DNA from: Kitasatospora sp. SolWspMP-SS2h
Lineage (GTDB): Bacteria > Actinomycetota > Actinomycetes > Streptomycetales > Streptomycetaceae
Direction of reading: 5' to 3'
Assembly (NCBI RefSeq): GCF_003259315.1
Contig: NZ_QLLT01000018.1
Location: 1 to 64,000 of the forward strand
Length of the DNA stretch: 64,000 bases
Positions 1-64,000 of the stretch are shown one piece after another. The position numbers and the translations under genes are program-made. The notes under the pieces were generated by a model. It did no database searches and was not told where the DNA came from. It saw only the letters and a list, made by a program, of their open reading frames with translations. Position 1 is the first letter of the stretch; each line of letters begins with the position of its first letter.

Positions 1-1350
1 GAGGGGCTGGTCCCAGGTGCCGGCGGGGAGTTGGGTGGTGACCAGGGCGGCGATCAGGGTGCCGACGACGGCGGTGCCGACGCTGCTGCCGACCTCCTGG
101 GCGGTGTCGTTGAGGGCGGTGCCCATCGAGGTGCGGTTCTCGGGCATCTTCTCGACCAGGGCGATGGCGCAGATGGTCATGACGGTGCGCAGGCCGATCG
201 TCATCACCACCATGCAGAGCGCGATGGCGGTGTAGCCGTGCGAGACGCCCCAGGCGAGGCCGGCCAGGGAGGCGGCCAGGCAGGCGGCGCCGACCAGGCA
301 GGCGATGCGGTGGCCGAAGCGCTTGGCGAGCCATTCGGACAGCGGGGTGGCGGCGAGCATGGTGACGATGATGGGCAGGTTGGCGAGGCCGGCCCGCACG
401 GGGCTCCAGCCGTAGGCGTACTGGAAGTGCAGGATCAGGCCGAACATGACGGCGGCCATGGCGATGGCGGTGCCGGTCTGGGCGATGGCGGCGCCGCGGA
501 CGGTGCCGTTGGCGAACAGTTTCAGGTCGAGCATGGGGGCGGCGGTGCGGCGCTCGTGCCGGACGAACACCGCGCCCGCCAGCAGGGCGCCGAGGATCGA
601 GCCGAGGGTGGGGGCGGAGGTCCAGCCGTGGTCGACGCCGCTGGTGAGCGCGTAGCAGGCGAGGCCGATGGTGGCGACGCTGAGGAGCGCGCCGGGCAGG
701 TCGAGGCGGTCGCGGGTGAGGTCTTCGGGCCGGTCGGCGGGGACGCCCAGGCGCACGCCGATGGCGGCGATCAGTGCGATCGGGGCGTTGACGAGCAGGA
801 GCCACTGCCATGTGACGTGGGCCAGGGCGGTGCCGCCGAGCAGCGGGCCCAGGACGAAGCCGGACATGCCGACGATGATCATGACGGTCATGGCGCGCAT
901 CCGCAGTGCCGCGTCGTCGAAGAGCCGGAAGACCAGGGAGTTGGTGATCGGGGCCATGGCCGCGGCGGCGATGCCGAGGCCGGCCCGCAGGGCGATCAGC
1001 TGCCCGGTGCCGGTGACGGCGGCGACGCCGAGGCTGAGCAGGCCGAACGCGGCGAGGCCGGCCAGCAGGACGCGGCGCCGGCCGAGCCGGTCGGCCATCG
1101 ATCCGGCGGTCAGCAGCAGGCCGCCGAAGGTGAGCGAGTACGCGCCGGTGACCCACTGGAGGGCGGTGGTGCCGCCGCCCAGGTCGCGGCCGATGGTGGG
1201 CAGCGCGATCGAGAGCAGGGTGTTGTCGACCATCTCGACGAAGAAGGCCAGGCAGAGCGCGGCCAGCGGGATCCAGGCCGCGCGCAGCGACGGATAGGTG
1301 CGCGGTGCCGCTGCTGGGGCGGCGGCGGTGGTGGTTTCGGTGCCGGCCAT
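1..1350 (-). CDS. DHA2-family MFS drug-efflux transporter (C-terminus cut by window edge)
   Basis: Proton-driven multidrug exporter of the 14-helix EmrB/QacA (DHA2) type, in the plasma membrane. The visible 450 residues begin with a short Ala/Thr-rich tail and then helix 1 (IPLAALCLAFFVEMVDNTLL), in which the acidic D/N pair typical of DHA2 proteins is present. The family motif A region reads ADRLGRRR after helix 2, and motif C-like glycines (GFVLGPLLGG) follow in helix 5. The ATG at 1350 has GAGG about 6 nt upstream. The reading frame is still open at base 1, so the last helices lie outside the window. No regulator is visible beside it, so the drug substrate cannot be inferred. Confidence 0.9.
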   Translation of the reverse strand, partial: MAGTETTTAAAPAAAPRTYPSLRAAWIPLAALCLAFFVEMVDNTLLSIALPTIGRDLGGGTTALQWVTGAYSLTFGGLLLTAGSMADRLGRRRVLLAGLAAFGLLSLGVAAVTGTGQLIALRAGLGIAAAAMAPITNSLVFRLFDDAALRMRAMTVMIIVGMSGFVLGPLLGGTALAHVTWQWLLLVNAPIALIAAIGVRLGVPADRPEDLTRDRLDLPGALLSVATIGLACYALTSGVDHGWTSAPTLGSILGALLAGAVFVRHERRTAAPMLDLKLFANGTVRGAAIAQTGTAIAMAAVMFGLILHFQYAYGWSPVRAGLANLPIIVTMLAATPLSEWLAKRFGHRIACLVGAACLAASLAGLAWGVSHGYTAIALCMVVMTIGLRTVMTICAIALVEKMPENRTSMGTALNDTAQEVGSSVGTAVVGTLIAALVTTQLPAGTWDQPL

Positions 1351-1369
1351 GGCGGCCTCCTCTCGGGAC

Positions 1370-1405
1370 GGGTGTCAGGGCGGGTGTCAGGGCGGGTGTC
1401 GGGGT
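1370..1405. repeat. 12-bp tandem repeat, 3 units, upstream of MFS gene
   Basis: Three consecutive 12-bp units (GGGTGTCAGGGC, one exact copy and one with two changes) lie 20 bp upstream of the MFS start codon, in the leader or promoter region. The rest of the gap to 1666 (about 260 bp) shows no gene that I can support. Confidence 0.7.
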
Positions 1406-1666
1406 GAGCGTCGCGGTGGGCGTCGCGGTGCATCGCTGCCGTCCGCACTGCCGCCGTGGCGCTGCCGCCCGTCTCCTCAGAGCGTGCGGGAGCGCGCCGA
1501 CAGGCCGCTGTCATCCCACTGACAGCCGGCCGACAGTCCGCCGACAGCGGGGGCGGGCGGCCACCAGGGGTTCCATCCGCTCCCACGCCGCGTCCGTCAA
1601 CCCGCCTCGGCCTGCCACAAGACCAATGACCGGACACGCCTCGGAAGCACGCGGGTCCGCCCGGCG

Positions 1667-2068
1667 TCAGATCGCGATAAGTCGGATCCGGGAGCCGCAG
1701 AGTTTCGCCATGTCGTCGACGTCCGAGGTGAGCAGGGCCACCGGTCCCGGCCGGCGGAGCGCCGTCTCGGCGACCGTGGCGTCGATGGCGTACTTGTGAC
1801 CGTGCAGCCCGGCCGGTCCGAGAAGCTCCGCGGAGGCTCTGGCCGCGTGCTCGGTCACGGGCTCGGTCCTGACCTGCGAGAGCACCCGGTTCGGCCGGGC
1901 GGGGTTCGCCCCGGCCCGCGAGATCTCCACGAGGGTGTTGACGCCGGCGACCAGGCCGGCCCCCGTCGAGTGGAAAGCCTTGATCATCGCGAGCAGTTCC
2001 CGGTCCTGCGAGATCCAGGCGGACATTCCCCGGGAGTCCAGCACGACGGTCCCGATCCGCACGCTCAC
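1667..2068 (-). CDS. PIN-domain ribonuclease toxin, VapC-like
   Basis: Probable toxin of a type II toxin-antitoxin pair; PIN proteins are Mg-dependent RNases. The 133-residue protein has the PIN acidic residues in order: Asp in VVLDSRG near residue 10, Glu in NTLVEISR near 45, Asp in AIDATVAE near 98, and the Asp cluster TSDVDDM near 117. The GTG start (2068) overlaps the antitoxin TGA by 4 bp (GTGA), which indicates translational coupling and fixes the start. The gene order antitoxin then toxin is the usual one. A functional toxin is plausible because all acidic positions are intact. Confidence 0.8.
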   Translation of the reverse strand: MSVRIGTVVLDSRGMSAWISQDRELLAMIKAFHSTGAGLVAGVNTLVEISRAGANPARPNRVLSQVRTEPVTEHAARASAELLGPAGLHGHKYAIDATVAETALRRPGPVALLTSDVDDMAKLCGSRIRLIAI

Positions 2069-2313
2069 GCGGCAGCCCCTCCGCCGCCCGGCTCGGACGG
2101 ACCCGGAATCCTCGCGTGCGCGGCGGCGAGCTCCTCCTCCGTGAACGCGCCGTGCTCTTCCTCGTACTGCCGGAGTTCCTCCGCGACCGGTTGATGCCCG
2201 ATCTGCCGGGCCACGGCTTCCGCGACGTAGCCGGAGACGTTGTCGGTGAGTTTCTTCAGCTCGGCCACCTGCTCGGTGGGCAGGGTGACCGTGATGCGCG
2301 TGGTAGCCGCCAT
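2065..2313 (-). CDS. Ribbon-helix-helix antitoxin, partner of the PIN toxin
   Basis: Small 82-residue antitoxin. The N-terminus TTRITVTLPTEQVAELKKL is a typical ribbon-helix-helix (CopG/VapB-type) DNA-binding strand and helix. It is followed by an acidic, flexible toxin-binding tail (QYEEEHGAFTEEELAAA) and a Gly/Ala end. I chose the ATG at 2313 because the longer in-frame extension upstream is not RHH-like. It lies directly upstream of, and overlaps, the toxin start. As in other TA operons, the pair probably represses its own promoter in the gap before 2377; this is inferred, and no operator is proven by eye. Confidence 0.8.
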   Translation of the reverse strand: MAATTRITVTLPTEQVAELKKLTDNVSGYVAEAVARQIGHQPVAEELRQYEEEHGAFTEEELAAAHARIPGPSEPGGGGAAA

Positions 2314-2365
2314 GAAGCAAGCACACTTACGGTATGCACGCTCCGGCCGGACTTTCGGCGGCATG

Positions 2366-2592
2366 GGGTCGGTGCCATGCGACTGAGTACAGTGATCCTC
2401 CCCGTCCACCGGTGGAGCGAGGGGCGGCAGGTCTGGCGGCGGGCCGAGGAACTGGGGTTCCACGCGGCCTACACGTACGACCACCTGAGCTGGCAAAGCT
2501 TCCGGGAGGAGCCGTGGTTCGGGTCGGTGCCGACGCTGACGGCGGCGGCCACGGCGACCGAGCGGATCAGGCTGGGGACGCTGCTGACCTCG
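2366..2592. repeat. Direct repeat, copy 1 (227 bp, monooxygenase 5' end)
   Basis: Near-identical to 3924-4150, in the same orientation, at a fixed offset of 1558 bp. I count eight mismatches by eye and no gaps. The copy starts 11 bp before the ATG of the monooxygenase reading frame and ends abruptly at GACCTCG, after which the two sequences are unrelated. The two copies bracket the DUF433/PIN-like toxin-antitoxin module. Confidence 0.9.
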
Positions 2593-2622
2593 GTCAAGCC
2601 TCGTTCACCTGTCGCATGCTGA
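2377..2622 (+). pseudogene. Truncated copy of LLM-class monooxygenase
   Basis: This 81-codon frame repeats the first 72 residues of the intact gene at 3935 with only a few changes (for example WQS for WRS). It then runs into unrelated sequence and stops at 2622. It contains only the first strand-helix units of the TIM barrel, so it cannot be an active enzyme. Its start codon and 11 bp of leader are conserved, so a short peptide could still be made. It is a product of segmental duplication, not an independent small gene. Confidence 0.85.
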
Positions 2623-2681
2623 CCTGCGAAGACCTGTAGTTGCGCCCGTCCGACGCGTAGCTCGTTCTCACGGCTCGCGCC

Positions 2682-3143
2682 TCATGCACTCCCGGCGGTA
2701 GGCCAGTGCTTCGGAGGAGTCGAGGCGGGATTCACGATTCGCAGCCGGCTCTGATGCGACGGGTCGATCGAAGTGAGGGACAGCAGGAGTTGGCCTGTTG
2801 CGCATTCGAGCTCGGTCAAGGCGTGTGGCAGACCGGCGCAGACAGTGGCGACAGCCGCGCCCAGGCCGACGAGGCCCCCGTGCTTGTGATTGTGGCGGTA
2901 CTCAATCCTGTGCAGGCCCGATCCGGCGATCGCCACAACCTCCAGCGGGCGAGCCATCTGCTTGGTGTCGTTGGTGAGCACGACCTGGAAGCCTGCTGAG
3001 GCTGCCCGCGCGTAGAGCTCGACGTCTTTGGTGCCTGCCCAGCCGACGATCTCTGCCACGTGTTGAAGTTCGTGCTGTTTCAGCAGCAACTGGGCCATTC
3101 ACGCCAAAGGCAGGGGGACGTTCTCGTCGAACAGGATTTTCAA
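2682..3143 (-). pseudogene. PIN-like (VapC45/DUF5615-type) toxin interrupted by in-frame TGA
   Basis: The frame opens with a TTG at 3143 that overlaps the DUF433 antitoxin stop by 4 bp (TTGA). It encodes KILFDENVPLPLA, the expected N-terminus of the PIN-like toxins paired with DUF433 proteins. Codon 15 (3101-3099) is TGA; a single C-to-T change from CGA (Arg) would produce it. An ATG follows at once (TGAATG), and the frame continues for 138 residues with the family core: GWAGTKDVELYARA, VVLTNDTKQM, HRIEYRHNHK and a C-terminal PPKHWP. The first acidic residues (DEN) are therefore cut off from the rest. Either the toxin is inactivated, or the remainder is made by reinitiation at the adjacent ATG. 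Read-through of TGA is possible but unsupported. Confidence 0.75.
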
Positions 3144-3787
3144 GAGGCAGCCTGCCGGAATCCTTCATCCGAGCAACTGTCCACATAGGCGGTGAAGTCA
3201 GCAGCGTCGCGGGCAGCTTCCGCGGTGACACCGGGATAGAAGTCCCTGACCGACTCCGGCGGGACGCCGTCCTTGAGTAGGGCAGCGACTTCGGCAGCAG
3301 GGACACGCGTCCCCTCGATCACAGGTTCGCCGCCACGTACCAGCGGGTCCACGGACAGATGCTCTCTGGGTTGCAGGAGACTCGGGATCTGGCGGCCGTT
3401 GCGGTAGAACGGGGCGAGTACGTCGACCATCTCGTGGATGACCAGGTTGCCGCGCTTCTGCACCAGGTCCACAGCGTGATCCGGCGCAGCCAGGTAGATG
3501 GTGTCGGTGCTGGCCACCAATCGGTAGCTCGAAAGGTGTTCGTGCTCGTTGAGATCGTCGCGCAGGGTGTCCAGCGCGCGCCGGACCTTCTGGAGCGAAG
3601 TGTCCTGACGCAGATGGACGCATGCGCGAAGGGCCACGACATCCCGGAAGGAGTAGAGGATCGGCCGAGAGGCCGAGAGCTCCGGGACCAGTACGGCTCC
3701 GCGTACAGCTGTGGCCCTGCGCCAGTGCGACAACTGGCGCAGAGTGGCACCGGACAGCGCGGCGGCAAGCTTGGGCTCGTACGACAA
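3140..3787 (-). CDS. DUF433 antitoxin with N-terminal MerR-like HTH
   Basis: 215-residue antitoxin-type protein. The N-terminal 75 residues (SYEPKLAAALSGATLRQLSH, then a region with LYSFRDVVALR) match the MerR-like helix-turn-helix found fused to DUF433. The C-terminal DUF433 carries VRGGEPVIEGTRVPAAEVAAL and the EAARDAADFTAYVD tail. I chose the TTG at 3787, which gives SYEPKL at position 2, because GGAGG lies 8 nt upstream. The alternative GTG nine bases upstream sits on top of that Shine-Dalgarno. Its stop overlaps the start of the broken PIN-like toxin. GC content is visibly lower than in the neighbours, which suggests acquired DNA. If the toxin is dead this antitoxin is an orphan. Confidence 0.8.
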   Translation of the reverse strand: MSYEPKLAAALSGATLRQLSHWRRATAVRGAVLVPELSASRPILYSFRDVVALRACVHLRQDTSLQKVRRALDTLRDDLNEHEHLSSYRLVASTDTIYLAAPDHAVDLVQKRGNLVIHEMVDVLAPFYRNGRQIPSLLQPREHLSVDPLVRGGEPVIEGTRVPAAEVAALLKDGVPPESVRDFYPGVTAEAARDAADFTAYVDSCSDEGFRQAAS

Positions 3788-3923
3788 CTGCGGCACCTCC
3801 CTGGCCTCGTTCGGCAGTCGCCCGAACCGTACTTCATGGTCCCGTAGTGCCGGCCTGACTGCCACGATTTCACCCGACTCAGCGACTCTCTGCAGATCGG
3901 ATCGCCGACGCGACGAACGCGTA

Positions 3924-4150
3924 GGGTCGGGGCCATGCGACTGAGCACGGTGATCCTCCCCATCCACCGGTGGAGCGAGGGGCGGCAGGTCTGGCGGCGG
4001 GCCGAGGAACTGGGGTTCCACGCGGCGTACACGTACGACCACCTGAGCTGGCGGAGCTTCCGGGAGGAGCCGTGGTTCGGGTCGGTGCCGACGCTGACGG
4101 CGGCGGCCACGGCGACCGAGCGGATCAGGCTGGGGACGCTGGTGACCTCG
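3924..4150. repeat. Direct repeat, copy 2 (227 bp, within intact monooxygenase)
   Basis: Partner of 2366-2592 (eight mismatches). This copy continues into the complete monooxygenase gene, so it is probably the original copy. Recombination between the two copies would delete the DUF433/PIN-like module and leave one intact monooxygenase gene. Confidence 0.9.
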
Positions 4151-4822
4151 CCGAACTTCCGGCATCCGGTGACGTTGGCGAAGGAGCTGATCACGCTGGA
4201 CGACGTGTCGGGCGGGCGGTTGACGTTGGGGATCGGGGCGGGCGGGGTCGGGTTCGACGCGACGGCGCTGGGGCAGGAGGCGTGGTCGGCGCGGGAGCGG
4301 GCGGACCGGTTCGGGGAGTTCGTGGGGCTGTTGGACGCGTTGCTGCGCGATGACGCGGTGACCCGGGAGGGGACGTACTACTCGGCGGTGGAGGCGCGGA
4401 ACATCCCGGGGTGCGTGCAGGTGCCGCGGGTGCCGTTCTACGTGGCGGCGACCGGGCCGCGCGGGCTGCGGCTGGCGGCCGAGTACGGGCAGGGCTGGGT
4501 GACGTACGGGGACCCGAAGGGGCCGGCGGAGGTGCCGGTGGAGCAGGCGCCCGGGGTGGTCGCGCGGCAGGTGGAGAAGCTGGCGGCGGCGTGCGAGGCG
4601 GCCGGGCGGGACGTCGGGGAGCTGGAGAAGGTGCTGCTCCAGGGTTCGACGGCGGAGCAGCCGCTGGAGTCGGTGGACGCGTTCGTCGACTGGGCCGGGA
4701 CGTACCGGGAGGTGGGGATCACCGAACTGGTGGTGCACTGGCCGGTGCCGGACTCGGTCTTCGCGGGCGACCTCGCGGTCTTCGAGAAGATCGCCACCGA
4801 GGGCCTGGCGCAGCTGGGCTGA
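3935..4822 (+). CDS. LLM-class (luciferase-like) F420/flavin-dependent oxidoreductase
   Basis: 295-residue TIM-barrel oxidoreductase of the bacterial luciferase-like superfamily; in actinobacteria these use F420 or FMN. Family features in order: AEELGFHAAYTYDHL near 25-40, ERIRLGTLVTSPNFRHP near 68-84, the GGRLTLGIGAGG loop near 97-108 that usually contacts cofactor phosphate, and the FYVAATGPRGLRLAA strand near 168. The substrate is unknown. The gene is divergent from the DUF433 antitoxin, and its first 216 coding bases are duplicated upstream. The ATG at 3935 is conserved in both copies. Confidence 0.88.
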   Translation: MRLSTVILPIHRWSEGRQVWRRAEELGFHAAYTYDHLSWRSFREEPWFGSVPTLTAAATATERIRLGTLVTSPNFRHPVTLAKELITLDDVSGGRLTLGIGAGGVGFDATALGQEAWSARERADRFGEFVGLLDALLRDDAVTREGTYYSAVEARNIPGCVQVPRVPFYVAATGPRGLRLAAEYGQGWVTYGDPKGPAEVPVEQAPGVVARQVEKLAAACEAAGRDVGELEKVLLQGSTAEQPLESVDAFVDWAGTYREVGITELVVHWPVPDSVFAGDLAVFEKIATEGLAQLG

Positions 4823-4983
4823 GCGGCGGGCGGTCGGGCAGTCGGGCGGGCGGGAGTCGACGTGCCGGGAGGGGAAGGCGCCCACCCCGGACGTCGCGGC
4901 CTGACCGCCCCGGCGGGTCCGGGCCGGTGCGGTCGCGTTCCCGGGCAGGTCCGGTTGCCGGGCGAGTGCGCGAAGATGGACGG

Positions 4984-5796
4984 ATGACCGCCTTTCCGCG
5001 CCCCCGCCTGATCGCCACCGACCTCGACGGCACCCTGCTGTGCTCCGGCGGCACGGTGACCACCCGGACGGCCGCCGCGCTGGCCGCCGCCGAGGCCGCC
5101 GGGGTGCAGGTGGTGTTCGTCACCGGGCGGCCGCCGCGCTGGATGCAGCACCTGGGCGCGCACATCGGCGGCCACGGCGTGGCGATCTGTTCCAACGGCG
5201 GCGCGGTGGTGGACGTCCGGCGCGGGGAACTGCTGGAGACCTATCCGTTCGACCCGACCCGGACGCTGTCCGTGACGGACCTGATCCGGGCCGAACTGCC
5301 CGGCACCGCCTTCGCGTTCGAGTTCCCGGGCGGCTTCGCCCGGGAGCCCGGGTACGACGTGGTGATGTGGGAGTCCGACAAGGAGCACCCGGTCGGCACC
5401 GCCGCGGAGCTGCTCGCCGCCGGGCAGGTCGACGGCCTGTTCAAGGTGCTCGGCAAGCACCCCGACCTGGCCCCGGACGAGTTCCTGGATCGGGCCCGGG
5501 CCGCGGTCGGCCCGCTCGCCGAGGTCACCCGCTCCAGCCCGATCCCGCTGGTCGAGATCAGCGCCCCGGGTGTCACCAAGGCCAGCAGCCTGGCCCGCTG
5601 GTGCGCCCAGCAGGGCATCGAGGCCGCCGAGGTGGTCGCCTTCGGCGACATGCCCAACGACCTGGAGATGCTCGCCTGGGCCGGCCAGTCGTACGCCGTC
5701 GCCAACGCCCACCCGCTGGTGCTGGCCGCGGTCGCCCGGCACACCGTGAGCAACGAGCACGACGGCGTCGCGGCGGTCATCGAGACGCTGATCTGA
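4984..5796 (+). CDS. HAD-superfamily Cof-type sugar/nucleotide phosphatase
   Basis: 270-residue phosphatase of the Cof/YidA (HAD IIB) group. Motif I is ATDLDGTLL near residues 12-20 (nucleophile first Asp, general acid second Asp). Motif II is the Thr in VVFVTGRPP near 52, motif III the Lys in VTKASSL near 195, and motif IV FGDMPNDLEML near 220. A type-IIB cap lies between motifs II and III. The natural substrate cannot be deduced. The gene converges with the DUF72 gene, leaving a 30-bp gap. Confidence 0.88.
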   Translation: MTAFPRPRLIATDLDGTLLCSGGTVTTRTAAALAAAEAAGVQVVFVTGRPPRWMQHLGAHIGGHGVAICSNGGAVVDVRRGELLETYPFDPTRTLSVTDLIRAELPGTAFAFEFPGGFAREPGYDVVMWESDKEHPVGTAAELLAAGQVDGLFKVLGKHPDLAPDEFLDRARAAVGPLAEVTRSSPIPLVEISAPGVTKASSLARWCAQQGIEAAEVVAFGDMPNDLEMLAWAGQSYAVANAHPLVLAAVARHTVSNEHDGVAAVIETLI

Positions 5797-5826
5797 CCCG
5801 TTCCGGAGCGGTCGCGCCCGCAGCGG

Positions 5827-6771
5827 TCACCCGTCCAGGTCCAGTCCCAGGTCCAGGGTCAGCTCCTCCACCCGGTCCTCCGCCCGGTCCTCCGCCGGGT
5901 CCGGGTCCGGTCGCGGGTCCAGGCCCAGCAGGCCCGCCATCGTGCCGGCGGCCCGGACGGCGGCGTCGGCGCAGCAGTTGTTGAACAGGACGTGCACCTC
6001 CCGGGTCCGCTCGGCCATCGCGTGCACGCGCTCCACCCAGGGGGCCAGCTCGCCGGGCGTGTAGTCGTGGCGGAAGCGGTCCTCCTTGGAGCCGGTGCCC
6101 CAGGCCCGGCTGCGGCCGTGGAGGCGGACCACCGCGAGGTCCGGCGAGGTGACCGGGGCGACCGGCGGGACGGAGGTGGGCAGGCCCTGCGCGGTGTCCA
6201 CGGCCACGGCGGGCGTGCCCAGCTCGGTCAGCAGGCCGGAGGTGGCGGCGGCCAGCTCCGGCCGCCACCAGTCGGGGTGGCGGAACTCCACCGCCACCGG
6301 CCACCCCGCGGTGCGCTCCCGGCAGGCCCGCAGCAGGGCCCGGGACTGCTCGTCCGGGGCCAGCCACGGCGGGAACTGGAAGAGCAGGGTGCCGAGGCGG
6401 TCGGCCCGGCGCAGCGGTTCGAGGGCGCCGGCGAACCGGGCCCACACCTCGTCCAGCAGCTCCGGGTCGTCCTTCCGGGCCAGGGCCGGCCGCAGGTCGG
6501 CGGGCATCGCGGCCGACCGGGTGGGGTGGCCGGTGAGCAGCGAGAACGCCTTCACGTCGAAGCGGAAGCCGGCGGGCGTGCGCGCGACCCACAGCTCGCT
6601 GTTACGGGTGCTGGGCAGCGCGTAGTACGTGGCGTCCACCTCGACCAGCGGGAACCGGGACGCGTAGTGGCGCAGCCTGCCCTCCGCGTCGCGCCGGCCC
6701 TTCGGGTACCAGCCGCTGGCCAGCAGCTCCTTGTCCGTCCAGGAACAGGCGCCGACCCGGATCTCTCCCAT
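5827..6771 (-). CDS. DUF72 (YecE-like) family protein
   Basis: 314-residue member of the DUF72/YecE family, predicted TIM-barrel proteins of unknown biochemical role. The N-terminal family signature is clear (EIRVGACSWTDKELL, then YPKGRRDAEGRLRHYASRF and VEVDATYYALPS), followed by FRFDVKAFSLLTGH, and VAVEFRHPDWW in the middle. The protein ends in a low-complexity acidic tail rich in DPD, AED and LDLG made by short repeats in the DNA, probably disordered. The start ATG at 6771 gives the conserved N-terminus. Confidence 0.85.
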   Translation of the reverse strand: MGEIRVGACSWTDKELLASGWYPKGRRDAEGRLRHYASRFPLVEVDATYYALPSTRNSELWVARTPAGFRFDVKAFSLLTGHPTRSAAMPADLRPALARKDDPELLDEVWARFAGALEPLRRADRLGTLLFQFPPWLAPDEQSRALLRACRERTAGWPVAVEFRHPDWWRPELAAATSGLLTELGTPAVAVDTAQGLPTSVPPVAPVTSPDLAVVRLHGRSRAWGTGSKEDRFRHDYTPGELAPWVERVHAMAERTREVHVLFNNCCADAAVRAAGTMAGLLGLDPRPDPDPAEDRAEDRVEELTLDLGLDLDG

Positions 6772-6838
6772 GGACCGCGCCTTCCCCGTCGGGGCCCGGC
6801 CTAACGACCCGGTCCGGGCGGATCGGTCCGGACGGCCC

Positions 6839-6893
6839 GGAGGCGGGTCGGAGGCGGCCCGGAGGCGGGTCGGAGGCGGGTCAGAGGCGGGCC
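6839..6893. repeat. 11-bp tandem repeat (5 units) containing the sensor-kinase stop codon
   Basis: Five 11-bp units based on GGAGGCGGGTC run from 6839 to 6893. The stop codon of the sensor kinase (TCA on this strand, 6881-6883) falls at the join of units four and five, so the array covers the last codons and the 3' flank. Unit five differs at one base (AGAGG for GGAGG), and that change creates the TGA. Confidence 0.85.
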
Positions 6894-8671
6894 GTCCAGC
6901 GGACCCGGGTGCCCTTGCCGTGCGGGCCGGGCTCGTGCCAGGCGTCGCCGCCGAGGGCCTCGGCGCGGCGGGTGAGGTTGCGCAGGCCGGAGCGGCGGCC
7001 GCCGTCGGGGATGCCGACGCCGTCGTCGGTGACGGTGAGCAGGACGCCGGGCGGGCCGGTGCGGGCGGGGGCGTCGGGGAGCGGGCGGCCGTCCTCGCCG
7101 AGGTGGACGGTGGCGTCCAGTTCGACGGAGACCCGGGAGGCGCGGGCGTGCCGGGCCGTGTTGGAGAGCATCTCGCGCAGGGCGGCCAGGAGTTGGCGGG
7201 AGGTCTTCTCGCCGACCAGGCTCTCCACCGGGCCGGTGAAGGTGATGGTGGGCTTGAAGCCGAGTGCCGCCGCGGCCTGGCTGCCCTCGCGCAGCACCCG
7301 GGTGCGCAGGGTGTCCGGCCGGTCGTCGGTGTCGCCGTGCTGGAGGGCGTAGATGGTGGTGCGGACCTCCTGGATGGTGGCGTCCAGCTCGTCCACGGCC
7401 TGCCCGATCCGCTCCTGCACCTCGGGGACGGCCGCCCGGCGGGCGGCCGACTCCAGCATCATGCCGGTGGCGAAGAGCCGCTGGATGACCAGGTCGTGCA
7501 GGTCGCGGGCGATCCGGTCGCGGTCCTGGAAGACCGCCAGCCGCTGCTGGTTGCGCTGGTACTCGGCCAGCCGCAGGGCCAGCGCCGCCTGCGAGGCGAA
7601 GGTCTGGGAGAGCTGCCGCTCGGTGTCGGTGAACGGCGGGGTGCCGGCCGCGCGCCACACGCACAGCGCGCCCAGCACCCGGCCCGCGGACACCATCGGC
7701 ACCGCCATCGACGGCCCGAACTCCCTTGCCAGCCGGTCGAACTGGGTGTCGGAGGCGGTCTGCGGCGAGGCCGACAGGTCGTCCAGGTAGACCGCCTCGC
7801 CGGCCAGCAGCAGGGGTGCGAAGCCGTGCTCGGGCAGCAGTTCGCCGGTCAGGTGGTCGGCCCGTTCGCCGGAGGCGTGCGCCACCCGCATCCGGTCCTC
7901 GCCGGCCGGCAGCAGGATCATCCCGAGCGCGCCCTCGGCGAGTTCGCGGACCTGCTCGGCGGCCACCGTCAGCGCGACCTGCGCCTCGTCGGTGGACAGC
8001 AGCGAGGTGGTCACCGCCGCCGCGCCGGTGATCCAGCGCTCCCGGCGGCGGCCCTGCTCGTACAGCCGGGAGTTCTCGATCGCCACGCCCGCCGCCGCGC
8101 CGAGCGCCAGCACCACCTGCTCGTCCTCGGGGGTGAACGAGCCGCCGCCCTTCTTCTCGGTCAGGTACAGGTTGCCGAACACCTCGCCGCGGACCCGGAT
8201 CGGCACCCCCAGGAAGGACACCATCGGCGGGTGGTGGTCCGGAAAGCCGACCGAGCGCGGGTCGGTGGACAGGTCGGTCAGTCGCAGCGGGCGCGGGTCG
8301 TCGATCAGCGCGCCGAGGATGCCCCGGCCGGTCGGCAGGTGGCCGATCTCGGCCGCCGTCCCCTCGTCGACGCCGATGTGGATGAAGTCGGACAGGCCGC
8401 TGCCGTGCGGGTTCACCACCCCCATCGCGGCGTACCTCGCGTCCACCAGCTCGGCCGCGCCGGCCGCGATCCGCTGGAGCGTGGCGTGCGGGTCGAGGCC
8501 CGCGCCGACCGACACCACCGCCTCCAGCAGCCGCTGCATCCGGTCGGTCACCGCGGCGGCCGACCGGAGCCGCTCCGAGACCTCGGTGACCAGGGTGTCC
8601 AGCCCGAGCGAGGAGATCTCGGGGATGCGCGGCCGGCCGCCCGTGGCGGTCGGCTCCTCCGGCGTCTGCAT
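6881..8671 (-). CDS. GAF-domain sensor histidine kinase, DevS/DosS-like, HisKA_3 type
   Basis: Roughly 596-residue soluble kinase. An N-terminal helix (SSLGLDTLVTEVSERLRS) leads to a first GAF domain (about 50-195, including DARYAAMGVV and GRGILGAL) and a second GAF (about 215-365). The HisKA_3 phosphoacceptor is in RIARDLHDLVIQRLF near 390, and the HATPase ends with DGVGIPDG and SGLRNLTRRAEALGG. This is the layout of the DevS/DosS redox and gas sensors. No partner regulator is adjacent, but it lies directly downstream of cydABDC on the same strand, which fits a respiration or hypoxia role (inferred). A start at 8707 is also possible; neither has a decisive ribosome site. Confidence 0.85.
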   Translation of the reverse strand: MQTPEEPTATGGRPRIPEISSLGLDTLVTEVSERLRSAAAVTDRMQRLLEAVVSVGAGLDPHATLQRIAAGAAELVDARYAAMGVVNPHGSGLSDFIHIGVDEGTAAEIGHLPTGRGILGALIDDPRPLRLTDLSTDPRSVGFPDHHPPMVSFLGVPIRVRGEVFGNLYLTEKKGGGSFTPEDEQVVLALGAAAGVAIENSRLYEQGRRRERWITGAAAVTTSLLSTDEAQVALTVAAEQVRELAEGALGMILLPAGEDRMRVAHASGERADHLTGELLPEHGFAPLLLAGEAVYLDDLSASPQTASDTQFDRLAREFGPSMAVPMVSAGRVLGALCVWRAAGTPPFTDTERQLSQTFASQAALALRLAEYQRNQQRLAVFQDRDRIARDLHDLVIQRLFATGMMLESAARRAAVPEVQERIGQAVDELDATIQEVRTTIYALQHGDTDDRPDTLRTRVLREGSQAAAALGFKPTITFTGPVESLVGEKTSRQLLAALREMLSNTARHARASRVSVELDATVHLGEDGRPLPDAPARTGPPGVLLTVTDDGVGIPDGGRRSGLRNLTRRAEALGGDAWHEPGPHGKGTRVRWTARL

Positions 8672-8750
8672 GGGACCAGTGTGCCCTTCTGTCACGTTTC
8701 GCCCCATTCCTTCGGGGCGGCGACACCCGGCGCGACCCCGCCGCCCGGTC

Positions 8751-12359
<3,609 letters not shown>

Positions 12360-12376
12360 CGGTTCGGCTCCTGCGG

Positions 12377-13384
12377 TCAGTGGTGCGCGGCGGCGGGGAT
12401 GTGCTGGACGCCGATCCGGCGGCGGAACACCCAGTACGTCCAGCCCTGGTAGAGGAGTACGAGCGGGGTGAAGACCACGGCGACGACCGTCATCACCTTG
12501 AGCGTGTAGGGCGAGGAGGAGGCGTTGGTGACGGTCAGCGACCAGGCGCCGTCCAGGGTGGAGGGCATCACGTCGGGGAACAGCGCCAGGAAGAGCATCC
12601 CGACGGCGGCCACGACGGTCAGGCCGCTGAGCGTGAACGCCCAGCCCTCGCGGGCCAGCCGGTTGGCGCCGAGCGCGCCGAGCAGGGCGAGCACGGCGAC
12701 CACCAGCGCGGCCAGGCTCCAGCCGTTGCCGGAGTGCGCCTGCGTCCAGACCAGGAAGGCCGCGGCGAGCACGGCGGTGGCCAGGCCGAGGCCGGTGGCC
12801 TGGGCGCGGGCCCGGACCCGGATGTCGCCGTCGGTCTTGAGCGCGGCGAACACCGCGCCGTGGAAGGTGAACAGCACCAGGGTGGTGAGGCCGCCGAGCA
12901 GGGCGTACGGGTTGAGCAGGTCCCAGAGGGTGCCGGCGTAGTTCTTGTCCCGGTCGATGGCGACGCCGTGCACGATGTTGGCGAAGGCGACGCCCCACAG
13001 GAAGGCGGGCAGCAGGGAGGTCCAGAAGATCGCCAGTTCCCAGTTGCGCTGCCAGCGTTCGCCGCTGCGCTGGTGCCGGTACTCGAAGGAGACGCCGCGG
13101 ACGATCAGGCAGACCAGGATCAGCAGCAGCGGGACGAAGAAGCCGCTGAACAGGGTGGCGTACCAGTCGGGGAAGGCCGCGAAGGTGGCGCCGCCCGCGG
13201 TCAGCAGCCACACCTCGTTGCCGTCCCAGACCGGGCCGATGGTGTTGATCAGGACCCGGCGCTCGGTGGTGTCCCGGGCCAGCAGCCTGGTCAGGACGCC
13301 GATCCCGAAGTCGAAGCCCTCCAGGAAGAAGTAGCCGATCCACAGGACGGCGATCAGGATGAACCAGAGGTCGTGCAGGTGCAT
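12377..13384 (-). CDS. cydB: Cytochrome bd oxidase subunit II
   Basis: 335-residue integral membrane subunit II of the quinol:O2 oxidoreductase cytochrome bd, which stabilises the haem-bearing CydA. Clear CydB signatures: LWFILIAVLWIGYFFLEGFD at the N-terminus, GIGVLTR, and INTIGPVWDGNEVWLLTAGG near 50. Eight to nine hydrophobic helices follow. The ATG at 13384 is 11 bp after the cydA stop, and the next gene is cydDC; all three form one operon. Confidence 0.96.
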   Translation of the reverse strand: MHLHDLWFILIAVLWIGYFFLEGFDFGIGVLTRLLARDTTERRVLINTIGPVWDGNEVWLLTAGGATFAAFPDWYATLFSGFFVPLLLILVCLIVRGVSFEYRHQRSGERWQRNWELAIFWTSLLPAFLWGVAFANIVHGVAIDRDKNYAGTLWDLLNPYALLGGLTTLVLFTFHGAVFAALKTDGDIRVRARAQATGLGLATAVLAAAFLVWTQAHSGNGWSLAALVVAVLALLGALGANRLAREGWAFTLSGLTVVAAVGMLFLALFPDVMPSTLDGAWSLTVTNASSSPYTLKVMTVVAVVFTPLVLLYQGWTYWVFRRRIGVQHIPAAAHH

Positions 13385-13395
13385 GTGATCCGTCC

Positions 13396-14937
13396 TCAGT
13401 ACGCGAAGGCGAGGGGCTGGTCGGCGTCCTCGTCGTCGGAGGGGCCGCGCAGCGTCGGGTCCTCGGCGGGCGGCTGCTCGGCCGTGTCCGGCCCGGCGGC
13501 GGCGTACTTGGCGAGCAGCCTGACCTCGATGACGGCGAGCACCGCGTACAGCGCGGTGAGGGTGGTCAGGCCGACCAGCTGGGTGCCGACGGTGACGTTG
13601 GGGGAGACCGCGTCGCGGGTGCGCATCAGGCCGAACACCACCCAGGGCTGGCGGCCCATCTCGGTGAAGATCCAGCCGAAGCTGTTGGCGAGCAGCGGGA
13701 AGCCCATGGTGAGGATGCCGATCCGCCAGCTCCACCGGGTGAAGAAGACGCTCATCTCGCGGTTCCTGGTGAGCATCAGCTTGGGCGGCTCGTCCTCGCC
13801 GGTGCGGTGCTCGGGGGCGAGCCAGAACCTCCGGCGGGTGGTCCACAGGCCGATCAGCGCGGCGACGAAGGACGTCATGCCGAAGCCGATCATCAGCCGG
13901 AAGCCCCAGTAGGTGACGAAGATGTCGGGGATGTAGTCGTCCGGCTGCCCGCCGTACTTGGCGGCCTCGGCGGCGGCGGTGTCGTTGATGCCGGGCACCG
14001 GGGAGGAGAAGTCGTTGTGGGCGAGGAAGGACAGTATCCCGGGGATCTCCAGCTCGACCGAGTTGTGCCCCTGCGAGACGTCGCCGACCGCGAACACCGA
14101 GAACGGGGCGGGCGCCTGGGTGTCCCACAGGGCCTCGGCGGCGGCCATCTTCATCGGCTGCTGCTCGAACATCACCTTGCCGAGGGTGTCGCCGCTGATC
14201 GCGGTGCCCAGGCCGGCGACCACGGCGATGGCCAGGCCGACCCGCAGCGAGGTGCGCATCGCGGCGGTCTTCTTCCGGTCGGTCTCCTTGCCCCGCTTGG
14301 CCCGCCACAGGTGGTGGCTGGCGATGCCGACCACGAAGGCGGCGCCGGTGAGGAAGGCGGCGGTGAGGGTGTGGAAGACCTGGACGACGGTGGTGTTCTG
14401 GGTCAGCACCCGGACGATGTCGGTGAGCTGGGCCTTGCCGGTGGCCGGGTCGATCCGGTAGCCGACCGGGTGCTGCATCCAGGAGTTGGCGGCCAGGATG
14501 AAGTAGGCGGAGAGCGCGGTGCCGATCGCCACCAGCCAGATGCAGGCCAGGTGGATCTTCTTCGGGAGCCGGTCCCAGCCGAAGATCCACAGGCCGATGA
14601 AGGTGGACTCGAAGAAGAAGGCGATCAGCGCCTCCATCGCCAGCGGGGCGCCGAACACGTCGCCGACGAAGCGGGAGTAGTCGGACCAGTTCATGCCGAA
14701 CTGGAACTCCTGGACGATGCCGGTGACCACGCCCATGGCGATGTTGATCAGGAAGAGCCTGCCCCAGAACTTGGTGGCGTGGAAGTACTTCTCCTTGCCG
14801 GTGCGGACCCAGGCGGTCTGCAGACCGGCCACGATCGAGGCCAGGCTGATGGTGAGCGGCACGAAGAGGAAGTGGTAGACGGTGGTGATGCCGAACTGCC
14901 ATCGCGAGATGGTCTCGTGAGCGACTGCTAGGTCCAC
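13396..14937 (-). CDS. cydA: Cytochrome bd oxidase subunit I
   Basis: 513-residue haem-bearing subunit I of cytochrome bd, a high-affinity terminal oxidase. The haem b595 ligand His is at about residue 22 in TTVYHFLFVPLT. The haem b558 ligands are the His in VFHTLTAAFLTGAAFV near 190 and the Met in FRLMIGFGMTS. The periplasmic Q-loop (around SVFAVGDVSQGHNSVELEIP) is short. The best start is the GTG at 14937 (MDLAVAHETISRWQFG), preceded by AGAAGG; the longer frame upstream would read through the Rex operator. First gene of the cydA-cydB-cydDC operon, predicted to be repressed by Rex at low NADH/NAD ratio. Confidence 0.96.
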   Translation of the reverse strand: MDLAVAHETISRWQFGITTVYHFLFVPLTISLASIVAGLQTAWVRTGKEKYFHATKFWGRLFLINIAMGVVTGIVQEFQFGMNWSDYSRFVGDVFGAPLAMEALIAFFFESTFIGLWIFGWDRLPKKIHLACIWLVAIGTALSAYFILAANSWMQHPVGYRIDPATGKAQLTDIVRVLTQNTTVVQVFHTLTAAFLTGAAFVVGIASHHLWRAKRGKETDRKKTAAMRTSLRVGLAIAVVAGLGTAISGDTLGKVMFEQQPMKMAAAEALWDTQAPAPFSVFAVGDVSQGHNSVELEIPGILSFLAHNDFSSPVPGINDTAAAEAAKYGGQPDDYIPDIFVTYWGFRLMIGFGMTSFVAALIGLWTTRRRFWLAPEHRTGEDEPPKLMLTRNREMSVFFTRWSWRIGILTMGFPLLANSFGWIFTEMGRQPWVVFGLMRTRDAVSPNVTVGTQLVGLTTLTALYAVLAVIEVRLLAKYAAAGPDTAEQPPAEDPTLRGPSDDEDADQPLAFAY

Positions 14938-15020
14938 TGCGCCTTCTCTCGGGGTGTGCACATAACGGACGGAAGGGATGTTTGCACCTGGGCGCACCAT
15001 ATCCACCCAAGCTTGTCCGC

Positions 15021-15044
15021 TTGTGAACGTGAACACGTTCACAA
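15021..15044 (-). promoter_or_regulatory. Rex redox-repressor operator upstream of cydA
   Basis: A 24-bp inverted repeat, TTGTGAACGTG and its complement with a 2-bp centre, lies about 84 bp upstream of the cydA start. Its right part matches the Rex site TTGTGAANNNNTTCACAA at all but the first two bases. The left TTGTGAACG adds a second overlapping half-site. On the cydA strand a possible -35 (TTCACA, inside the operator) is followed about 18 bp on by GATATGGT as a candidate -10, so Rex would block polymerase. Rex control of cyd operons by NADH/NAD is established in streptomycetes; binding here is inferred. Apart from this, the gap 14938-15240 holds no gene. Confidence 0.88.
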
Positions 15045-15240
15045 GGGAAGTATCCATGATGCTTATCGGTGCGGAAGCACGGGGGTGGGGTGTTCTCGGA
15101 CACGCCGATGATCCGGGGTCCGGCCGACCCCCCACAAGCAGCGTCCGGGCAGCCCGGGTGTACCGAACGGCGCTTGACACCGCCCGCCCTGACCCGGCGT
15201 CAGCCCGGCTCGGGCCCCGGCCCCGGGTGCGGCCCGGGCC

Positions 15241-16704
15241 TCAGCGCTGCAGCGGCAGCGAGAGCCGGAAGACCGCGCCCTCGCCCGGCGCGGTGCGCAG
15301 GGTCAGCTCGCCGCCGTGCGCCGACACCAGGGCGCCGGCGATCGCCAGGCCCAGGCCCGACCCCCCGGCCTCGCCGGCCCGGCGGGTGCGCGCCGCGTCC
15401 GCTCGGTAGAAGCGCTCGAAGACCAGGGCGGCCTGCTCCTCGGACAGGCCCGGGCCCTGGTCGGCCACCTCCAGCAGGCAGGCGCCCTCGGCCCGGCCCA
15501 CCCCGATCCGCACCGCGGTGCCGGACGGGGTGTGCTTGGCCGCGTTGCCCACCAGGTTGGTCACCACCTGGCGCAGCCGGGCCTCGTCGCCCAGCACCGG
15601 CGCGGGCTGCGGGGCGCCCTGTCCGTTCGGGCCGGTCAGCGCGACCGGGCGGCCCGGGTCCAGCGCGGTCAGGTCGTGCAGGGCGTCGGCGGCCAGCGTG
15701 CGCAGGTCCATCGGGGCCAGGTCGAGCGGGCGCTCCTCGTCCAGGCGGGCCAGCATCAGCAGGTCCTCGACCAGCGCGCCCAGCCGCACCGCCTCCGACT
15801 CGATCCGGTCCATCGCCCGGTCCACGTCCTGGAGGGCGCCCATCCGGTGCAGTTCGGCGAAGCCGCGGATGCCGGCCAGCGGGGTGCGCAGCTCGTGCGA
15901 GGCGTCCGCGACGAAGCGGCGCATCCGCTGCTCCGAGGCGGCCCGGGCGGCGAACGCCGTCTCGATGTGGGTGAGCATCCCGTTCAGCGCGGCGGACAGC
16001 CGGCCCGCCTCGGTGCGCACCGGCAGGTCCGGCATCCGGTACGACAGGTCGCCGTCGGCGATCCGCTGGGCGCCCGCCTCCAGCTGGCGCAGCGGGCGCA
16101 GCCCGGCCCGGACCGCGAGCGCGCCGAGCCCGGCCAGGCCGGCCAGCACCGCGGCGCCGATGGTCAGGAAGGTGGTGCGCAGGTGCGAGATGGTGGACTG
16201 GACGTCCGCCAGCGGCACCGCGACCTGCACGTACTTGGGGGTGACCGGGTCGGTGCCGGAGGCGCGTTGCAGCGGCAGCACCATCGAGCGCCACTCGCCG
16301 GCCTTCGGCCCGGAGGCGGTGAACGGCTCGTCCAGCCGGTCGGTCAGCCCCTTGCGGTCCAGCGCGGGCAACTGCGGGGCCGGGTCGGAGTCGCTCAGCG
16401 GCTGCCGGATCACCGACAGCACCGAGCCGTCCTCGGCCAGGTAGCGCACCACGTACTCGCTGGGCAGGCTCTGCCCGGAGCGGCGGCCGGCGGTCTGCGT
16501 GCTGCTGAACACCGAGGTGGTGGTCTGCCGGCTCGGCGGGCGGCGGGAGAGCGGTTCGGCGAACCGGTCGAGCTGCTCGTCGGCCCGGTCCACCAGCTGC
16601 CCGCGGACGGTGCCCAGCACCAGGGTGTCGCTCACCACCAGGCCGGTGGTGACCAGGAGCAGCGCGAGCACCAGCAGGCGCACGCGCAGCGAGAAGCGGG
16701 CCAC
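15241..16704 (-). CDS. Membrane sensor histidine kinase (OmpR-partner type)
   Basis: 487-residue sensor. An N-terminal membrane helix (RVRLLVLALLLVTTGLVVSD) is followed by an extracytoplasmic domain of about 140 residues, a second helix near 180 (FLTIGAAVLAGLAGLGALAV) and a HAMP linker. The phosphoacceptor His is in FVADASHELRTPLAGIRGF, and the N box (VTNLVGNAAKHTPSG), G1 (DQGPGLSEEQ), F (VFERFYRAD) and G2 (GSGLGLAI) boxes follow. It is one base downstream of its response regulator, so the two are cotranscribed. The upstream efflux genes on the same strand suggest control of a MacAB-type pump (inferred). Confidence 0.92.
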   Translation of the reverse strand: MARFSLRVRLLVLALLLVTTGLVVSDTLVLGTVRGQLVDRADEQLDRFAEPLSRRPPSRQTTTSVFSSTQTAGRRSGQSLPSEYVVRYLAEDGSVLSVIRQPLSDSDPAPQLPALDRKGLTDRLDEPFTASGPKAGEWRSMVLPLQRASGTDPVTPKYVQVAVPLADVQSTISHLRTTFLTIGAAVLAGLAGLGALAVRAGLRPLRQLEAGAQRIADGDLSYRMPDLPVRTEAGRLSAALNGMLTHIETAFAARAASEQRMRRFVADASHELRTPLAGIRGFAELHRMGALQDVDRAMDRIESEAVRLGALVEDLLMLARLDEERPLDLAPMDLRTLAADALHDLTALDPGRPVALTGPNGQGAPQPAPVLGDEARLRQVVTNLVGNAAKHTPSGTAVRIGVGRAEGACLLEVADQGPGLSEEQAALVFERFYRADAARTRRAGEAGGSGLGLAIAGALVSAHGGELTLRTAPGEGAVFRLSLPLQR

Positions 16705-16705
16705 C

Positions 16706-17467
16706 TCAGCTGTTCGGCGGGCGGCGCAGCGCGTAGCCGATGCCGCGCACCGTGTGGATCAGCTTGGGGCCGTGCACCGGGCCGGAGTCGAGCTTGCGGC
16801 GCAGGTAGGAGATGTACGACTCGACGATGGACAGGTCGCCGCCGAAGTCGTAGGCCCACACGTGGTCGAGGATCTGCGCCTTGGAGACCACCCGGCCGAC
16901 GTTGGCCATCAGGTAGTGCAGCAGCTTGAACTCGGTGGGCGAGAGCGAGACCGGGACGCCGCCGCGGGTGACCTCGTGCGCGGTCGGGTCCAGGGTGAGG
17001 TCGGCCACCACCAGGCGGCCGTCGTCGGCGGGGCCGCCGGCCCGGCGCAGGATCGCCCGGATCCGGGCGATCAGCTCCTCCAGGCTGAACGGCTTGGTGA
17101 CGTAGTCGTCGGCGCCGACCGCCAGGCCCTGCACCTTGTCGCCGGTGCCGTCCTTGGCGGTCAGGAACAGCACCGGGACGTGCTCGGGGCTCTGCGGCCA
17201 CTGGGTCTGGTCGCGCAGCCGCTGCACCACGGTGAAGCCGTCCAGGTCGGGCAGCATCACGTCCAGGACGACCAGGTCGGGGCGCTCGGCGGCGACCGCG
17301 TCCAGGGCCTCCTGGCCGGTGGCGGCGGAGGCCACCCGGAAGCCGGAGAACCGCAGGCTGGCCGAGAGCAGCTCGCGGATGTTCGGCTCGTCGTCGACCA
17401 CCAGCAGGAACGGCTCGCCGCCGACCTGGGTCGCCGCGGCCGGGTTCGACTGCACTGCGCCTGACAC
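16706..17467 (-). CDS. OmpR/PhoB-family response regulator
   Basis: 253-residue response regulator. The receiver domain has the acidic pair LLVVDDEP, phosphoacceptor Asp69 in VVLDVMLPDLDG, Thr in LFLTAKD and Lys in YVTKPFS. The C-terminal winged helix ends with ESYISYLRRKLD and IHTVRGIGYALR. It is separated from the sensor kinase by one base. A TGGATGA...TCATCC inverted element near 17597-17620, between this gene and the DUF5666-like gene, could be a terminator or operator. Confidence 0.93.
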   Translation of the reverse strand: MSGAVQSNPAAATQVGGEPFLLVVDDEPNIRELLSASLRFSGFRVASAATGQEALDAVAAERPDLVVLDVMLPDLDGFTVVQRLRDQTQWPQSPEHVPVLFLTAKDGTGDKVQGLAVGADDYVTKPFSLEELIARIRAILRRAGGPADDGRLVVADLTLDPTAHEVTRGGVPVSLSPTEFKLLHYLMANVGRVVSKAQILDHVWAYDFGGDLSIVESYISYLRRKLDSGPVHGPKLIHTVRGIGYALRRPPNS

Positions 17468-17615
17468 GTTTGCTCCGCCTCCCGGCCGGACGAATGGGCC
17501 ACCCCGGTCACCACGGGGCCTGTCCGCGGTGCCCGCCGGGGTTCAACCGGACGGACACCGTACGGACAGACCCTAGCCCGGCCAGGCTACGCACAGTGGA
17601 TGAAGATTGGATTAG

Positions 17616-18260
17616 TCATCCGCTCGTGCCCGAACCGGTACCGGACCCGCCGCCGTTGCCACCGCCGGTGGCCGCGCCGTTACCGCCGCCCCGGGCGCCG
17701 CCGAAGCCGCCCGCCGCGCTGCCCTCGGTGAGCTGGGTGGCGCTGTAGGAGCCGTCGTCGGCCTTGCTGCCGGTCACGGTGACGGTCTGGCCGGGCTGGA
17801 GGTCGCCGACCTTGCCCTCCTTGGCGGTGGTGACCTTGGTGGAGTCCTGGGTGGTGACCTTGACGGTGGTGCCGTTGGCCTCGGTCAGGTAGACGGTGGT
17901 GCCGTCCACCGACTTCACGGTGCCGCGGGTGAAGCCGGCCGCCGCGCCGCCGGGGAACTGGCCGGCGCCGCCGGCCTGGCCGTTCTGGCCGCCGCCGAAG
18001 CCGCCGCCGTAGCCGCCGCGGCCGGTGCCGCCGCCGGGGAAGCGCTCGTTCGAGGCGCCCGCCCGGTTGGCGGCGGTGCCGCCGCCGGTGCCGTCGCCCT
18101 TCTGGTACCAGACGCCGCCCGCGAAGGAGAGCACCGCGATGACGCAGCCGGCCAGCGCCAGGGTCGGCCAGGGGAGCTTGCGGCGCGGTGGCGCGGCCAG
18201 CTCGGCGGTGATGTCGCGGGCGTCCGGCGCGGTGGCCAGCAGCTCCTGGTCGTCAGACAT
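17616..18260 (-). CDS. Membrane-anchored DUF5666-like protein
   Basis: 214-residue exported protein. A short cytoplasmic segment precedes one hydrophobic helix (WPTLALAGCVIAVLSFAGGV, about 33-52). A Gly-rich disordered stretch of about 60 residues follows, then one small beta domain of DUF5666 type (about 108-175: TRGTVKSVDGTTVYLTEANG, LQPGQTVTVTGS), and a Gly/Ala-rich tail. Biochemical role unknown. It sits between a MacB-like permease and a response regulator on the same strand, so it may be an accessory of the efflux system. Confidence 0.7.
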   Translation of the reverse strand: MSDDQELLATAPDARDITAELAAPPRRKLPWPTLALAGCVIAVLSFAGGVWYQKGDGTGGGTAANRAGASNERFPGGGTGRGGYGGGFGGGQNGQAGGAGQFPGGAAAGFTRGTVKSVDGTTVYLTEANGTTVKVTTQDSTKVTTAKEGKVGDLQPGQTVTVTGSKADDGSYSATQLTEGSAAGGFGGARGGGNGAATGGGNGGGSGTGSGTSG

Positions 18261-18292
18261 GGGGAGTCTCCTTCTTGCTCGTGCCGGGGGGC

Positions 18293-19491
18293 TTATTCGT
18301 GCCGGAGGGCGTCGATCGGGCGCAGCGAGGCGGCCCGGTTGGCGGGGTAGCCGCCGAAGAACAGTCCGATGGCGACGGCGATGCCGAACGCGCCGAACAC
18401 CGACTCGGGGATCACCACCGGCTTGATGCCGACCACCGAGAAGTGCGAGCCGATGATCCCGGCCAGCACGCCGAGCCCGGCGCCGAGCACCGACAGCAGG
18501 GTCGACTCGGCGAGGAACTGGCCGAGGATGACCGCGCGGGGCGCGCCGAGCGCCTTGCGGATGCCGATCTCCTTGGTCCGCTCGGTGACCGTCACCAGCA
18601 TGATGTTGGTGATGCCGATGCCGCCGACCAGCAGCGAGATCGCGGCGACCGCGCCGAGCAGGACGGTGAAGGTCTTGCCGGTGGACTCGCGGGCGCTCAG
18701 CAGCGAGGTCTGGTTGCTGATCCGGAAGTCGGCCTTGGTGGCGTCCTTGATGGCGTGGGTGCCCATCAGGATGCGGGTGATGTCGGCCTGCGCCTCGGTG
18801 GTGGTGTCGGCGGAGGACGCCTGCACCAGGATCTGGTTGACCGAGCCGAAGCCGGTGAACGCGTTCTGCACGGTCGGCAGCGGGGCGACCACCACGTCGT
18901 CGGGGTCGTTGAAGCCGCTGGAGCCCTTGGTGGCGAGCACGCCGACCACGGTGAACGGGGTGCCGCCGATGGTGATCCTCTTGCCGACCGGGTCCTCGTT
19001 CGCGAACAGCTCCTTGGCGGTGGTCGAGCCGAGCACCGCGACCTTGCGGGAGTTCAGCACGTCGTCGGCGGAGAAGTAGTCGCCCCTGTCGACCTTCAGG
19101 TTGGAGGTCTCGAAGTAGGCGGGGTAGGTGCCGACGATCTGCCCGGGCTGGTACGAGACGTTCCCGTACAGCGCGGTGCCGCTGGTGGTGACCACCGGGG
19201 CGACCGACTTGACGGACGGGGCGTCGGTGGCCGAGGCGAGCGCCCTGGCGTCGTCCACGGTGAGCTTCTTGGCGGCGGTCGCCGCGCCGCGCGAGGCGGC
19301 GGAGGAGACGGTCAGCGCGTTGGTGCCGAGCGAGGTGATCGAGTCCTTGACCGCCGCCGAGGAGCCGTTGCCGACCGCGAGCAGCAGGATCACCGAGGCC
19401 ACGCCGATCAGCACGCCGAGCATGGTCAGCGCGGAGCGGACCTTGTTGGCGGCCAGGCCGGCCACCGCGAAGCGGAGCATCTGCCAGGCGA

Positions 19492-19495
<4 letters not shown>
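18293..19495 (-). CDS. MacB-like ABC transporter permease
   Basis: 400-residue permease with the four-helix MacB/FtsX plan. One N-terminal helix ([20 protein letters not shown]), a large extracytoplasmic MacB_PCD domain of about 220 residues, and three C-terminal helices, with the [10 protein letters not shown] motif before the third. The GTG start at 19495 overlaps the ATPase TGA by 4 bp (GTGA), which fixes the start. With the two upstream genes it forms an adaptor-ATPase-permease tripartite system, as in antimicrobial peptide or macrolide exporters. Substrate unknown. Confidence 0.9.
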
Positions 19496-20267
<772 letters not shown>

Positions 20268-20268
<1 letters not shown>

Positions 20269-21647
20269 CAGCGGGTGCCTCCGCCGCCGCGGGTGCCGCC
20301 GCCGAAGCCGCCCGTGCCACCGCCGCCGCCGAAGCCGCCCGCGCCGCCGCCCAGGCCGGGGAACTGGCCGGACGGGAAGCCGTTGCCGGTGCCCGCGGTG
20401 GTGGAGGTCAGCTCGACCTTCTCGCCCTCGGTCAGGCCCTCGGTGACCTGCACGGTGCTGTCGCCCTCGATGCCGACGGCGACCTGCACCCGCTCGGTGC
20501 TGCCGTCGTCGTGCACCACGGTCGCGGTGCGGCTGCTGCCGGTGCCCTGGAGGGCCGCGGTGGGCACCGACAGGGCGTCCTCGGCGGAGCCGGTGGTCAC
20601 CGAGATGGTGGCGCTCAGGCCGGTGCGCAGGGTCGAGGTGTCGCCGCCGATCCGGAGCGTCGCGCCGTACTGCACGGCGCCGTTGGTGGAGCTGGAGGGC
20701 AGTGAGCTGACCGACAGGACGGTGGCGTCCAGCTTGGTGTCGGACTGCGCGTTCAGGGTGACGGTCGCCGCCTGGCCCTTCTTCAGCTTGAGCGAGTCCA
20801 GCTCGGAGAAGTTCGCGGTGACCTCCATCCCGGTCGGGTTGGTCAGCACGATGAAGCCGGACGGGGTGCTGCTCGAACTGCCGCTGCCGGTGGTGGTCTT
20901 GGCGCCGGACGAGGAGCCGGAGGAGGAGCCGCCCGAGGAGCCCGACGCGCCCGAGGAGCCGGTGCCGGAGACGGTGTCGCCGACCTTGCCGGAGACCGAG
21001 GCGACGGTGCCGTCGGTGGTCGCGGTGAGCGTGGTGCCGGCCAGCGCGTCCTTGGCGTTGGTGAGCGTCGCCTCGGCGTTGTCGACCTGCTGCTGGGCGG
21101 AGGCCACCTGCGCCTGGTCGACCTTGACGGTGGTCGTGGTGGTCGGCTGCGGGGCGCTCTGGGCGCTCGCGCCGGAACCGCCGGAGGCGGCGGAGCCGCC
21201 CGAGCCGGTGCTGCGGCCGGAGTTCGAGGAGCCGGCCACCGTGGTGGTGACCGTCTCGCCCGCCTCGGCCTTGGTCAGGTTGGCCTCGGCGGTGTTGAGC
21301 GCGGCCTGCGCCTGGTCGACCTGCTGCTGGGCGGCGGCGGTGTCGACGGTGGCGAGCACCTGACCCTTCTTCACCGCGTCGCCGACCGCGACCTTCACCG
21401 CGGTGAGCCTGCCGCCGGTGGTGAAGTCCTGCCCGGCGTCGGACGGCGAGAACAGCGTGCCCGATCCGGACACGGTGGCCTGGACCGTTCCCTTGCCGAC
21501 CGTGGCGGTCCTGACCCTGGAACCGGTGGCGGCCTTGCTGGTGCCGCTGTCCAGGTTGACGTACGCCAGGGCGACCCCGCCGAGCAGGGCCACGCCGAGC
21601 GCGGAATTGACGAGGACGGCCCCACGCCGTCGCGGAAGCACCTTCAT
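20268..21647 (-). CDS. HlyD/MacA-like membrane-fusion adaptor
   Basis: 459-residue adaptor. One N-terminal membrane anchor ([20 protein letters not shown]) is followed by a biotinyl-lipoyl-like hybrid domain ([20 protein letters not shown]). A helical hairpin rich in [17 protein letters not shown] interrupted by Ser/Gly linkers comes next, then beta-barrel and membrane-proximal domains. The protein ends with a long Gly-rich tail ([12 protein letters not shown] type). Gram-positive MacA-like adaptors couple MacB pumps to substrate capture. First gene of the efflux operon that ends with the two-component system. Confidence 0.88.
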
Positions 21648-21892
21648 GGCGCAGAAGCATCGCCGCGTGCTCTTGCGCCACCCTGCACGGCCCCTGGGAG
21701 TCGACTGGGAGCGCCGATCCGGACGAATGCCGCCGCACCGCCCCTCGGGGGGTCGGCGGACCGTCGGCCGACCCCCAGTTCTTGACCGGTCTCCCAGGAA
21801 CCTCCCAGCAGAGTCCCGTCAGTACTTCACGAGACCGCCGCACCCGCCGCCGCCCGGCCGGGCCGTTCCTGCCCGCTCCCCCGCACGCGGAC

Positions 21893-21919
21893 GGGGCGGG
21901 CGGCCGCGCCGCCCGCCCC
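21893..21919 (-). terminator. Hairpin terminator after the aminotransferase gene
   Basis: A perfect 12-bp stem (GGGGCGGGCGGC) with a 3-nt loop begins 16 bp beyond the aminotransferase stop. There is no T-run, as is usual in this group. The remaining gap 21648-21892 shows only the promoter region of the efflux operon. Confidence 0.7.
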
Positions 21920-21934
21920 GCGCCCGACGACCGC

Positions 21935-23011
21935 TCAGAGCTCCTTGCGGAACGCCTCCGCGGCGGCCAGGAACAGGTCGTTGCCCCGGATCTCGCCGAT
22001 CGTGACCCGCACGCCCTCGCCCGCGAACGGGCGGACCACCACGCCGGCCTCGGCGCAGGCGGCGGCGAAGTCGAGGGTGCGGTCGCCCAGGCGCAGCCAG
22101 ACGAAGTTGGCCTCGGAGTCGACGACCGTCCAGCCCTGGGCGCGCAGCGCGGCGGTGACCCGGGTGCGCTCGGCGACCAGGTCCCCGACCCGCTCCAGCA
22201 GGGCGTCCTCGGCGCGCAGCGAGGCGACCGCGGCGTCCTGGGCGAGCTGGCTGACGCCGAACGGGACGGCGGTCTTGCGCAGCGCGTCGGCGACCGGCTC
22301 GTGGGCGATCGCGAAGCCGACCCGCAGGCCGGCCAGGCCGTACGCCTTGGAGAAGGTGCGCAGCACGCAGACGTTGGGGCGGTCGCGGTAGAGCTCGATG
22401 CCGTCGGGGACGTCGGCGTCGCGGATGAACTCGCGGTACGCCTCGTCCAGCACCACCAGGACGTGCGCCGGGACGGCGTCCAGGAAGCGGACCAGCTCCT
22501 CGCGGTGCAGGGCCGCGCCGGTCGGGTTGTTGGGGTTGCAGACGAAGACCAGCCGGGTGCGGTCGGTGATCGCGGCGAGCATCGCGTCGAGGTCGTGGGC
22601 CTCGTCGGCGGTCAGCGGGACGGGCACGGGGGTGGCGCCGGCGACCTGGGTGATGATCGGGTACGCCTCGAACGAGCGCCAGGCGAAGACGACCTCCTCG
22701 CCGGGGCCGGCCGTGGAGAGCACCAGGGACTGGGCGACGCCGACCGAGCCGGTGCCGGTGGCGACGTGCTCGGCGGGGACGCCGAAGCGCTCGGCGAGTT
22801 CGGCGACCAGGCCGCTGACCGCCATGTCGGGGTAGCGGTTGAAGTCGCCCGCGGCGGCGATCGCGGCTTCCAGCACGCCGGGCAGCGGCGGGTAGGGGTT
22901 CTCGTTGGAGGAGAGCTTGAAGGCGTCGGCTCCGGCGGGCTTGCCCGGCTTGTAGCTGGGGATGCCGTCCAGGCTGGACCGCAGGCGGGGGCCGTGTTCG
23001 CGCTGAACCAC
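21935..23011 (-). CDS. HisC-like PLP aminotransferase (histidinol-phosphate or aromatic)
   Basis: 358-residue fold-type I aminotransferase close to HisC. It converts histidinol-phosphate/imidazole acetol-phosphate or aromatic amino/keto acids, with 2-oxoglutarate as partner. Visible features: substrate-loop [12 protein letters not shown] near 32-43, [11 protein letters not shown] near 155, [10 protein letters not shown] near 187, and the PLP Lys in [17 protein letters not shown] near 217-233. The GTG at 23011 has GGAG 6 nt upstream. It is a lone gene outside a his operon, so an aromatic aminotransferase or secondary HisC role is likely. Confidence 0.88.
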
Positions 23012-23298
23012 GGGGTTCTCCGTTTCTTGTTCCTCGGCGGTGGCGACGTTCCGCCCCCGGTCGGGTGCCGTGAACGATACCGACCGCCCTCACCCGTGCG
23101 GGTGAGATGCTCGTCCGGGTTACGGGTGCAGTTCAGCCATTCTGCCGGGTTCCTTTGGCACATGTCAGAGGTATCCGGGCCGGAAAACGGCGGTGATCGA
23201 AGGGCGTTCACCCGAGCCGTTCATGGAGAAACGTATCTCCAACGTCCGGTAGCGAAGCAGTCACGGAACGCCGTCACGCGCCATACGATCGGTCCGCC

Positions 23299-24456
23299 AT
23301 GACAGCAGCAGCCAACCAGAACGGTCGACGGGCTACCGCGTCCCGGCGCCTGGAGCGGGCCGGCATCCGGGACGTCGCGGCGGCCGCCGGCGTGTCCATC
23401 ACCACCGTCTCGGACGCCCTGAACGGCAAGGGCCGCCTCCCCGACGAGACCCGCAGCCGGGTCCGCGAGGTCGCCGAGCGGCTCGGCTACCGGCCGTCCG
23501 CCGCCGCCCGCACCCTGCGCACCGGGCGGTCCGGCCTGATCGGCCTGACCGTCACCACGTACGGCGAAGAGCCGTTCACCTTCACCGAGTTCGCCTACTT
23601 CGCCGAGATGGCCCGGGCCGCCACCAGCGCCGCGCTGGGCCGCGGCTACGCCCTGGTCGTGCTGCCCGCCTCCTCCCGGCACGACGTCTGGAGCAACATC
23701 GCGCTCGACGGCACGGTGGTGATCGACCCGCCCGACCAGGACCCGCTGGTCACCGAGCTGTACCGGTCCGGCGTCCCGGTGGTCTCCGACGGCAAGCCGG
23801 GCAACTGCCCGGTCACCGCCTGGGTCGACAACGACCACGAGGCCGCCGTGCTGGGCATCCTGGAGCACCTGAGCGAGGCCGGCGCCCGCCGGATCGGCCT
23901 GCTCACCGGCACCTCCACCGACACCTACACCCGGCTCTCCACCGAGGCGTACCTCGCCTGGTGCGACCGGGTCGGCCAGGAGCCGGTGTACGAGGCGTAC
24001 CCGGCCCACGACCCGGCCGCCGGGGCGGTGGCCGCCGACCGGCTGCTGGCCCGCCCGGACCGCCCGGACGCGGTGTACGGCCTGTTCGACCCGAACGGCA
24101 CCGACCTGCTGGCCGCCGCCAGGCGCTACGGGCTGCGCGTCCCGGACGACCTGCTGCTGGTGTGCTGCAGCGAGTCCGACGTGTACGCCAACACCGAACC
24201 GCCCATCACCACGCTGTCGCTGAAACCCCGTCGGATCGGCACCACCGTGGTCAACCTGCTGATCGACGCGATCGAGGGGGTCGACGCCGGCACCGGCACC
24301 ACCCCCGGCCGGCTCTTCCCGCCCCGCTACCGCAGCGCCGGCACCGGCCCGCCGCCCGGCACCCTGATGCCCACCGAACTGATCGTCCGGGCCTCCTCGC
24401 AGCGCCGCACCCCGCGCACCACCGTCAGTCCGCCCCGGCCACCGGGCGAGGTGTAG
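23299..24456 (+). CDS. LacI-family transcriptional regulator
   Basis: 385-residue repressor. The N-terminal LacI helix-turn-helix is complete (GIRDVAAAAGVSITTVSDAL, residues about 17-36), followed by a hinge region (LGYRPSAAARTLRTGRSGLIG). The sugar-binding-protein-like core ends with PITTLSLKPRRIGTTVVNLL. About 45 residues of Pro/Gly-rich tail follow. It is divergent from the aminotransferase gene across a gap of about 290 bp that holds both promoters. No sugar genes are adjacent, so the ligand is unknown. Confidence 0.9.
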   Translation: MTAAANQNGRRATASRRLERAGIRDVAAAAGVSITTVSDALNGKGRLPDETRSRVREVAERLGYRPSAAARTLRTGRSGLIGLTVTTYGEEPFTFTEFAYFAEMARAATSAALGRGYALVVLPASSRHDVWSNIALDGTVVIDPPDQDPLVTELYRSGVPVVSDGKPGNCPVTAWVDNDHEAAVLGILEHLSEAGARRIGLLTGTSTDTYTRLSTEAYLAWCDRVGQEPVYEAYPAHDPAAGAVAADRLLARPDRPDAVYGLFDPNGTDLLAAARRYGLRVPDDLLLVCCSESDVYANTEPPITTLSLKPRRIGTTVVNLLIDAIEGVDAGTGTTPGRLFPPRYRSAGTGPPPGTLMPTELIVRASSQRRTPRTTVSPPRPPGEV

Positions 24457-24614
24457 GCGGCCGGGCCGCCCTCCCGGCACCGGTCGATACCCACCCGTAA
24501 CCGGACGTACCGGACCGGCCGGGAGGCCGCCGCGGGGCGGGGCGGGCGGGTCCACGGAAATCGGATACCGACCAGGTGAGGACGGCAGGAGAGTGCGCTT
24601 CCTATGATGGGCGA

Positions 24615-25763
24615 ATGACACCCGAGGACCTCTTCCGCGAACCCGAGCACCCGCACTCGGGCCCCCGCCCCCGCCAGGACCTCGACGTGCTCCCGCAGGG
24701 CTCCTACTTCGAACCGGCCGAACCCGCCGGCTACCCGTACGAGGAGACCTACAGCACCTTCGGCGGCGCCCGCTACCTGGAACAGCACTGGGCCCCCGCA
24801 AGCCAGTTCGGCGCCGACGCGTCCCCCGCACCCGGGCACTACGCGCCCACCGGGCAGGCCCCGCACGAGGACCCGCCGACCATCGAACTCGGCCCGCCGA
24901 TCGACACCCAGCCGGTCGAGGTGCACTTCCCGTACCCGCAGCCCGAGCCCGGCGAGGGCCCCGGCCCGCTGTTCGTCATCGGCGACGTGCACGGCTACCT
25001 CGACGAGCTGCTCGCCGCCCTCCACCAGCAGGGCCTGATCGACACCGAGGGCCACTGGTCGGCCGGCCGCTCCCGGGTCTGGTTCCTCGGCGACTTCACC
25101 GACCGCGGCCCCGACGGCATCGGCGTGATCGACCTGGTCATGCAGCTCGCCGCCGAGGCCGCCGCGGCCGGCGGCTACTGCCGCGCCCTGATGGGCAACC
25201 ACGAACTGCTCTTCCTCGGCGCCTCCCGCTACGGCGACGAGGCCGTCCAGTCCACCGCCGGCACCGCCTCCTTCCTCGCCGCCTGGCGGCTCAACGGCGG
25301 CCAGCAGCACGACCTGGAGCGCCTGCAGCCGCACCACATCAGCTGGCTCTCCCGGCTGCCCGCGATGGCCCTGGAGGACGGCCACCTGCTGCTGCACTCC
25401 GACACCACCGCGTACCTGGAGTACGGCGAGACCATCGCCGACGTCAACGACGCCATGCACACCCTGCTCGCCGACGAGGGCATCGACGAGTGGTGGGACG
25501 CCTTCCGCAAGTTCACCAAGCGCTTCGCCTTCCGCGGCCAGGCCGGCACCATGGCCGCCCAGGAACTGCTCGCCGTCTACGGCGGCTACCGGGTCGTCCA
25601 CGGCCACAGCCCGATCCCGTACCTCACCGGCGACCAGCCCGAGGACGGCACCCCGCCGCACGTCCCCGGCCCCTACATCTACGCCGACGAGCTGGCCATC
25701 GCGATGGACGGCGGCGTGACCATGGACGGACGCCTGCTGGTCGCCCGGCTGCCGCTGAACTGA
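24615..25763 (+). CDS. Metallophosphoesterase (PPP-type phosphatase fold) with disordered N-terminus
   Basis: 382-residue protein. The first 115 residues are Pro/Glu-rich and without a predicted fold. The catalytic domain carries every metallophosphoesterase motif: GDVHGYLDEL near 122, WFLGDFTDRGPDG near 157, ALMGNHELLF near 193, LLLHSD near 261 and VVHGHSPI near 328. The dimetal site therefore looks intact. The substrate may be a phosphoprotein or a nucleotide such as ApppA-type; context does not decide. I chose the ATG at 24615 because the upstream ATG lies in a non-coding-looking stretch. Confidence 0.88.
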   Translation: MTPEDLFREPEHPHSGPRPRQDLDVLPQGSYFEPAEPAGYPYEETYSTFGGARYLEQHWAPASQFGADASPAPGHYAPTGQAPHEDPPTIELGPPIDTQPVEVHFPYPQPEPGEGPGPLFVIGDVHGYLDELLAALHQQGLIDTEGHWSAGRSRVWFLGDFTDRGPDGIGVIDLVMQLAAEAAAAGGYCRALMGNHELLFLGASRYGDEAVQSTAGTASFLAAWRLNGGQQHDLERLQPHHISWLSRLPAMALEDGHLLLHSDTTAYLEYGETIADVNDAMHTLLADEGIDEWWDAFRKFTKRFAFRGQAGTMAAQELLAVYGGYRVVHGHSPIPYLTGDQPEDGTPPHVPGPYIYADELAIAMDGGVTMDGRLLVARLPLN

Positions 25764-25910
25764 CCCCGGGCGGGAGGGGCGCGCGGCCGGACGGCCGGGC
25801 CGCTGAACACCCGGACGTCAACTGAGCGTTCCGGCAAGGGGGCTGAAGGAACGGAAGTTCCGGAAAGAGGCTGTCGGCCCGCTCCCGCGCACCCCTACCA
25901 TCGAGGCCAC

Positions 25911-25944
25911 TGACCTCAGTCGACCTCTGACCTCGGTCGACCTC
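25911..25944. repeat. 17-bp direct repeat in a promoter region
   Basis: Two adjacent 17-bp units, TGACCTCAGTCGACCTC and the same with one G for A, lie 22 bp upstream of the next start codon. Each unit contains GACCTC twice, so four GACCTC boxes occur within 34 bp. Such spacing suits cooperative regulator binding, but the regulator is unknown. Confidence 0.7.
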
Positions 25945-25965
25945 GCGGAACGGGGTACCCCTCCC

Positions 25966-26829
25966 ATGAGCAACCCCCCGCGCCTGCTCGCCGAGGACCG
26001 CGCCGACTTCGCGCGCCTGCTCGGCGAAGCGCTGCGCGACACCGGCGTACGCCGGGCCCTCGCCGAACCGGGCGTCCACCTCACCGCCGAACAGCTCCAC
26101 ACCAGGGCGCTCGCCGACGCCGACCGCGTCGCCGCACCCGCCGCCGCCGAGTACGCCCACTACCTGGCGCTGCGCACCGCGCTCGCCGAGCACCCGGGCA
26201 CCGCGCCGCCCGCCGGGGCCGGGCTGTTCCCCGTCCTGACCGTGCTCACGCCCGTGCTGGCCGGCGCCGCCGGACTCGTCCTGCTGCTGCTCGGCTGGCT
26301 GCTGCGGGCCGCCGCACCCGACCTGGTGCTCGGCCGCTCCACCGTCACCGCCGGCGTCCTGGCCCTCGCCGTCGCGGCCGGCGCCCTGCTCATCGGCGGC
26401 GCCGGACTCGTCCTCACCGCCCTGCGCAACTCCTCCGCCGCCCCCGGCAGCGCCGACCCCCAGCAGCACGCCGACCTCGCCGAGGCCCGCGAGACCTGGC
26501 GCACCGCGCTGCGCGAACGCGCCCTGCTGCCCTGGCTGCACGCCAACCTGGCCGCCGCCCCCGCGTCCGCCCCGCTCCCGCCCGCCCGCACCGCCCCGCC
26601 CGACCCGCACCGCCCCGGCTACAGCAGCGCCGCGTACTCCAGCCCCGGCTTCAGCAGCCCCGGCGTCGAAGGGCTGACCGACGACCGGGGCCGCCCGCGC
26701 GCGGCCGAGTTCACCGGACCCGGCTACTCCTCCCCCGACTTCACCAGCCCCGGCCCCGAGGGCCTCACCGACGACCGGGGCCGCCCGCGCTCCGACGGCC
26801 CCGGCTTCACCGGCCCCAACGAGGTCTGA
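25966..26829 (+). CDS. Two-span membrane protein with repeated GLTDDRGRPR tail (unknown function)
   Basis: 287-residue protein with no recognised family. Residues 1-75 are charged and helical (cytosolic). Two hydrophobic helices follow, about 84-112 (LTVLTPVLAGAAGLVLLLLG) and 125-150. An acidic helix comes next, then a Pro/Ser/Gly tail in which the module EGLTDDRGRPR occurs twice (about 228-238 and 263-273), each preceded by GYSSP/FxSPG motifs. The tail is low-complexity and could be a protein-binding or phosphorylation region. The ATG at 25966 is chosen from coding bias. Confidence 0.6.
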   Translation: MSNPPRLLAEDRADFARLLGEALRDTGVRRALAEPGVHLTAEQLHTRALADADRVAAPAAAEYAHYLALRTALAEHPGTAPPAGAGLFPVLTVLTPVLAGAAGLVLLLLGWLLRAAAPDLVLGRSTVTAGVLALAVAAGALLIGGAGLVLTALRNSSAAPGSADPQQHADLAEARETWRTALRERALLPWLHANLAAAPASAPLPPARTAPPDPHRPGYSSAAYSSPGFSSPGVEGLTDDRGRPRAAEFTGPGYSSPDFTSPGPEGLTDDRGRPRSDGPGFTGPNEV

Positions 26830-26849
26830 CCCCGCCGACGGGCCGGGTC

Positions 26850-26988
26850 AGGCCGCCACCTCGGCCCGGACCGCCTTCCCGTACCGCCCCATCGGCTCGA
26901 CGCCCCAGTCGACCGCCAGGTCCGCCACCAGCCCGAGCCCCCGCCCGCCTCCGGCCCGTCCCGGAACGGGACGCGGCCTCCTGCTCCG
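26850..26988 (-). pseudogene. Remnant of a HATPase_c (anti-sigma/SpoIIAB-like) ATP-binding protein
   Basis: Reading from a TGA near 26988 to the TGA at 26850, the translation ends RGLGLVADLAVDWGVEPMGR, then KAVRAEVAA and stop. This is the G2 box and C-terminus of streptomycete RsbW/SpoIIAB-like ATPases. The N-terminal half with the N and G1 boxes is missing. Only about 45 codons survive, so it is a decayed gene fragment. It borders another broken gene on the other strand. Confidence 0.4.
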
Positions 26989-27003
26989 TCAGGTCCGAAC
27001 ACC

Positions 27004-27566
27004 GTGACGCACCGAGGGAGTTCCGCCGGGCTCCGAGCCCAGTGGATCGCCGACGGCCTGCACGGGTCGAGCGGGCGTCCCGCCGCCTCGGTGCGGTTGA
27101 GGGGCGGGGTCGTCCGGGTGACCCTGAGGACCGGATCGTCCGCCGCGTCAGCCGAACTGACGACGGCGCTGCTCCGGGTCCTCTCCCGGGGCGACCGGTT
27201 CGGGCACAGCACCAAGGCCGGCCGGGAGAGGATCCGGGCCGAGGTCGACCGGGCCTCCGAGGACAAGGTGCCAACGGATGGAAACTCGTCGACCACTACT
27301 CGGCCGATCACCCCACCCTGCTGTGGTACGCCGTCGGTGAGGACCCGCAGGGCCTGCTGCCGGCCCAGTCCGGCGACGGCGTCTTCCTGACGCTGGCCGC
27401 CGACCGCCGGCGCCGCCTGCTCGTCCTCCCGCCCGACGAGTGGGCCGACCTGTGCGACGCCGCCAAGGCCGGCCGGCTGGACGGGGTGCTGGGCGGGCAC
27501 GTCCTGTGCGCGGACCCGAACCGGCCGCTGAACCCCGTACCGGCCGCGCACCGGTCGACCGCCTGA
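27004..27566 (+). pseudogene. Frameshifted hypothetical gene
   Basis: Codon bias and sense continue across two frames. Frame one runs from a GTG at 27004 to about 27270, ending RAEVDRASEDK. Frame two picks up at about 27265 with GANGWKLVDHYSADHPTLLW and runs to the TGA at 27566 (GVFLTLAADRRRRLLVLPPD, DEWADLCDAAKAGRLDGVLG). The junction requires a one-base deletion, or two-base insertion, near AAGGTGCC at 27270. The protein family is not recognised. It could be a real pseudogene or a sequencing error. Confidence 0.5.
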
Positions 27567-27660
27567 TCCGGGTCACCGGCCGCCTGATCCGGGCACCGGC
27601 CGTGCGGCCCGGTCACCGGCCGCCCGCTCCGGTCACCGGCCGACCGCCCCGGTCACCGGC
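27561..27660. repeat. 20-bp tandem repeat (5 units) overlapping the MFS stop codon
   Basis: Five exact-length 20-bp units run from 27561 to 27660, each ending in (G)GTCACCGGC or a close variant. The first half of each unit is variable and the second half conserved. The stop codon of the MFS gene (TCA at 27653-27655) lies in the last unit. There are no spacers, so this is a minisatellite and not a CRISPR array. Confidence 0.85.
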
Positions 27661-29056
27661 CGCGCGGCGCCCGCAGGGCCAGCGCCACCGGCACGCCCAG
27701 CGCGCACAGCACGGCGCAGCCCGTCCAGACCAGGGTGTACGCGCCCTCCGCGGGCACCTCGGCGCGCAGCACCAGGTGGTCCAGCACCGCCGCCGCGACC
27801 ACGCCCGCCGCCGCGCCCGCCAGCGACTTCAGGGTGTTGTACACGCCCGTCCCGATGCCGGTCTGGTCGGCCGGCAGGCGCCGCATCAGCAGGGCCGGCA
27901 GCAGGCTCAGCCCCAGCCCGGCCCCGTACCCGGCCAGCGCGCCGCCCAGCACGAACTGCCAGGCCGCCGCGTGCCCGAGCGCGATCGTCCCGTAGCCCGC
28001 GGCGCACAGCGCGAAACCGGAGCCGAGCACGGCGGGGGCGTCGTGGCGGCGGACCAGCCGGTGGGCCGTCACCGCGCCCAGGGTCGCCGCCACCGTCTGC
28101 GGCAGCACCAGCAGGCCGAGCACCAGCGGCACCGCGCCCAGCCCGTAGCCGGTCTCCGCGGGCTGCGCCGCCTGGAACGCCAGCGTCGGCCCCTGCGCCC
28201 CGTACAGCGCGCAGCCCAGCAGGAAGCTCAGCCCGAAGACCGGCGCGGTGGCCCGCCGGGCCAGCAGCCGGACGTCCACCATCGGCTCGGCGGCGCGCAG
28301 CTCCTGCCGGACGAACAGCGCCAGCAGCAGTGCCCCCGCCGCCAGCAGCGGCAGCACCACCGCGCCCGGCAGCACCCCGCTCGCGCCCAGGCCCGCCAGC
28401 AGCAGGGTCAGGCCCAGCGAGAGCAGGCCCGCGCCCGCCCAGTCGATCCGGCCCGCCGCCCGGGTCTCCGACTCCGGGACCAGCCGCCACACCACCGGCA
28501 GGGCCAGCAGCGGCAGCGCCGCCAGCGCCCACAGCAGCGGCCGGGTGGCCGCCGGGTCGGCGCCCAGGCCGCCGACCGCGAGCGCGCCCAGCGTCGAGCC
28601 GACCGTCAGCGCGCCCACCAGCGGCCCGACCGCCCGGCCGCCGCGTTCCTCGCCGAGGCGGTCGCGCAGGACGGCGAACTCCAGCGGCAGCCAGCAGGCC
28701 AGGAAGCCGGACAGCGCCCGGCCCGCCAACAGCACCGGCAGGTCCGGCGCGAGCGCGGTCACCGTGAAGCCCAGCAGGGTCAGCAGGACGGTGGCGCGCA
28801 GCAGTCGGCGGTGCCCGTACAGGTCGCCGAGCCGGGAGGTCAGCGGCACCGCGACGCCCGACACCAGGAACTCCGCGCCCAGCGCCAGGCTCAGGTCCGA
28901 GGCGCGCAGGTCGAGGTGCTCGCCGAGCCGGGGCAGCAGGATCGGGAACCCGCCCTGGAGCACCCCGCTGGCGAACTCCACCAGGGCCAGCAGCGGCACG
29001 GCGGACGGCGCGGCGGACGGCGCGGGACGGGACGGGCGGGCGGCGGTGGCGGTCAT
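27653..29056 (-). CDS. MFS transporter (DHA family, 12-14 helices)
   Basis: 467-residue exporter of the major facilitator superfamily. After a short Ala/Pro leader come hydrophobic helices beginning LLALVEFASGVLQGGFPILL. The loop 2-3 motif reads LTSRLGDLYGHRR, a good motif A. Helix 4-5 residues include PLVGALTVGSTLGALAVGG. The C-terminal helix pair ends ALGVPVALALRAPRGR. The ATG at 29056 faces a divergent AsnC regulator 121 bp away, which probably controls it, perhaps for amino-acid or drug export (inferred). Confidence 0.87.
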   Translation of the reverse strand: MTATAARPSRPAPSAAPSAVPLLALVEFASGVLQGGFPILLPRLGEHLDLRASDLSLALGAEFLVSGVAVPLTSRLGDLYGHRRLLRATVLLTLLGFTVTALAPDLPVLLAGRALSGFLACWLPLEFAVLRDRLGEERGGRAVGPLVGALTVGSTLGALAVGGLGADPAATRPLLWALAALPLLALPVVWRLVPESETRAAGRIDWAGAGLLSLGLTLLLAGLGASGVLPGAVVLPLLAAGALLLALFVRQELRAAEPMVDVRLLARRATAPVFGLSFLLGCALYGAQGPTLAFQAAQPAETGYGLGAVPLVLGLLVLPQTVAATLGAVTAHRLVRRHDAPAVLGSGFALCAAGYGTIALGHAAAWQFVLGGALAGYGAGLGLSLLPALLMRRLPADQTGIGTGVYNTLKSLAGAAAGVVAAAVLDHLVLRAEVPAEGAYTLVWTGCAVLCALGVPVALALRAPRGR

Positions 29057-29177
29057 CGGCGGTTCCGTGGGGGTGCGGAGGGTGGTGGGGGTGGCGGCAA
29101 GGATGGCTAACCTGGAGGCCACCGCCCCGTCCGCGCACGAATCCGTTCCTGCGGCCGACCCCGCGCAAGGATCAGCC

Positions 29178-30173
29178 ATGATCGACGAACTCGACCTGGC
29201 GCTCGTCGACGCCCTCCGGGTCGACCCGCGCGCCCCGTGGTCCCGGCTGGCCGCCCCGCTCGGCGTCGACCCCGCGACCCTGTCGCGCCGCTGGGCCCGG
29301 CTGACCGCGAACGGCGACGCCTGGGTCACCTGCTACCCCTCCGCCGACCGGATCGGCCGCGGCCTGACCGCCCTGGTCCGGGTCGACTGCCCCGCCGACC
29401 GGGTCACCGAGGTCGCCGCGGCCCTCGCCCGGCACCCGCAGACCGCCAGCATCGAACTCGTCACCGGCGACGCCGACCTGCTGCTCACCGTCGCCGCGTA
29501 CGACCACGCCGCCCTCACCGGCTACCTGCTGGAGCGGCTCGGCACCGTCCCCGGCGTGCTGCGCACCCGCACCACCCTGGTCGAGCGCACCCTGGTCGAG
29601 GGCAGCCGCTTCTCCAACGGCGCGCTCGACGCCGAACAGCGCCGCGCCATCGCCGCCCCGCCGCCCGGCGCGGCCCGCCCGGTCGCCGACCGGCGGGTCG
29701 AGGAGGACCTGGCGCTCATCCGGGCGCTCGGCGCGGACGGCCGGATGCCCTACGCCGAACTCTCCGCCCGCACCGGCCTGCCCGCCACCACCGTCCGCCG
29801 CCGCCTGGCCGAACTGCGGGCCGGCGGCCACGCGGTGCTGCGCTGCGACGCCTCGCCCCGGGTCACCGGCCACCCGGTCGGCGCGATGCTCTGGCTGGAC
29901 GTCCCGCCCGCCGACCTGCCCGACGCCGCCCGGCGCCTCACCGCCCTCCCGCAGACCCGGATGTGCGCCGTCACCGTCGGCCCCGCGAACCTCGCCCTCT
30001 ACCTGATCGCCCCCCAACTCCCCGACCTGCGCCGGATCGAACAGGACCTCGCCCACCACCACCCGGCGATCCGGGTCCGCGACCGCCACGTCACCCTGCG
30101 CACCCTCAAACTGGTCGGCCACCTCCTCACCCCGGACGGCCGCCGGACGGACTACGTCCCGATCGAGCCCTGA
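29178..30173 (+). CDS. Tandem AsnC/Lrp-family regulator
   Basis: 331-residue protein made of two Lrp units in tandem. Unit 1: HTH IDELDLALVDALRVD and VDPATLSRRWARL (residues 2-45), then a RAM-like domain with PQTASIELVTGDADLLL. Unit 2: HTH EEDLALIRALGADGRMPYAE and LPATTVRRRLAEL (about 175-215), then a second RAM domain. Tandem AsnC proteins are common in streptomycetes. Divergent from the MFS gene, which is the likely target; the ligand may be an amino acid or aromatic compound. Confidence 0.88.
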   Translation: MIDELDLALVDALRVDPRAPWSRLAAPLGVDPATLSRRWARLTANGDAWVTCYPSADRIGRGLTALVRVDCPADRVTEVAAALARHPQTASIELVTGDADLLLTVAAYDHAALTGYLLERLGTVPGVLRTRTTLVERTLVEGSRFSNGALDAEQRRAIAAPPPGAARPVADRRVEEDLALIRALGADGRMPYAELSARTGLPATTVRRRLAELRAGGHAVLRCDASPRVTGHPVGAMLWLDVPPADLPDAARRLTALPQTRMCAVTVGPANLALYLIAPQLPDLRRIEQDLAHHHPAIRVRDRHVTLRTLKLVGHLLTPDGRRTDYVPIEP

Positions 30174-30196
30174 CCGGGCGGCGCCGCCGGCGGCCC

Positions 30197-30286
30197 CACC
30201 GCGTCCCGCCGGTTCACCGCGTCCCGCCGAATCACCGCGTCCTACCGGCTCACCGCGCCCCGCCGGTTCACCGCGTCCTGCCGAGC
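30197..30286. repeat. 18-bp tandem repeat (5 units) overlapping the M20 stop codon
   Basis: Five 18-bp units starting CACCGCGTCCCG run without gaps from 30197 to 30286. The stop codon of the amidohydrolase (TCA at 30268-30270) lies at a unit boundary. Because 18 is a multiple of three, the same frame meets a further TGA every six codons downstream, giving four in-frame stops in a row. The array reaches to 24 bp after the AsnC gene stop on the other strand. Confidence 0.9.
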
Positions 30287-31482
30287 GCCAGCGCCGCCAG
30301 CAGGGCCGCCGCGTCGCCCAGGACGCCGTCGTCGAAGCGGGCCTCGGCGGAGTGGTTGTAGGGGGCGGTGAACGGGTCGGCGTCCGCGGGGCAGGCGCCG
30401 ACCATGACGTACGCGGCGGGGACGTGCTCGGCCAGGACGCCGAAGTCCTCGGAGCCGGCCAGCGGGCGCGGCATCTCGACGTAGCTCTGCTCGCCCAGCA
30501 GTCGACGGACGGTCCGCTCCGCGTACGCGGCTTCCGCCGGGTCGTTGGCCGTCACCGGGTAGCCGTGCTCGACCACCGCGTCGACCTGGCAGCCGTGCGC
30601 CTCGCCGATGCCGCGGACCACCCGGACGGCCTCGGCGAGCACCAGCTCGCGGGCCGCGGTGGAGAAGGAGCGGATGGTGGCGCCGAAGGCGGCCTCGTCG
30701 GGGATGACGTTCTCCGCGGTGCCCGCGTGGAAGGTGCCGACGGTCAGCACGACCGGGTCGAAGGCGTCGAAGCGGCGGGTGACCATGGTCTGCAGGGCCA
30801 GGATCGCCTCGCACGCGGCGGGCACCGGATCGGTGGCCAGGTGCGGGCTGGAGCCGTGGCCGCCGCGGCCCCGGACCACCACCCGCAGGGTGTCGGAGGC
30901 GGCCATGATCGGGCCGGGCCGCCCGGCCACGTAGCCGGCCGGCAGCAGCGCGGCGCCGACGTGCAGGGCGTACGCGGCGACGACCCGCTCACCGGCCGCG
31001 TCCAGGACGCCGTCCTCGACCATCAGGGCCGCGCCGCCCCCGCCCTCCTCGCCGGGCTGGAACATGAACACCACGCTGCCGGCCAGCTGTTCGCGGCGGG
31101 CGGCGAGCAGTCTCGCCGCGCCGACCAGCGCGGCGGTGTGCAGGTCGTGGCCGCAGGCGTGCATCGTGCCGGGGTTCTCCGAGGCGTACGGCAGGCCGGT
31201 GTTCTCCTGCACCGGCAGGCCGTCGAGGTCGGCGCGCAGCAGCACGGCGGGGCCGGGGCGGGCGCCGCGCAGGACGGCGGTGACGGAGGAGAGCCGCTCG
31301 CCGAGGGTGATCTCCAGCGGGAGGCCGTCGAGGGCGGCGAGGATCCGGTCCCGGGTGCGGGGCAGGTGGAGTCCGATCTCGGGGTCGCGGTGCAGGGCGC
31401 GCCGCAGGTCGACGAGTTCGGGGTGGAGCGCGGCGGCGGCGCGGCGCAGCTCGTCGAGCGGGGGGTGAACGTCGGCCGGCAT
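30268..31482 (-). CDS. M20-family amidohydrolase/peptidase
   Basis: 404-residue zinc amidohydrolase of the M20D type, such as hippurate hydrolase, IAA-amino acid hydrolase or N-acetyl-amino acid deacetylase. Motifs: LRADLDGLPVQE near 84, the metal-binding MHACGHDLHTAALVGAA near 105-121, FQPGEEGGGGA with the catalytic Glu near 145, HVGAALLPAG, the lid domain with GRGGHGSSPH, and SEDFGVL near the C-terminus. The ATG at 31482 has AGGAGG 7 nt upstream. Upstream on the same strand is a TetR gene, a possible regulator. Confidence 0.9.
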   Translation of the reverse strand: MPADVHPPLDELRRAAAALHPELVDLRRALHRDPEIGLHLPRTRDRILAALDGLPLEITLGERLSSVTAVLRGARPGPAVLLRADLDGLPVQENTGLPYASENPGTMHACGHDLHTAALVGAARLLAARREQLAGSVVFMFQPGEEGGGGAALMVEDGVLDAAGERVVAAYALHVGAALLPAGYVAGRPGPIMAASDTLRVVVRGRGGHGSSPHLATDPVPAACEAILALQTMVTRRFDAFDPVVLTVGTFHAGTAENVIPDEAAFGATIRSFSTAARELVLAEAVRVVRGIGEAHGCQVDAVVEHGYPVTANDPAEAAYAERTVRRLLGEQSYVEMPRPLAGSEDFGVLAEHVPAAYVMVGACPADADPFTAPYNHSAEARFDDGVLGDAAALLAALALGRTR

Positions 31483-31567
31483 GGGGACGCCTCCTGGGTG
31501 GACGGGGAGCGGACGGTTCTCCCGCATCCTCGCCCCGGCGGGCCTCCGACCGGCCAGGACGCACGGA

Positions 31568-32275
31568 TCACCCGCGAGCGGCGGGTGCCGCGCACGGATC
31601 TTCCAGCCCGGCGGCGGACGGCGCGGCGGGGGCCGGTACGGCAGGGACGGCTGGCGCGGCAGGAACGGCCGGTGCCGCGGGGGCGGTGGTCGGCGCGGCA
31701 CCGCCGGACGCGGCGCCGCCGGACGCGGCGGCGGCCAGCAGGGCGGCGGCGATCGCCCGGGCCTCGGCGGCGGGGGCGGGGGTGCCCTCGCGCAGCGCGG
31801 TGACGATCGCGCCGTCCATCAGCAGGACCAGCCGCCGGGCCAGGCCGACGGCCCCGTCCGGCCGGTACCCCTCGTCGCCGAGCAGCCCGGCGATGTATCC
31901 GGTGACCTGCTCCTTGTGCGCGGCGGCGACCCGGTGGGCGGCACTGCCCGGATCGGCGCTCTCGACGATGGCGTTGATGAAGGCGCACCCGCGGAAGTCG
32001 GCCCGGGCGAAACGCTCCGCCAGCGCGTCGAACACGTCGAGCGGCCGACCCCCCAGCTCGGCGACCCGGGCCGCCAGCCACGCGCGCCAGTCACGGTCGC
32101 GGCGGGTGAGGACGGCGACGACCAGTTCGTCCTTCCCGGTGAAGTGCCGGTAGAAGGAGGCCCGGCCGACGCCGGACTCGGCGAGGATCCGCTCCACCCC
32201 GACCGCCCGGACGCCCTCGGCGTAGAACAGCGCCTCGGCGGTGTCGAGCAGACGGGCGCGCGCACGGGTGGCCAT
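31568..32275 (-). CDS. TetR-family regulator with Ala/Pro-rich tail
   Basis: 235-residue repressor. The N-terminal TetR helix-turn-helix is complete (RLLDTAEALFYAEGVRAVGV, then ILAESGVGRASFYRHFTGKDELV, residues 8-50). The ligand domain resembles streptomycete TetR proteins with DFRGCAFINAI near 100. The last 50 residues are Ala/Pro/Val low complexity (PAAPAVPAAP repeats), probably disordered. The ATG at 32275 gives the standard length before the HTH. Target genes are unknown; the M20 gene downstream is the closest candidate. Confidence 0.85.
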   Translation of the reverse strand: MATRARARLLDTAEALFYAEGVRAVGVERILAESGVGRASFYRHFTGKDELVVAVLTRRDRDWRAWLAARVAELGGRPLDVFDALAERFARADFRGCAFINAIVESADPGSAAHRVAAAHKEQVTGYIAGLLGDEGYRPDGAVGLARRLVLLMDGAIVTALREGTPAPAAEARAIAAALLAAAASGGAASGGAAPTTAPAAPAVPAAPAVPAVPAPAAPSAAGLEDPCAAPAARG

Positions 32276-32462
32276 GTCGCCCAGGCTAGTGGGTGGTCGG
32301 CGCACGGCGGCACCGATCGGTACCGTCCGGGGGCGCCCATCGGCCCGGCGACCGCGCCCACGGTGGCCGCCCCCCGCTCACGATGGCAACGTCGCACCCA
32401 ACTCCCTTGCCATACCTGCCGATTCGCCCCGAACGCGCGACCCGGCTGCCACAATGAGCCCC

Positions 32463-33287
32463 ATGAAGCGTCCGCGCCGCACCGCCGGCTCCGCCGCCGT
32501 CCTGCTCCTCTGCGCCCTCGGCACCGCCGCCTGCGACCCCGGCACCCCCGCCGGCGCCCCCGTCGAACGGACGGTGGCCTCCTTCACCACCGACCAGCCG
32601 CTGAGCGGGGACGCGCTCACCCGGGCCGCCGAACAGCTGCGCCGACGAGCCGAGTTGCTGGGGCTGGCCGATCCGAAGGTGACCACCGACGCCGGTGTCC
32701 TCGCGCTCTCCGTGGCCGGCCCGATCGGCGACCGGCTCGCCGCACTCACCCACCGGCCCGCCCTGGAGTTCCGCCCGGTCCTCGCCACCGCGGCCGCCGG
32801 CACTACCCCCGCCGCCCCGGCGGAGGGCACCGTCCCGGCCGAGCTGACGGACCGCTTCGCCGCCCTGGACTGCACCACCGCCGTACCCGCCCCCGACCCC
32901 GGCACCCTGGCCTGCGACCGCACCCAACCGTCCCGGGGAACCTGGAAGTTCGCCCTCGGCCCGGTCGCCCTCAAGGGCACCGACATCGCCGACAGCACCG
33001 CCGTCCTCGACCGGAACGGCTCCGGCTGGCAGGTACAGGTGGACTTCACCCCGGCCGGCAGCACCGCCTTCGCCGACCTCACCGGCCGGATCGCCGTCCT
33101 CGACCCCCCGGCCAACCAACTCGCCATCCTGCTGGACGGCGCCGTCCTCTCCCACCCAGCCGTCACCCAGGCCATCACCGGCGGACAGGCCGCCCTCACC
33201 GGCTCCTTCACCGCGGACGAGGCCAAGTCCCTCGCCGCCCAACTCGCCACCCCCGCCCTCCCCGACGGCCTCCGCCCGGCCACCTGA
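32463..33287 (+). CDS. Orphan SecD-P1-like lipoprotein
   Basis: 274-residue exported lipoprotein. The signal peptide has a lipobox LGTAAC (Cys24). The mature protein begins with an LxRRAELLG-type ferredoxin-like fold (residues about 45-80). It ends with the typical SecD periplasmic motif set: GWQVQVDFTPAGSTAFADLT, NQLAILLDGAVLSHPAV and ITGGQAALTGSFTADEAKSL. These are hallmarks of the first periplasmic domain and head of SecD/SecDF, yet no membrane helices of SecD follow. It is not in a sec locus. It could be a preprotein-release factor or a domestic copy with a new role. Confidence 0.75.
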   Translation: MKRPRRTAGSAAVLLLCALGTAACDPGTPAGAPVERTVASFTTDQPLSGDALTRAAEQLRRRAELLGLADPKVTTDAGVLALSVAGPIGDRLAALTHRPALEFRPVLATAAAGTTPAAPAEGTVPAELTDRFAALDCTTAVPAPDPGTLACDRTQPSRGTWKFALGPVALKGTDIADSTAVLDRNGSGWQVQVDFTPAGSTAFADLTGRIAVLDPPANQLAILLDGAVLSHPAVTQAITGGQAALTGSFTADEAKSLAAQLATPALPDGLRPAT

Positions 33288-33381
33288 CCCCACCGCCACG
33301 ACAGGCGAGCACCGCCGCAGAACGCCGGGCAGCGCATCGGTTTCGAACGGTGGCCGGAGCGGAGCGCGACCCTCCCGGCGC

Positions 33382-33876
33382 CTACAGGCAGATCCAGCAG
33401 TAGAGCTGCTCGCCGGCTGCGCGGGCGCGCCTGGCGAGTCGGATCAACTCCTCGGCCAGCGGCTGCATGTCGTCGGCGCCGGCCGGGTGCAGCTCCTCCG
33501 CCCGCACCCACCGGGCGACGACCGTCGGCACGTCCGCGTCACGCACCCCGGCCAGGGTGTCCCGGACCGCGGTGTCGAGCTCCACCACCCACGGGCCGGT
33601 GGCCCAGGGGTCGTCCTCGTCCCGCGGGCCGCCCGGCCCGGGCGCCGGGGTGGTCGGCCAGACCGGCCGGTCGGCCACCAGGCCGGCCGTCCAGGGGACT
33701 CGGCGGACGGCGGCGACCAGCTCCCCCAGCACGAGGTCCGGGTCCAGGCGCTTGGCCTCGACCCCGTCGAAGTGGGGGTCCGCGCCGCCGACGAGCAGGC
33801 GATCGTCGGCGTGCTCCAGCGCTCGCACGACCGAAGCCGCATCGGCCGCGCGGAAGTAGTCGGTCAGCACACCCAC
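33382..33876 (-). CDS. Hypothetical protein, streptomycete type
   Basis: 164-residue soluble protein without a recognised domain. Notable features are the N-terminus VLTDYFRAADAASVVRALEH, a conserved-looking middle VWPTTPAPG followed by DEDDPWATGPWVVELD, and a C-terminus EQLYCWICL. The GTG at 33876 has GAGGAG 4 nt upstream; another GTG six bases on is possible. Nothing in the sequence defines a function. The 250-bp gap on its 5' side (33892-34096) contains only its promoter region. Confidence 0.65.
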   Translation of the reverse strand: MGVLTDYFRAADAASVVRALEHADDRLLVGGADPHFDGVEAKRLDPDLVLGELVAAVRRVPWTAGLVADRPVWPTTPAPGPGGPRDEDDPWATGPWVVELDTAVRDTLAGVRDADVPTVVARWVRAEELHPAGADDMQPLAEELIRLARRARAAGEQLYCWICL

Positions 33877-34096
33877 GGGTCTCCTCCCCACACGGTCGTC
33901 CGCCAGCCGGAAGTAGACCAGCCACGACCGACACCGACACCGACCGGAGCACCGCGCCGGTCGAGGACGGACCGGTCGAGGACGGACCGAGGAGAGCCGA
34001 CTGGATCTCGTAGTCGAGAGCGGACGTCTGCACGATGCAGATACCCGCTGAACCGTCCCTCGGGCAGCGGCGGACGAGCGGCGGAACCGCGAAGAG

Positions 34097-34127
34097 CGGC
34101 CCCGGAAGGCGAGAACTCCCGGGGCCG
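34097..34127 (-). terminator. thiC terminator hairpin
   Basis: CGGCCCCGG pairs with CCGGGGCCG around a 13-nt loop, 18 bp beyond the thiC stop. Confidence 0.7.
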
Positions 34128-34144
34128 TTCTCGCACGCGGTGCG

Positions 34145-36052
<1,908 letters not shown>

Positions 36053-36175
36053 GTTCCGCGCGGGCGTTCACCGCCCGCGTTCGCTGCTCACCGTAGGGCA
36101 CCGGACGCGGAGGGTCCAGGGCGCCGCCGGTCGCCGGCCTGTCCGGGCCGCTCGCGGGGTGGAAGAATCGCCGGG

Positions 36176-36376
36176 GTGATCGGACTGGTGGGGCGGGTGA
36201 CGGGGCGGATCGGCGCGGGCCTGGTGGGCGAGGTGATGGTGCGCGTTCCCGAACGCCAGGGCAGCGAGGCGTTCCTGGCGTACCGGGCGGTGCCGGGCGA
36301 GCCGCTGGAGTCGGGCACCATGGTGGTCGTGGTCGATTACCAGCCACCGCGCACGGTGTACGTCGAGCCGTACTGA
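36176..36376 (+). CDS. Small NfeD-like (OB-fold) protein upstream of flotillin
   Basis: 66-residue protein. The sequence (GLVGRVTGRIGAGLVGEVMV, then PLESGTMVVVVDYQPPRTVY) resembles only the C-terminal OB-fold of NfeD proteins, which commonly accompany SPFH/flotillin genes. There is no membrane segment. The GTG at 36176 is chosen from frame and length; the ribosome site is weak. The neighbouring SPFH gene supports the assignment by context. Confidence 0.6.
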   Translation: MIGLVGRVTGRIGAGLVGEVMVRVPERQGSEAFLAYRAVPGEPLESGTMVVVVDYQPPRTVYVEPY

Positions 36377-36561
36377 CGGCGCCTCACCAAGCCCGGGCAA
36401 ACCCCGTGCAACGGTTTCGAGACAGTGGGCGCTCCCGCCGGCACGGCCCCTTCCCCCGCGATCACGGCGGGCGGAGAATGCGGCTGCCACCGGGTTCCGC
36501 GCCCACAACTGCACCACTCAGCGCAGCCACGGACCGGTGTGCCACGAAGGGGGAGATCGCG

Positions 36562-38073
36562 ATGCTGATCGGCATCGTCGGAGCCGTTGTCGCAGGGCTG
36601 CTGGTCGTCGTCCTGCTGTTCAAAATGATGTGGCGGGTCGCCGAGCCGAACGAGGCGCTGGTGATCTCGGGTTCCAAGCACGGCGAGGGCCTCGGCTTCC
36701 GCGTGGTCACCGGACGGGGCACCTTCGTGCTGCCCGGCGTCCAGGTGGTCCGGCGGCTGTCACTGGACCTCAACGAGGCCGCGCTGGACGTCGAGTGCGT
36801 GACCTCGCAGGGCATTCCGGTACACGTCAAGGGCGTGGTCATCTTCAAGGTCGGCGACGACCCGGTGTCCATCGCCAACGCCGCCCGCCGCTTCCTGGAC
36901 CAGCAGAAGATGATGGGCCAGCGGGTGCACAACGTGTTCGCCGGCCACCTGCGCTCCATCGTCGGCGGCCTGACCGTCGAGGACATGATCCGGGACCGCG
37001 AGCGGCTCACCGGGGAGACCCGTTCCGCGTCGGGCATCGAGATGGAGAAGCTCGGCCTGATCATCGACTCGCTGCAGATCCAGGAGATCCTGGACCCGAC
37101 CGGCTACATCACCAACCTGGCCGCCCCGCACGCCGCCGCCGTCCAGCGCGACGCCCGGATCGCGGCCGCCGAGGCCGACCGCCGGGCCACCGAGGCCGAG
37201 CAGGAGGCGTTCGCCCGCAAGGCCGAGGCGACCCGCAACTCCGGTATCCAGCAGGCCGGTTACCAGGCCGAGATGGACACCGCCGCGGCCCGCGCGCTGC
37301 AGGCCGGGCCGCTCGCCCAGGCCGCCGCCCGGCAGGAGGTCGTGGTCCAGGAGACCAAGGTCGCCGAGCTGGAGGCGCACCGCAAGGAGCAGCAGCTCCA
37401 GGCGGACGTCCGCAAGCCCGCCGACGCCCGCGCGTACGAGACCCGCACCAAGGCCGAGGCCGACCGCGACGCCCGGATCTCGGCCGCCGAGGCGCTCTCC
37501 CGGGAGACCGACCTGAAGACCGCGGCCGAGGCCAACCGGGTCAAGGTCGCCGCCGCCGCCGAGGCGGAGGCCACCCGGGCCCGCGGCCTGGCCGCCGCCG
37601 AGGCCACCCGCGCCACCGGTGAAGCCCAGGCCGCCGCCGAGGCCGCGAAGGGCCTGGCCGAGGCGGAGGCCGCCCGGGCCAAGGGCCTCGCCGAGGCGGA
37701 GGCGACCCGGGCCCAGGGCCTGGCCGAGGCCGAGGGCATCAAGGCCCGCGCCGCGGCCCTCGCCGAGAACCAGGAGGCGGTCGTCGCCCAGCAGCTCGCC
37801 GAGAACTGGCCCGCCATCGTCCGGGCCGGTGCGGACGCCTTCGGCAACGTCGAGCACATGGTGCTGCTGAACGGCGCCGAGGGCATGTCCGAGATGTTCG
37901 CCAAGGCGCTCACCATGGGCGGCACCGGTCTCGGCCTGGCCCGCCAGCTGCTCACCACGATGACCCCGGCCGCCACTGCCGAGACCCCGGCGCACCAGGT
38001 CGACCCGGCGGCCCCGGCGGACCGCGCCCCGGACACCCAGGTCATCCCGGTCCAGTCCGGCAGCGGCGACTGA
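36562..38073 (+). CDS. Flotillin-like SPFH/Band 7 protein
   Basis: 503-residue membrane scaffold. An N-terminal hydrophobic helix (LIGIVGAVVAGLLVVVLLF) is followed by the SPFH domain (about 28-190, with VISGSKHGEGLGFRVVTGRG and SQGIPVHVKGVVIFKVG). A long coiled coil of Ala/Glu heptads (EAEATRA and GLAEAEAARAKG repeats, about 200-430) comes next, then a flotillin C-terminus with NVEHMVLLNGAEGMSEMFAK. Flotillins organise ordered membrane microdomains. GGGGGAG lies 8 nt before the ATG. The small NfeD-like gene precedes it by 185 bp. Confidence 0.9.
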   Translation: MLIGIVGAVVAGLLVVVLLFKMMWRVAEPNEALVISGSKHGEGLGFRVVTGRGTFVLPGVQVVRRLSLDLNEAALDVECVTSQGIPVHVKGVVIFKVGDDPVSIANAARRFLDQQKMMGQRVHNVFAGHLRSIVGGLTVEDMIRDRERLTGETRSASGIEMEKLGLIIDSLQIQEILDPTGYITNLAAPHAAAVQRDARIAAAEADRRATEAEQEAFARKAEATRNSGIQQAGYQAEMDTAAARALQAGPLAQAAARQEVVVQETKVAELEAHRKEQQLQADVRKPADARAYETRTKAEADRDARISAAEALSRETDLKTAAEANRVKVAAAAEAEATRARGLAAAEATRATGEAQAAAEAAKGLAEAEAARAKGLAEAEATRAQGLAEAEGIKARAAALAENQEAVVAQQLAENWPAIVRAGADAFGNVEHMVLLNGAEGMSEMFAKALTMGGTGLGLARQLLTTMTPAATAETPAHQVDPAAPADRAPDTQVIPVQSGSGD

Positions 38074-38142
38074 CCCGTACCGCCGGCACCCCACCAGCCG
38101 AACCACCGGCACCACGACGCACCACGGCGCACCCGCGCCACC

Positions 38143-38177
38143 CGGCCCGTACGGCGGCACCACCGCCGTACGGGCCG
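38143..38177 (+). terminator. Terminator after the flotillin gene
   Basis: A perfect 15-bp stem (CGGCCCGTACGGCGG) with a 5-nt loop, 70 bp beyond the flotillin stop. It separates the flotillin unit from the OleA-like operon. Confidence 0.85.
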
Positions 38178-38255
38178 CATCGTCTCCGCAATCCCGGGCA
38201 GCAGCTGAGTACCCGTACTCACGCCCCGGCCACCGCGCCGCGCCAGCATCGGAGC

Positions 38256-39263
38256 ATGGACCTGCTGCCCCGCGTCGGAATCACCGCCGTCGGCTCCCAC
38301 CTCCCGCAACGGACCGTGACCTCACGGCAGTTGCAGGACGAGGTGGCGGCCGGCGCCCGCCTCCCGCTGCCCGACGGCATGTTCGAGAAGGCCACCGGCA
38401 TCCGCACCCGCCGCTTCGCCGGGCCCGACGAGCACCCCTCCACGCTCGCCCTCGGCGCGGCCCGCCGGGCACTGGCCGCCCGCGGCCTGGAACCCGCCGA
38501 CCTCGACCTGCTGCTGTTCGCCTCCGCCTCCCGGGACGTCTGCGAACCCGCCACCGCCCACCTCGTCCAGGCCGAACTCGGCTCCCGCGCCCACGCGCTG
38601 GACGTCTCCAACGCCTGCAACAGCTTCCTCAACGGCATCGACACCGCCCGGGCGATGGTCCTGGCGGGCCGCGCCCGGCGCGCCCTGGTGGTCACCGGCG
38701 AGACCCCGAGCCGGGCGATGCGCCGCGACCCCTCCGGCCTCGCCGAGTTCCGCGACGGCTTCGCCGGGTACACCTTCGGCGACGGCGGCGCCGCCGTCCT
38801 GGTGGAGCGCGTCGAGCGCGGCGGCATCCTCGACGTGGAGACCCAGACCGCCTCCGAGCACTGGCAGGTCGGCGGCATCCCCGGCGGCGGCTCGCGCCAC
38901 CCGCGCGGCGACGAGTGGAGCTACTTCCGCGGCGGCGGCAAGGAGCTGCGCGGCGTCTTCGAGCGGATCGGCGGCGACATCCTCACCCGGGTCGCCGCCC
39001 GCACCGGCCTCGGCTGGAACGCCTACGCCCGGGTCCTGGTCCACCAGGTCACCCTGCCCTACCTGGAGCGCTTCGTGGAGCTCACCGGCGTGCCCGCCGA
39101 CCGGCTGGTCGTCACCGTCCCCGAGCTCGGCAACCTGGCCTCCGCCACGATAGGCGTCCAACTCGACCTCATCATGCCCGAGTTGGAGACCGGGGACCGG
39201 GTGCTGATGGTCGGCCTGGGCGGCGGCGTCAGCCTGATGACGATGGTCTGGGAGAAGTCGTGA
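38256..39263 (+). CDS. OleA-like / 3-oxoacyl-ACP synthase III-type condensing enzyme
   Basis: 335-residue thiolase-fold enzyme. The catalytic triad is present: Cys121 in SNACNSFLNG, His263 in VLVHQVTLP and Asn293 in ELGNLASAT. Glu97 in SRDVCEPATA sits 24 residues before the Cys, close to the place of the OleA Glu that promotes non-decarboxylative Claisen condensation of two acyl chains and is absent from ordinary FabH. Combined with the neighbouring OleC- and OleD-like genes, an OleA role (head-to-head condensation of fatty acyl-CoA to a beta-keto acid) is more likely than fatty-acid initiation. Its stop overlaps the next gene by 4 bp (GTGA). Confidence 0.8.
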   Translation: MDLLPRVGITAVGSHLPQRTVTSRQLQDEVAAGARLPLPDGMFEKATGIRTRRFAGPDEHPSTLALGAARRALAARGLEPADLDLLLFASASRDVCEPATAHLVQAELGSRAHALDVSNACNSFLNGIDTARAMVLAGRARRALVVTGETPSRAMRRDPSGLAEFRDGFAGYTFGDGGAAVLVERVERGGILDVETQTASEHWQVGGIPGGGSRHPRGDEWSYFRGGGKELRGVFERIGGDILTRVAARTGLGWNAYARVLVHQVTLPYLERFVELTGVPADRLVVTVPELGNLASATIGVQLDLIMPELETGDRVLMVGLGGGVSLMTMVWEKS

Positions 39264-40000
39264 CCGAGCTGTGGGTGATCGTCCCCGCCTACCAGGAGGC
39301 CGCCCGGATCGGCGGCGCCCTGCGCGCCCTCGCCGCCCAGCACGACCGCGACTTCACCCTGCTGGTCGTCGACAACGGCTCCACCGACACCACCGGCGAA
39401 CAGGTGCTGGCCTTCGCCCGCACCGCGCCCTTCCCCGTCCGCCTGCTCGTCGAACCGGAGAAGGGCGTCGGCTGCGCCGTCGACACCGGCTTCCGCCACG
39501 CCATCGACCACGGCGCGACCCTGCTCGCCCGCACCGACGCCGACTGCCTGCCCGAACCCGGCTGGGCCGGCGCCGCCCGCGCCGGGATGCGGGCCTCCGG
39601 CGGGCTGGTCTGCGGACGCGTCACCGCCCGCCGCGACGAACACGGCCCGCTCGGACGGGCCGTCTTCCGCGCCCTGGTCGCCCTCGGCGCCCTCTTCGGC
39701 CGGATCCGCCCCGCCCACCGCCGCCGGCACGGCTACCTCACGCCCTACCGCATGCACGCCGGCAACAACATGGCCATCACCGCCGACCTCTACCTCGCCA
39801 CCGGCGGCATGCCCCGCCGCCCCTCCCCCACCGACCGCGCCTTCATCAACCGCGTCCGCCGCCAGAGCACCGCGATCGTCCGCCGCCCCGACATGGTCGT
39901 CCAGAACTCCACCCGCCGCATCCGCGCCTACGGCCTGCGCGGCACCGCCCGCTGGTACCTCGAACGCGGCGCCGGCCACCGCGGCGTCGACGTCCGGTGA
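39260..40000 (+). CDS. GT2-family glycosyltransferase
   Basis: 246-residue soluble glycosyltransferase of fold GT-A. WVIVPAYQEAARIGGALRAL opens the nucleotide-sugar fold, LLVVDNGSTDTT gives the first Asp, and LLARTDADCLPEPGW gives the DXD metal site near residues 91-95. The acceptor region (YRMHAGNNMAITADLYLATG) is typical of GT2. There are no membrane helices. The GTG at 39260 overlaps the OleA-like stop, so the two are translated together; this strongly suggests a role in the same lipid pathway, perhaps glycosylation of its product. Confidence 0.8.
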   Translation: MTELWVIVPAYQEAARIGGALRALAAQHDRDFTLLVVDNGSTDTTGEQVLAFARTAPFPVRLLVEPEKGVGCAVDTGFRHAIDHGATLLARTDADCLPEPGWAGAARAGMRASGGLVCGRVTARRDEHGPLGRAVFRALVALGALFGRIRPAHRRRHGYLTPYRMHAGNNMAITADLYLATGGMPRRPSPTDRAFINRVRRQSTAIVRRPDMVVQNSTRRIRAYGLRGTARWYLERGAGHRGVDVR

Positions 40001-40084
40001 GACGGCGGGACCCGCCCACTCCCGTCCGTCCCCGTCCCCCTTCCGCCCGCCCGCTCGCCCGCCCGCTCGCGAAGAGGAGTCCCC

Positions 40085-41560
40085 GTGCTCGACCAGCTCG
40101 CCCGCACCCTGCGCGAAGGCGCCTCGCGCCCGGCGCTGCTCACCAGCACCCGCCGCGGCAGCCCCCGGGTGCTCGCCCGGTGCGCGGAGCTGGCCGCGCT
40201 CGCGGACGGGTACGCCGCGGCGCTGCACCACGGGCACGGCCTGCGGCCGGGGGACACCCTGGGGGTGGCGGTGCGCCCGGGGCCGCGGGCCCTCGCCGTG
40301 CTGCTGGCCGCGCACCGGCTGGGCCTGCGCAGCGCGGTGCTGGACCCGGGTGCCGGGCCGGAGGTGCTGCGGGCGCGGCTGGCGCTGGCCCCGCCCGCGC
40401 TGGTCCTGGCGGACTCCGCCGCGCAGGCCGTCGCCGGGTGGGCCCGTCCGCTGGCCCGCCGCGCCCGGCTGGAGCTGCCGCCGCTGGGGGCGCTCGGCCC
40501 GGTGGCGACCGTCGGCCCCCGGCACCCGTGGTGCGCCCGGTCGCTGGCCGGGCACCCGGGGCCCGCCCCGGCCCCGTACGAGGGGGACGGCGACGCGGTG
40601 GTGGTGTTCACCTCGGGCACCACGTCCGCCCCGCGCGCGGTGGTGCACTCGCGGGCCTCGCTCGCCGCCGGGATGCGGGCCGTGGACGCACTGGTGCGCC
40701 CCCGCCCGGGCCGGACGGTGCTCGGCGGGACGACGTTCGTGCTGGTCCCGGCGCTGGCCGCGGGGGCGGTCGTCGCGCTGCCGGCCCGCCGCACCGCCGT
40801 GCTGCAACGCCAGATCGACCGGCTCGCCCCGGACGAGACCTACCTGACGCCGCCCCGGCTGCGGCCCCTGACCAGGCTCACCGGCCGGGTCTGGACCGGG
40901 TCCGCGCCCGCCGACGCCGCGCTGCTGCGCCGGGCCAAGGAGGCGGGGGCGGACGAGGCGTGGGGGGTGTACGCGCTCACCGAGCTGTTCCCGGCCGCGG
41001 CGGTCGAGGAGCGCGACAAGAGCGCCCACGACGGCCCGGGCGACCTGCTCGGCCACCCGCTGCCGGGCGTCCGCACCCGGCTCGGCGCGGACGGCGAATT
41101 GCTGCTCGCCGCCCCGGCCGCCCGCGACCGCTACCTCGGCGAGGACCCGGACCCGTGGGTGCGCACCGGCGACCGGGCCCGTCTCGACCCGGCCGGGCGG
41201 ATCGTGCTGGCCGGTCGGCTCAAGGACATGGTGCTGCGCCGCGCCGAGAACATCTACCCGGGCCTGTACGAGCCCTCGCTGCACCTGCCGGACGTCGAAC
41301 TCGCCGTCCTGGTGGGCGTTCCCGGCCCGGACGGCGACGAGCGCCTGGTCGCCCTGGTCCAGCCCCGCCCCGGCGCCGACCCCCGGCGGCTGCGCGCCGC
41401 CCTGCACGCCCCGCTCGCCCGGATGGGCACCGCCCGCCCCGACGCCCTGCTGCTCGGCCCCGTCCCGCTGACCGGCCGCTCCCGCAAACCCGACCGCGCG
41501 GCGGCCGCCCGCCAGTGCGCCCGCCGCCTCGCCGACCACCCGGCCGGACGGGCGCGCTGA
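40085..41560 (+). CDS. OleC-like AMP-forming acyl ligase
   Basis: 491-residue ANL-superfamily ligase. P-loop FTSGTTSAPRAVVHS near 178-192, adenine motif GVYALTELFPAA near 297-308, the TGD motif VRTGDRARLDPAGR near 358-371 and the hinge GRLKDMVLRRAENIYP near 377-392. OleC enzymes use this fold to convert beta-hydroxy acids to beta-lactones, and the TELFPA in the A5 region resembles the OleC TEALP. It could instead be an acyl-CoA ligase. The GTG at 40085 has GAGGAG 6 nt upstream. It is in the OleA-GT-OleC-P450-OleD run. Confidence 0.75.
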   Translation: MLDQLARTLREGASRPALLTSTRRGSPRVLARCAELAALADGYAAALHHGHGLRPGDTLGVAVRPGPRALAVLLAAHRLGLRSAVLDPGAGPEVLRARLALAPPALVLADSAAQAVAGWARPLARRARLELPPLGALGPVATVGPRHPWCARSLAGHPGPAPAPYEGDGDAVVVFTSGTTSAPRAVVHSRASLAAGMRAVDALVRPRPGRTVLGGTTFVLVPALAAGAVVALPARRTAVLQRQIDRLAPDETYLTPPRLRPLTRLTGRVWTGSAPADAALLRRAKEAGADEAWGVYALTELFPAAAVEERDKSAHDGPGDLLGHPLPGVRTRLGADGELLLAAPAARDRYLGEDPDPWVRTGDRARLDPAGRIVLAGRLKDMVLRRAENIYPGLYEPSLHLPDVELAVLVGVPGPDGDERLVALVQPRPGADPRRLRAALHAPLARMGTARPDALLLGPVPLTGRSRKPDRAAAARQCARRLADHPAGRAR

Positions 41561-41612
41561 CCCCGCCGGACCCGCCCGCCCCCGCCCCCGCCCCCGCCGA
41601 CACCGTCACCCG

Positions 41613-41660
41613 CTGCACCGCTGCACCGCCGCACCGCTGCACCGCCGCACCGCCGCACCG
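41613..41660. repeat. 8-bp tandem repeat (6 units) upstream of the P450 gene
   Basis: Six 8-bp units of CTGCACCG/CCGCACCG fill part of the 125-bp gap between the ligase and the P450 start. The gap before it carries CCCCGC hexamers that begin just after the ligase stop. Confidence 0.8.
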
Positions 41661-41685
41661 CCGACACCCCATCCCGGAGGGCCAG

Positions 41686-42732
41686 TTGACCGCCGCCCGG
41701 CGCGCCGACCGCACGGTCTACCTGCGCAGCCACCCCCTGCTGTTCGCGCTGCTCGCCGCGACCCGGCACCGGCCGGTGCTCCGGCTCGGCCGCACCGTGC
41801 TGGTCCACCACCCGGACGCCTACCGCGAGGTCCTGACCCGCGTCCCGCTCGACCGGACGGCCGAGCGGACCACCGGCGGCACCGCCGCCCGGCTCACCGG
41901 CGGAAGCCTGCTCTTCGACCAGCAGGGGGCCGAACACCGCGCCGCCCGGAGGGAGTTGACGACCCTGCTGGGCCCGGCCGGGGTGGCCGCGCTGCGCCCG
42001 GTCTGGGAGCGGGTCCTGGACCGGCACCTCGGCGGCCTCGACCGGCCCGTCGACCTCGTCCCCGCCGTCCGCGAACTGGCCGGCGCCACCGCCGCGGCGC
42101 TCACCGGCAGCGACGCCCCGCCGGTGCGGCTGGCGCTCGCCGCAGAGCGGGCCGCGGCCGCCACCGCCCGCGCGCACCTGCCCGCCCTGCTGCCCCGCCC
42201 GGGCGGCGCCCGCCGGGCCCGCACGGCCGCCGACCGGTTGAGCGGGCTGCTGCCCGACCCGCGCGACGCGATGCTCGCCGTCGCCGCGGTCAACACCACC
42301 CTCGCCGCCCTGCCGCGCGCCGTCGCCTGGTGCGCCCGCGAGCGGCTCTGGGACCTGGCCCGCGACGACGCCCCGGCGCTGGCCGCCGAACTGCTCCGCC
42401 GCACCGCCGCGTCCCCCGTCCTCCCGCGCGCCGCGGCCGCCGACGCCACCGTGCTCGGCCACCGCGTCCGCCGCGGCGACCGCCTGCTGCTGGTCGCCCG
42501 GCACGCCGCCGAGGCCCAGCACGACACCCCCGCCCACCCGCACGCCACCCTGGCGCCCTTCGGCCTCGGCCCGCACACCTGCCCCGGCGCCGCCCTCGCC
42601 CGCGCCCAACTCGCCACCCTGCTCAGCACCCTGGCCCCGCACCGCCCGCACGCCCTGCGCACCTCCGCGCACCCCGGCAGCGCCCTGCCCTCCTACCGCA
42701 CCTGCGTCATCGGCCCGCCACGCCCCCGTTGA
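41686..42732 (+). CDS. Cytochrome P450 (short, atypical)
   Basis: 348-residue P450, about 50 residues shorter than usual. The haem loop FGLGPHTCPGA (Cys near 301) and the ExxR pair (AAELLRR) are intact. The I-helix reads VAAVNTTLAAL: the Thr that activates oxygen is there, but the usual acidic neighbour is Asn, as in some P450s with altered proton relay or peroxygenase behaviour. The segment after ARHAAEA is compressed. The only plausible start is the TTG at 41686, preceded by GGAGGG 4 nt upstream. Probably oxidises the pathway lipid (inferred from context). Confidence 0.78.
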   Translation: MTAARRADRTVYLRSHPLLFALLAATRHRPVLRLGRTVLVHHPDAYREVLTRVPLDRTAERTTGGTAARLTGGSLLFDQQGAEHRAARRELTTLLGPAGVAALRPVWERVLDRHLGGLDRPVDLVPAVRELAGATAAALTGSDAPPVRLALAAERAAAATARAHLPALLPRPGGARRARTAADRLSGLLPDPRDAMLAVAAVNTTLAALPRAVAWCARERLWDLARDDAPALAAELLRRTAASPVLPRAAAADATVLGHRVRRGDRLLLVARHAAEAQHDTPAHPHATLAPFGLGPHTCPGAALARAQLATLLSTLAPHRPHALRTSAHPGSALPSYRTCVIGPPRPR

Positions 42733-42824
42733 CCCGCGCCCGCGCCCGCGCCCGTCCCGCCACCCCGCCGGCATGCCAACGCCCCCATCACGCCCGCCAT
42801 CCCGCCCGCCCGCGAAGGACCGCC

Positions 42825-43718
42825 GTGCCCCCGTTGACCCTCGCCCTCACCGGCGCCACCGGCTTCTGCGGCGCGCACCTCGCCGCCCTCGCCACCGCCC
42901 AGGGCCACCGGGTGCTGGCCCTCGGCCGCCGCCCCGCCCGGCACGGCGCGCACGTCCGCTGGGACGCCGCCGCGGACACCGCCGCCCCGCCCGAACTGCG
43001 CGCGGCGGACCTGGTGGTGCACTGCGCGGCGGCCGTCGGCGACCACCCCCCGGGCTCCCCCGCCGAACGGGACCAGTACGCCGTCAACGTGCGGGCCACC
43101 CGGCGGCTGCTGGAGGCCGCCGCCGGGACGCCCTTCGTGTTCGTGAGCAGCGCCAGCGTCTACGACCCCCGCCCCGACCGGTCGCTGGTCACCGAGGAGC
43201 ACCCCACCGCCGCCGGCCACCTGAACGCGTACGGGCGGACGAAGGCCCGCGCGGACGCCCTGGCGCTCGCCGCCGGCGCCGTCGTGCTGCGCCCGCGCGC
43301 GGTGTACGGGCCGGGGGACCCGCACCTGGTGCCGCGGCTGCTGGCCGCCGTCCGGTACGGGGTGCTGCCGCTGCCGGGCGGGGACGTCGAGCTGAGCCTG
43401 ACCGCGGTGGAGAACCTCGCCGCGGCGTGCCTGGCCGCCGCCGACTGGCCGCCGGGGGCGTACAACGTCGCCGACCGCGCCCCGTACCGGCGGGACGCGG
43501 CGCTGCGCCGGGTGCTCGCGGCCCACGGCCGCCGGGCCCGGCTGCTGCACGTCCCGCCCCGGCTGGCGGCGCTCGCGGTCGGCCGCCGCCCGCAGGTGAC
43601 GCGCTACGCGCTGGACCAGCTCGCGCACCGCGTGGTGCTGGACACGCGGAAGTCCCGGTCCCGGGGCTTCACCCCGGGCCGGGACCTCGACGACTACCTC
43701 TCCCGCCTCACCGGCTGA
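42825..43718 (+). CDS. OleD-like NAD(P)-dependent SDR (extended, 3-beta-HSD/epimerase type)
   Basis: 297-residue extended short-chain dehydrogenase. Nucleotide-binding ALTGATGFCGAHLA near 6-19, catalytic Ser region FVFVSSASVYD near 103-113, YGRTKA (YxxxK) near 134-139, and the RAVYGPGDPHL motif near 155. OleD reduces the OleA beta-keto acid to a beta-hydroxy acid for OleC. The GTG at 42825 has AAGGA 5 nt upstream. Last gene of the five-gene run; its stop lies in a repeated CGGCTGACCG element that recurs at 43736 and 43752. Confidence 0.8.
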   Translation: MPPLTLALTGATGFCGAHLAALATAQGHRVLALGRRPARHGAHVRWDAAADTAAPPELRAADLVVHCAAAVGDHPPGSPAERDQYAVNVRATRRLLEAAAGTPFVFVSSASVYDPRPDRSLVTEEHPTAAGHLNAYGRTKARADALALAAGAVVLRPRAVYGPGDPHLVPRLLAAVRYGVLPLPGGDVELSLTAVENLAAACLAAADWPPGAYNVADRAPYRRDAALRRVLAAHGRRARLLHVPPRLAALAVGRRPQVTRYALDQLAHRVVLDTRKSRSRGFTPGRDLDDYLSRLTG

Positions 43719-43770
43719 CCGCCGCGCCGTCCCCCCGGCTGACCGTCCCGCCGGCTCACCGTCCCCCGGC

Positions 43771-43809
43771 CGGCGGGCCGGCGGGCCGGCGGGCCGGCGG
43801 GCCGGCGGA
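43771..43809. repeat. 8-bp tandem repeat (about 5 units) between convergent genes
   Basis: Nearly five copies of CGGCGGGC run flush to the stop codon of the DUF5326 gene (43810-43812). Together with the CGGCTGACCG elements spaced 24 and 16 bp apart, the whole interval from the OleD stop to the DUF5326 stop is built on an 8-bp phase. The sequence can also form GC hairpins that may act as a terminator. Confidence 0.85.
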
Positions 43810-44010
43810 CTAGTTCCGGGCGGCCTTCTTGACCAGGATCACCACGACCGCGGCGATGCCGACCAGCACCAGCACGTTGACGGCGAAGCCGACGATGCCG
43901 ACCACCACGCCCACGATGGTCCAGAAGACCTTCCAGGCGATCACCAGCAGCAGGATCGGGACCACGATGTTGCGCACCCACGAGGGCAGCGACTTCCAGA
44001 ACTCGGCCAT
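43810..44010 (-). CDS. DUF5326-like small membrane protein
   Basis: 66-residue protein with two hydrophobic helices (about 13-34 and 38-60: VVPILLLVIAWKVFWTIVGV, VLVLVGIAAVVVILV) and a basic end KKAARN, of the DUF5326 type found in streptomycetes. Function unknown. AAGG lies 7 nt before the ATG at 44010. It is a single gene between the Ole-like operon and tenA. Confidence 0.75.
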   Translation of the reverse strand: MAEFWKSLPSWVRNIVVPILLLVIAWKVFWTIVGVVVGIVGFAVNVLVLVGIAAVVVILVKKAARN

Positions 44011-44175
44011 GTCCGTACCTTCTCCCCTCGGGGTCGGTGCCGGTGTTTCCGGCTGCGTTCCCGCTCCCTCGATCTCGACACTTCGATCGTAGGCGGCGCG
44101 GAGATCCGAAATCGAGGGGCGGCGGCCCGGAGAGAACCCGGAGATCCTTCCCTGACTCCCCGCCGGGGAGAACCC

Positions 44176-44832
44176 TCAGACCGGCCAGGTCTCGCCACGC
44201 CAGGCGGCGTCCCAGAACATCCACTCGTAGCGCGAGGTGGTGGTGAAGTGCCCGACCACGCGCCGCCGTTCGGTCGCCGAGAGCTCCTCGCCGATCCGGT
44301 CGGTGAGGTCCAGGACGCGGCGCACCACGGCCTGGAACTCCTCGTCGCCGTACGCGGCGATCCACTTGGCGTAGAGCGGTTCGGGCGAGGAGCGGCGGGC
44401 CAGCTCCGCGCCGACCCGGGCGTAGATCCAGTAGCAGGGCAGCACGGCGCCGAGCGCCTCGGCGAAGGAGCCGCCGTAGACGGTGGCCAGCAGGTAGCTG
44501 GTGTAGGCCCGGGTGGTGGGCAGCACCGGTTCGTCGTCGACGTCCGGTCCGCCCAGCGCGCCCATGAACTCGCCGTGCATGTCCTGCTCGGCGGCGATCG
44601 CGCCGACCGCTTCGTGGGCGAAGGCCAGCACCTGGTCGTCGCCGGGGGCCTTGGCGGCGCAGACGGCCAGCGCCCGGGCGTAGTCGCGCAGGTAGTGGGC
44701 GTCCTGGACGACGAAGTGGCGGAACGCGTCGCGCGGGAGGGTGCCGTCGGCGAGGCCGAGCAGGAAGGGGTGGTCGAGTATCCGGCGGTAGGTCGGCTCG
44801 GCGGCCGTCCACAGTTCGTCGGTGAGCTTCAC
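44176..44832 (-). CDS. tenA: TenA-family thiaminase II / aminopyrimidine aminohydrolase
   Basis: 218-residue all-helical enzyme that salvages thiamine breakdown products by hydrolysing aminopyrimidines to HMP. The nucleophile Cys is in AVLPCYWIYARVG near 132, the N-terminal acidic pocket in FVVQDAHYLRDYARAL near 40-55, and the catalytic Glu in SRYEWMFWDAAW near 205. The GTG at 44832 has GGAGG 7 nt upstream. It is about 8 kb from thiC and has no obvious TPP riboswitch. Confidence 0.9.
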   Translation of the reverse strand: MKLTDELWTAAEPTYRRILDHPFLLGLADGTLPRDAFRHFVVQDAHYLRDYARALAVCAAKAPGDDQVLAFAHEAVGAIAAEQDMHGEFMGALGGPDVDDEPVLPTTRAYTSYLLATVYGGSFAEALGAVLPCYWIYARVGAELARRSSPEPLYAKWIAAYGDEEFQAVVRRVLDLTDRIGEELSATERRRVVGHFTTTSRYEWMFWDAAWRGETWPV

Positions 44833-44908
44833 GGGTGGTCCTCCTACCGGAACGGCGTGGTGGCGCGGTCGGTCCTCGGGCCGGACGGTCGGTCCTCCGG
44901 CCGGACGG

Positions 44909-45226
44909 TCAGTCCTCCGGCGGGGAGAAGACGACCAGCACCCGCAGTTCCTCGGTGATGTGGTGGAAACGGTGCTCCGTCCCGGCGGGGACGAACACCA
45001 CGCTGCCGCGCCCGACCGTGGCGGTCTCCCGGCCGACGGTGAGTTCGGCCCGGCCGCTGACCACCAGGTAGATCTCGTCCTGGGCGTGCGGGGTCTGCGG
45101 GTCGGTGTCGCCGGGGGAGAGCGCGTACAGGCCGGCGGACATCGTCGGCTGCTTCAGGAAGCGCAGGTACGCGCCGTCGCTCCCGGCGCGCTCGGCGTCG
45201 AGTTCGTCCAGCCGGAACAGCTTCAT
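44909..45226 (-). CDS. Small cupin-fold protein
   Basis: 105-residue single-domain cupin. Motif 1 spans TPHAQDEIYLVVSGRAELTV (His, Asp and Glu in the metal positions). Motif 2 is VVFVPAGTEHRFHHIT. One metal site looks intact, but the reaction is unknown. The ATG at 45226 gives the MKLFRLDEL start. It is upstream of tenA on the same strand with a 76-bp gap, so they may be cotranscribed. Confidence 0.8.
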   Translation of the reverse strand: MKLFRLDELDAERAGSDGAYLRFLKQPTMSAGLYALSPGDTDPQTPHAQDEIYLVVSGRAELTVGRETATVGRGSVVFVPAGTEHRFHHITEELRVLVVFSPPED

Positions 45227-45319
45227 CGGGGCTCGGCTCCTCTCCCGGTCGGGCCCCATTCAACAACACCGGCGCGGGGAGCTTCCTCCCGGCCGTCCGG
45301 GCCTGCCACCATCCGCAGC

Positions 45320-45694
45320 ATGAAGACTTTCGTGATCAAAACGCTCATCAACGCGGTGGCCATCTGGGTCGCCGCCTGGATCGTCACCGGGATCACGCTC
45401 TCGGGGGACGACTGGCAGCACAAGACGCTCACCGTGGTCGCGGTGGCACTGGTCTTCGGGGTGATCAACTTCCTGATCAAGCCGCTGGTGAAGCTGTTCT
45501 CGCTACCGCTGTTCTTCCTCACCCTGGGGTTGATCACCTTCGTGATCAACGCCCTGATGCTCTGGCTGACCTCCTGGGCCTCGGACAAGCTGAGCCTGGA
45601 CTTCCACGTCGAGGGCTTCTGGTCCGCGCTGCTCGGCGCGCTGATCATCAGCCTGGTGTCCTGGGGCCTCAGCCTGGCGCTCAACGACGACTGA
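45320..45694 (+). CDS. Phage-holin-IV/YvlD-family membrane protein
   Basis: 124-residue protein with four hydrophobic helices (TLINAVAIWVAAWIVTGITL, LTVVAVALVFGVINFLIKPL, LFFLTLGLITFVINALMLWL, FWSALLGALIISLVSWGL). The NFLIKPLVKLFSLPLFFLTLG loop is the signature of the YvlD (phage_holin_4_2) family. Members are widespread chromosomal proteins, so a phage origin is not implied. Role in the cell envelope is unclear. Confidence 0.85.
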   Translation: MKTFVIKTLINAVAIWVAAWIVTGITLSGDDWQHKTLTVVAVALVFGVINFLIKPLVKLFSLPLFFLTLGLITFVINALMLWLTSWASDKLSLDFHVEGFWSALLGALIISLVSWGLSLALNDD

Positions 45695-45699
45695 ACACC

Positions 45700-45903
45700 C
45701 TAAGGGCGGCCCACCGGTGCCGGGCCGCCCGGGGACGGCACCCCCAGGGGTTCCATGGCGTGCTCCGGCGGGAGCGAGACGGCCACGGTGGCGACCGCCG
45801 AGCCGACGGCGACGGGCACCGCCGCGCAGACCGTGCCGGGCGCGTACTCCTGGCGCTCCAGCACCGGCGTGGTCGGCCGGACCCGCTCCAGCCGACGCAG
45901 CAC
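45700..45903 (-). pseudogene. Possible remnant of an IclR-type effector domain
   Basis: From a GTG at 45903 the frame reads LRRLERVRPTTPVLERQEYA and PGTVCAAVPVAVGSAVATVA, then VSLPPEHAMEPLG and a Pro/Gly end. The pattern of a helix, EYAPGTVCAAVPV and VATVAVSLP resembles the last strands of IclR-type effector domains. There is no HTH or start with a good ribosome site. Only about 67 codons are present. The end overlaps the hairpin at 45704. This may be a decayed regulator or chance. Confidence 0.3.
45704..45730 (+). terminator. Terminator after the YvlD-like gene
   Basis: GGGCGGCCC pairs with GGGCCGCCC around a 9-nt loop (ACCGGTGCC), 10 bp after the stop at 45694. Confidence 0.75.
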
Positions 45904-46019
45904 GCCGTCGCACCCGGCCGGCGGAACAGATCCCTCCGATTCGTCCCCGTGTGCGAGTTTCGCGCCCGCCGCCGCGCGGGAGACTCCCGCACAACGCTCG
46001 CGCCCCGGAGGTGGCAGCC

Positions 46020-46547
46020 ATGTCGGGCCCGGTCCGTCCTGTCGTCAAACGCACCGCCCGCGCGATCCTGCTGGACGTCGACCCGGACGACCCGCACGCG
46101 CCCGCCTCGCTGGTGCTGATCCGCCGGGTCCGCCCCGGCTCCCCGCACCCGTACTGGATCACGCCCGGCGGCGGCGTCGAGCCCACCGACCCGACGGTGG
46201 TCGCCGCCCTGCACCGCGAGGTGGACGAGGAGTTGGGCGGCAAGGTCACCGACGTGGTGCCCGCCTTCGTCGACACGGTGGCGCAGTCGCACCACGACGA
46301 CGGCACCCCGGCGCACCCGCACGGCGTCAAGGTGCAGCACTTCTTCGTCTGCCGGCTCGCCGGGCTGGACGAGTCCCGCCGGCACGGCCCCGAGGTCGAG
46401 CACCCCAACGGCGAGTACGCGGTCGTCCGGGTCCCGTTCACCCGCGAGGGCGTCACCTCGGTCAACGTGGTCCCGCCCAGCCTGCGCGCCTACCTCGCCG
46501 CCAACATCGAGGGCGTCCGCGCCCTGCTCGCCCCCGACCTCGGCTGA
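46020..46547 (+). CDS. NUDIX hydrolase
   Basis: 175-residue pyrophosphohydrolase. The Nudix box reads GGGVEPTDPTVVAALHREVD followed by EELG: the REVxEE metal ligands are intact, but the upstream Glu of the GX5EX7 spacing is replaced by Pro, with an Asp next to it. The N-terminal strand ARAILLDVDPDDP is typical. Substrate unknown. CGGAGG lies 8 nt before the ATG. Confidence 0.87.
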   Translation: MSGPVRPVVKRTARAILLDVDPDDPHAPASLVLIRRVRPGSPHPYWITPGGGVEPTDPTVVAALHREVDEELGGKVTDVVPAFVDTVAQSHHDDGTPAHPHGVKVQHFFVCRLAGLDESRRHGPEVEHPNGEYAVVRVPFTREGVTSVNVVPPSLRAYLAANIEGVRALLAPDLG

Positions 46548-46559
46548 GCCCCCGCCACC

Positions 46560-48272
46560 TCACCCGTCCCGTCGGTCCTCCCGCGCCGCCAGGTCGTGCC
46601 GGACCCGCCCCTCCGGCACCCCGCAGCGCCGCAGCACCGCCGCCCCGGACCGCACCATCGCCGCCGGGCCGCTCAGGTACGCCGTGAAGCCGTGCCAGGG
46701 CGCGTACCGGGCCACCACCTCCGGCAGGTCCCCGACCAGCGCCCCGACCGGCCCGCCCGGCTGCTCCGACACCACCGGACGCACCGTCAACCAGGAGTGC
46801 TCGGAGGCCAGTTCTCGCAGCTCCTCCAGCCGGTACAGCTCCTCGGCCCGCCGCGCCCCGTAGAACACCTCCACCCGGCGCCCGGCCGCGCCCCGCTCGG
46901 CCACCTCCTCGACCAGCGCGGCGATCGGCCCGATCCCGGTGCCGCCGCCCAGGCACAGCAGGTCTTCCCCCGCCGCGTGGTCCACCGTCATCGCGCCCTC
47001 CGCCGCCCCCAGCCGCAGCACGTCGCCCGGCCGCGCCCGGTGCACCAGCGCGTTGCTCACCCAGCCCGCCGGCACCGCCTTCACGTGCAGCGTCAGCAGC
47101 CCGTCCGGCCGCGGCGCCGAGCCGAACGAGTACGGCCGCCACACCCGCGGCCACCACGGCGTCTCCACCGCCGCCCACTGCCCGGCCCGGAACGGGTACG
47201 CCTGGTCCGGACGGAGCGTCAGCACCGCGACGTCCCGGGTGGCCCGGCGGTGCTCCACCACCTCGGCCTGCCACCACGGCGGGGCCGAGCGGGCCTCCTC
47301 GTCCGCGCCCTCCGCCATCAGCCGGGTCACCAGCGCCAGCAGCCGCCGCCAGGCCGCCTCGGTCCGCTCGTCCCAGCCGCTGCCGCCGTACCGGGCCAGC
47401 GCCGCCACCAGGCAGTCCGCCACCGAGGCGTAGTGCCGGGGCAGCGCCCCGTACGTGCGGTGCCGCCGCCCCAACGGGCCCAGGTACCCGCGCAGTTCCT
47501 CCGGGTCGCCGGCCCGGGACGCGCAGAGCCGCAGCGCCTGGAACAGCCGGGCGCGCTGCTCGTCCATCGCGGCCGGGAACATCGCCCGCAGCTCCGGGTG
47601 GCGCAGGAACAGCAGCGCGTGGAAGTGCGCCATCGCCCGGTCCGCATCCGGTGCCACCGCGGCCAGGCAGGCCCGCACCAGCACCAGGTCCTCGGGTCCC
47701 GGCGGTTGGACCGGCGGCGCGTCCGCCCCGGCCGGCTCCAGCGCGGGCGGCGGCTCGACCGCCGCCGGCACGCCCCAGGCCCGGCTCCACCGGTCGTCCG
47801 GACCGACCCGGTTCGGCCCCGGCGCCGACTGGAACAGCGGCTCGAACGGCACCGGGACGGCCGCCGCGGGCACCGGCACCACCGCGGGCACCGTCGGCGC
47901 CCAGGTCGGCTTCGCCGGCACGGCCGGCACCGGGGTCAGCCCGGCCGGCCCCGTGGCGGCGGTCGGCTCCCCCGACTCCACCGATTCCCCCGGCGGTACC
48001 GGCCCCAGCGGCACCGGGAGCCCGGCGGCGGCCGGGAACGCGGCCGGGAACGGCCCGGGCTCCGGGGCCGGCCCTGACCCGGCGGCGGGCTGCTCCGCCG
48101 GGTCGGACGGCTCCCGCTGCTCCAGGGCGGTCGGAGGTTCGTCCGCCGGCTCGGCCGGGGCGGACGGGGTGGCGGCGGGCTCGGCACCGGAGGGCACGGG
48201 ACCGGCCGCGGTGCCCCGGCCGGCCTCCGCCTTCGACGGCCTGCTCTCCCGGACGAGCTGACGAGCGCTCAA
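46560..48272 (-). CDS. Flavohemoprotein-like NO dioxygenase with long Pro/Ala-rich N-terminus
   Basis: About 570 residues. The first 185 are Pro/Ala/Glu low complexity. A globin domain follows (about 190-325; AMAHFHALLFLRHPELRAMF, proximal His in GRRHRTYGALPRHY). In the B-helix the Tyr of typical flavohemoglobins (FYxxLF) appears as His (FHALLF). The reductase has an FAD site VWRPYSFGSAP and an NAD site LCLGGGTGIGPI, with YLSGPAAMV near the end. It should oxidise NO to nitrate with NAD(P)H, though the B10 change may alter ligand affinity. The start is uncertain: TTG at 48272 is used, because codon bias is lost upstream of it; an ATG at 48383 is in frame. Confidence 0.82.
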   Translation of the reverse strand: MSARQLVRESRPSKAEAGRGTAAGPVPSGAEPAATPSAPAEPADEPPTALEQREPSDPAEQPAAGSGPAPEPGPFPAAFPAAAGLPVPLGPVPPGESVESGEPTAATGPAGLTPVPAVPAKPTWAPTVPAVVPVPAAAVPVPFEPLFQSAPGPNRVGPDDRWSRAWGVPAAVEPPPALEPAGADAPPVQPPGPEDLVLVRACLAAVAPDADRAMAHFHALLFLRHPELRAMFPAAMDEQRARLFQALRLCASRAGDPEELRGYLGPLGRRHRTYGALPRHYASVADCLVAALARYGGSGWDERTEAAWRRLLALVTRLMAEGADEEARSAPPWWQAEVVEHRRATRDVAVLTLRPDQAYPFRAGQWAAVETPWWPRVWRPYSFGSAPRPDGLLTLHVKAVPAGWVSNALVHRARPGDVLRLGAAEGAMTVDHAAGEDLLCLGGGTGIGPIAALVEEVAERGAAGRRVEVFYGARRAEELYRLEELRELASEHSWLTVRPVVSEQPGGPVGALVGDLPEVVARYAPWHGFTAYLSGPAAMVRSGAAVLRRCGVPEGRVRHDLAAREDRRDG

Positions 48273-48466
48273 GAGAATCGTTTCGCTTCCGATCGACCTG
48301 TGTACTGACGCCCCAGCACAGTGACACCGACCGCACAGCTCATCCGACGAATCCGGGGAACCCCGGACATCCGGGCCGTCCACCCGCTACCCTCACCCGC
48401 CGGGCGGCGCCCCCGTGGAGCCCGGCCGGACCCCACGGCACACCACCGCGCACCACCGCACGCCCC

Positions 48467-48518
48467 CGCAGGTCACGGCGCGCCCCCGCAGGTCACAGCA
48501 CCCGCAGGTCACAGCACC
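48467..48518. repeat. 16-bp tandem repeat containing the E2 stop codon
   Basis: Two identical 16-bp units, CGCAGGTCACAGCACC, at 48487-48502 and 48503-48518, with a related CGCAGGTCAC 20 bp further out at 48467. On the gene strand each unit reads CTGTGACCTGCGGG, so the last codons and TGA stop of the E2 gene (48509-48511) are duplicated downstream. The gap 48273-48466 holds no convincing gene. Confidence 0.85.
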
Positions 48519-49813
48519 CGCAGCAGCGTCCCCGGCCGCTCCACGCAGTCCGCGACGAACCGCAGGAAGCCGCCCGCCGTGCCCCCGTCGCACACCCGGT
48601 GGTCGAAGGTGAAGGAGAGTTGGGTGACCTGGCGGACCGCCAGCTCCCCCTGGTGCACCCACGGCTTGGGGGCGATCCGCCCCACCCCGAGCATCGCCGC
48701 CTCGGGGTGGTTGAGCAGCGGCGTCGAACCGTCCACCCCGAACACGCCGTAGTTGTTCAGCGTGAACGTCCCGCCGGTCAGCTCCGCCGGGGCCAGGGTG
48801 CCCTCCCGGGCCGCCCCGGTCAGCCGGGCCAGCTCCTCGGACAGCCGCTCGGTGCCCAGCCGCCGGGCGTCCCGGACCACCGGCACCAGCAGGCCGCGCG
48901 GGCCCTGCGCCGCGAACCCCAGGTGCACGGCCCGGTAGCGGCGCACCGACTCGCCCTCGACGCTCGCGTTCAGCTCGGGGAAGCGCTCCAGCCCGGCCAG
49001 GCAGATCCGGGCCAGCAGCGCCAGCACGCTCACCTTCGGGCCCGGCACCTGGTTCACCTGGGCCCGCAGCGCCATCAGTTCGGTGGCGTCCGCGTCCACC
49101 CAGCAGGTCGCGGCCGGGATCTCCCGGTGGCTGCGGGTCAGCTTCTCGGCCACCGCCCGGCGCAGCCCGCGCAGCGGCACCAGTTCCCCGTCCGGGTCGG
49201 TTCCACGTGGAACGGCGACCGGCTCGGGCGCGGCGGACGCCCCGATCGCCCGCTCCACGTCCCGCCGGGTGACCAGCCCGTCCGGCCCGCTCCCGGCCAC
49301 CTCGGCCAGGTCCAGCCCGTGCTCCCGGGCGATCCGGCGCACCAGCGGCGAGATCACCGCCACCACGGCCGGAGCCGCCACCGGAGCCGGAGCCGCAGCG
49401 GGCTCGACCACCACGGCGGACGCGACGGGCACGGCGGACGCGGACGCGGGCGTGACCCCCGGCAGCACCCGCCGCCGTCCGGCCCGCCGGGCCTCGGCGA
49501 CCCCGTACCCGACCAGCGGGCGCTCCACCGCGGGCTCGGCGGCCGGGGCGTCCCCGGGCGCGGGCGCCACCGCGACGGTCACCAGCGGCGCGCCGACCGG
49601 CACCTCCTGTCCGACCTCGCCGTACCGCGCGGTCACCACCCCGCCGTACGGGCAGGGCACCTCGACCACCGCCTTGGCGGTCTCCACCTCCACCACCGGC
49701 TGGTCCACGGCGATCACCTCGCCGACCTCGACCATCCAGCGCACCACCTCGGCCCCGGTGAGCCCCTCACCGAGGTCGGGCAGCGTGAACTCGCGGACCA
49801 CGGGCACCGCCAT
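48509..49813 (-). CDS. bkdC: Branched-chain 2-oxoacid dehydrogenase E2 (dihydrolipoamide acyltransferase)
   Basis: 434-residue acyltransferase core of the complex. One lipoyl domain (residues 5-80, lipoylated Lys in VEVETAKAVVEV), an Ala/Pro linker, a peripheral-subunit-binding domain (SPLVRRIAREHGLDLAEVAG, about 155-190) and the catalytic domain with the HxxxDG motif in FTFDHRVCDGGTAG. The ATG at 49813 shares one base with the E1beta stop. Acyl-CoAs from this complex supply branched starters for fatty acids and polyketides. Encoded last in E1alpha-E1beta-E2; a separate E3 is not here. Confidence 0.92.
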   Translation of the reverse strand: MAVPVVREFTLPDLGEGLTGAEVVRWMVEVGEVIAVDQPVVEVETAKAVVEVPCPYGGVVTARYGEVGQEVPVGAPLVTVAVAPAPGDAPAAEPAVERPLVGYGVAEARRAGRRRVLPGVTPASASAVPVASAVVVEPAAAPAPVAAPAVVAVISPLVRRIAREHGLDLAEVAGSGPDGLVTRRDVERAIGASAAPEPVAVPRGTDPDGELVPLRGLRRAVAEKLTRSHREIPAATCWVDADATELMALRAQVNQVPGPKVSVLALLARICLAGLERFPELNASVEGESVRRYRAVHLGFAAQGPRGLLVPVVRDARRLGTERLSEELARLTGAAREGTLAPAELTGGTFTLNNYGVFGVDGSTPLLNHPEAAMLGVGRIAPKPWVHQGELAVRQVTQLSFTFDHRVCDGGTAGGFLRFVADCVERPGTLLRVL

Positions 49814-50820
49814 CACTCCTCCCATTGGAGCCGGGCGACGGCGTCCAGGATCCGGTCCACCCCGGGCAGGTGGTGGTGCTCCAGCATCGGCGGCGGGTAC
49901 GGGACGTCGAAGCCGGTGACCCGCAGCACCGGCGCGGCCAGGTGGTGGAAGCACTTCTCGGTCAGCCGGGCGGCGATCTCCGCCCCGGCCCCGCCGAAGC
50001 CCGCCGACTCGTGCACCACCACGGCCCGGCCCAGCGAGCGGACTACCTCGCAGGCGGTGGCCTCGTCGAACGGCACCAGCGAGCGCAGGTCGAGCACCGC
50101 CAGGTCCCACCCCTCGGCCTTCGCCGCCTCGGCGGCCTCCAGGCAGACCGGCAGCGAGGGCCCGTAGGTGACCAGCACCGCGGAGCTGCCGGGGCGGCGC
50201 AGCACGGCCTTCCCGATCGGTTCGACGGCCGCCGCCGGGTCCCACCCGTCCTTGCCCCAGTAGAGCCGCTTGGGCTCCAGGAACACCACCGGGTCGTCCG
50301 AGGCGATCGCGGCCCGCAGCAGCCCGTACGCGTCGGCGACGGTGCCGGGGGCGACCACGTGCAGGCCGGGGGTGGCCGCGTAGTACGCCTCGGAGGCGTC
50401 GCTGTGGTGCTCGACGCCGCCGATGCCGCCGCCGTACGGGATGCGGACGGTGATCGGCAGCGGGAGCTTGCCGGCGGTGCGGTTGCGCATCTTGGCGACG
50501 TGCGAGAACAGCTGCTCCAGCGCCGGGTAGGCGAAGGCGTCGAACTGCATCTCGACCACCGGGCGCAGCCCGTACATGGCCATGCCGACGGCGGTGCCGA
50601 GGATGCCCGCCTCGGCCAGCGGGGTGTCCAGGCAGCGGTCGGGGCCGAACTCGGCGGTCAGGCCGTCGGTGATCCGGAAGACGCCGCCGAGCGCGCCGAC
50701 GTCCTCGCCGAGCACGTGCACGGTGTCGTCGGCGCGCAGCGCGTCGCGCAGCGCGAGGTTGAGGGCCTGCGCCATGGTGCCGGTGCGCGGGCCGGACTGC
50801 TCGCGGGTGGCGGTGCTCAT
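49813..50820 (-). CDS. bkdB: Branched-chain 2-oxoacid dehydrogenase E1 beta
   Basis: 335-residue beta subunit of the thiamine-dependent decarboxylase. Characteristic stretches: VHVLGEDVGALGGVFRITDG near 33-52, DTPLAEAGILGTAVGMAMYG near 64-83, and FDAFAYPALEQLFSHVAKM. The transketolase C-domain carries VLDLRSLVPFDEATACEVV and VVVHESAGFGGAGAEI. Its ATG overlaps the E1alpha stop by 4 bp (ATGA). It forms the heterotetramer with E1alpha. Confidence 0.94.
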   Translation of the reverse strand: MSTATREQSGPRTGTMAQALNLALRDALRADDTVHVLGEDVGALGGVFRITDGLTAEFGPDRCLDTPLAEAGILGTAVGMAMYGLRPVVEMQFDAFAYPALEQLFSHVAKMRNRTAGKLPLPITVRIPYGGGIGGVEHHSDASEAYYAATPGLHVVAPGTVADAYGLLRAAIASDDPVVFLEPKRLYWGKDGWDPAAAVEPIGKAVLRRPGSSAVLVTYGPSLPVCLEAAEAAKAEGWDLAVLDLRSLVPFDEATACEVVRSLGRAVVVHESAGFGGAGAEIAARLTEKCFHHLAAPVLRVTGFDVPYPPPMLEHHHLPGVDRILDAVARLQWEE

Positions 50821-51986
50821 CGGCCGGGCACCTCGGCCTCCGCGGCGAGTTCGGCGGCCAGTCGGGCGGCCTGCTCGCGCAGCTGCTGGGTGGGTTCGGC
50901 GTAGACGTGCGCGAACAGCGACATCGGGTCGAGCTCGGGGTCGGCGTGGAACTCGGCGCGCATCCGGGCGGCCAGCTGCTCGGCCCGGTCGGCGGCGTCG
51001 GCGACCAGGTCCCCGTCCAGCAGGCCGCGCCCGCGCAGGGCGTCCTCCAGCAGCCGGACCGGGTCGTGCGCCTGCCAGGCGTCGACCTCCTCGGCCGACC
51101 GGTAGCGGGTGGCGTCGTCGGCGTTGGTGTGCGCCTCGACCCGGTAGGTGAGCGCCTCCACCAGGGTCGGGCCGCCGCCGGTGCGGGCCCGCTCGACGGC
51201 CTCGGTGAGCACCTGGTGCACGGCGAGCGCGTCGTTGCCGTCGACCAGCCGGCCGGGCATCCCGTAGCCGACCGCCTTGTGGGCCAGGGTCGGGGCGGCA
51301 GACTGCCGGGTCAGCGGGACGGAGATCGCGTAGCCGTTGTTCTGCACCAGGAACACCACGGGGGCGTGCAGCACGGCCGCGAAGTTCAGGCCCTCGTGGA
51401 AGTCGCCCTCGCTGGTGCCGCCGTCGCCGAGCAGGGCGAGCGCGACCGTGTCGTCGCCGGCCAGCCGGGCGGCGTGCGCCAGGCCGACGGCGTGCGGGAC
51501 CTGGGTGGCCAGCGGGGTGCAGAGCGGGGCGGTGCGGGTGGCGCGCGGGTCGTAGCCGGTGTGCGCGTCGCCGCGCAGCAGGGTGAGCGCCTCCAGCGGG
51601 TCGACGCCGCGGGCGACCACGGCCAGGGTGTCCCGGTAGGAGGGGAACAGCCAGTCCGCGGGGCGCAGCGCGAGCGCGGCGGCCACCTGGCAGGCCTCCT
51701 GGCCGGTGGAGGCCGGGTAGACGGCGAGCCGGCCCTGCTTGGTGAGGGTGGTGGCCTGCTGGTTGTAGCGGCGGCCGGCCACCAGTCGCCGGTACAGCTC
51801 GCACAGCAGCGCGGGGTCGGCCGCCTCGGCGGCGGGGGTGCCCAGCACCCGGTACGGCTCGGCGTCGGGCAGCAGCGGGGCGGGGTCGGAGCGGGGCGCG
51901 GTGGCGCCGGGCCGCCAGCCGGGCAGGTCGGCCGGGTCGGCCGCTCCGGCTCGGGCGGCCTGCTTCCTGTGGTCCAGGACGGTCAT
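50817..51986 (-). CDS. bkdA: Branched-chain 2-oxoacid dehydrogenase E1 alpha
   Basis: 389-residue alpha subunit. The TPP/Mg motif is LLGDGGTSEGDFHEGLNFAA (about 197-216) with the distal Asn in VQNNGYAISVP. The phosphorylation-loop region reads YRVEAHTNADDATRYR. Family stretches include QGRLAVYPASTGQEACQVA. The ATG at 51986 has GGAGG 8 nt upstream; a GTG three codons earlier is less likely. First gene of the operon, divergent from the Lrp regulator. A pyruvate dehydrogenase of the same fold cannot be excluded, but E1alpha/beta with Lrp is the bkd arrangement. Confidence 0.93.
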   Translation of the reverse strand: MTVLDHRKQAARAGAADPADLPGWRPGATAPRSDPAPLLPDAEPYRVLGTPAAEAADPALLCELYRRLVAGRRYNQQATTLTKQGRLAVYPASTGQEACQVAAALALRPADWLFPSYRDTLAVVARGVDPLEALTLLRGDAHTGYDPRATRTAPLCTPLATQVPHAVGLAHAARLAGDDTVALALLGDGGTSEGDFHEGLNFAAVLHAPVVFLVQNNGYAISVPLTRQSAAPTLAHKAVGYGMPGRLVDGNDALAVHQVLTEAVERARTGGGPTLVEALTYRVEAHTNADDATRYRSAEEVDAWQAHDPVRLLEDALRGRGLLDGDLVADAADRAEQLAARMRAEFHADPELDPMSLFAHVYAEPTQQLREQAARLAAELAAEAEVPGR

Positions 51987-52133
51987 CTCGGGCACCTCCG
52001 GGGTGATGGGGGCTCCCTACCGATTGTTCGGTCGTCTGGTCATCTTGACCATATCCCCGTCAGGACGGTGGACAGTCGGCCGAAAGGGAGGTCTGCTGGG
52101 GCCAGCACGTCCAATCACGAGGGGTGGGGGGCC

Positions 52134-52601
52134 ATGTCGGCTGAACAGGTGTCCAGACTCGACCGGGTGGACCGGTCGATCCTGCGGCTGCTGCAGCAGG
52201 ACGGCCGGGCCTCGATCCGCTCGGTGGCCGAGCGGGTGCACGTGTCCCGGGCGAACGCGTACGCCCGGATCTCCAGGATGGTCGAGGACGGCGTGATCCG
52301 CGGCTTCACCGCCCGGGTGGACCACGAGAAGGCCGGGCAGGCCGCGTCCGCGTACGTCACGCTGCGGATCGTGCAGAACTCCTGGCGCACCGTGCGCGAG
52401 CAGCTGCTGCGCCTGCCCGGGGTGGCGCACATCGCGCTGGTCGGCGGCGACGACGACGTGCTGATGCTGGTCCACACGGCGGACAACCGGGCGCTGCGCG
52501 AGCTGGTGCTGGGCAGCATCCAGTCGATCCCGGAGGTGCTGGGCACCCGCACCATGCTGGTGTTCGAGGAGACCGACCAGATCCCGGCGGACGGCCCGTA
52601 G
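52134..52601 (+). CDS. Lrp/AsnC-family regulator, likely of the bkd operon
   Basis: 155-residue single Lrp unit. HTH LDRVDRSILRLLQQDGRASI and VSRANAYARISRMVEDG (8-55), then the RAM domain with SAYVTLRIVQN and VAHIALVGGDDDVLMLVHTA (98-117). It is divergent from bkdA; the 147-bp gap has AT-richer stretches (GATTGTTCGG, CATCTTGACCATATC) that are candidate Lrp boxes. It is expected to sense branched-chain amino or keto acids (inferred from neighbours). Confidence 0.9.
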   Translation: MSAEQVSRLDRVDRSILRLLQQDGRASIRSVAERVHVSRANAYARISRMVEDGVIRGFTARVDHEKAGQAASAYVTLRIVQNSWRTVREQLLRLPGVAHIALVGGDDDVLMLVHTADNRALRELVLGSIQSIPEVLGTRTMLVFEETDQIPADGP

Positions 52602-52613
52602 CGGGGCCGGGGA

Positions 52614-52657
52614 CGCCGCCGCCCCGGACGGGAGGGATCCCGTCCGGGGCGGCGGCG
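52614..52657. terminator. Bidirectional terminator between Lrp and amidase genes
   Basis: A perfect 20-bp stem (CGCCGCCGCCCCGGACGGGA) with a 4-nt loop, 12 bp after the Lrp stop and 13 bp after the convergent amidase stop. This is the strongest hairpin in the window. Confidence 0.92.
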
Positions 52658-52670
52658 CGGTGCGTCCGGC

Positions 52671-55631
52671 TCAGTTGGTGCCGGCCACCGCCAGGGACTT
52701 CGCCTTGTAACCGTTGCCGGCCACGCCGGGCACGCCGATGTCCATCCAGCCGGTCCAGGAGCCGCGGGCGTAGTCGCCGTTGGCGTTGTAGACGCGGCCG
52801 TCCCCGGAGACGCCGAATAGCCGCAGCGTGGTGCCGGTGTAGGTGGCGCCCAGCTTGGTGAGGTAGACGCCCCCGCCGGTGGCCTGGGTGACGCTGGACC
52901 AGGGGACCCAGCTGCCCACCGCGTAGTCCGCGGTGGCCTGCAGGATCCTGCCGTCGGTCAGCAGCGCGAGCAGGTACTGCTTGCTGCCGCTGGTGACGGT
53001 GGTCAGGTTCGCCAGCGGCCAGTCGAGGACCCCGACGGCCCCGGTGACGTCGCCGTAGCCCCAGCGGCCGCGTGCGTAGTCGCCGTCGGCCACGTGGATC
53101 CGGCCGTCGGTGCCGATGCCGTCGATGTGCAGCACGCTGCCGTTGACCGCGGCCGTGATCCTGGTCAGCGCGCCAGCGGGCTGCCCCAGCACGGCGGACA
53201 CATCGGCCCAGGGCCGCCAGGTGCCGGCCGAGTAGTCGGCGATGGCCTCCACGATCCGCCCGTCGACCAGGGCCAGCACGTGCATGGTGCTGCCCATGGT
53301 GACCACCGTGGCCTCGGTCGCCGAGGAGGGGAGCACCCCCGCGGCGCCGGTGGTCTGGAGGTCGTACCAGTCGCTCCAGACACCGGTGGCCACGTTCCGG
53401 TCTGCGGTGTACAGGTGCCCGCCCGTCAGCGCCACGGCGTGCGGCTGGCCGTTGACGTAGGTCAGCGAGTCGGTCTCGGTCGTGCCGGGCTCGGGCGCCG
53501 GATTCGCGAACGCGGTCGGGCGGTACTTCTCCCACACCCCGCGGGTGTAGTTCGCCGCGGCGCTCATCGGCCCGTTGTTGGTCTGGGTGAGCAGCTGCAC
53601 CCGCTCCCCGGAGGTGAACACGTTGGTGGCCGCAGGCACCAGCCTCACGTCGTTGATGGAGACGTAGGCGAGCCGGTGGTTGTAGCGGATTGCGAAGTAC
53701 CGCTGAAAGCCGCTGACCGTCTTGGCGACGTCGTTCAGGTTCGGTGCGTAGTACGTGTCGCCGTTGACCTGGTTGCTCACGAAGTAGTCGTTGCCGTTGG
53801 ACTGGTTGACCGGGGTGCTCGACAGCATCACGTACGACTGCCCGGCCGGCAGGACGGCGTCGAGCGGCGAGATGTTCGGACTGGGCACCGGCACCCCGGC
53901 TCCGGTGTACGCGGAGTCCTCCGGGTAGGCGCGCCCGTAGAGCGGGATGCTGCCGGTGGAGGACTTCGGGGTCACCAGGTACTGGCCGAGCCGGTTGTCG
54001 GCGGAGGCGATCGAGCCGTCGTTCCAGAACCAGGCCTTCCGGCCGTCGTACCAGATCGCCGTCCAGTTGCCCTGGATGTCGGCGACCACGTAGCTGGCGC
54101 CGGCGACGGCCTTGTCCGTCCAGTCCGAGGCGTTCTGGGTGCCGTTGCCGATCAGCGGGCCGTTCGGCGCGGTGTAGAGGTAGACGAAGTTCGCCGGCTG
54201 CAGGGGCGCGCCGTTCACGGTCGGCCGGTAGGCGTTGGAGAACGGCGGGCTGATCACCACCCGGCCGCCGACCACGTAGCCCCGGTCCGCGGCGGGACGG
54301 CCGCCGACCAGGTCCATGTAGTGGTTCCAGTCCCAGAACGTGCCCGGGTCCCAGTGCATGCCGGCCACCGCGCTCTGGGTCGGCCCGGGCACCTCGTCGT
54401 GGCCGATGATGTGCTCGCGGTCCAGCGGGACGTGGTACTTGTTCGCCAGGTAGGCGGTGAGGTTCGCCGAGGACTGGTACAGCTGCTCCGAGTACCAGCT
54501 GGCGCCGCTCAGCGCGTAGCCCTCGTGCTCGATGCCGATGCTGTGCTGGTTGACCGTCTTGTTGCCGGCGTGCCAGGCGATGTTCTTGTCGGCCACCATC
54601 TGCGTGATGTGGCCGTCGTTGGAGCGCAGCAGGTAGTGCGCGCTCGACTGGTTCGCCGGGTTCTGGAAGACCGACAGCGAGCCCGCGTACCCGCCCTCGG
54701 TGTCGTGGATGACGATGTACTGGACGTCCTGGTCGGTCCGGTCGGCGAGCGTGTAGTTGCCGTAGTCGCCGTTGGCGGCGGCGTACGCGGCCGGCTGGAA
54801 GTCGCAGGCCGCGGTGGCCGGGCACTCGATCGGATCGGCGGCGGCCAGCCCGGTGCGCCCGGCACCGCGGGAGGCGGCCTCGGTACGGACCCCGCGGTCG
54901 ACCGCCGGGCTCTTCGCCTCGGCGGCCGGGTCGGCGGCGAGCCGCACCGGCTGGCCCTCGGTGGTGGTCCGGGCGGCGCCGGCCCCCAGCGTGCCGTAGA
55001 CCCGGTCGGCGAACTCGCGGCCCTCGCCGCCCGCGGCGGCGGCCACACCGCCGTTGCTGAACCGGACCACGGCCTGGTACCAGTCGGCCGGGTCGGCGGA
55101 CGGCTTGCCGCCGGCGGCCCGCTGGTAGTCGGCGAGCAGGGCGGCGCCGCCGCGGATGCTCTGCAGGGTGTCGGTGCGCAGCTCGGCGGCCGGCCGGCCG
55201 GTGAGCCGGGCGGCCGCGTCCAGGGTGTGCAGGGCGGGGCTGTCGACCGGCGACACCGGTGCGGCGGCCACTCCGCGCTTCCCGGCCGGTCCGCCGTCGC
55301 CGCGCAGGTCGACCTCCGGCTCGGCGGCCGCCCGGGCGGCGACCTCCGCCAGGTCGACCTGGGTGAGACCCATGACGTTGTAGTTGCCGGTGGTGCTGGG
55401 CAGTCCCTGGTGCGACTCCCACCGGGTCTGCTGGTAGGAGACCGCCAGCAGCAGTGCGGCCGGGACCTTGAACTCCTTCGCCGCCGCGGCGAACTGCTCC
55501 TGCAGCCCGGTCGGCGCGGTGGGCGCGGCGAAGGCGAGTCCGCCTCCGGCCAGTCCGGACAGAAGGACCGCGGCCGTCGCCGCCGCGGTCAGCGGCGCAC
55601 GACGGAACGCCGTCCGATGGTGACGGATCAC
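52671..55631 (-). CDS. Large secreted N-acetylmuramoyl-L-alanine amidase with propeller-like tail
   Basis: 986 residues. A Sec signal peptide (RRAPLTAAATAAVLLSGLAG, ending near FAA) is followed by a lysozyme-like helical region (about 40-210, FKVPAALLLAVSYQQTRWES and NYNVMGLTQVDL). The amidase_2/PGRP domain spans about 300-440: zinc His in YIVIHDTEGGY, WHAGNK, HSIGIEHEGY, the second His in HIIGHDEVPGPT, and the Asp in HWDPGTFWDW. A middle domain of unknown type follows. The last 270 residues contain four to five similar units such as GRIHVADGDYARGRWGYGDV, resembling beta-propeller lectin-like repeats. Predicted to cleave peptidoglycan outside the cell. Confidence 0.88.
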   Translation of the reverse strand: MIRHHRTAFRRAPLTAAATAAVLLSGLAGGGLAFAAPTAPTGLQEQFAAAAKEFKVPAALLLAVSYQQTRWESHQGLPSTTGNYNVMGLTQVDLAEVAARAAAEPEVDLRGDGGPAGKRGVAAAPVSPVDSPALHTLDAAARLTGRPAAELRTDTLQSIRGGAALLADYQRAAGGKPSADPADWYQAVVRFSNGGVAAAAGGEGREFADRVYGTLGAGAARTTTEGQPVRLAADPAAEAKSPAVDRGVRTEAASRGAGRTGLAAADPIECPATAACDFQPAAYAAANGDYGNYTLADRTDQDVQYIVIHDTEGGYAGSLSVFQNPANQSSAHYLLRSNDGHITQMVADKNIAWHAGNKTVNQHSIGIEHEGYALSGASWYSEQLYQSSANLTAYLANKYHVPLDREHIIGHDEVPGPTQSAVAGMHWDPGTFWDWNHYMDLVGGRPAADRGYVVGGRVVISPPFSNAYRPTVNGAPLQPANFVYLYTAPNGPLIGNGTQNASDWTDKAVAGASYVVADIQGNWTAIWYDGRKAWFWNDGSIASADNRLGQYLVTPKSSTGSIPLYGRAYPEDSAYTGAGVPVPSPNISPLDAVLPAGQSYVMLSSTPVNQSNGNDYFVSNQVNGDTYYAPNLNDVAKTVSGFQRYFAIRYNHRLAYVSINDVRLVPAATNVFTSGERVQLLTQTNNGPMSAAANYTRGVWEKYRPTAFANPAPEPGTTETDSLTYVNGQPHAVALTGGHLYTADRNVATGVWSDWYDLQTTGAAGVLPSSATEATVVTMGSTMHVLALVDGRIVEAIADYSAGTWRPWADVSAVLGQPAGALTRITAAVNGSVLHIDGIGTDGRIHVADGDYARGRWGYGDVTGAVGVLDWPLANLTTVTSGSKQYLLALLTDGRILQATADYAVGSWVPWSSVTQATGGGVYLTKLGATYTGTTLRLFGVSGDGRVYNANGDYARGSWTGWMDIGVPGVAGNGYKAKSLAVAGTN

Positions 55632-55751
55632 CTGCTGATACCTCCCCTGGGCTCCGCCTGCCGTACCCGACCGACGGCCGGGGGCGCGGATCAGCAGTGA
55701 ACGTACCAGTCCGTCAGGACACGGACCACGGTGTTCTGACGCGCCGTCGGG

Positions 55752-56336
55752 TCAGCGGGCGCGCAGCCCCTCGAAGGCGAACCGGGCCACCGCGTCGGGC
55801 AGCGCCTCGGTGCCGCGCTGCCCAGGGCGGTACCACTCCACCAGCGAGTTGACCGTGCCGAACAGCAGCCGGGTGGCCAGCCGGGGCTCGACGTCGGCGC
55901 GCAGCTGTCCGGCGGCGACGGCGTCCTGCACCAGCTCGGCGACCCGGTGGTCGAAGTCGCGCCGCCGCTCCAGCGCCCACTGCTCGGTGCCGGTGTTGCC
56001 GCGCACCCGCAGCAGCAGCGTCACGTACGGCAGCTCGGCCAGCAGCACCTCGGCGGTGCGGCGCACCACGTGCTCCAGCCGGTCCACCGGGCGGCCCGCG
56101 GCGGCGGCCGGCTCGTCGAGGATCGCGAACAGCGCGTCCAGCGCCCGGCCGACGGCGAGGCGCAGCAGCTCCTCCTTGCCGCGCACGTGGTGGTAGATCG
56201 AGGACTTGGAGATCCCGGCGGCCCTGGACAGGTCCTCCATCGAAGTGCCGTCGTAGCCGCGTTCGTTGAAGACCTGCACGGTGACGGCGAGCAGCGAGCC
56301 GACGGTGTAGGCGGCGCGCGGGGGGTGATCGGCCAT
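55752..56336 (-). CDS. TetR-family regulator (PaaR-like by context)
   Basis: 194-residue repressor. HTH VTVQVFNERGYDGTSMEDLS and AAGISKSSIYHHVRGKEELL (about 17-57). The ligand domain ends with RLATRLLFGTVNSLVEWYRP, a TetR_C pattern. Streptomycete paaN genes are often accompanied by a TetR regulator of this size, and a TetR-type operator lies upstream of paaN at 58998. Binding to it is an inference. The gap to the next gene is 47 bp. Confidence 0.85.
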   Translation of the reverse strand: MADHPPRAAYTVGSLLAVTVQVFNERGYDGTSMEDLSRAAGISKSSIYHHVRGKEELLRLAVGRALDALFAILDEPAAAAGRPVDRLEHVVRRTAEVLLAELPYVTLLLRVRGNTGTEQWALERRRDFDHRVAELVQDAVAAGQLRADVEPRLATRLLFGTVNSLVEWYRPGQRGTEALPDAVARFAFEGLRAR

Positions 56337-56383
56337 GCGACGAGTATCCCCGGGGTCGCGGCGGCCCGCCCCGGCGGGTGGTC

Positions 56384-57451
56384 TCAGACCCCGGCCCGGC
56401 CGGTGCCGTCCACGGCCTCGGACCTGGCCTCGGACCGGATCCCGGACCTGGCCTCGGGCCTGACCGCCGCCCGGGCCGCCGTCCGGGCGGCGGCCCGCCC
56501 GGCCGTCCCCGCGGTGTCCTCGGCGACGAAGTAGGCGGGCCGGCGCTGCACCGCGCTGTAGATCCGGGCCACGTACTCGCCGAGCAGTCCCACGCAGATC
56601 AGCTGCACCCCGCCGATGAACAGCAGGCCGACGAAGAGCGAGGTCCAGCCGGGCACGGTGGCGCCGACCAGGTAGACGGTCAGGCAGAAGGCCAGCAGCA
56701 GCAGGCAGGTGAAGAAGGCGACGGTGCCCAGCCAGGTGGCCAGCCGCAGCGGGGCGGCGGAGAAGCCGGTGATGCTGTCCAGGGCGAGCCGGACCATCTT
56801 GGTCAGCGGGTACTTGGTGCTCCCGGCGACCCGCTCCTCGCGGACGTAGCGCACCTCGCCGCTGGGGAAGCCCAGCCAGGGCACCAGGAGCCGGTAGACC
56901 CGCTGCTGGTCGGGCAGTTCCCGGAGCGCCTCGACGGCCTCCCGGCTGAGCAGCCGGAAGTCGCCGGCGTTGGACGGCACCTGCCGCCCCACCAGGCGGC
57001 GGATCAGCCAGTAGTAGCCGCCGGCCGTCCAGCGCTTGAAGCCGGTGTCGGTGGAGCGGTCCTCGCGCACCCCGTACACGATGTCCAGGCCCTCGCGGCG
57101 GGCCAGTTCCAGCATGTCGGGGATCTTCTCCGGCGGGTCCTGGAGGTCGGCGTCGATGCTGGCCACGTAGGCGCCGACGGCGTGGTCGAGGCCGGCGGTC
57201 AGCGCGGCCTGGTGGCCGCTGTTGCGGCGCAGCCGGACCATCCGCAGCTCGGGCCAGTCCGCGGACAGGTCGCGCAGCAGGGCGGCGGTCTTGTCGGTGC
57301 TGCCGTCGTCCACCGCGAGCACCTCGTAGCGGGCGCCGAGGCCGTCCAGCACCGGGCGCATCCGGGCCGCGAAGGCGGGCAGCGCGTCCTCCTCGTCGTA
57401 CATCGGGACGACCACCGACAGCAGGGTGCCCTCCTGAGCCGCTGCAGTCAT
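56384..57451 (-). CDS. Membrane GT2 glycosyltransferase, GtrB/ArnC/DPM1-like
   Basis: 355-residue polyprenyl-phosphate sugar transferase. The GT-A domain has LLSVVVPMYDEEDALPAF, VLAVDDGSTDKTAAL, the metal motif SIDADLQDPPE near residue 97 and the acceptor-binding SNAGDFRLLSREAVEAL. Two C-terminal membrane helices (LATWLGTVAFFTCLLLLAFC, LFVGLLFIGGVQLICVGLLG) end in GEYVARIY, the GtrB-type signature. An Ala/Arg/Asp-rich tail follows. Predicted to make sugar-P-polyprenol for the neighbouring lipid-linked transferase. The ATG at 57451 has GGGAG 7 nt upstream. Confidence 0.88.
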   Translation of the reverse strand: MTAAAQEGTLLSVVVPMYDEEDALPAFAARMRPVLDGLGARYEVLAVDDGSTDKTAALLRDLSADWPELRMVRLRRNSGHQAALTAGLDHAVGAYVASIDADLQDPPEKIPDMLELARREGLDIVYGVREDRSTDTGFKRWTAGGYYWLIRRLVGRQVPSNAGDFRLLSREAVEALRELPDQQRVYRLLVPWLGFPSGEVRYVREERVAGSTKYPLTKMVRLALDSITGFSAAPLRLATWLGTVAFFTCLLLLAFCLTVYLVGATVPGWTSLFVGLLFIGGVQLICVGLLGEYVARIYSAVQRRPAYFVAEDTAGTAGRAAARTAARAAVRPEARSGIRSEARSEAVDGTGRAGV

Positions 57452-57600
57452 CAGTTTCTCCCGCCGAGTGGGTGACGTCCGTCCGATGGTGGGGAGTGTA
57501 GCCACGTGCCGTCCCGTCAGGTACGGACCAGTGGTGCGTGCCGTAGGCTCGCCCGAGAATCCGGGCGGCCCGGCGGGGCCCGAGACCCAGACAGGACCTG

Positions 57601-58866
57601 ATGGCGATGGCAGCGAGCCCCGACACCGAAGTGGCCGAGCGACCCGAACCGCCCGTGGAGAGCGGCGCCCCCGCGCCGGGCCCGCGGGCCTGGCTGCGGC
57701 ACGTCCTGGCCGAGTACGGGCCGGCCCTGGCGGTGTTCGCGGCGGTCCGGCTGATCGCCTTCACCTCCTTCATGTGGCTGCTGTCCTGGTCCGGCGAGTA
57801 CCTGACCAAGGACCCGCGGTTCGGCGGCGGCAAGCACGTCTGGGACGTGCTCGGCGGCTGGGACGGCTGGTGGTACCAGCAGGTCGCGCTGAACGGCTAC
57901 GACCCGAAGCTGCTGCCGTCCACCTCCGGCCCGTGGACGCTGGAGCAGAACTCGGTCGCGTTCTTCCCGCTCTACCCCGGCATGATCAAGATGGTCTCCG
58001 CGGTGACCGGCCTGAACACGCTGGGCGCGGGCATCGTGGTCTCGGTGCTGTCCTCGTTCGTCGCGGCGGCCGGCGTCTACGCGGTGGCCAAGCTGCTCGC
58101 GGGCCACCGGGCGGCGGTGATCGCGGCCGCGGTCTGGGGCCTGTTCCCGGGCTCGGGCGTCGAGTGGGCGGTCTACTCGGACTCGCTGTTCGTCGCGCTG
58201 GCCGCCTGGGCCTGCTACTTCGTGATGACCCGCAACTGGCTGGCCGCGGGCGTCACCTCGTTCGTCGCGGGCCTGAACCGGCCGACCTCGGCCGCGCTGG
58301 CCGCGGCGGTCGGCGTGGCCGCGCTGATCGCGCTCTGGAAGCGCCGGGACGGGGTGCTCGGCCCGCTGGCCGCGCTGGTGATCGCCCCGCTCGGGTTCAT
58401 CGGCTACATCGTCTGGGCGAGCTGGCGGATGGGCAGTTGGACCGCCTACTTCGACCTCCAGCGCGGGGCCTGGCTGCACTTCTTCGACTGGGGCAAGCAC
58501 ACCGGCAACGTGCTCCGGAACCTGCTGTTCGGGCAGCACGACTACATCTTCGGCTACCCCACCGAGGACCTGATCGCGCTGTTCCTGGTGTTCTCGCTGC
58601 CGATACTCGTCTTCCTGCTGGTCCGGATGCGCCCGCCGGTCTTCCTGCTCGTCTACACCGGCATCACCCTGGTCCTGGTGCTCGGCAGCCAGCAGATCTT
58701 CGGCAACACCTCCCGCTACCTGCTGCCCTGCTTCCCGCTCTTCCTCCCGATCGCGGTCGGCCTCAAGCGGCTGTCGCGGGTCTCGCTGGCGGCCACCCTG
58801 GGCACCGTCGCGCTGGCCTCCGGCTGGTACGCCGGGTACGTGCTGTTCGAACTGGGTATCCCGTAG
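57601..58866 (+). CDS. PIG-V-like lipid-sugar mannosyltransferase (GT-C)
   Basis: 421-residue polytopic enzyme with about ten hydrophobic helices. The first extracytoplasmic loop has GGWDGWWYQQVALNGYD, with the Trp-Asp pair of PIG-V enzymes, then EQNSVAFFPLYPGMIK. GSGVEWAVYSDSLFVALAAW and VAGLNRPTSAA continue the PIG-V signature. Bacterial PIG-V proteins transfer sugars (usually mannose) from polyprenyl phosphates, and the divergent GT2 gene could supply the donor. The protein target is unknown. The ATG at 57601 has AGGACCTG just upstream. Confidence 0.85.
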   Translation: MAMAASPDTEVAERPEPPVESGAPAPGPRAWLRHVLAEYGPALAVFAAVRLIAFTSFMWLLSWSGEYLTKDPRFGGGKHVWDVLGGWDGWWYQQVALNGYDPKLLPSTSGPWTLEQNSVAFFPLYPGMIKMVSAVTGLNTLGAGIVVSVLSSFVAAAGVYAVAKLLAGHRAAVIAAAVWGLFPGSGVEWAVYSDSLFVALAAWACYFVMTRNWLAAGVTSFVAGLNRPTSAALAAAVGVAALIALWKRRDGVLGPLAALVIAPLGFIGYIVWASWRMGSWTAYFDLQRGAWLHFFDWGKHTGNVLRNLLFGQHDYIFGYPTEDLIALFLVFSLPILVFLLVRMRPPVFLLVYTGITLVLVLGSQQIFGNTSRYLLPCFPLFLPIAVGLKRLSRVSLAATLGTVALASGWYAGYVLFELGIP

Positions 58867-58883
58867 AGCGCGGCCGACCTCCA

Positions 58884-58918
58884 CGACGGCCGCCCCCGGC
58901 TCCCGGGGGCGGCCGTCG
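58884..58918 (+). terminator. Terminator after the PIG-V-like gene
   Basis: A perfect 16-bp stem (CGACGGCCGCCCCCGG) with a 3-nt loop, 18 bp after the stop. Confidence 0.9.
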
Positions 58919-58997
58919 CGCGTCCGCCCGCCCGACGGCGGACCGGACCGGGGGCGGGCCGGACCGGGGGCGGGCCGGAAGCGGACCGGGGCCTTGC

Positions 58998-59017
58998 ACC
59001 GACCGATCGTTCGGTTA
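58998..59017 (+). promoter_or_regulatory. TetR-type operator upstream of paaN
   Basis: An imperfect inverted repeat, ACCGACCGATCGTTCGGTTA, lies 42 bp upstream of the paaN ATG. CCGA(C/A)CGATCG is the type of site bound by TetR regulators of phenylacetate/acyl-CoA genes. The region is less GC-rich than its surroundings, as expected for a promoter. Confidence 0.65.
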
Positions 59018-59058
59018 CGCTGAGGAGCGTCCCGCCCCGCCCCCGTGAGGAGCGCACC

Positions 59059-60753
59059 ATGTCCGCTGCGACCCCCGCCCTGCCGGTCGCCGAACTGCTC
59101 GCCCGCCACCAGGACACCCTCGACCGCGCCCTGGCCGCGATCGCCGAACGCGACTACTGGTCGCCGTACCCGGAGTTCCCCAAGGCGTACGGGGAGAACG
59201 CCGTCGCCGACGGCAAGTCCGCCTTCGAGGCCCTGCTGGGGCGGGAGTTCGACCTCCCCGGCCACCCCGGCGGCGGCACGCCGGTGAGCGGCGAGACCTC
59301 CCCGTACGGCCTCGAACTGGGCGTGCTCTACCCGCACGCCGAGCCGGACGCGCTGCTGGCCGCGCTGGAGGCCGCCCGGCCCGGCTGGGCCAAGGCGTCG
59401 CCCGCCGAGCGGGCCGCGGTCTGCCTGGAGGTGCTGGCCCGGATCAGCGCCCGCACGCCCGAGTTCGCGCAGGCCGTGATGCACACCACCGGCCAGGCGT
59501 ACGGCATGGCCTTCCAGGCCGGCGGCCCGCACGCCCAGGACCGCGGCCTGGAGGCGGTGGCGTACGCGTACGCCGAGCAGACCCGGCTGCCCCGCTCGGC
59601 GCGCTGGACCAAGCCCCAGGGCAAGCGCGAACCCCTGGTGATGACCAAGGAGTTCACCGCCGTGCCGCGCGGCACCGCGCTGCTGATCGGCTGCAACACC
59701 TTCCCGACCTGGAACGGCTACCCGGGCCTGTTCGCCTCGCTGGCCACCGGCAACGGCGTGCTGGTCAAGCCGCACCCGCGCGCCGTGCTGCCGCTGGCGC
59801 TGACCGTCCGGATCGCCCGCGAGGTGCTCGCCGAGGCGGGCTTCGACCCGAACCTGGTCTGCCTGGCCGCCGAGCACGAGGGCTCCGCGATCGCCAAGGT
59901 GCTGGCCCTGCGGCCCGAGGTGAAGCTGATCGACTACACCGGCTCCACCGGCTTCGGCGACTGGCTGGAGGACAACGCCCGGCAGGCGCTGGTCTACACC
60001 GAGAAGGCCGGCGTGAACACCGTCGTGCTGGACTCCACCGACGACTACCGCGGCATGCTGGACAACCTGGCCTTCTCGCTCAGCCTGTACAGCGGCCAGA
60101 TGTGCACCACCCCGCAGAACCTGCTGATCCCGCGCACCGGCGTCCGCACCGAGGACGGCGAGCGCTCCTACGAGCAGGTGGTGACCGACCTGGCCGCCGC
60201 CGTCCAGGGCCTGCTCGCCGACGACACCCGGGCCGCCGCCGTCCTGGGCGCCGTGGTCAACCCGGGCGTGCTGGCCCGCAGCGCCGCCGCGGCCGGCGGC
60301 GAGTACGGCGAACTCGCCCTCGCCCCGCGGGTGGTGGCCTCCGCCGAGTTCCCGGGCGCGACCATCCGCACCCCCGCCCTGGTGAAGGCCGACGCCGAGA
60401 AGCCGGACGACCGGGCCCGCTTCCTGGCCGAGTGCTTCGGCCCGGTGGCCTTCGCGGTCGCCGTGGAGTCCACCGCCGCCGCCGTCGAACTGCTGCGCCG
60501 CACCACCGTCGAGCACGGCGCGATGACCGCCGGCGCCTACACCACCGACCCCGCCGTCGAGACCGCCCTGGTGGACGCCTGCCTGGAGGCCGGCGTCTCG
60601 CTCTCGCTCAACCTGACCGGCGGCGTCTACGTCAACCAGACCGCCGCCTTCTCCGACCTGCACGGCACCGGCGCCAACCCGGCCGCCAACGCGGCCTACT
60701 GCGACGCCGCCTTCGTGGCCTCCCGGTTCCGCACCGTCGAGGTCCGCAAGTAG
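59059..60753 (+). CDS. paaN: PaaN-type aldehyde dehydrogenase-fold protein (phenylacetate catabolism)
   Basis: 564-residue member of the PaaN group of the aldehyde dehydrogenase superfamily. N-terminal PaaN signature ERDYWSPYPEFPKAYGENA. The Rossmann part reads AVPRGTALLIGCNTFPTWNG and GVLVKPHPRAVLPLALTVRI. The catalytic Cys is in SGQMCTTPQNLLIP near residue 350. It is a ring-opening/oxepin aldehyde oxidation homologue in phenylacetate degradation, but no other paa gene is in the window, so the role may be broader. A TetR-type operator precedes it. Confidence 0.9.
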   Translation: MSAATPALPVAELLARHQDTLDRALAAIAERDYWSPYPEFPKAYGENAVADGKSAFEALLGREFDLPGHPGGGTPVSGETSPYGLELGVLYPHAEPDALLAALEAARPGWAKASPAERAAVCLEVLARISARTPEFAQAVMHTTGQAYGMAFQAGGPHAQDRGLEAVAYAYAEQTRLPRSARWTKPQGKREPLVMTKEFTAVPRGTALLIGCNTFPTWNGYPGLFASLATGNGVLVKPHPRAVLPLALTVRIAREVLAEAGFDPNLVCLAAEHEGSAIAKVLALRPEVKLIDYTGSTGFGDWLEDNARQALVYTEKAGVNTVVLDSTDDYRGMLDNLAFSLSLYSGQMCTTPQNLLIPRTGVRTEDGERSYEQVVTDLAAAVQGLLADDTRAAAVLGAVVNPGVLARSAAAAGGEYGELALAPRVVASAEFPGATIRTPALVKADAEKPDDRARFLAECFGPVAFAVAVESTAAAVELLRRTTVEHGAMTAGAYTTDPAVETALVDACLEAGVSLSLNLTGGVYVNQTAAFSDLHGTGANPAANAAYCDAAFVASRFRTVEVRK

Positions 60754-60768
60754 CGTTCCACCGCAGTT

Positions 60769-60821
60769 GGTTCGACCACCCGGCCCGGACGGCTCCGCCA
60801 CCGGGGCCGGGTGGTCGAACC
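60769..60821. terminator. Bidirectional terminator between paaN and HTH gene
   Basis: A perfect 18-bp stem (GGTTCGACCACCCGGCCC) with a 17-nt loop lies 16 bp after the paaN stop and 22 bp after the convergent HTH gene stop. Confidence 0.85.
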
Positions 60822-60842
60822 GCTCGCGTGGCCGGCCCGGCG

Positions 60843-61799
60843 CTACCCGGTGAACGTCGCGGGCAGGCCGAACGGGAGCACCGGCAGCGCGGCCCTGGCG
60901 GCGCGCATCGCGTCCCGGACCCGGGCGGCCCCCGCCCGGGTGGCCGCCGCTCCGCCGCCGACCGCGACCGACCGGGGGACGAGGCCCGCGCAGGGGGCGC
61001 AGATGCCGGGGCGGGGTACGGGGTCGTGGCAGGTGGCGCACTCGGCGTAGCGGGCCGCGACCGGACGGGCGGCGGCGGGTTCGGGCGGCATCTTGCGCTC
61101 CAGGCGGTTGCGGAGCACGGCCGCCGCCGAGTGCAGCGGGACGGGCAGGCCGGGCAACAGGGCGGCGGCGAGGTCCGCGGCGCTCGCCCCGCGCTCCTGC
61201 CACCCGGCGACCAGCGGCGCCAGCTCCTCCGCCTCGGCCCGGCCGAGCCGCAGGCGCGGCTCCGGACGGATCACCCGCAACAGCGTGGCGGCCGCCGCGC
61301 GGACCCGCTCGTCCGCCACCGGCGGCGGCTCCACCGCCTCCCGCCGCCCGGCGGACCCGGCGGGTCCGGCGGGTCCGGTCGGCTCGGCAGGCTCGGCAGG
61401 CTCGGCCGGGAGGGAGGGTTCTTGGTACCGGTCCTTTGGAAGGGCCCCACCCCCGGTGGTGACTGGTGCACCGGAGCCCGGGAAGGTGACACCCGGGAGC
61501 GGCGGGAGCTGCGGGGTGTCGTAGACGTGGTTCTCGCTGACGACCGTCCCGTCGGGCAGCCGGTTCTTCTCGACCCGGTAGAACCCGGCCCGGGCCAGTT
61601 CCCGCAATGCCTGGTAGATCGCCTTCCGCCCCTGCGGACTGCTGTCCGCCATCTGCCGCCCGTCCTCCCGCCAGCCGTCCGGCCGGGACAGCAGGTCGAC
61701 GAGCAGACCGCGGGCGGTGTAGGAGAGCTGCCGGTACTGCAACACCGCATTGGGCAGCACGGTGAAATTGCGCGCGTGGGCGCTACGATGAACTCGCAT
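60843..61799 (-). CDS. Helix-turn-helix protein with C-terminal Cys4 knuckle
   Basis: 318-residue protein of a streptomycete HTH family. The N-terminal 75 residues (NFTVLPNAVLQYRQLSYTAR, then ADSSPQGRKAIYQALRELAR) form a winged helix like replication-initiation or RepA-type proteins. A Pro/Gly/Ala linker follows. Near the C-terminus four Cys in CATCHDPVPRPGICAPC (CX2C, CX2C) probably bind zinc. The cellular role is not known. The start ATG at 61799 follows the N-terminus of the domain. Confidence 0.75.
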   Translation of the reverse strand: MRVHRSAHARNFTVLPNAVLQYRQLSYTARGLLVDLLSRPDGWREDGRQMADSSPQGRKAIYQALRELARAGFYRVEKNRLPDGTVVSENHVYDTPQLPPLPGVTFPGSGAPVTTGGGALPKDRYQEPSLPAEPAEPAEPTGPAGPAGSAGRREAVEPPPVADERVRAAAATLLRVIRPEPRLRLGRAEAEELAPLVAGWQERGASAADLAAALLPGLPVPLHSAAAVLRNRLERKMPPEPAAARPVAARYAECATCHDPVPRPGICAPCAGLVPRSVAVGGGAAATRAGAARVRDAMRAARAALPVLPFGLPATFTG

Positions 61800-62036
61800 C
61801 GGGAGGTTCAGCTCCTGCTGTCAGGCCCCGGGGTGTTGGCGCACCGCCGGGGTCAAACTTTTCCACTTGTGGTGGGGAACGTAGCACACGTACCAGCCGA
61901 AAACCGACATGATCGACAAGCGGTCACTCCCGCCCTCCCCCGATCATGATCGATCGTCAAACGCCACTCCCCACAAGACATTCGACACCTCTGCCACCCA
62001 CCCCCACCCACCTGTCCCGCCCCCGGAATCGCGCGA
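61800..62036. other. AT-richer regulatory gap
   Basis: About 240 bp upstream of the HTH gene with lower GC than anything nearby. It contains CCGATCATGATCGATCG, a 12-bp palindrome CGATCATGATCG with an overlapping ATCGAT, at about 61940-61956, plus a CCACCCACCCCCACCCACC run. It is a promoter region; no gene is visible. Confidence 0.5.
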
Positions 62037-62135
62037 TCAGCCGAGGTGGAGGGCCCGGAGGCTCTCGGCGCCGTCGGCGGAGTCCTCGGCGTGGAGTTCG
62101 ACGTTCTTCGGCACGCCCCGGGTCTCGTTCCGCAC
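62037..62135 (-). CDS. Possible 32-residue small ORF
   Basis: From a GTG at 62135 (preceded by GGGGA 4 nt upstream) the frame encodes RNETRGVPKNVELHAEDSAD and GAESLRALHLG before a TGA. Codon third positions are G/C, and the translated acidic helix-like sequence looks more protein-like than other frames here. No homologue is recognised. It may be a small secreted or regulatory peptide, or an artefact of GC-rich sequence. Confidence 0.25.
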   Translation of the reverse strand: MRNETRGVPKNVELHAEDSADGAESLRALHLG

Positions 62136-62160
62136 CGGTTCCCCGCCACCACGCGGGAAG

Positions 62161-62228
62161 CGGGCCCGGACGCCGCCCCACAACGGTGTCCGGGCCCGTG
62201 CCCTGTCCGGAGGGGAGGAGGGACAGGG
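62161..62228 (-). terminator. Two hairpins after the GT2-GtrA gene
   Basis: Reading the minus strand away from the stop at 62244: first an 8-bp stem GGACAGGG/CCCTGTCC (62201-62228), then an 11-bp stem CGGGCCCGGAC/GTCCGGGCCCG (62161-62198). Together they form a double terminator. Confidence 0.75.
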
Positions 62229-62243
62229 AGTCTCGGAGAGTCC

Positions 62244-63491
62244 TTACGCGCGCCTCGGGTTGAACACCCAGACCCGCAGCAGCACGAACCGCACCAGCGT
62301 CGCGGCGGCGTTCGCCGCCACCAGGACCGCCAGCTCGATCCCGGGCCCGGCGTCCGGGGCCGTCGCGTGCAGGACCGCGACGCCGCCGCTGGTCAGGGCC
62401 AGGCCGAACAGGAAGGCCAGGCCGCCCTCCAGTTGGTGCTTGAGGGCGTCCCGGCGGCCGGTCACCCCGAAGGTGAAGCGCCGGTTCGCGGCGGTGTTGG
62501 CCACCGCGGTGACGGCCAGGGCCAGCGCGTTGGCCGCCAGGGCGGGGGCCAGGTGCCGGAGCCCCAGGAAGAGCAGCAGGTAGGCCAGCGTGCACAGGCC
62601 GCCGATCACCGCGAAGCTGACGGTCTGCCAGCCCAGCCCCGGCGGGACCTGGGCCCGGCGCACCCGGTCCGGCAGGTCGACGCCGCCCCGGCCGGCCAGG
62701 GTCCGCCGGGCCACCCGGGCCATGCCCCGGAGGTCGTCGAGCACGGTGCGGACGATGTCGACCCGGCTGTCCGGGTCGTCCACCCAGTCCACCGGCACCT
62801 CGTGGATGCGCAGCCCGGACGCCTCGGCGAGCAGCAGCAGTTCGGTGTCGAAGAACCAGGCGTTGTCCTCGACCTGCTCCAGCAGCCGCTTGACCACCTC
62901 GGTGCGGCCCGCCTTGAACCCGCACTGGGCGTCGGAGAACTTGGCCGCCATGGTGGCCCGCAGCAGCAGGTTGTAGGTGCGCGAGATGAACTCCCGCTTC
63001 GGGCCGCGCACCACCGCCGAGCCGCGGTGCAGCCGGCTGCCGATGGCCAGGTCGCTGTGCCCGGACAGCAGCGGTGCGACCAGCGGCAGGAACGCCTCCA
63101 GCCCGGTGGACAGGTCGACGTCCATGTACGCCACCACGTCGGCCGTGCTGGTGCCCCACACCTGCCGCAGCGCCCGTCCGCGGCCCTTGAGGTCCAGGTG
63201 CACGGCGCGCACCGGCCCGAGTTCCGCGGCGAGCGCGGTGGCGACCTCCCAGGTGCCGTCGACCGAGGCGTTGTCCGCCACGGTGATCAGGTAGTCGTAG
63301 GGGAACGTCTCCGACAGGTAGGCGTGCAGCTCACGGACGCAGCGCTCCAGCGAGTGCTGCTCGTTGTAGACGGGTACGACGATCTCCACGAGCCTGGTCC
63401 GCACCACGGCGTCGGCCCGTTCCCGGCCGTCGGCCGCCGGGGCGGGGCGGAGTGCGGGGCGGAGGGCCGGGCGCATCGCTGGCTGTGTCAT
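62244..63491 (-). CDS. GT2-GtrA fusion, polyprenyl-phosphate glycosyltransferase with flippase-like domain
   Basis: 415-residue fusion. Residues 35-270 are GT-A (EIVVPVYNEQHSLERCVREL, VADNASVDGTWEVA, the metal site YMDVDLSTGLEAF and DAQCGFKAGRTEVVKRLL). Residues 285-410 have four membrane helices of the GtrA type (TVSFAVIGGLCTLAYLLLFL, NTAANRRFTFGVTGR, FLFGLALTSGGVAVL, LVAANAAATLVRFVLLRVWV). GtrA domains move sugar-lipids across the membrane or anchor the transferase. Start uncertain: the ATG at 63491 and a GTG at 63506 both lack a good ribosome site. The N-terminus repeats RPALRPALRPAP. Confidence 0.88.
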   Translation of the reverse strand: MTQPAMRPALRPALRPAPAADGRERADAVVRTRLVEIVVPVYNEQHSLERCVRELHAYLSETFPYDYLITVADNASVDGTWEVATALAAELGPVRAVHLDLKGRGRALRQVWGTSTADVVAYMDVDLSTGLEAFLPLVAPLLSGHSDLAIGSRLHRGSAVVRGPKREFISRTYNLLLRATMAAKFSDAQCGFKAGRTEVVKRLLEQVEDNAWFFDTELLLLAEASGLRIHEVPVDWVDDPDSRVDIVRTVLDDLRGMARVARRTLAGRGGVDLPDRVRRAQVPPGLGWQTVSFAVIGGLCTLAYLLLFLGLRHLAPALAANALALAVTAVANTAANRRFTFGVTGRRDALKHQLEGGLAFLFGLALTSGGVAVLHATAPDAGPGIELAVLVAANAAATLVRFVLLRVWVFNPRRA

Positions 63492-63619
63492 GGGAAGGAG
63501 GTTCACAGCCCCTGATGGGCCCGCGATGATGGCAGCCTGAGAGCGCGCTGAGAACCCGGGCGACGTGGACTCCGGTCCGGTGACCACCGGCCTCTGCGGC
63601 AAGACGACGGGAGAGACGG

Positions 63620-64000
63620 ATGTCCGAGACGGAGTTCACCGCCGACGTGCTGGTGGTCGGCGCCGGCCCGACCGGCCTGCTGCTGGCGGGCGACCTGGCG
63701 GCGGCCGGCCTGCGGGTGACGGTGCTGGAGAAGCGGGCCGAGGAGTCGAACCTGACCCGGGCGTTCGCCGTGCACGCCCGCACCCTGGAGCTGCTGGACG
63801 CCCGCGGCCTGGCCGACGAGCTGATCGCCACCGGCCGGGCGATGCCCTCGCTGCAGGTGTTCGGCCGGCTCCGGGTCGACCTCGCGGGCCTGCCCACCCG
63901 TTTCCCGTTCGTGCTGGTCACCCCGCAGTACCACACCGAGCGGGTGCTGCGGGAGCGGGCCGTCAAGGCCGGTGCCGACCTGCGCCGGGGCACCGAGGTG
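63620..64000 (+). CDS. FAD-dependent aromatic-ring monooxygenase (truncated by window edge)
   Basis: First 127 residues of a flavoprotein hydroxylase of the PHBH/rifampicin-monooxygenase type. The Rossmann FAD fingerprint VLVVGAGPTGLLLAGDLAAA is followed by GLRVTVLEKRAE and the AFAVHARTLELLDARGLADEL stretch typical of FAD_binding_3 hydroxylases acting on phenols and polyketides. The ATG at 63620 has GGGAG 7 nt upstream. The gene is divergent from the GT2-GtrA gene. The rest lies outside the window, so the substrate is unknown. Confidence 0.88.
   Translation, partial: MSETEFTADVLVVGAGPTGLLLAGDLAAAGLRVTVLEKRAEESNLTRAFAVHARTLELLDARGLADELIATGRAMPSLQVFGRLRVDLAGLPTRFPFVLVTPQYHTERVLRERAVKAGADLRRGTEV

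Follow-up and report, generated by a model that had tools for sequence, protein, structure and literature searches.

A conserved OleA–glycosyltransferase–ligase–P450–dehydrogenase operon without OleB in Kitasatospora, possibly for a glycosylated lipid made from two acyl chains

The window analysed here is a stretch of 64,000 nucleotides from the 7.58-Mb draft genome of a Kitasatospora strain, a soil bacterium (contig NZ_QLLT01000018.1). It contains five co-directional genes between 38256 and 43718, which are listed in Table 1 together with their neighbors and an upstream palindrome; the start codons were chosen by us from the sequence. A first-pass annotation, based on the letters of the DNA, had described these five genes, and we confirmed all of them at the coordinates it gave, with a base composition typical of coding DNA. 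The overlap of the first two genes by GTGA was also found (39260-39263), and the glycosyltransferase and cytochrome P450 assignments agree with Pfam. The RTDAD motif of the glycosyltransferase is kept in 72 of 75 relatives, and the 4-nt overlap recurs in 55 of the 75 loci compared. Among the 57 better-scoring P450 relatives, the heme cysteine motif is present in 53 and an Asn-Thr-Thr pattern in 40, and in our reading this pattern may replace the usual acid-alcohol pair. Pfam revealed no acyltransferase gene in the cassette of the window.

Table 1 Features of the operon and its flanks in the window
Feature	Position	Strand	Remarks
ThiC	34145-35935	-	Upstream flank
Flotillin-like gene	36562-38073		Upstream flank
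Palindrome, candidate regulator site	38206..38221	.	TGAGTACCCGTACTCA (TGAGTAC-NN-GTACTCA); 34 nt upstream of the oleA start codon
OleA-type condensing enzyme, 335 aa	38256..39263	+	ATG start; Pfam ACP_syn_III and its C-terminal domain
GT2 glycosyltransferase, 246 aa	39260..40000	+	GTG start; DxD-type RTDAD; Pfam Glycos_transf_2
AMP-forming ligase, 491 aa, in its own clade next to OleC	40085..41560	+	GTG behind GAAGAGGAG; Pfam AMP-binding
Cytochrome P450, 348 aa	41686..42732	+	TTG start behind GGAGGG; Pfam p450 2.2e-8
Extended SDR, 297 aa, sister clade of OleD	42825..43718	+	GTG behind GAAGGA; Pfam Epimerase
66-aa ORF	43810-44010	-	Downstream flank
TenA	44176-44832	-	Downstream flank

A scan of GTDB species contigs yielded 202 stretches encoding a relative, and the best 80 of these 202 were kept. 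Co-occurrence of the five genes had been proposed as a check of the annotation, and 57 of these best 80 loci contain all five together, each scoring at least 60 bits; the remaining 23 include loci cut by contig ends and Actinomadura loci whose P450 scores below 60 bits. Given these 57 loci and the 55 overlaps, the grouping of the genes is more than chance. Within the genus, 33 of 61 Kitasatospora genomes (the window's included) encode a nearly full-length OleA with 78-100% identity, while another genome (G040) has a 46% identical OleA relative with its own cassette. Only a remnant of oleA is left in G035, in which a single deletion runs from about codon 101 of oleA to the end of the SDR gene, with both flanks still in place. 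The cassette is also found in many Micromonosporaceae, and related forms occur in Actinomadura, Nocardioides, and further families. Flotillin, ThiC, and TenA genes are neighbors of the cassette only in loci from Kitasatospora or close Streptomyces, and are absent in L035, L043, and L045, so that the unit comprises the five genes and not their flanks. In a set of 12 genomes of the genus without the cassette, five matched flotillin at E 1e-100; in three of the five (L289-L291), flotillin is directly followed by the 66-aa gene and TenA, which is the empty site.

When architecture labels were assigned to the 80 loci by score threshold, the order OleA-GT2-ligase-P450-SDR was the most frequent (36 loci), followed by OleA-GT2-P450-ligase-SDR (14). 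In nine loci, the ligase is followed by a second GT2, and in a further six this second GT2 comes with a BrkB membrane domain, in some fused to it (BrkB was identified by Pfam on L070 only). Three loci (L050, L053, and L085) have OleA-P450-ligase-SDR without a GT2, and their ligase and SDR belong with true OleC and OleD by tree and, for L050, also by profile; the remaining 12 are incomplete or unusual. Simpler arrangements were seen among 18 regions taken from a survey of 394 genomes of the class, where L234 and L235 have only OleA and one predicted frame (801 or 784 aa) with both GT2 and ligase matches, L242 and L243 have no SDR match, and L245 has OleA and P450 matches only. The same GT2-ligase fusion is present in L095 according to Pfam, and L103 has only OleA and the ligase, with a different short-chain dehydrogenase nearby. 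No P450 or OleD-like gene lies beside OleA and ligase in L095, L103, L234, or L235. At E 1e-80, an OleA of the wider clade was found in 29 of these 394 genomes, among them the genome of the window and some that carry true OleC and OleD.

The condensing enzyme had been annotated as OleA-like, and this assignment holds. Its Cys121, His263, Asn293, and Glu97 are placed as claimed and are identical in all 81 sequences (the window and the 80 loci). The OleA pattern EPxx[AS]x(14,18)DxxNACL given in PMC7158056 is matched by the motif EPATA-x14-DVSNACN in all but the last residue, which is Asn in place of Leu. NCBIfam models scored below their cut-offs throughout, with PRK09258 (169 bits) and PRK09352 (165) ahead of FabH. 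We built an unrooted tree of 61 rows, which included 28 of the 80 cassette loci picked for spread, omitted the 96-residue remnant L188, and gave long-branch warnings; L140, L147, and L150 provided no OleA match. Five FabH-like sequences from the genus formed their own clade in this tree, and the OleA of the window joined the cassette OleAs and the OleAs of other clusters in a clade of 43 rows (98/95), while a third group held the OleAs of OleBC-fusion clusters and two lipstatin-like OleAs. Thus, the check for grouping with FabH came out negative. The AlphaFold2 model (mean pLDDT 88) retrieved PqsD first in Foldseek, followed by FabH and Xanthomonas campestris OleA at similar scores, so that the fold leaves the choice between OleA and FabH undecided; PqsD was also the best phmmer match.

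The OleA tree also bears on the history of this gene. Within the 43 rows, OleAs of the Actinomadura type group at 100/99 with L175 and 13 other rows, nine of which adjoin true OleC and OleD, whereas the trees of ligase and SDR keep the members of the cassette in one group. In L050, L053, and L085, an OleA 65-67% identical and a P450 54-57% identical to those of the window stand beside true OleC and OleD, which suggests that the OleA product can be used by OleC and OleD. We infer that OleA was swapped between the cassette and OleC/OleD pathways at least two times, counting these three loci, and such an exchange suggests that the OleA product is of one kind in both.

Calling the ligase OleC-like, as the annotation did, was too strong, although OleC is indeed its nearest neighbor in the trees. 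The 28 OleC rows formed a 100/100 clade that excludes the 27 cassette ligases, which formed a 100/100 clade of their own, and the two were joined at 88/69. A FastTree analysis of 89 rows with more ANL enzymes from this genome gave 1.0 and 0.999 for the two clades and 0.991 for their join. The first tree represents 25 of the 80 cassette loci plus L175, with rows from 13 of 14 loci of this genome, and in both trees the other ANL classes come from this genome and one NRPS domain; L095 (45% filled), L164, L172, and L174 were dropped from the FastTree set and from the column comparison. On the OleC model NF045786, five true OleCs scored 475, 459, 541, 304, and 489 bits, compared with 46.5 for the window and 82 and 91 for two Actinomadura-type ligases; its curated cut-off of 900 was reached by none, true OleCs included, and at E 1e-15 it did not match the ligases of L081, L048, or the window. 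On PRK09274, true OleCs reached 344-556 bits, the Actinomadura type 126 and 143, the window 79, and L048 78. In the 73 columns conserved in OleC, the cassette ligases share the majority residue in 46 and differ in 27. All 26 cassette ligases compared have Arg in place of the P-loop Lys, and they have their own A8 sequence; Lys468 near the C-terminus is kept in all 26, and the enzyme therefore does not appear to be obviously dead.

Structure searches placed the ligase in the general ANL fold, with amide bond synthetases as the nearest solved chains (23-25% identity); feruloyl-CoA synthetase and FadD13 scored nearly as well as these against the ligase profile. The structure alignments of this work comprised 26 and 25 hand-picked rows. 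Because the same search with a true OleC returned no chain named OleC among the best 60 of 187 matches, the ligase fold is not decisive. Whether the ligase groups with acyl-CoA synthetases had been raised as a check, and the outcome was mixed: OleC-type models and general acyl-CoA synthetase models give it about the same score, and it lies outside the OleC clade, yet OleC remains closest in both trees. Tree, profile, and motifs all set the ligase apart from true OleCs, and its clade is probably the sister of OleC. Its reaction is not readable from OleC.

The SDR gave a similar picture. OleD models fitted it best, at 66-72 bits compared with 199-368 for four true OleDs, and on NF042422 two other SDRs of this genome scored slightly above it. 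In a tree of 15 + 4 cassette loci, L175, and 10 SDRs of this genome, the cassette SDRs formed the sister clade of OleD (94/89), so that the OleD-like label holds at the level of a sister clade. With the ligase outside OleC and the SDR only a sister of OleD, closure of a beta-lactone would rest on analogy rather than on OleC membership. The annotated lack of OleB was upheld when the OleB domain of an OleBC fusion was searched against the whole genome, which returned four matches, the best at 28% identity and E 4e-9. This is the level expected of general alpha/beta-hydrolases, and an OleB elsewhere in the genome was accordingly rejected.

The five-gene set is not new, as it was described in 2020 in Actinoplanes atraurantiacus as OleA-GT-OleC-P450-OleD without OleB (PMC7064751, mBio). 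A locus of that species (L081) shares all five genes with the window in identical order, with identities of 66, 67, 63, 47, and 52% and no difference in gene content that we found. The authors of that paper proposed condensation, reduction, hydroxylation, glycosylation, and beta-lactone closure to a glycosylated beta-lactone, and the section on gene context reports no isolated product. The annotation had stated that no described product was known for this set: we also found none in the open-licence PMC literature, and among the papers listed there PMC7064751 was the one in which the set itself was seen, but that paper already contains both the genes and a proposed product. It labels the ligase OleC, which falls into a separate clade here. 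This work adds the OleA-type assignment, the position of the ligase outside OleC and of the SDR as sister of OleD, the architecture variants, and the palindrome.

Other OleA systems were compared as well. The OleABCD olefin pathway (OleBC-fusion loci L151-L159) has the same OleA catalytic residues and an OleD related to the SDR of the window, but the window lacks OleB, has an OleA of another clade, a ligase outside OleC, and an additional GT2 and P450. The OleA-OleC-OleD clusters L143-L146, which we liken to nocardiolactone clusters, encode OleAs 36-38% identical to that of the window in the same 43-row clade and appear to be without OleB from the displayed gene order; unlike the window, they have true OleC and OleD and no match to the cassette GT2 or P450. 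In L148 and L149, which we label lipstatin-like from their gene content, and in the hybrids L050, L053, and L085, the genes that follow encode true OleC, OleD, and a large NRPS-like protein, and the GT2, ligase, and SDR of the cassette are missing. The window is not of the lipstatin type, as it is flanked by flotillin, ThiC, and TenA and no NRPS, its ligase lies outside OleC, and its SDR falls into a sister clade of OleD.

Starting from the gene content, the intact catalytic motifs, the clade memberships, the conservation of the unit, and a genome with no OleB or strong OleC match, we propose that the operon encodes a pathway for a glycosylated lipid from two acyl chains joined head to head, a reading to which we give somewhat better than even chances. 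All reactions and the sequence in which they run are predicted, as are the sugar, the lengths of the chains, and the product. By analogy with known OleAs, the condensing enzyme would join two acyl-CoAs, with CO2 retained, into a 2-alkyl-3-oxo acid, which the SDR would reduce to a 2-alkyl-3-hydroxy acid; the P450 would then add a hydroxyl and the GT2 a sugar, and the ligase would adenylate the carboxyl, which a hydroxyl could then attack. Taken as a whole, this core chemistry of head-to-head condensation, reduction, oxidation, glycosylation, and carboxyl activation seems slightly more probable than not. A glycosylated beta-lactone would, again by analogy, be the single most likely end product, although its probability stays below one half, followed by an ester or amide to another partner. 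In the annotation's idea of an oxidised, possibly glycosylated beta-lactone or long-chain lipid, the OleA and the lack of OleB stand, while beta-lactone closure is carried by analogy.

The proposed pathway is favored by the OleA signature and residues in 81 of 81 sequences, by the grouping of OleA with the OleAs of OleC/OleD clusters and not with FabH, by the nearest-sister positions of ligase and SDR in the trees made, by the five genes in 57 of the best 80 loci, and by the loss of the whole unit at once in G035. The OleA of A. atraurantiacus was reported to be active on p-nitrophenyl hexanoate in cells (PMC7064751). Against it stand the position of the ligase outside OleC and its solved amide-synthetase relatives, the four loci without P450 or OleD-like gene, the reduced loci L242, L243, and L245, and the report in the same paper that a small amount of the purified enzyme did not react with the acyl-CoAs tested. 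The level ranking of PqsD, FabH, and OleA in the fold search also counts against it. If the enzyme were instead FabH/PqsD-like, condensing an acyl-CoA with a malonyl unit to a small acyl or aryl product, PqsD as best phmmer and Foldseek match would be accounted for, and we keep this improbable alternative for that reason; the invariant Glu97 and EPxxA signature and the separate clade of the FabH-like sequences disfavor it. A standard olefin pathway whose OleB is encoded at another site of the genome is very improbable, as only the four weak hydrolase matches speak for it. Moreover, no true OleC was found in this genome at E 1e-60 (6 of 95 candidates scored), compared with 27 of 197 class genomes that have one, and PMC7064751 reports no oleB in A. 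atraurantiacus.

FadD32, Pks13, and CmrA of mycolic acid synthesis offer another parallel. In a mycolate-like pathway, the ligase would activate the 2-alkyl-3-hydroxy acid and couple it to a sugar or an amine through an ester or amide bond, and the product would be a glycolipid of the membrane or surface and no beta-lactone. This alternative is less probable than our main reading and is consistent with the ligase lying outside OleC with its Arg and A8 sequence, with its amide-synthetase neighbors, with the GT2-ligase fusions (from Pfam in L095, from gene prediction in L234 and L235), and with BrkB next to a second GT2. However, OleC is still the nearest clade to the ligase, feruloyl-CoA synthetase and FadD13 nearly equal the amide synthetases on its profile, and the cassette has no acyltransferase gene. 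We speculate, as a more doubtful extension, that a mycolate-like pathway is widespread in actinobacteria, in which OleA would replace Pks13 and a new ANL ligase clade, working with the GT2 to which it is fused in reduced cassettes, would esterify the branched acid to a sugar, yielding a membrane or spore-surface glycolipid rather than a beta-lactone, with a dedicated activator at the fixed palindrome in Kitasatospora. The published beta-lactone proposal leans on the ligase being OleC, and this membership fails here; the ligase may represent a second beta-lactone-forming lineage or a new glycolipid-forming one.

The palindrome and the natural deletion strain G035 provide handles for finding the product. 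The palindrome was found in all 30 same-genus cassette loci (L001-L030) and in 18 of 20 named Streptomycetaceae loci, with a weaker form in L090; it is absent from the remaining 61 of the 80 loci, and among eight further loci of the family only L204 has it. Its 16 bases are conserved at 0.965, compared with 0.54 and 0.63 for the flanks (18 loci). In all 49 palindrome loci, which belong to the Streptomycetaceae, the ATG of an OleA-length frame lies 34-36 nt downstream, a spacing measured solely in loci having the palindrome and in sets that overlap in species. With its center near -42 relative to the ATG, the palindrome would be suitably placed for an activator box if the mRNA were leaderless. 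BldM was rejected as its reader, since the group I consensus TCACcCgnncGgGTGA given in PMC4125116 differs, and a search of the open-licence PMC literature for the palindrome gave nothing relevant among the matches listed. The genome has seven palindrome sites, compared with zero for a reversed-pattern control, and one other site, in L284, shows the same 35-nt spacing, there to a 96-aa frame.

A natural deletion has removed almost the entire cassette from one Kitasatospora genome (locus L188), and both the palindrome that precedes OleA and the two flanks are still present around the scar. The distance from this candidate regulator site to the OleA ATG is constant at 34-36 nt. Besides the copy in the window, the genome to which the window belongs carries six further copies (L280-L284 and L286). 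At L284, the spacing to the downstream gene is identical to that of OleA, and this gene encodes a small protein that probably lies in the membrane.

Among the relatives, the cassette also occurs in fused and reduced forms. In the fusions of L070 and L090, the BrkB-type membrane domain lies N-terminal to the second GT2. In the reduced cassettes (L095, L234, L235) the GT2-ligase fusion adjoins OleA, with no P450 or OleD-like gene neighbouring the pair. In the Micromonospora hybrids (L050, L053, L085), cassette-type OleA and P450 adjoin true OleC and OleD as well as a large protein, NRPS-like by its reading; these are candidate lipstatin-like clusters. OleA-OleC-OleD clusters distinct from the cassette, whose OleC and OleD are the true ones, are present in further Kitasatospora genomes (L176, L178, L180, L182, L184).

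The flavohemoprotein-like protein of the window scored 95 bits against the NO-inducible flavohemoprotein model, which requires 432.

Features in the window and the compared loci
Feature	Locus	Position	Strand	Remark
16-bp palindrome	window	38206-38221		upstream of OleA
Globin-FAD-NAD domain fusion	window	46560-47981	-	flavohemoprotein-like
Deletion scar	L188	6365-6803		
BrkB-type domain-second GT2 fusion	L070	13289-14863		Pfam
BrkB-type domain-second GT2 fusion	L090	13154-14722		by eye
GT2-ligase fusion	L095	11003-13336		reduced cassette
GT2-ligase fusion	L234	6240-8645		reduced cassette
GT2-ligase fusion	L235	4289-6643		reduced cassette
Hybrid cluster	L050	9962-17839		Micromonospora; similar in L053, L085
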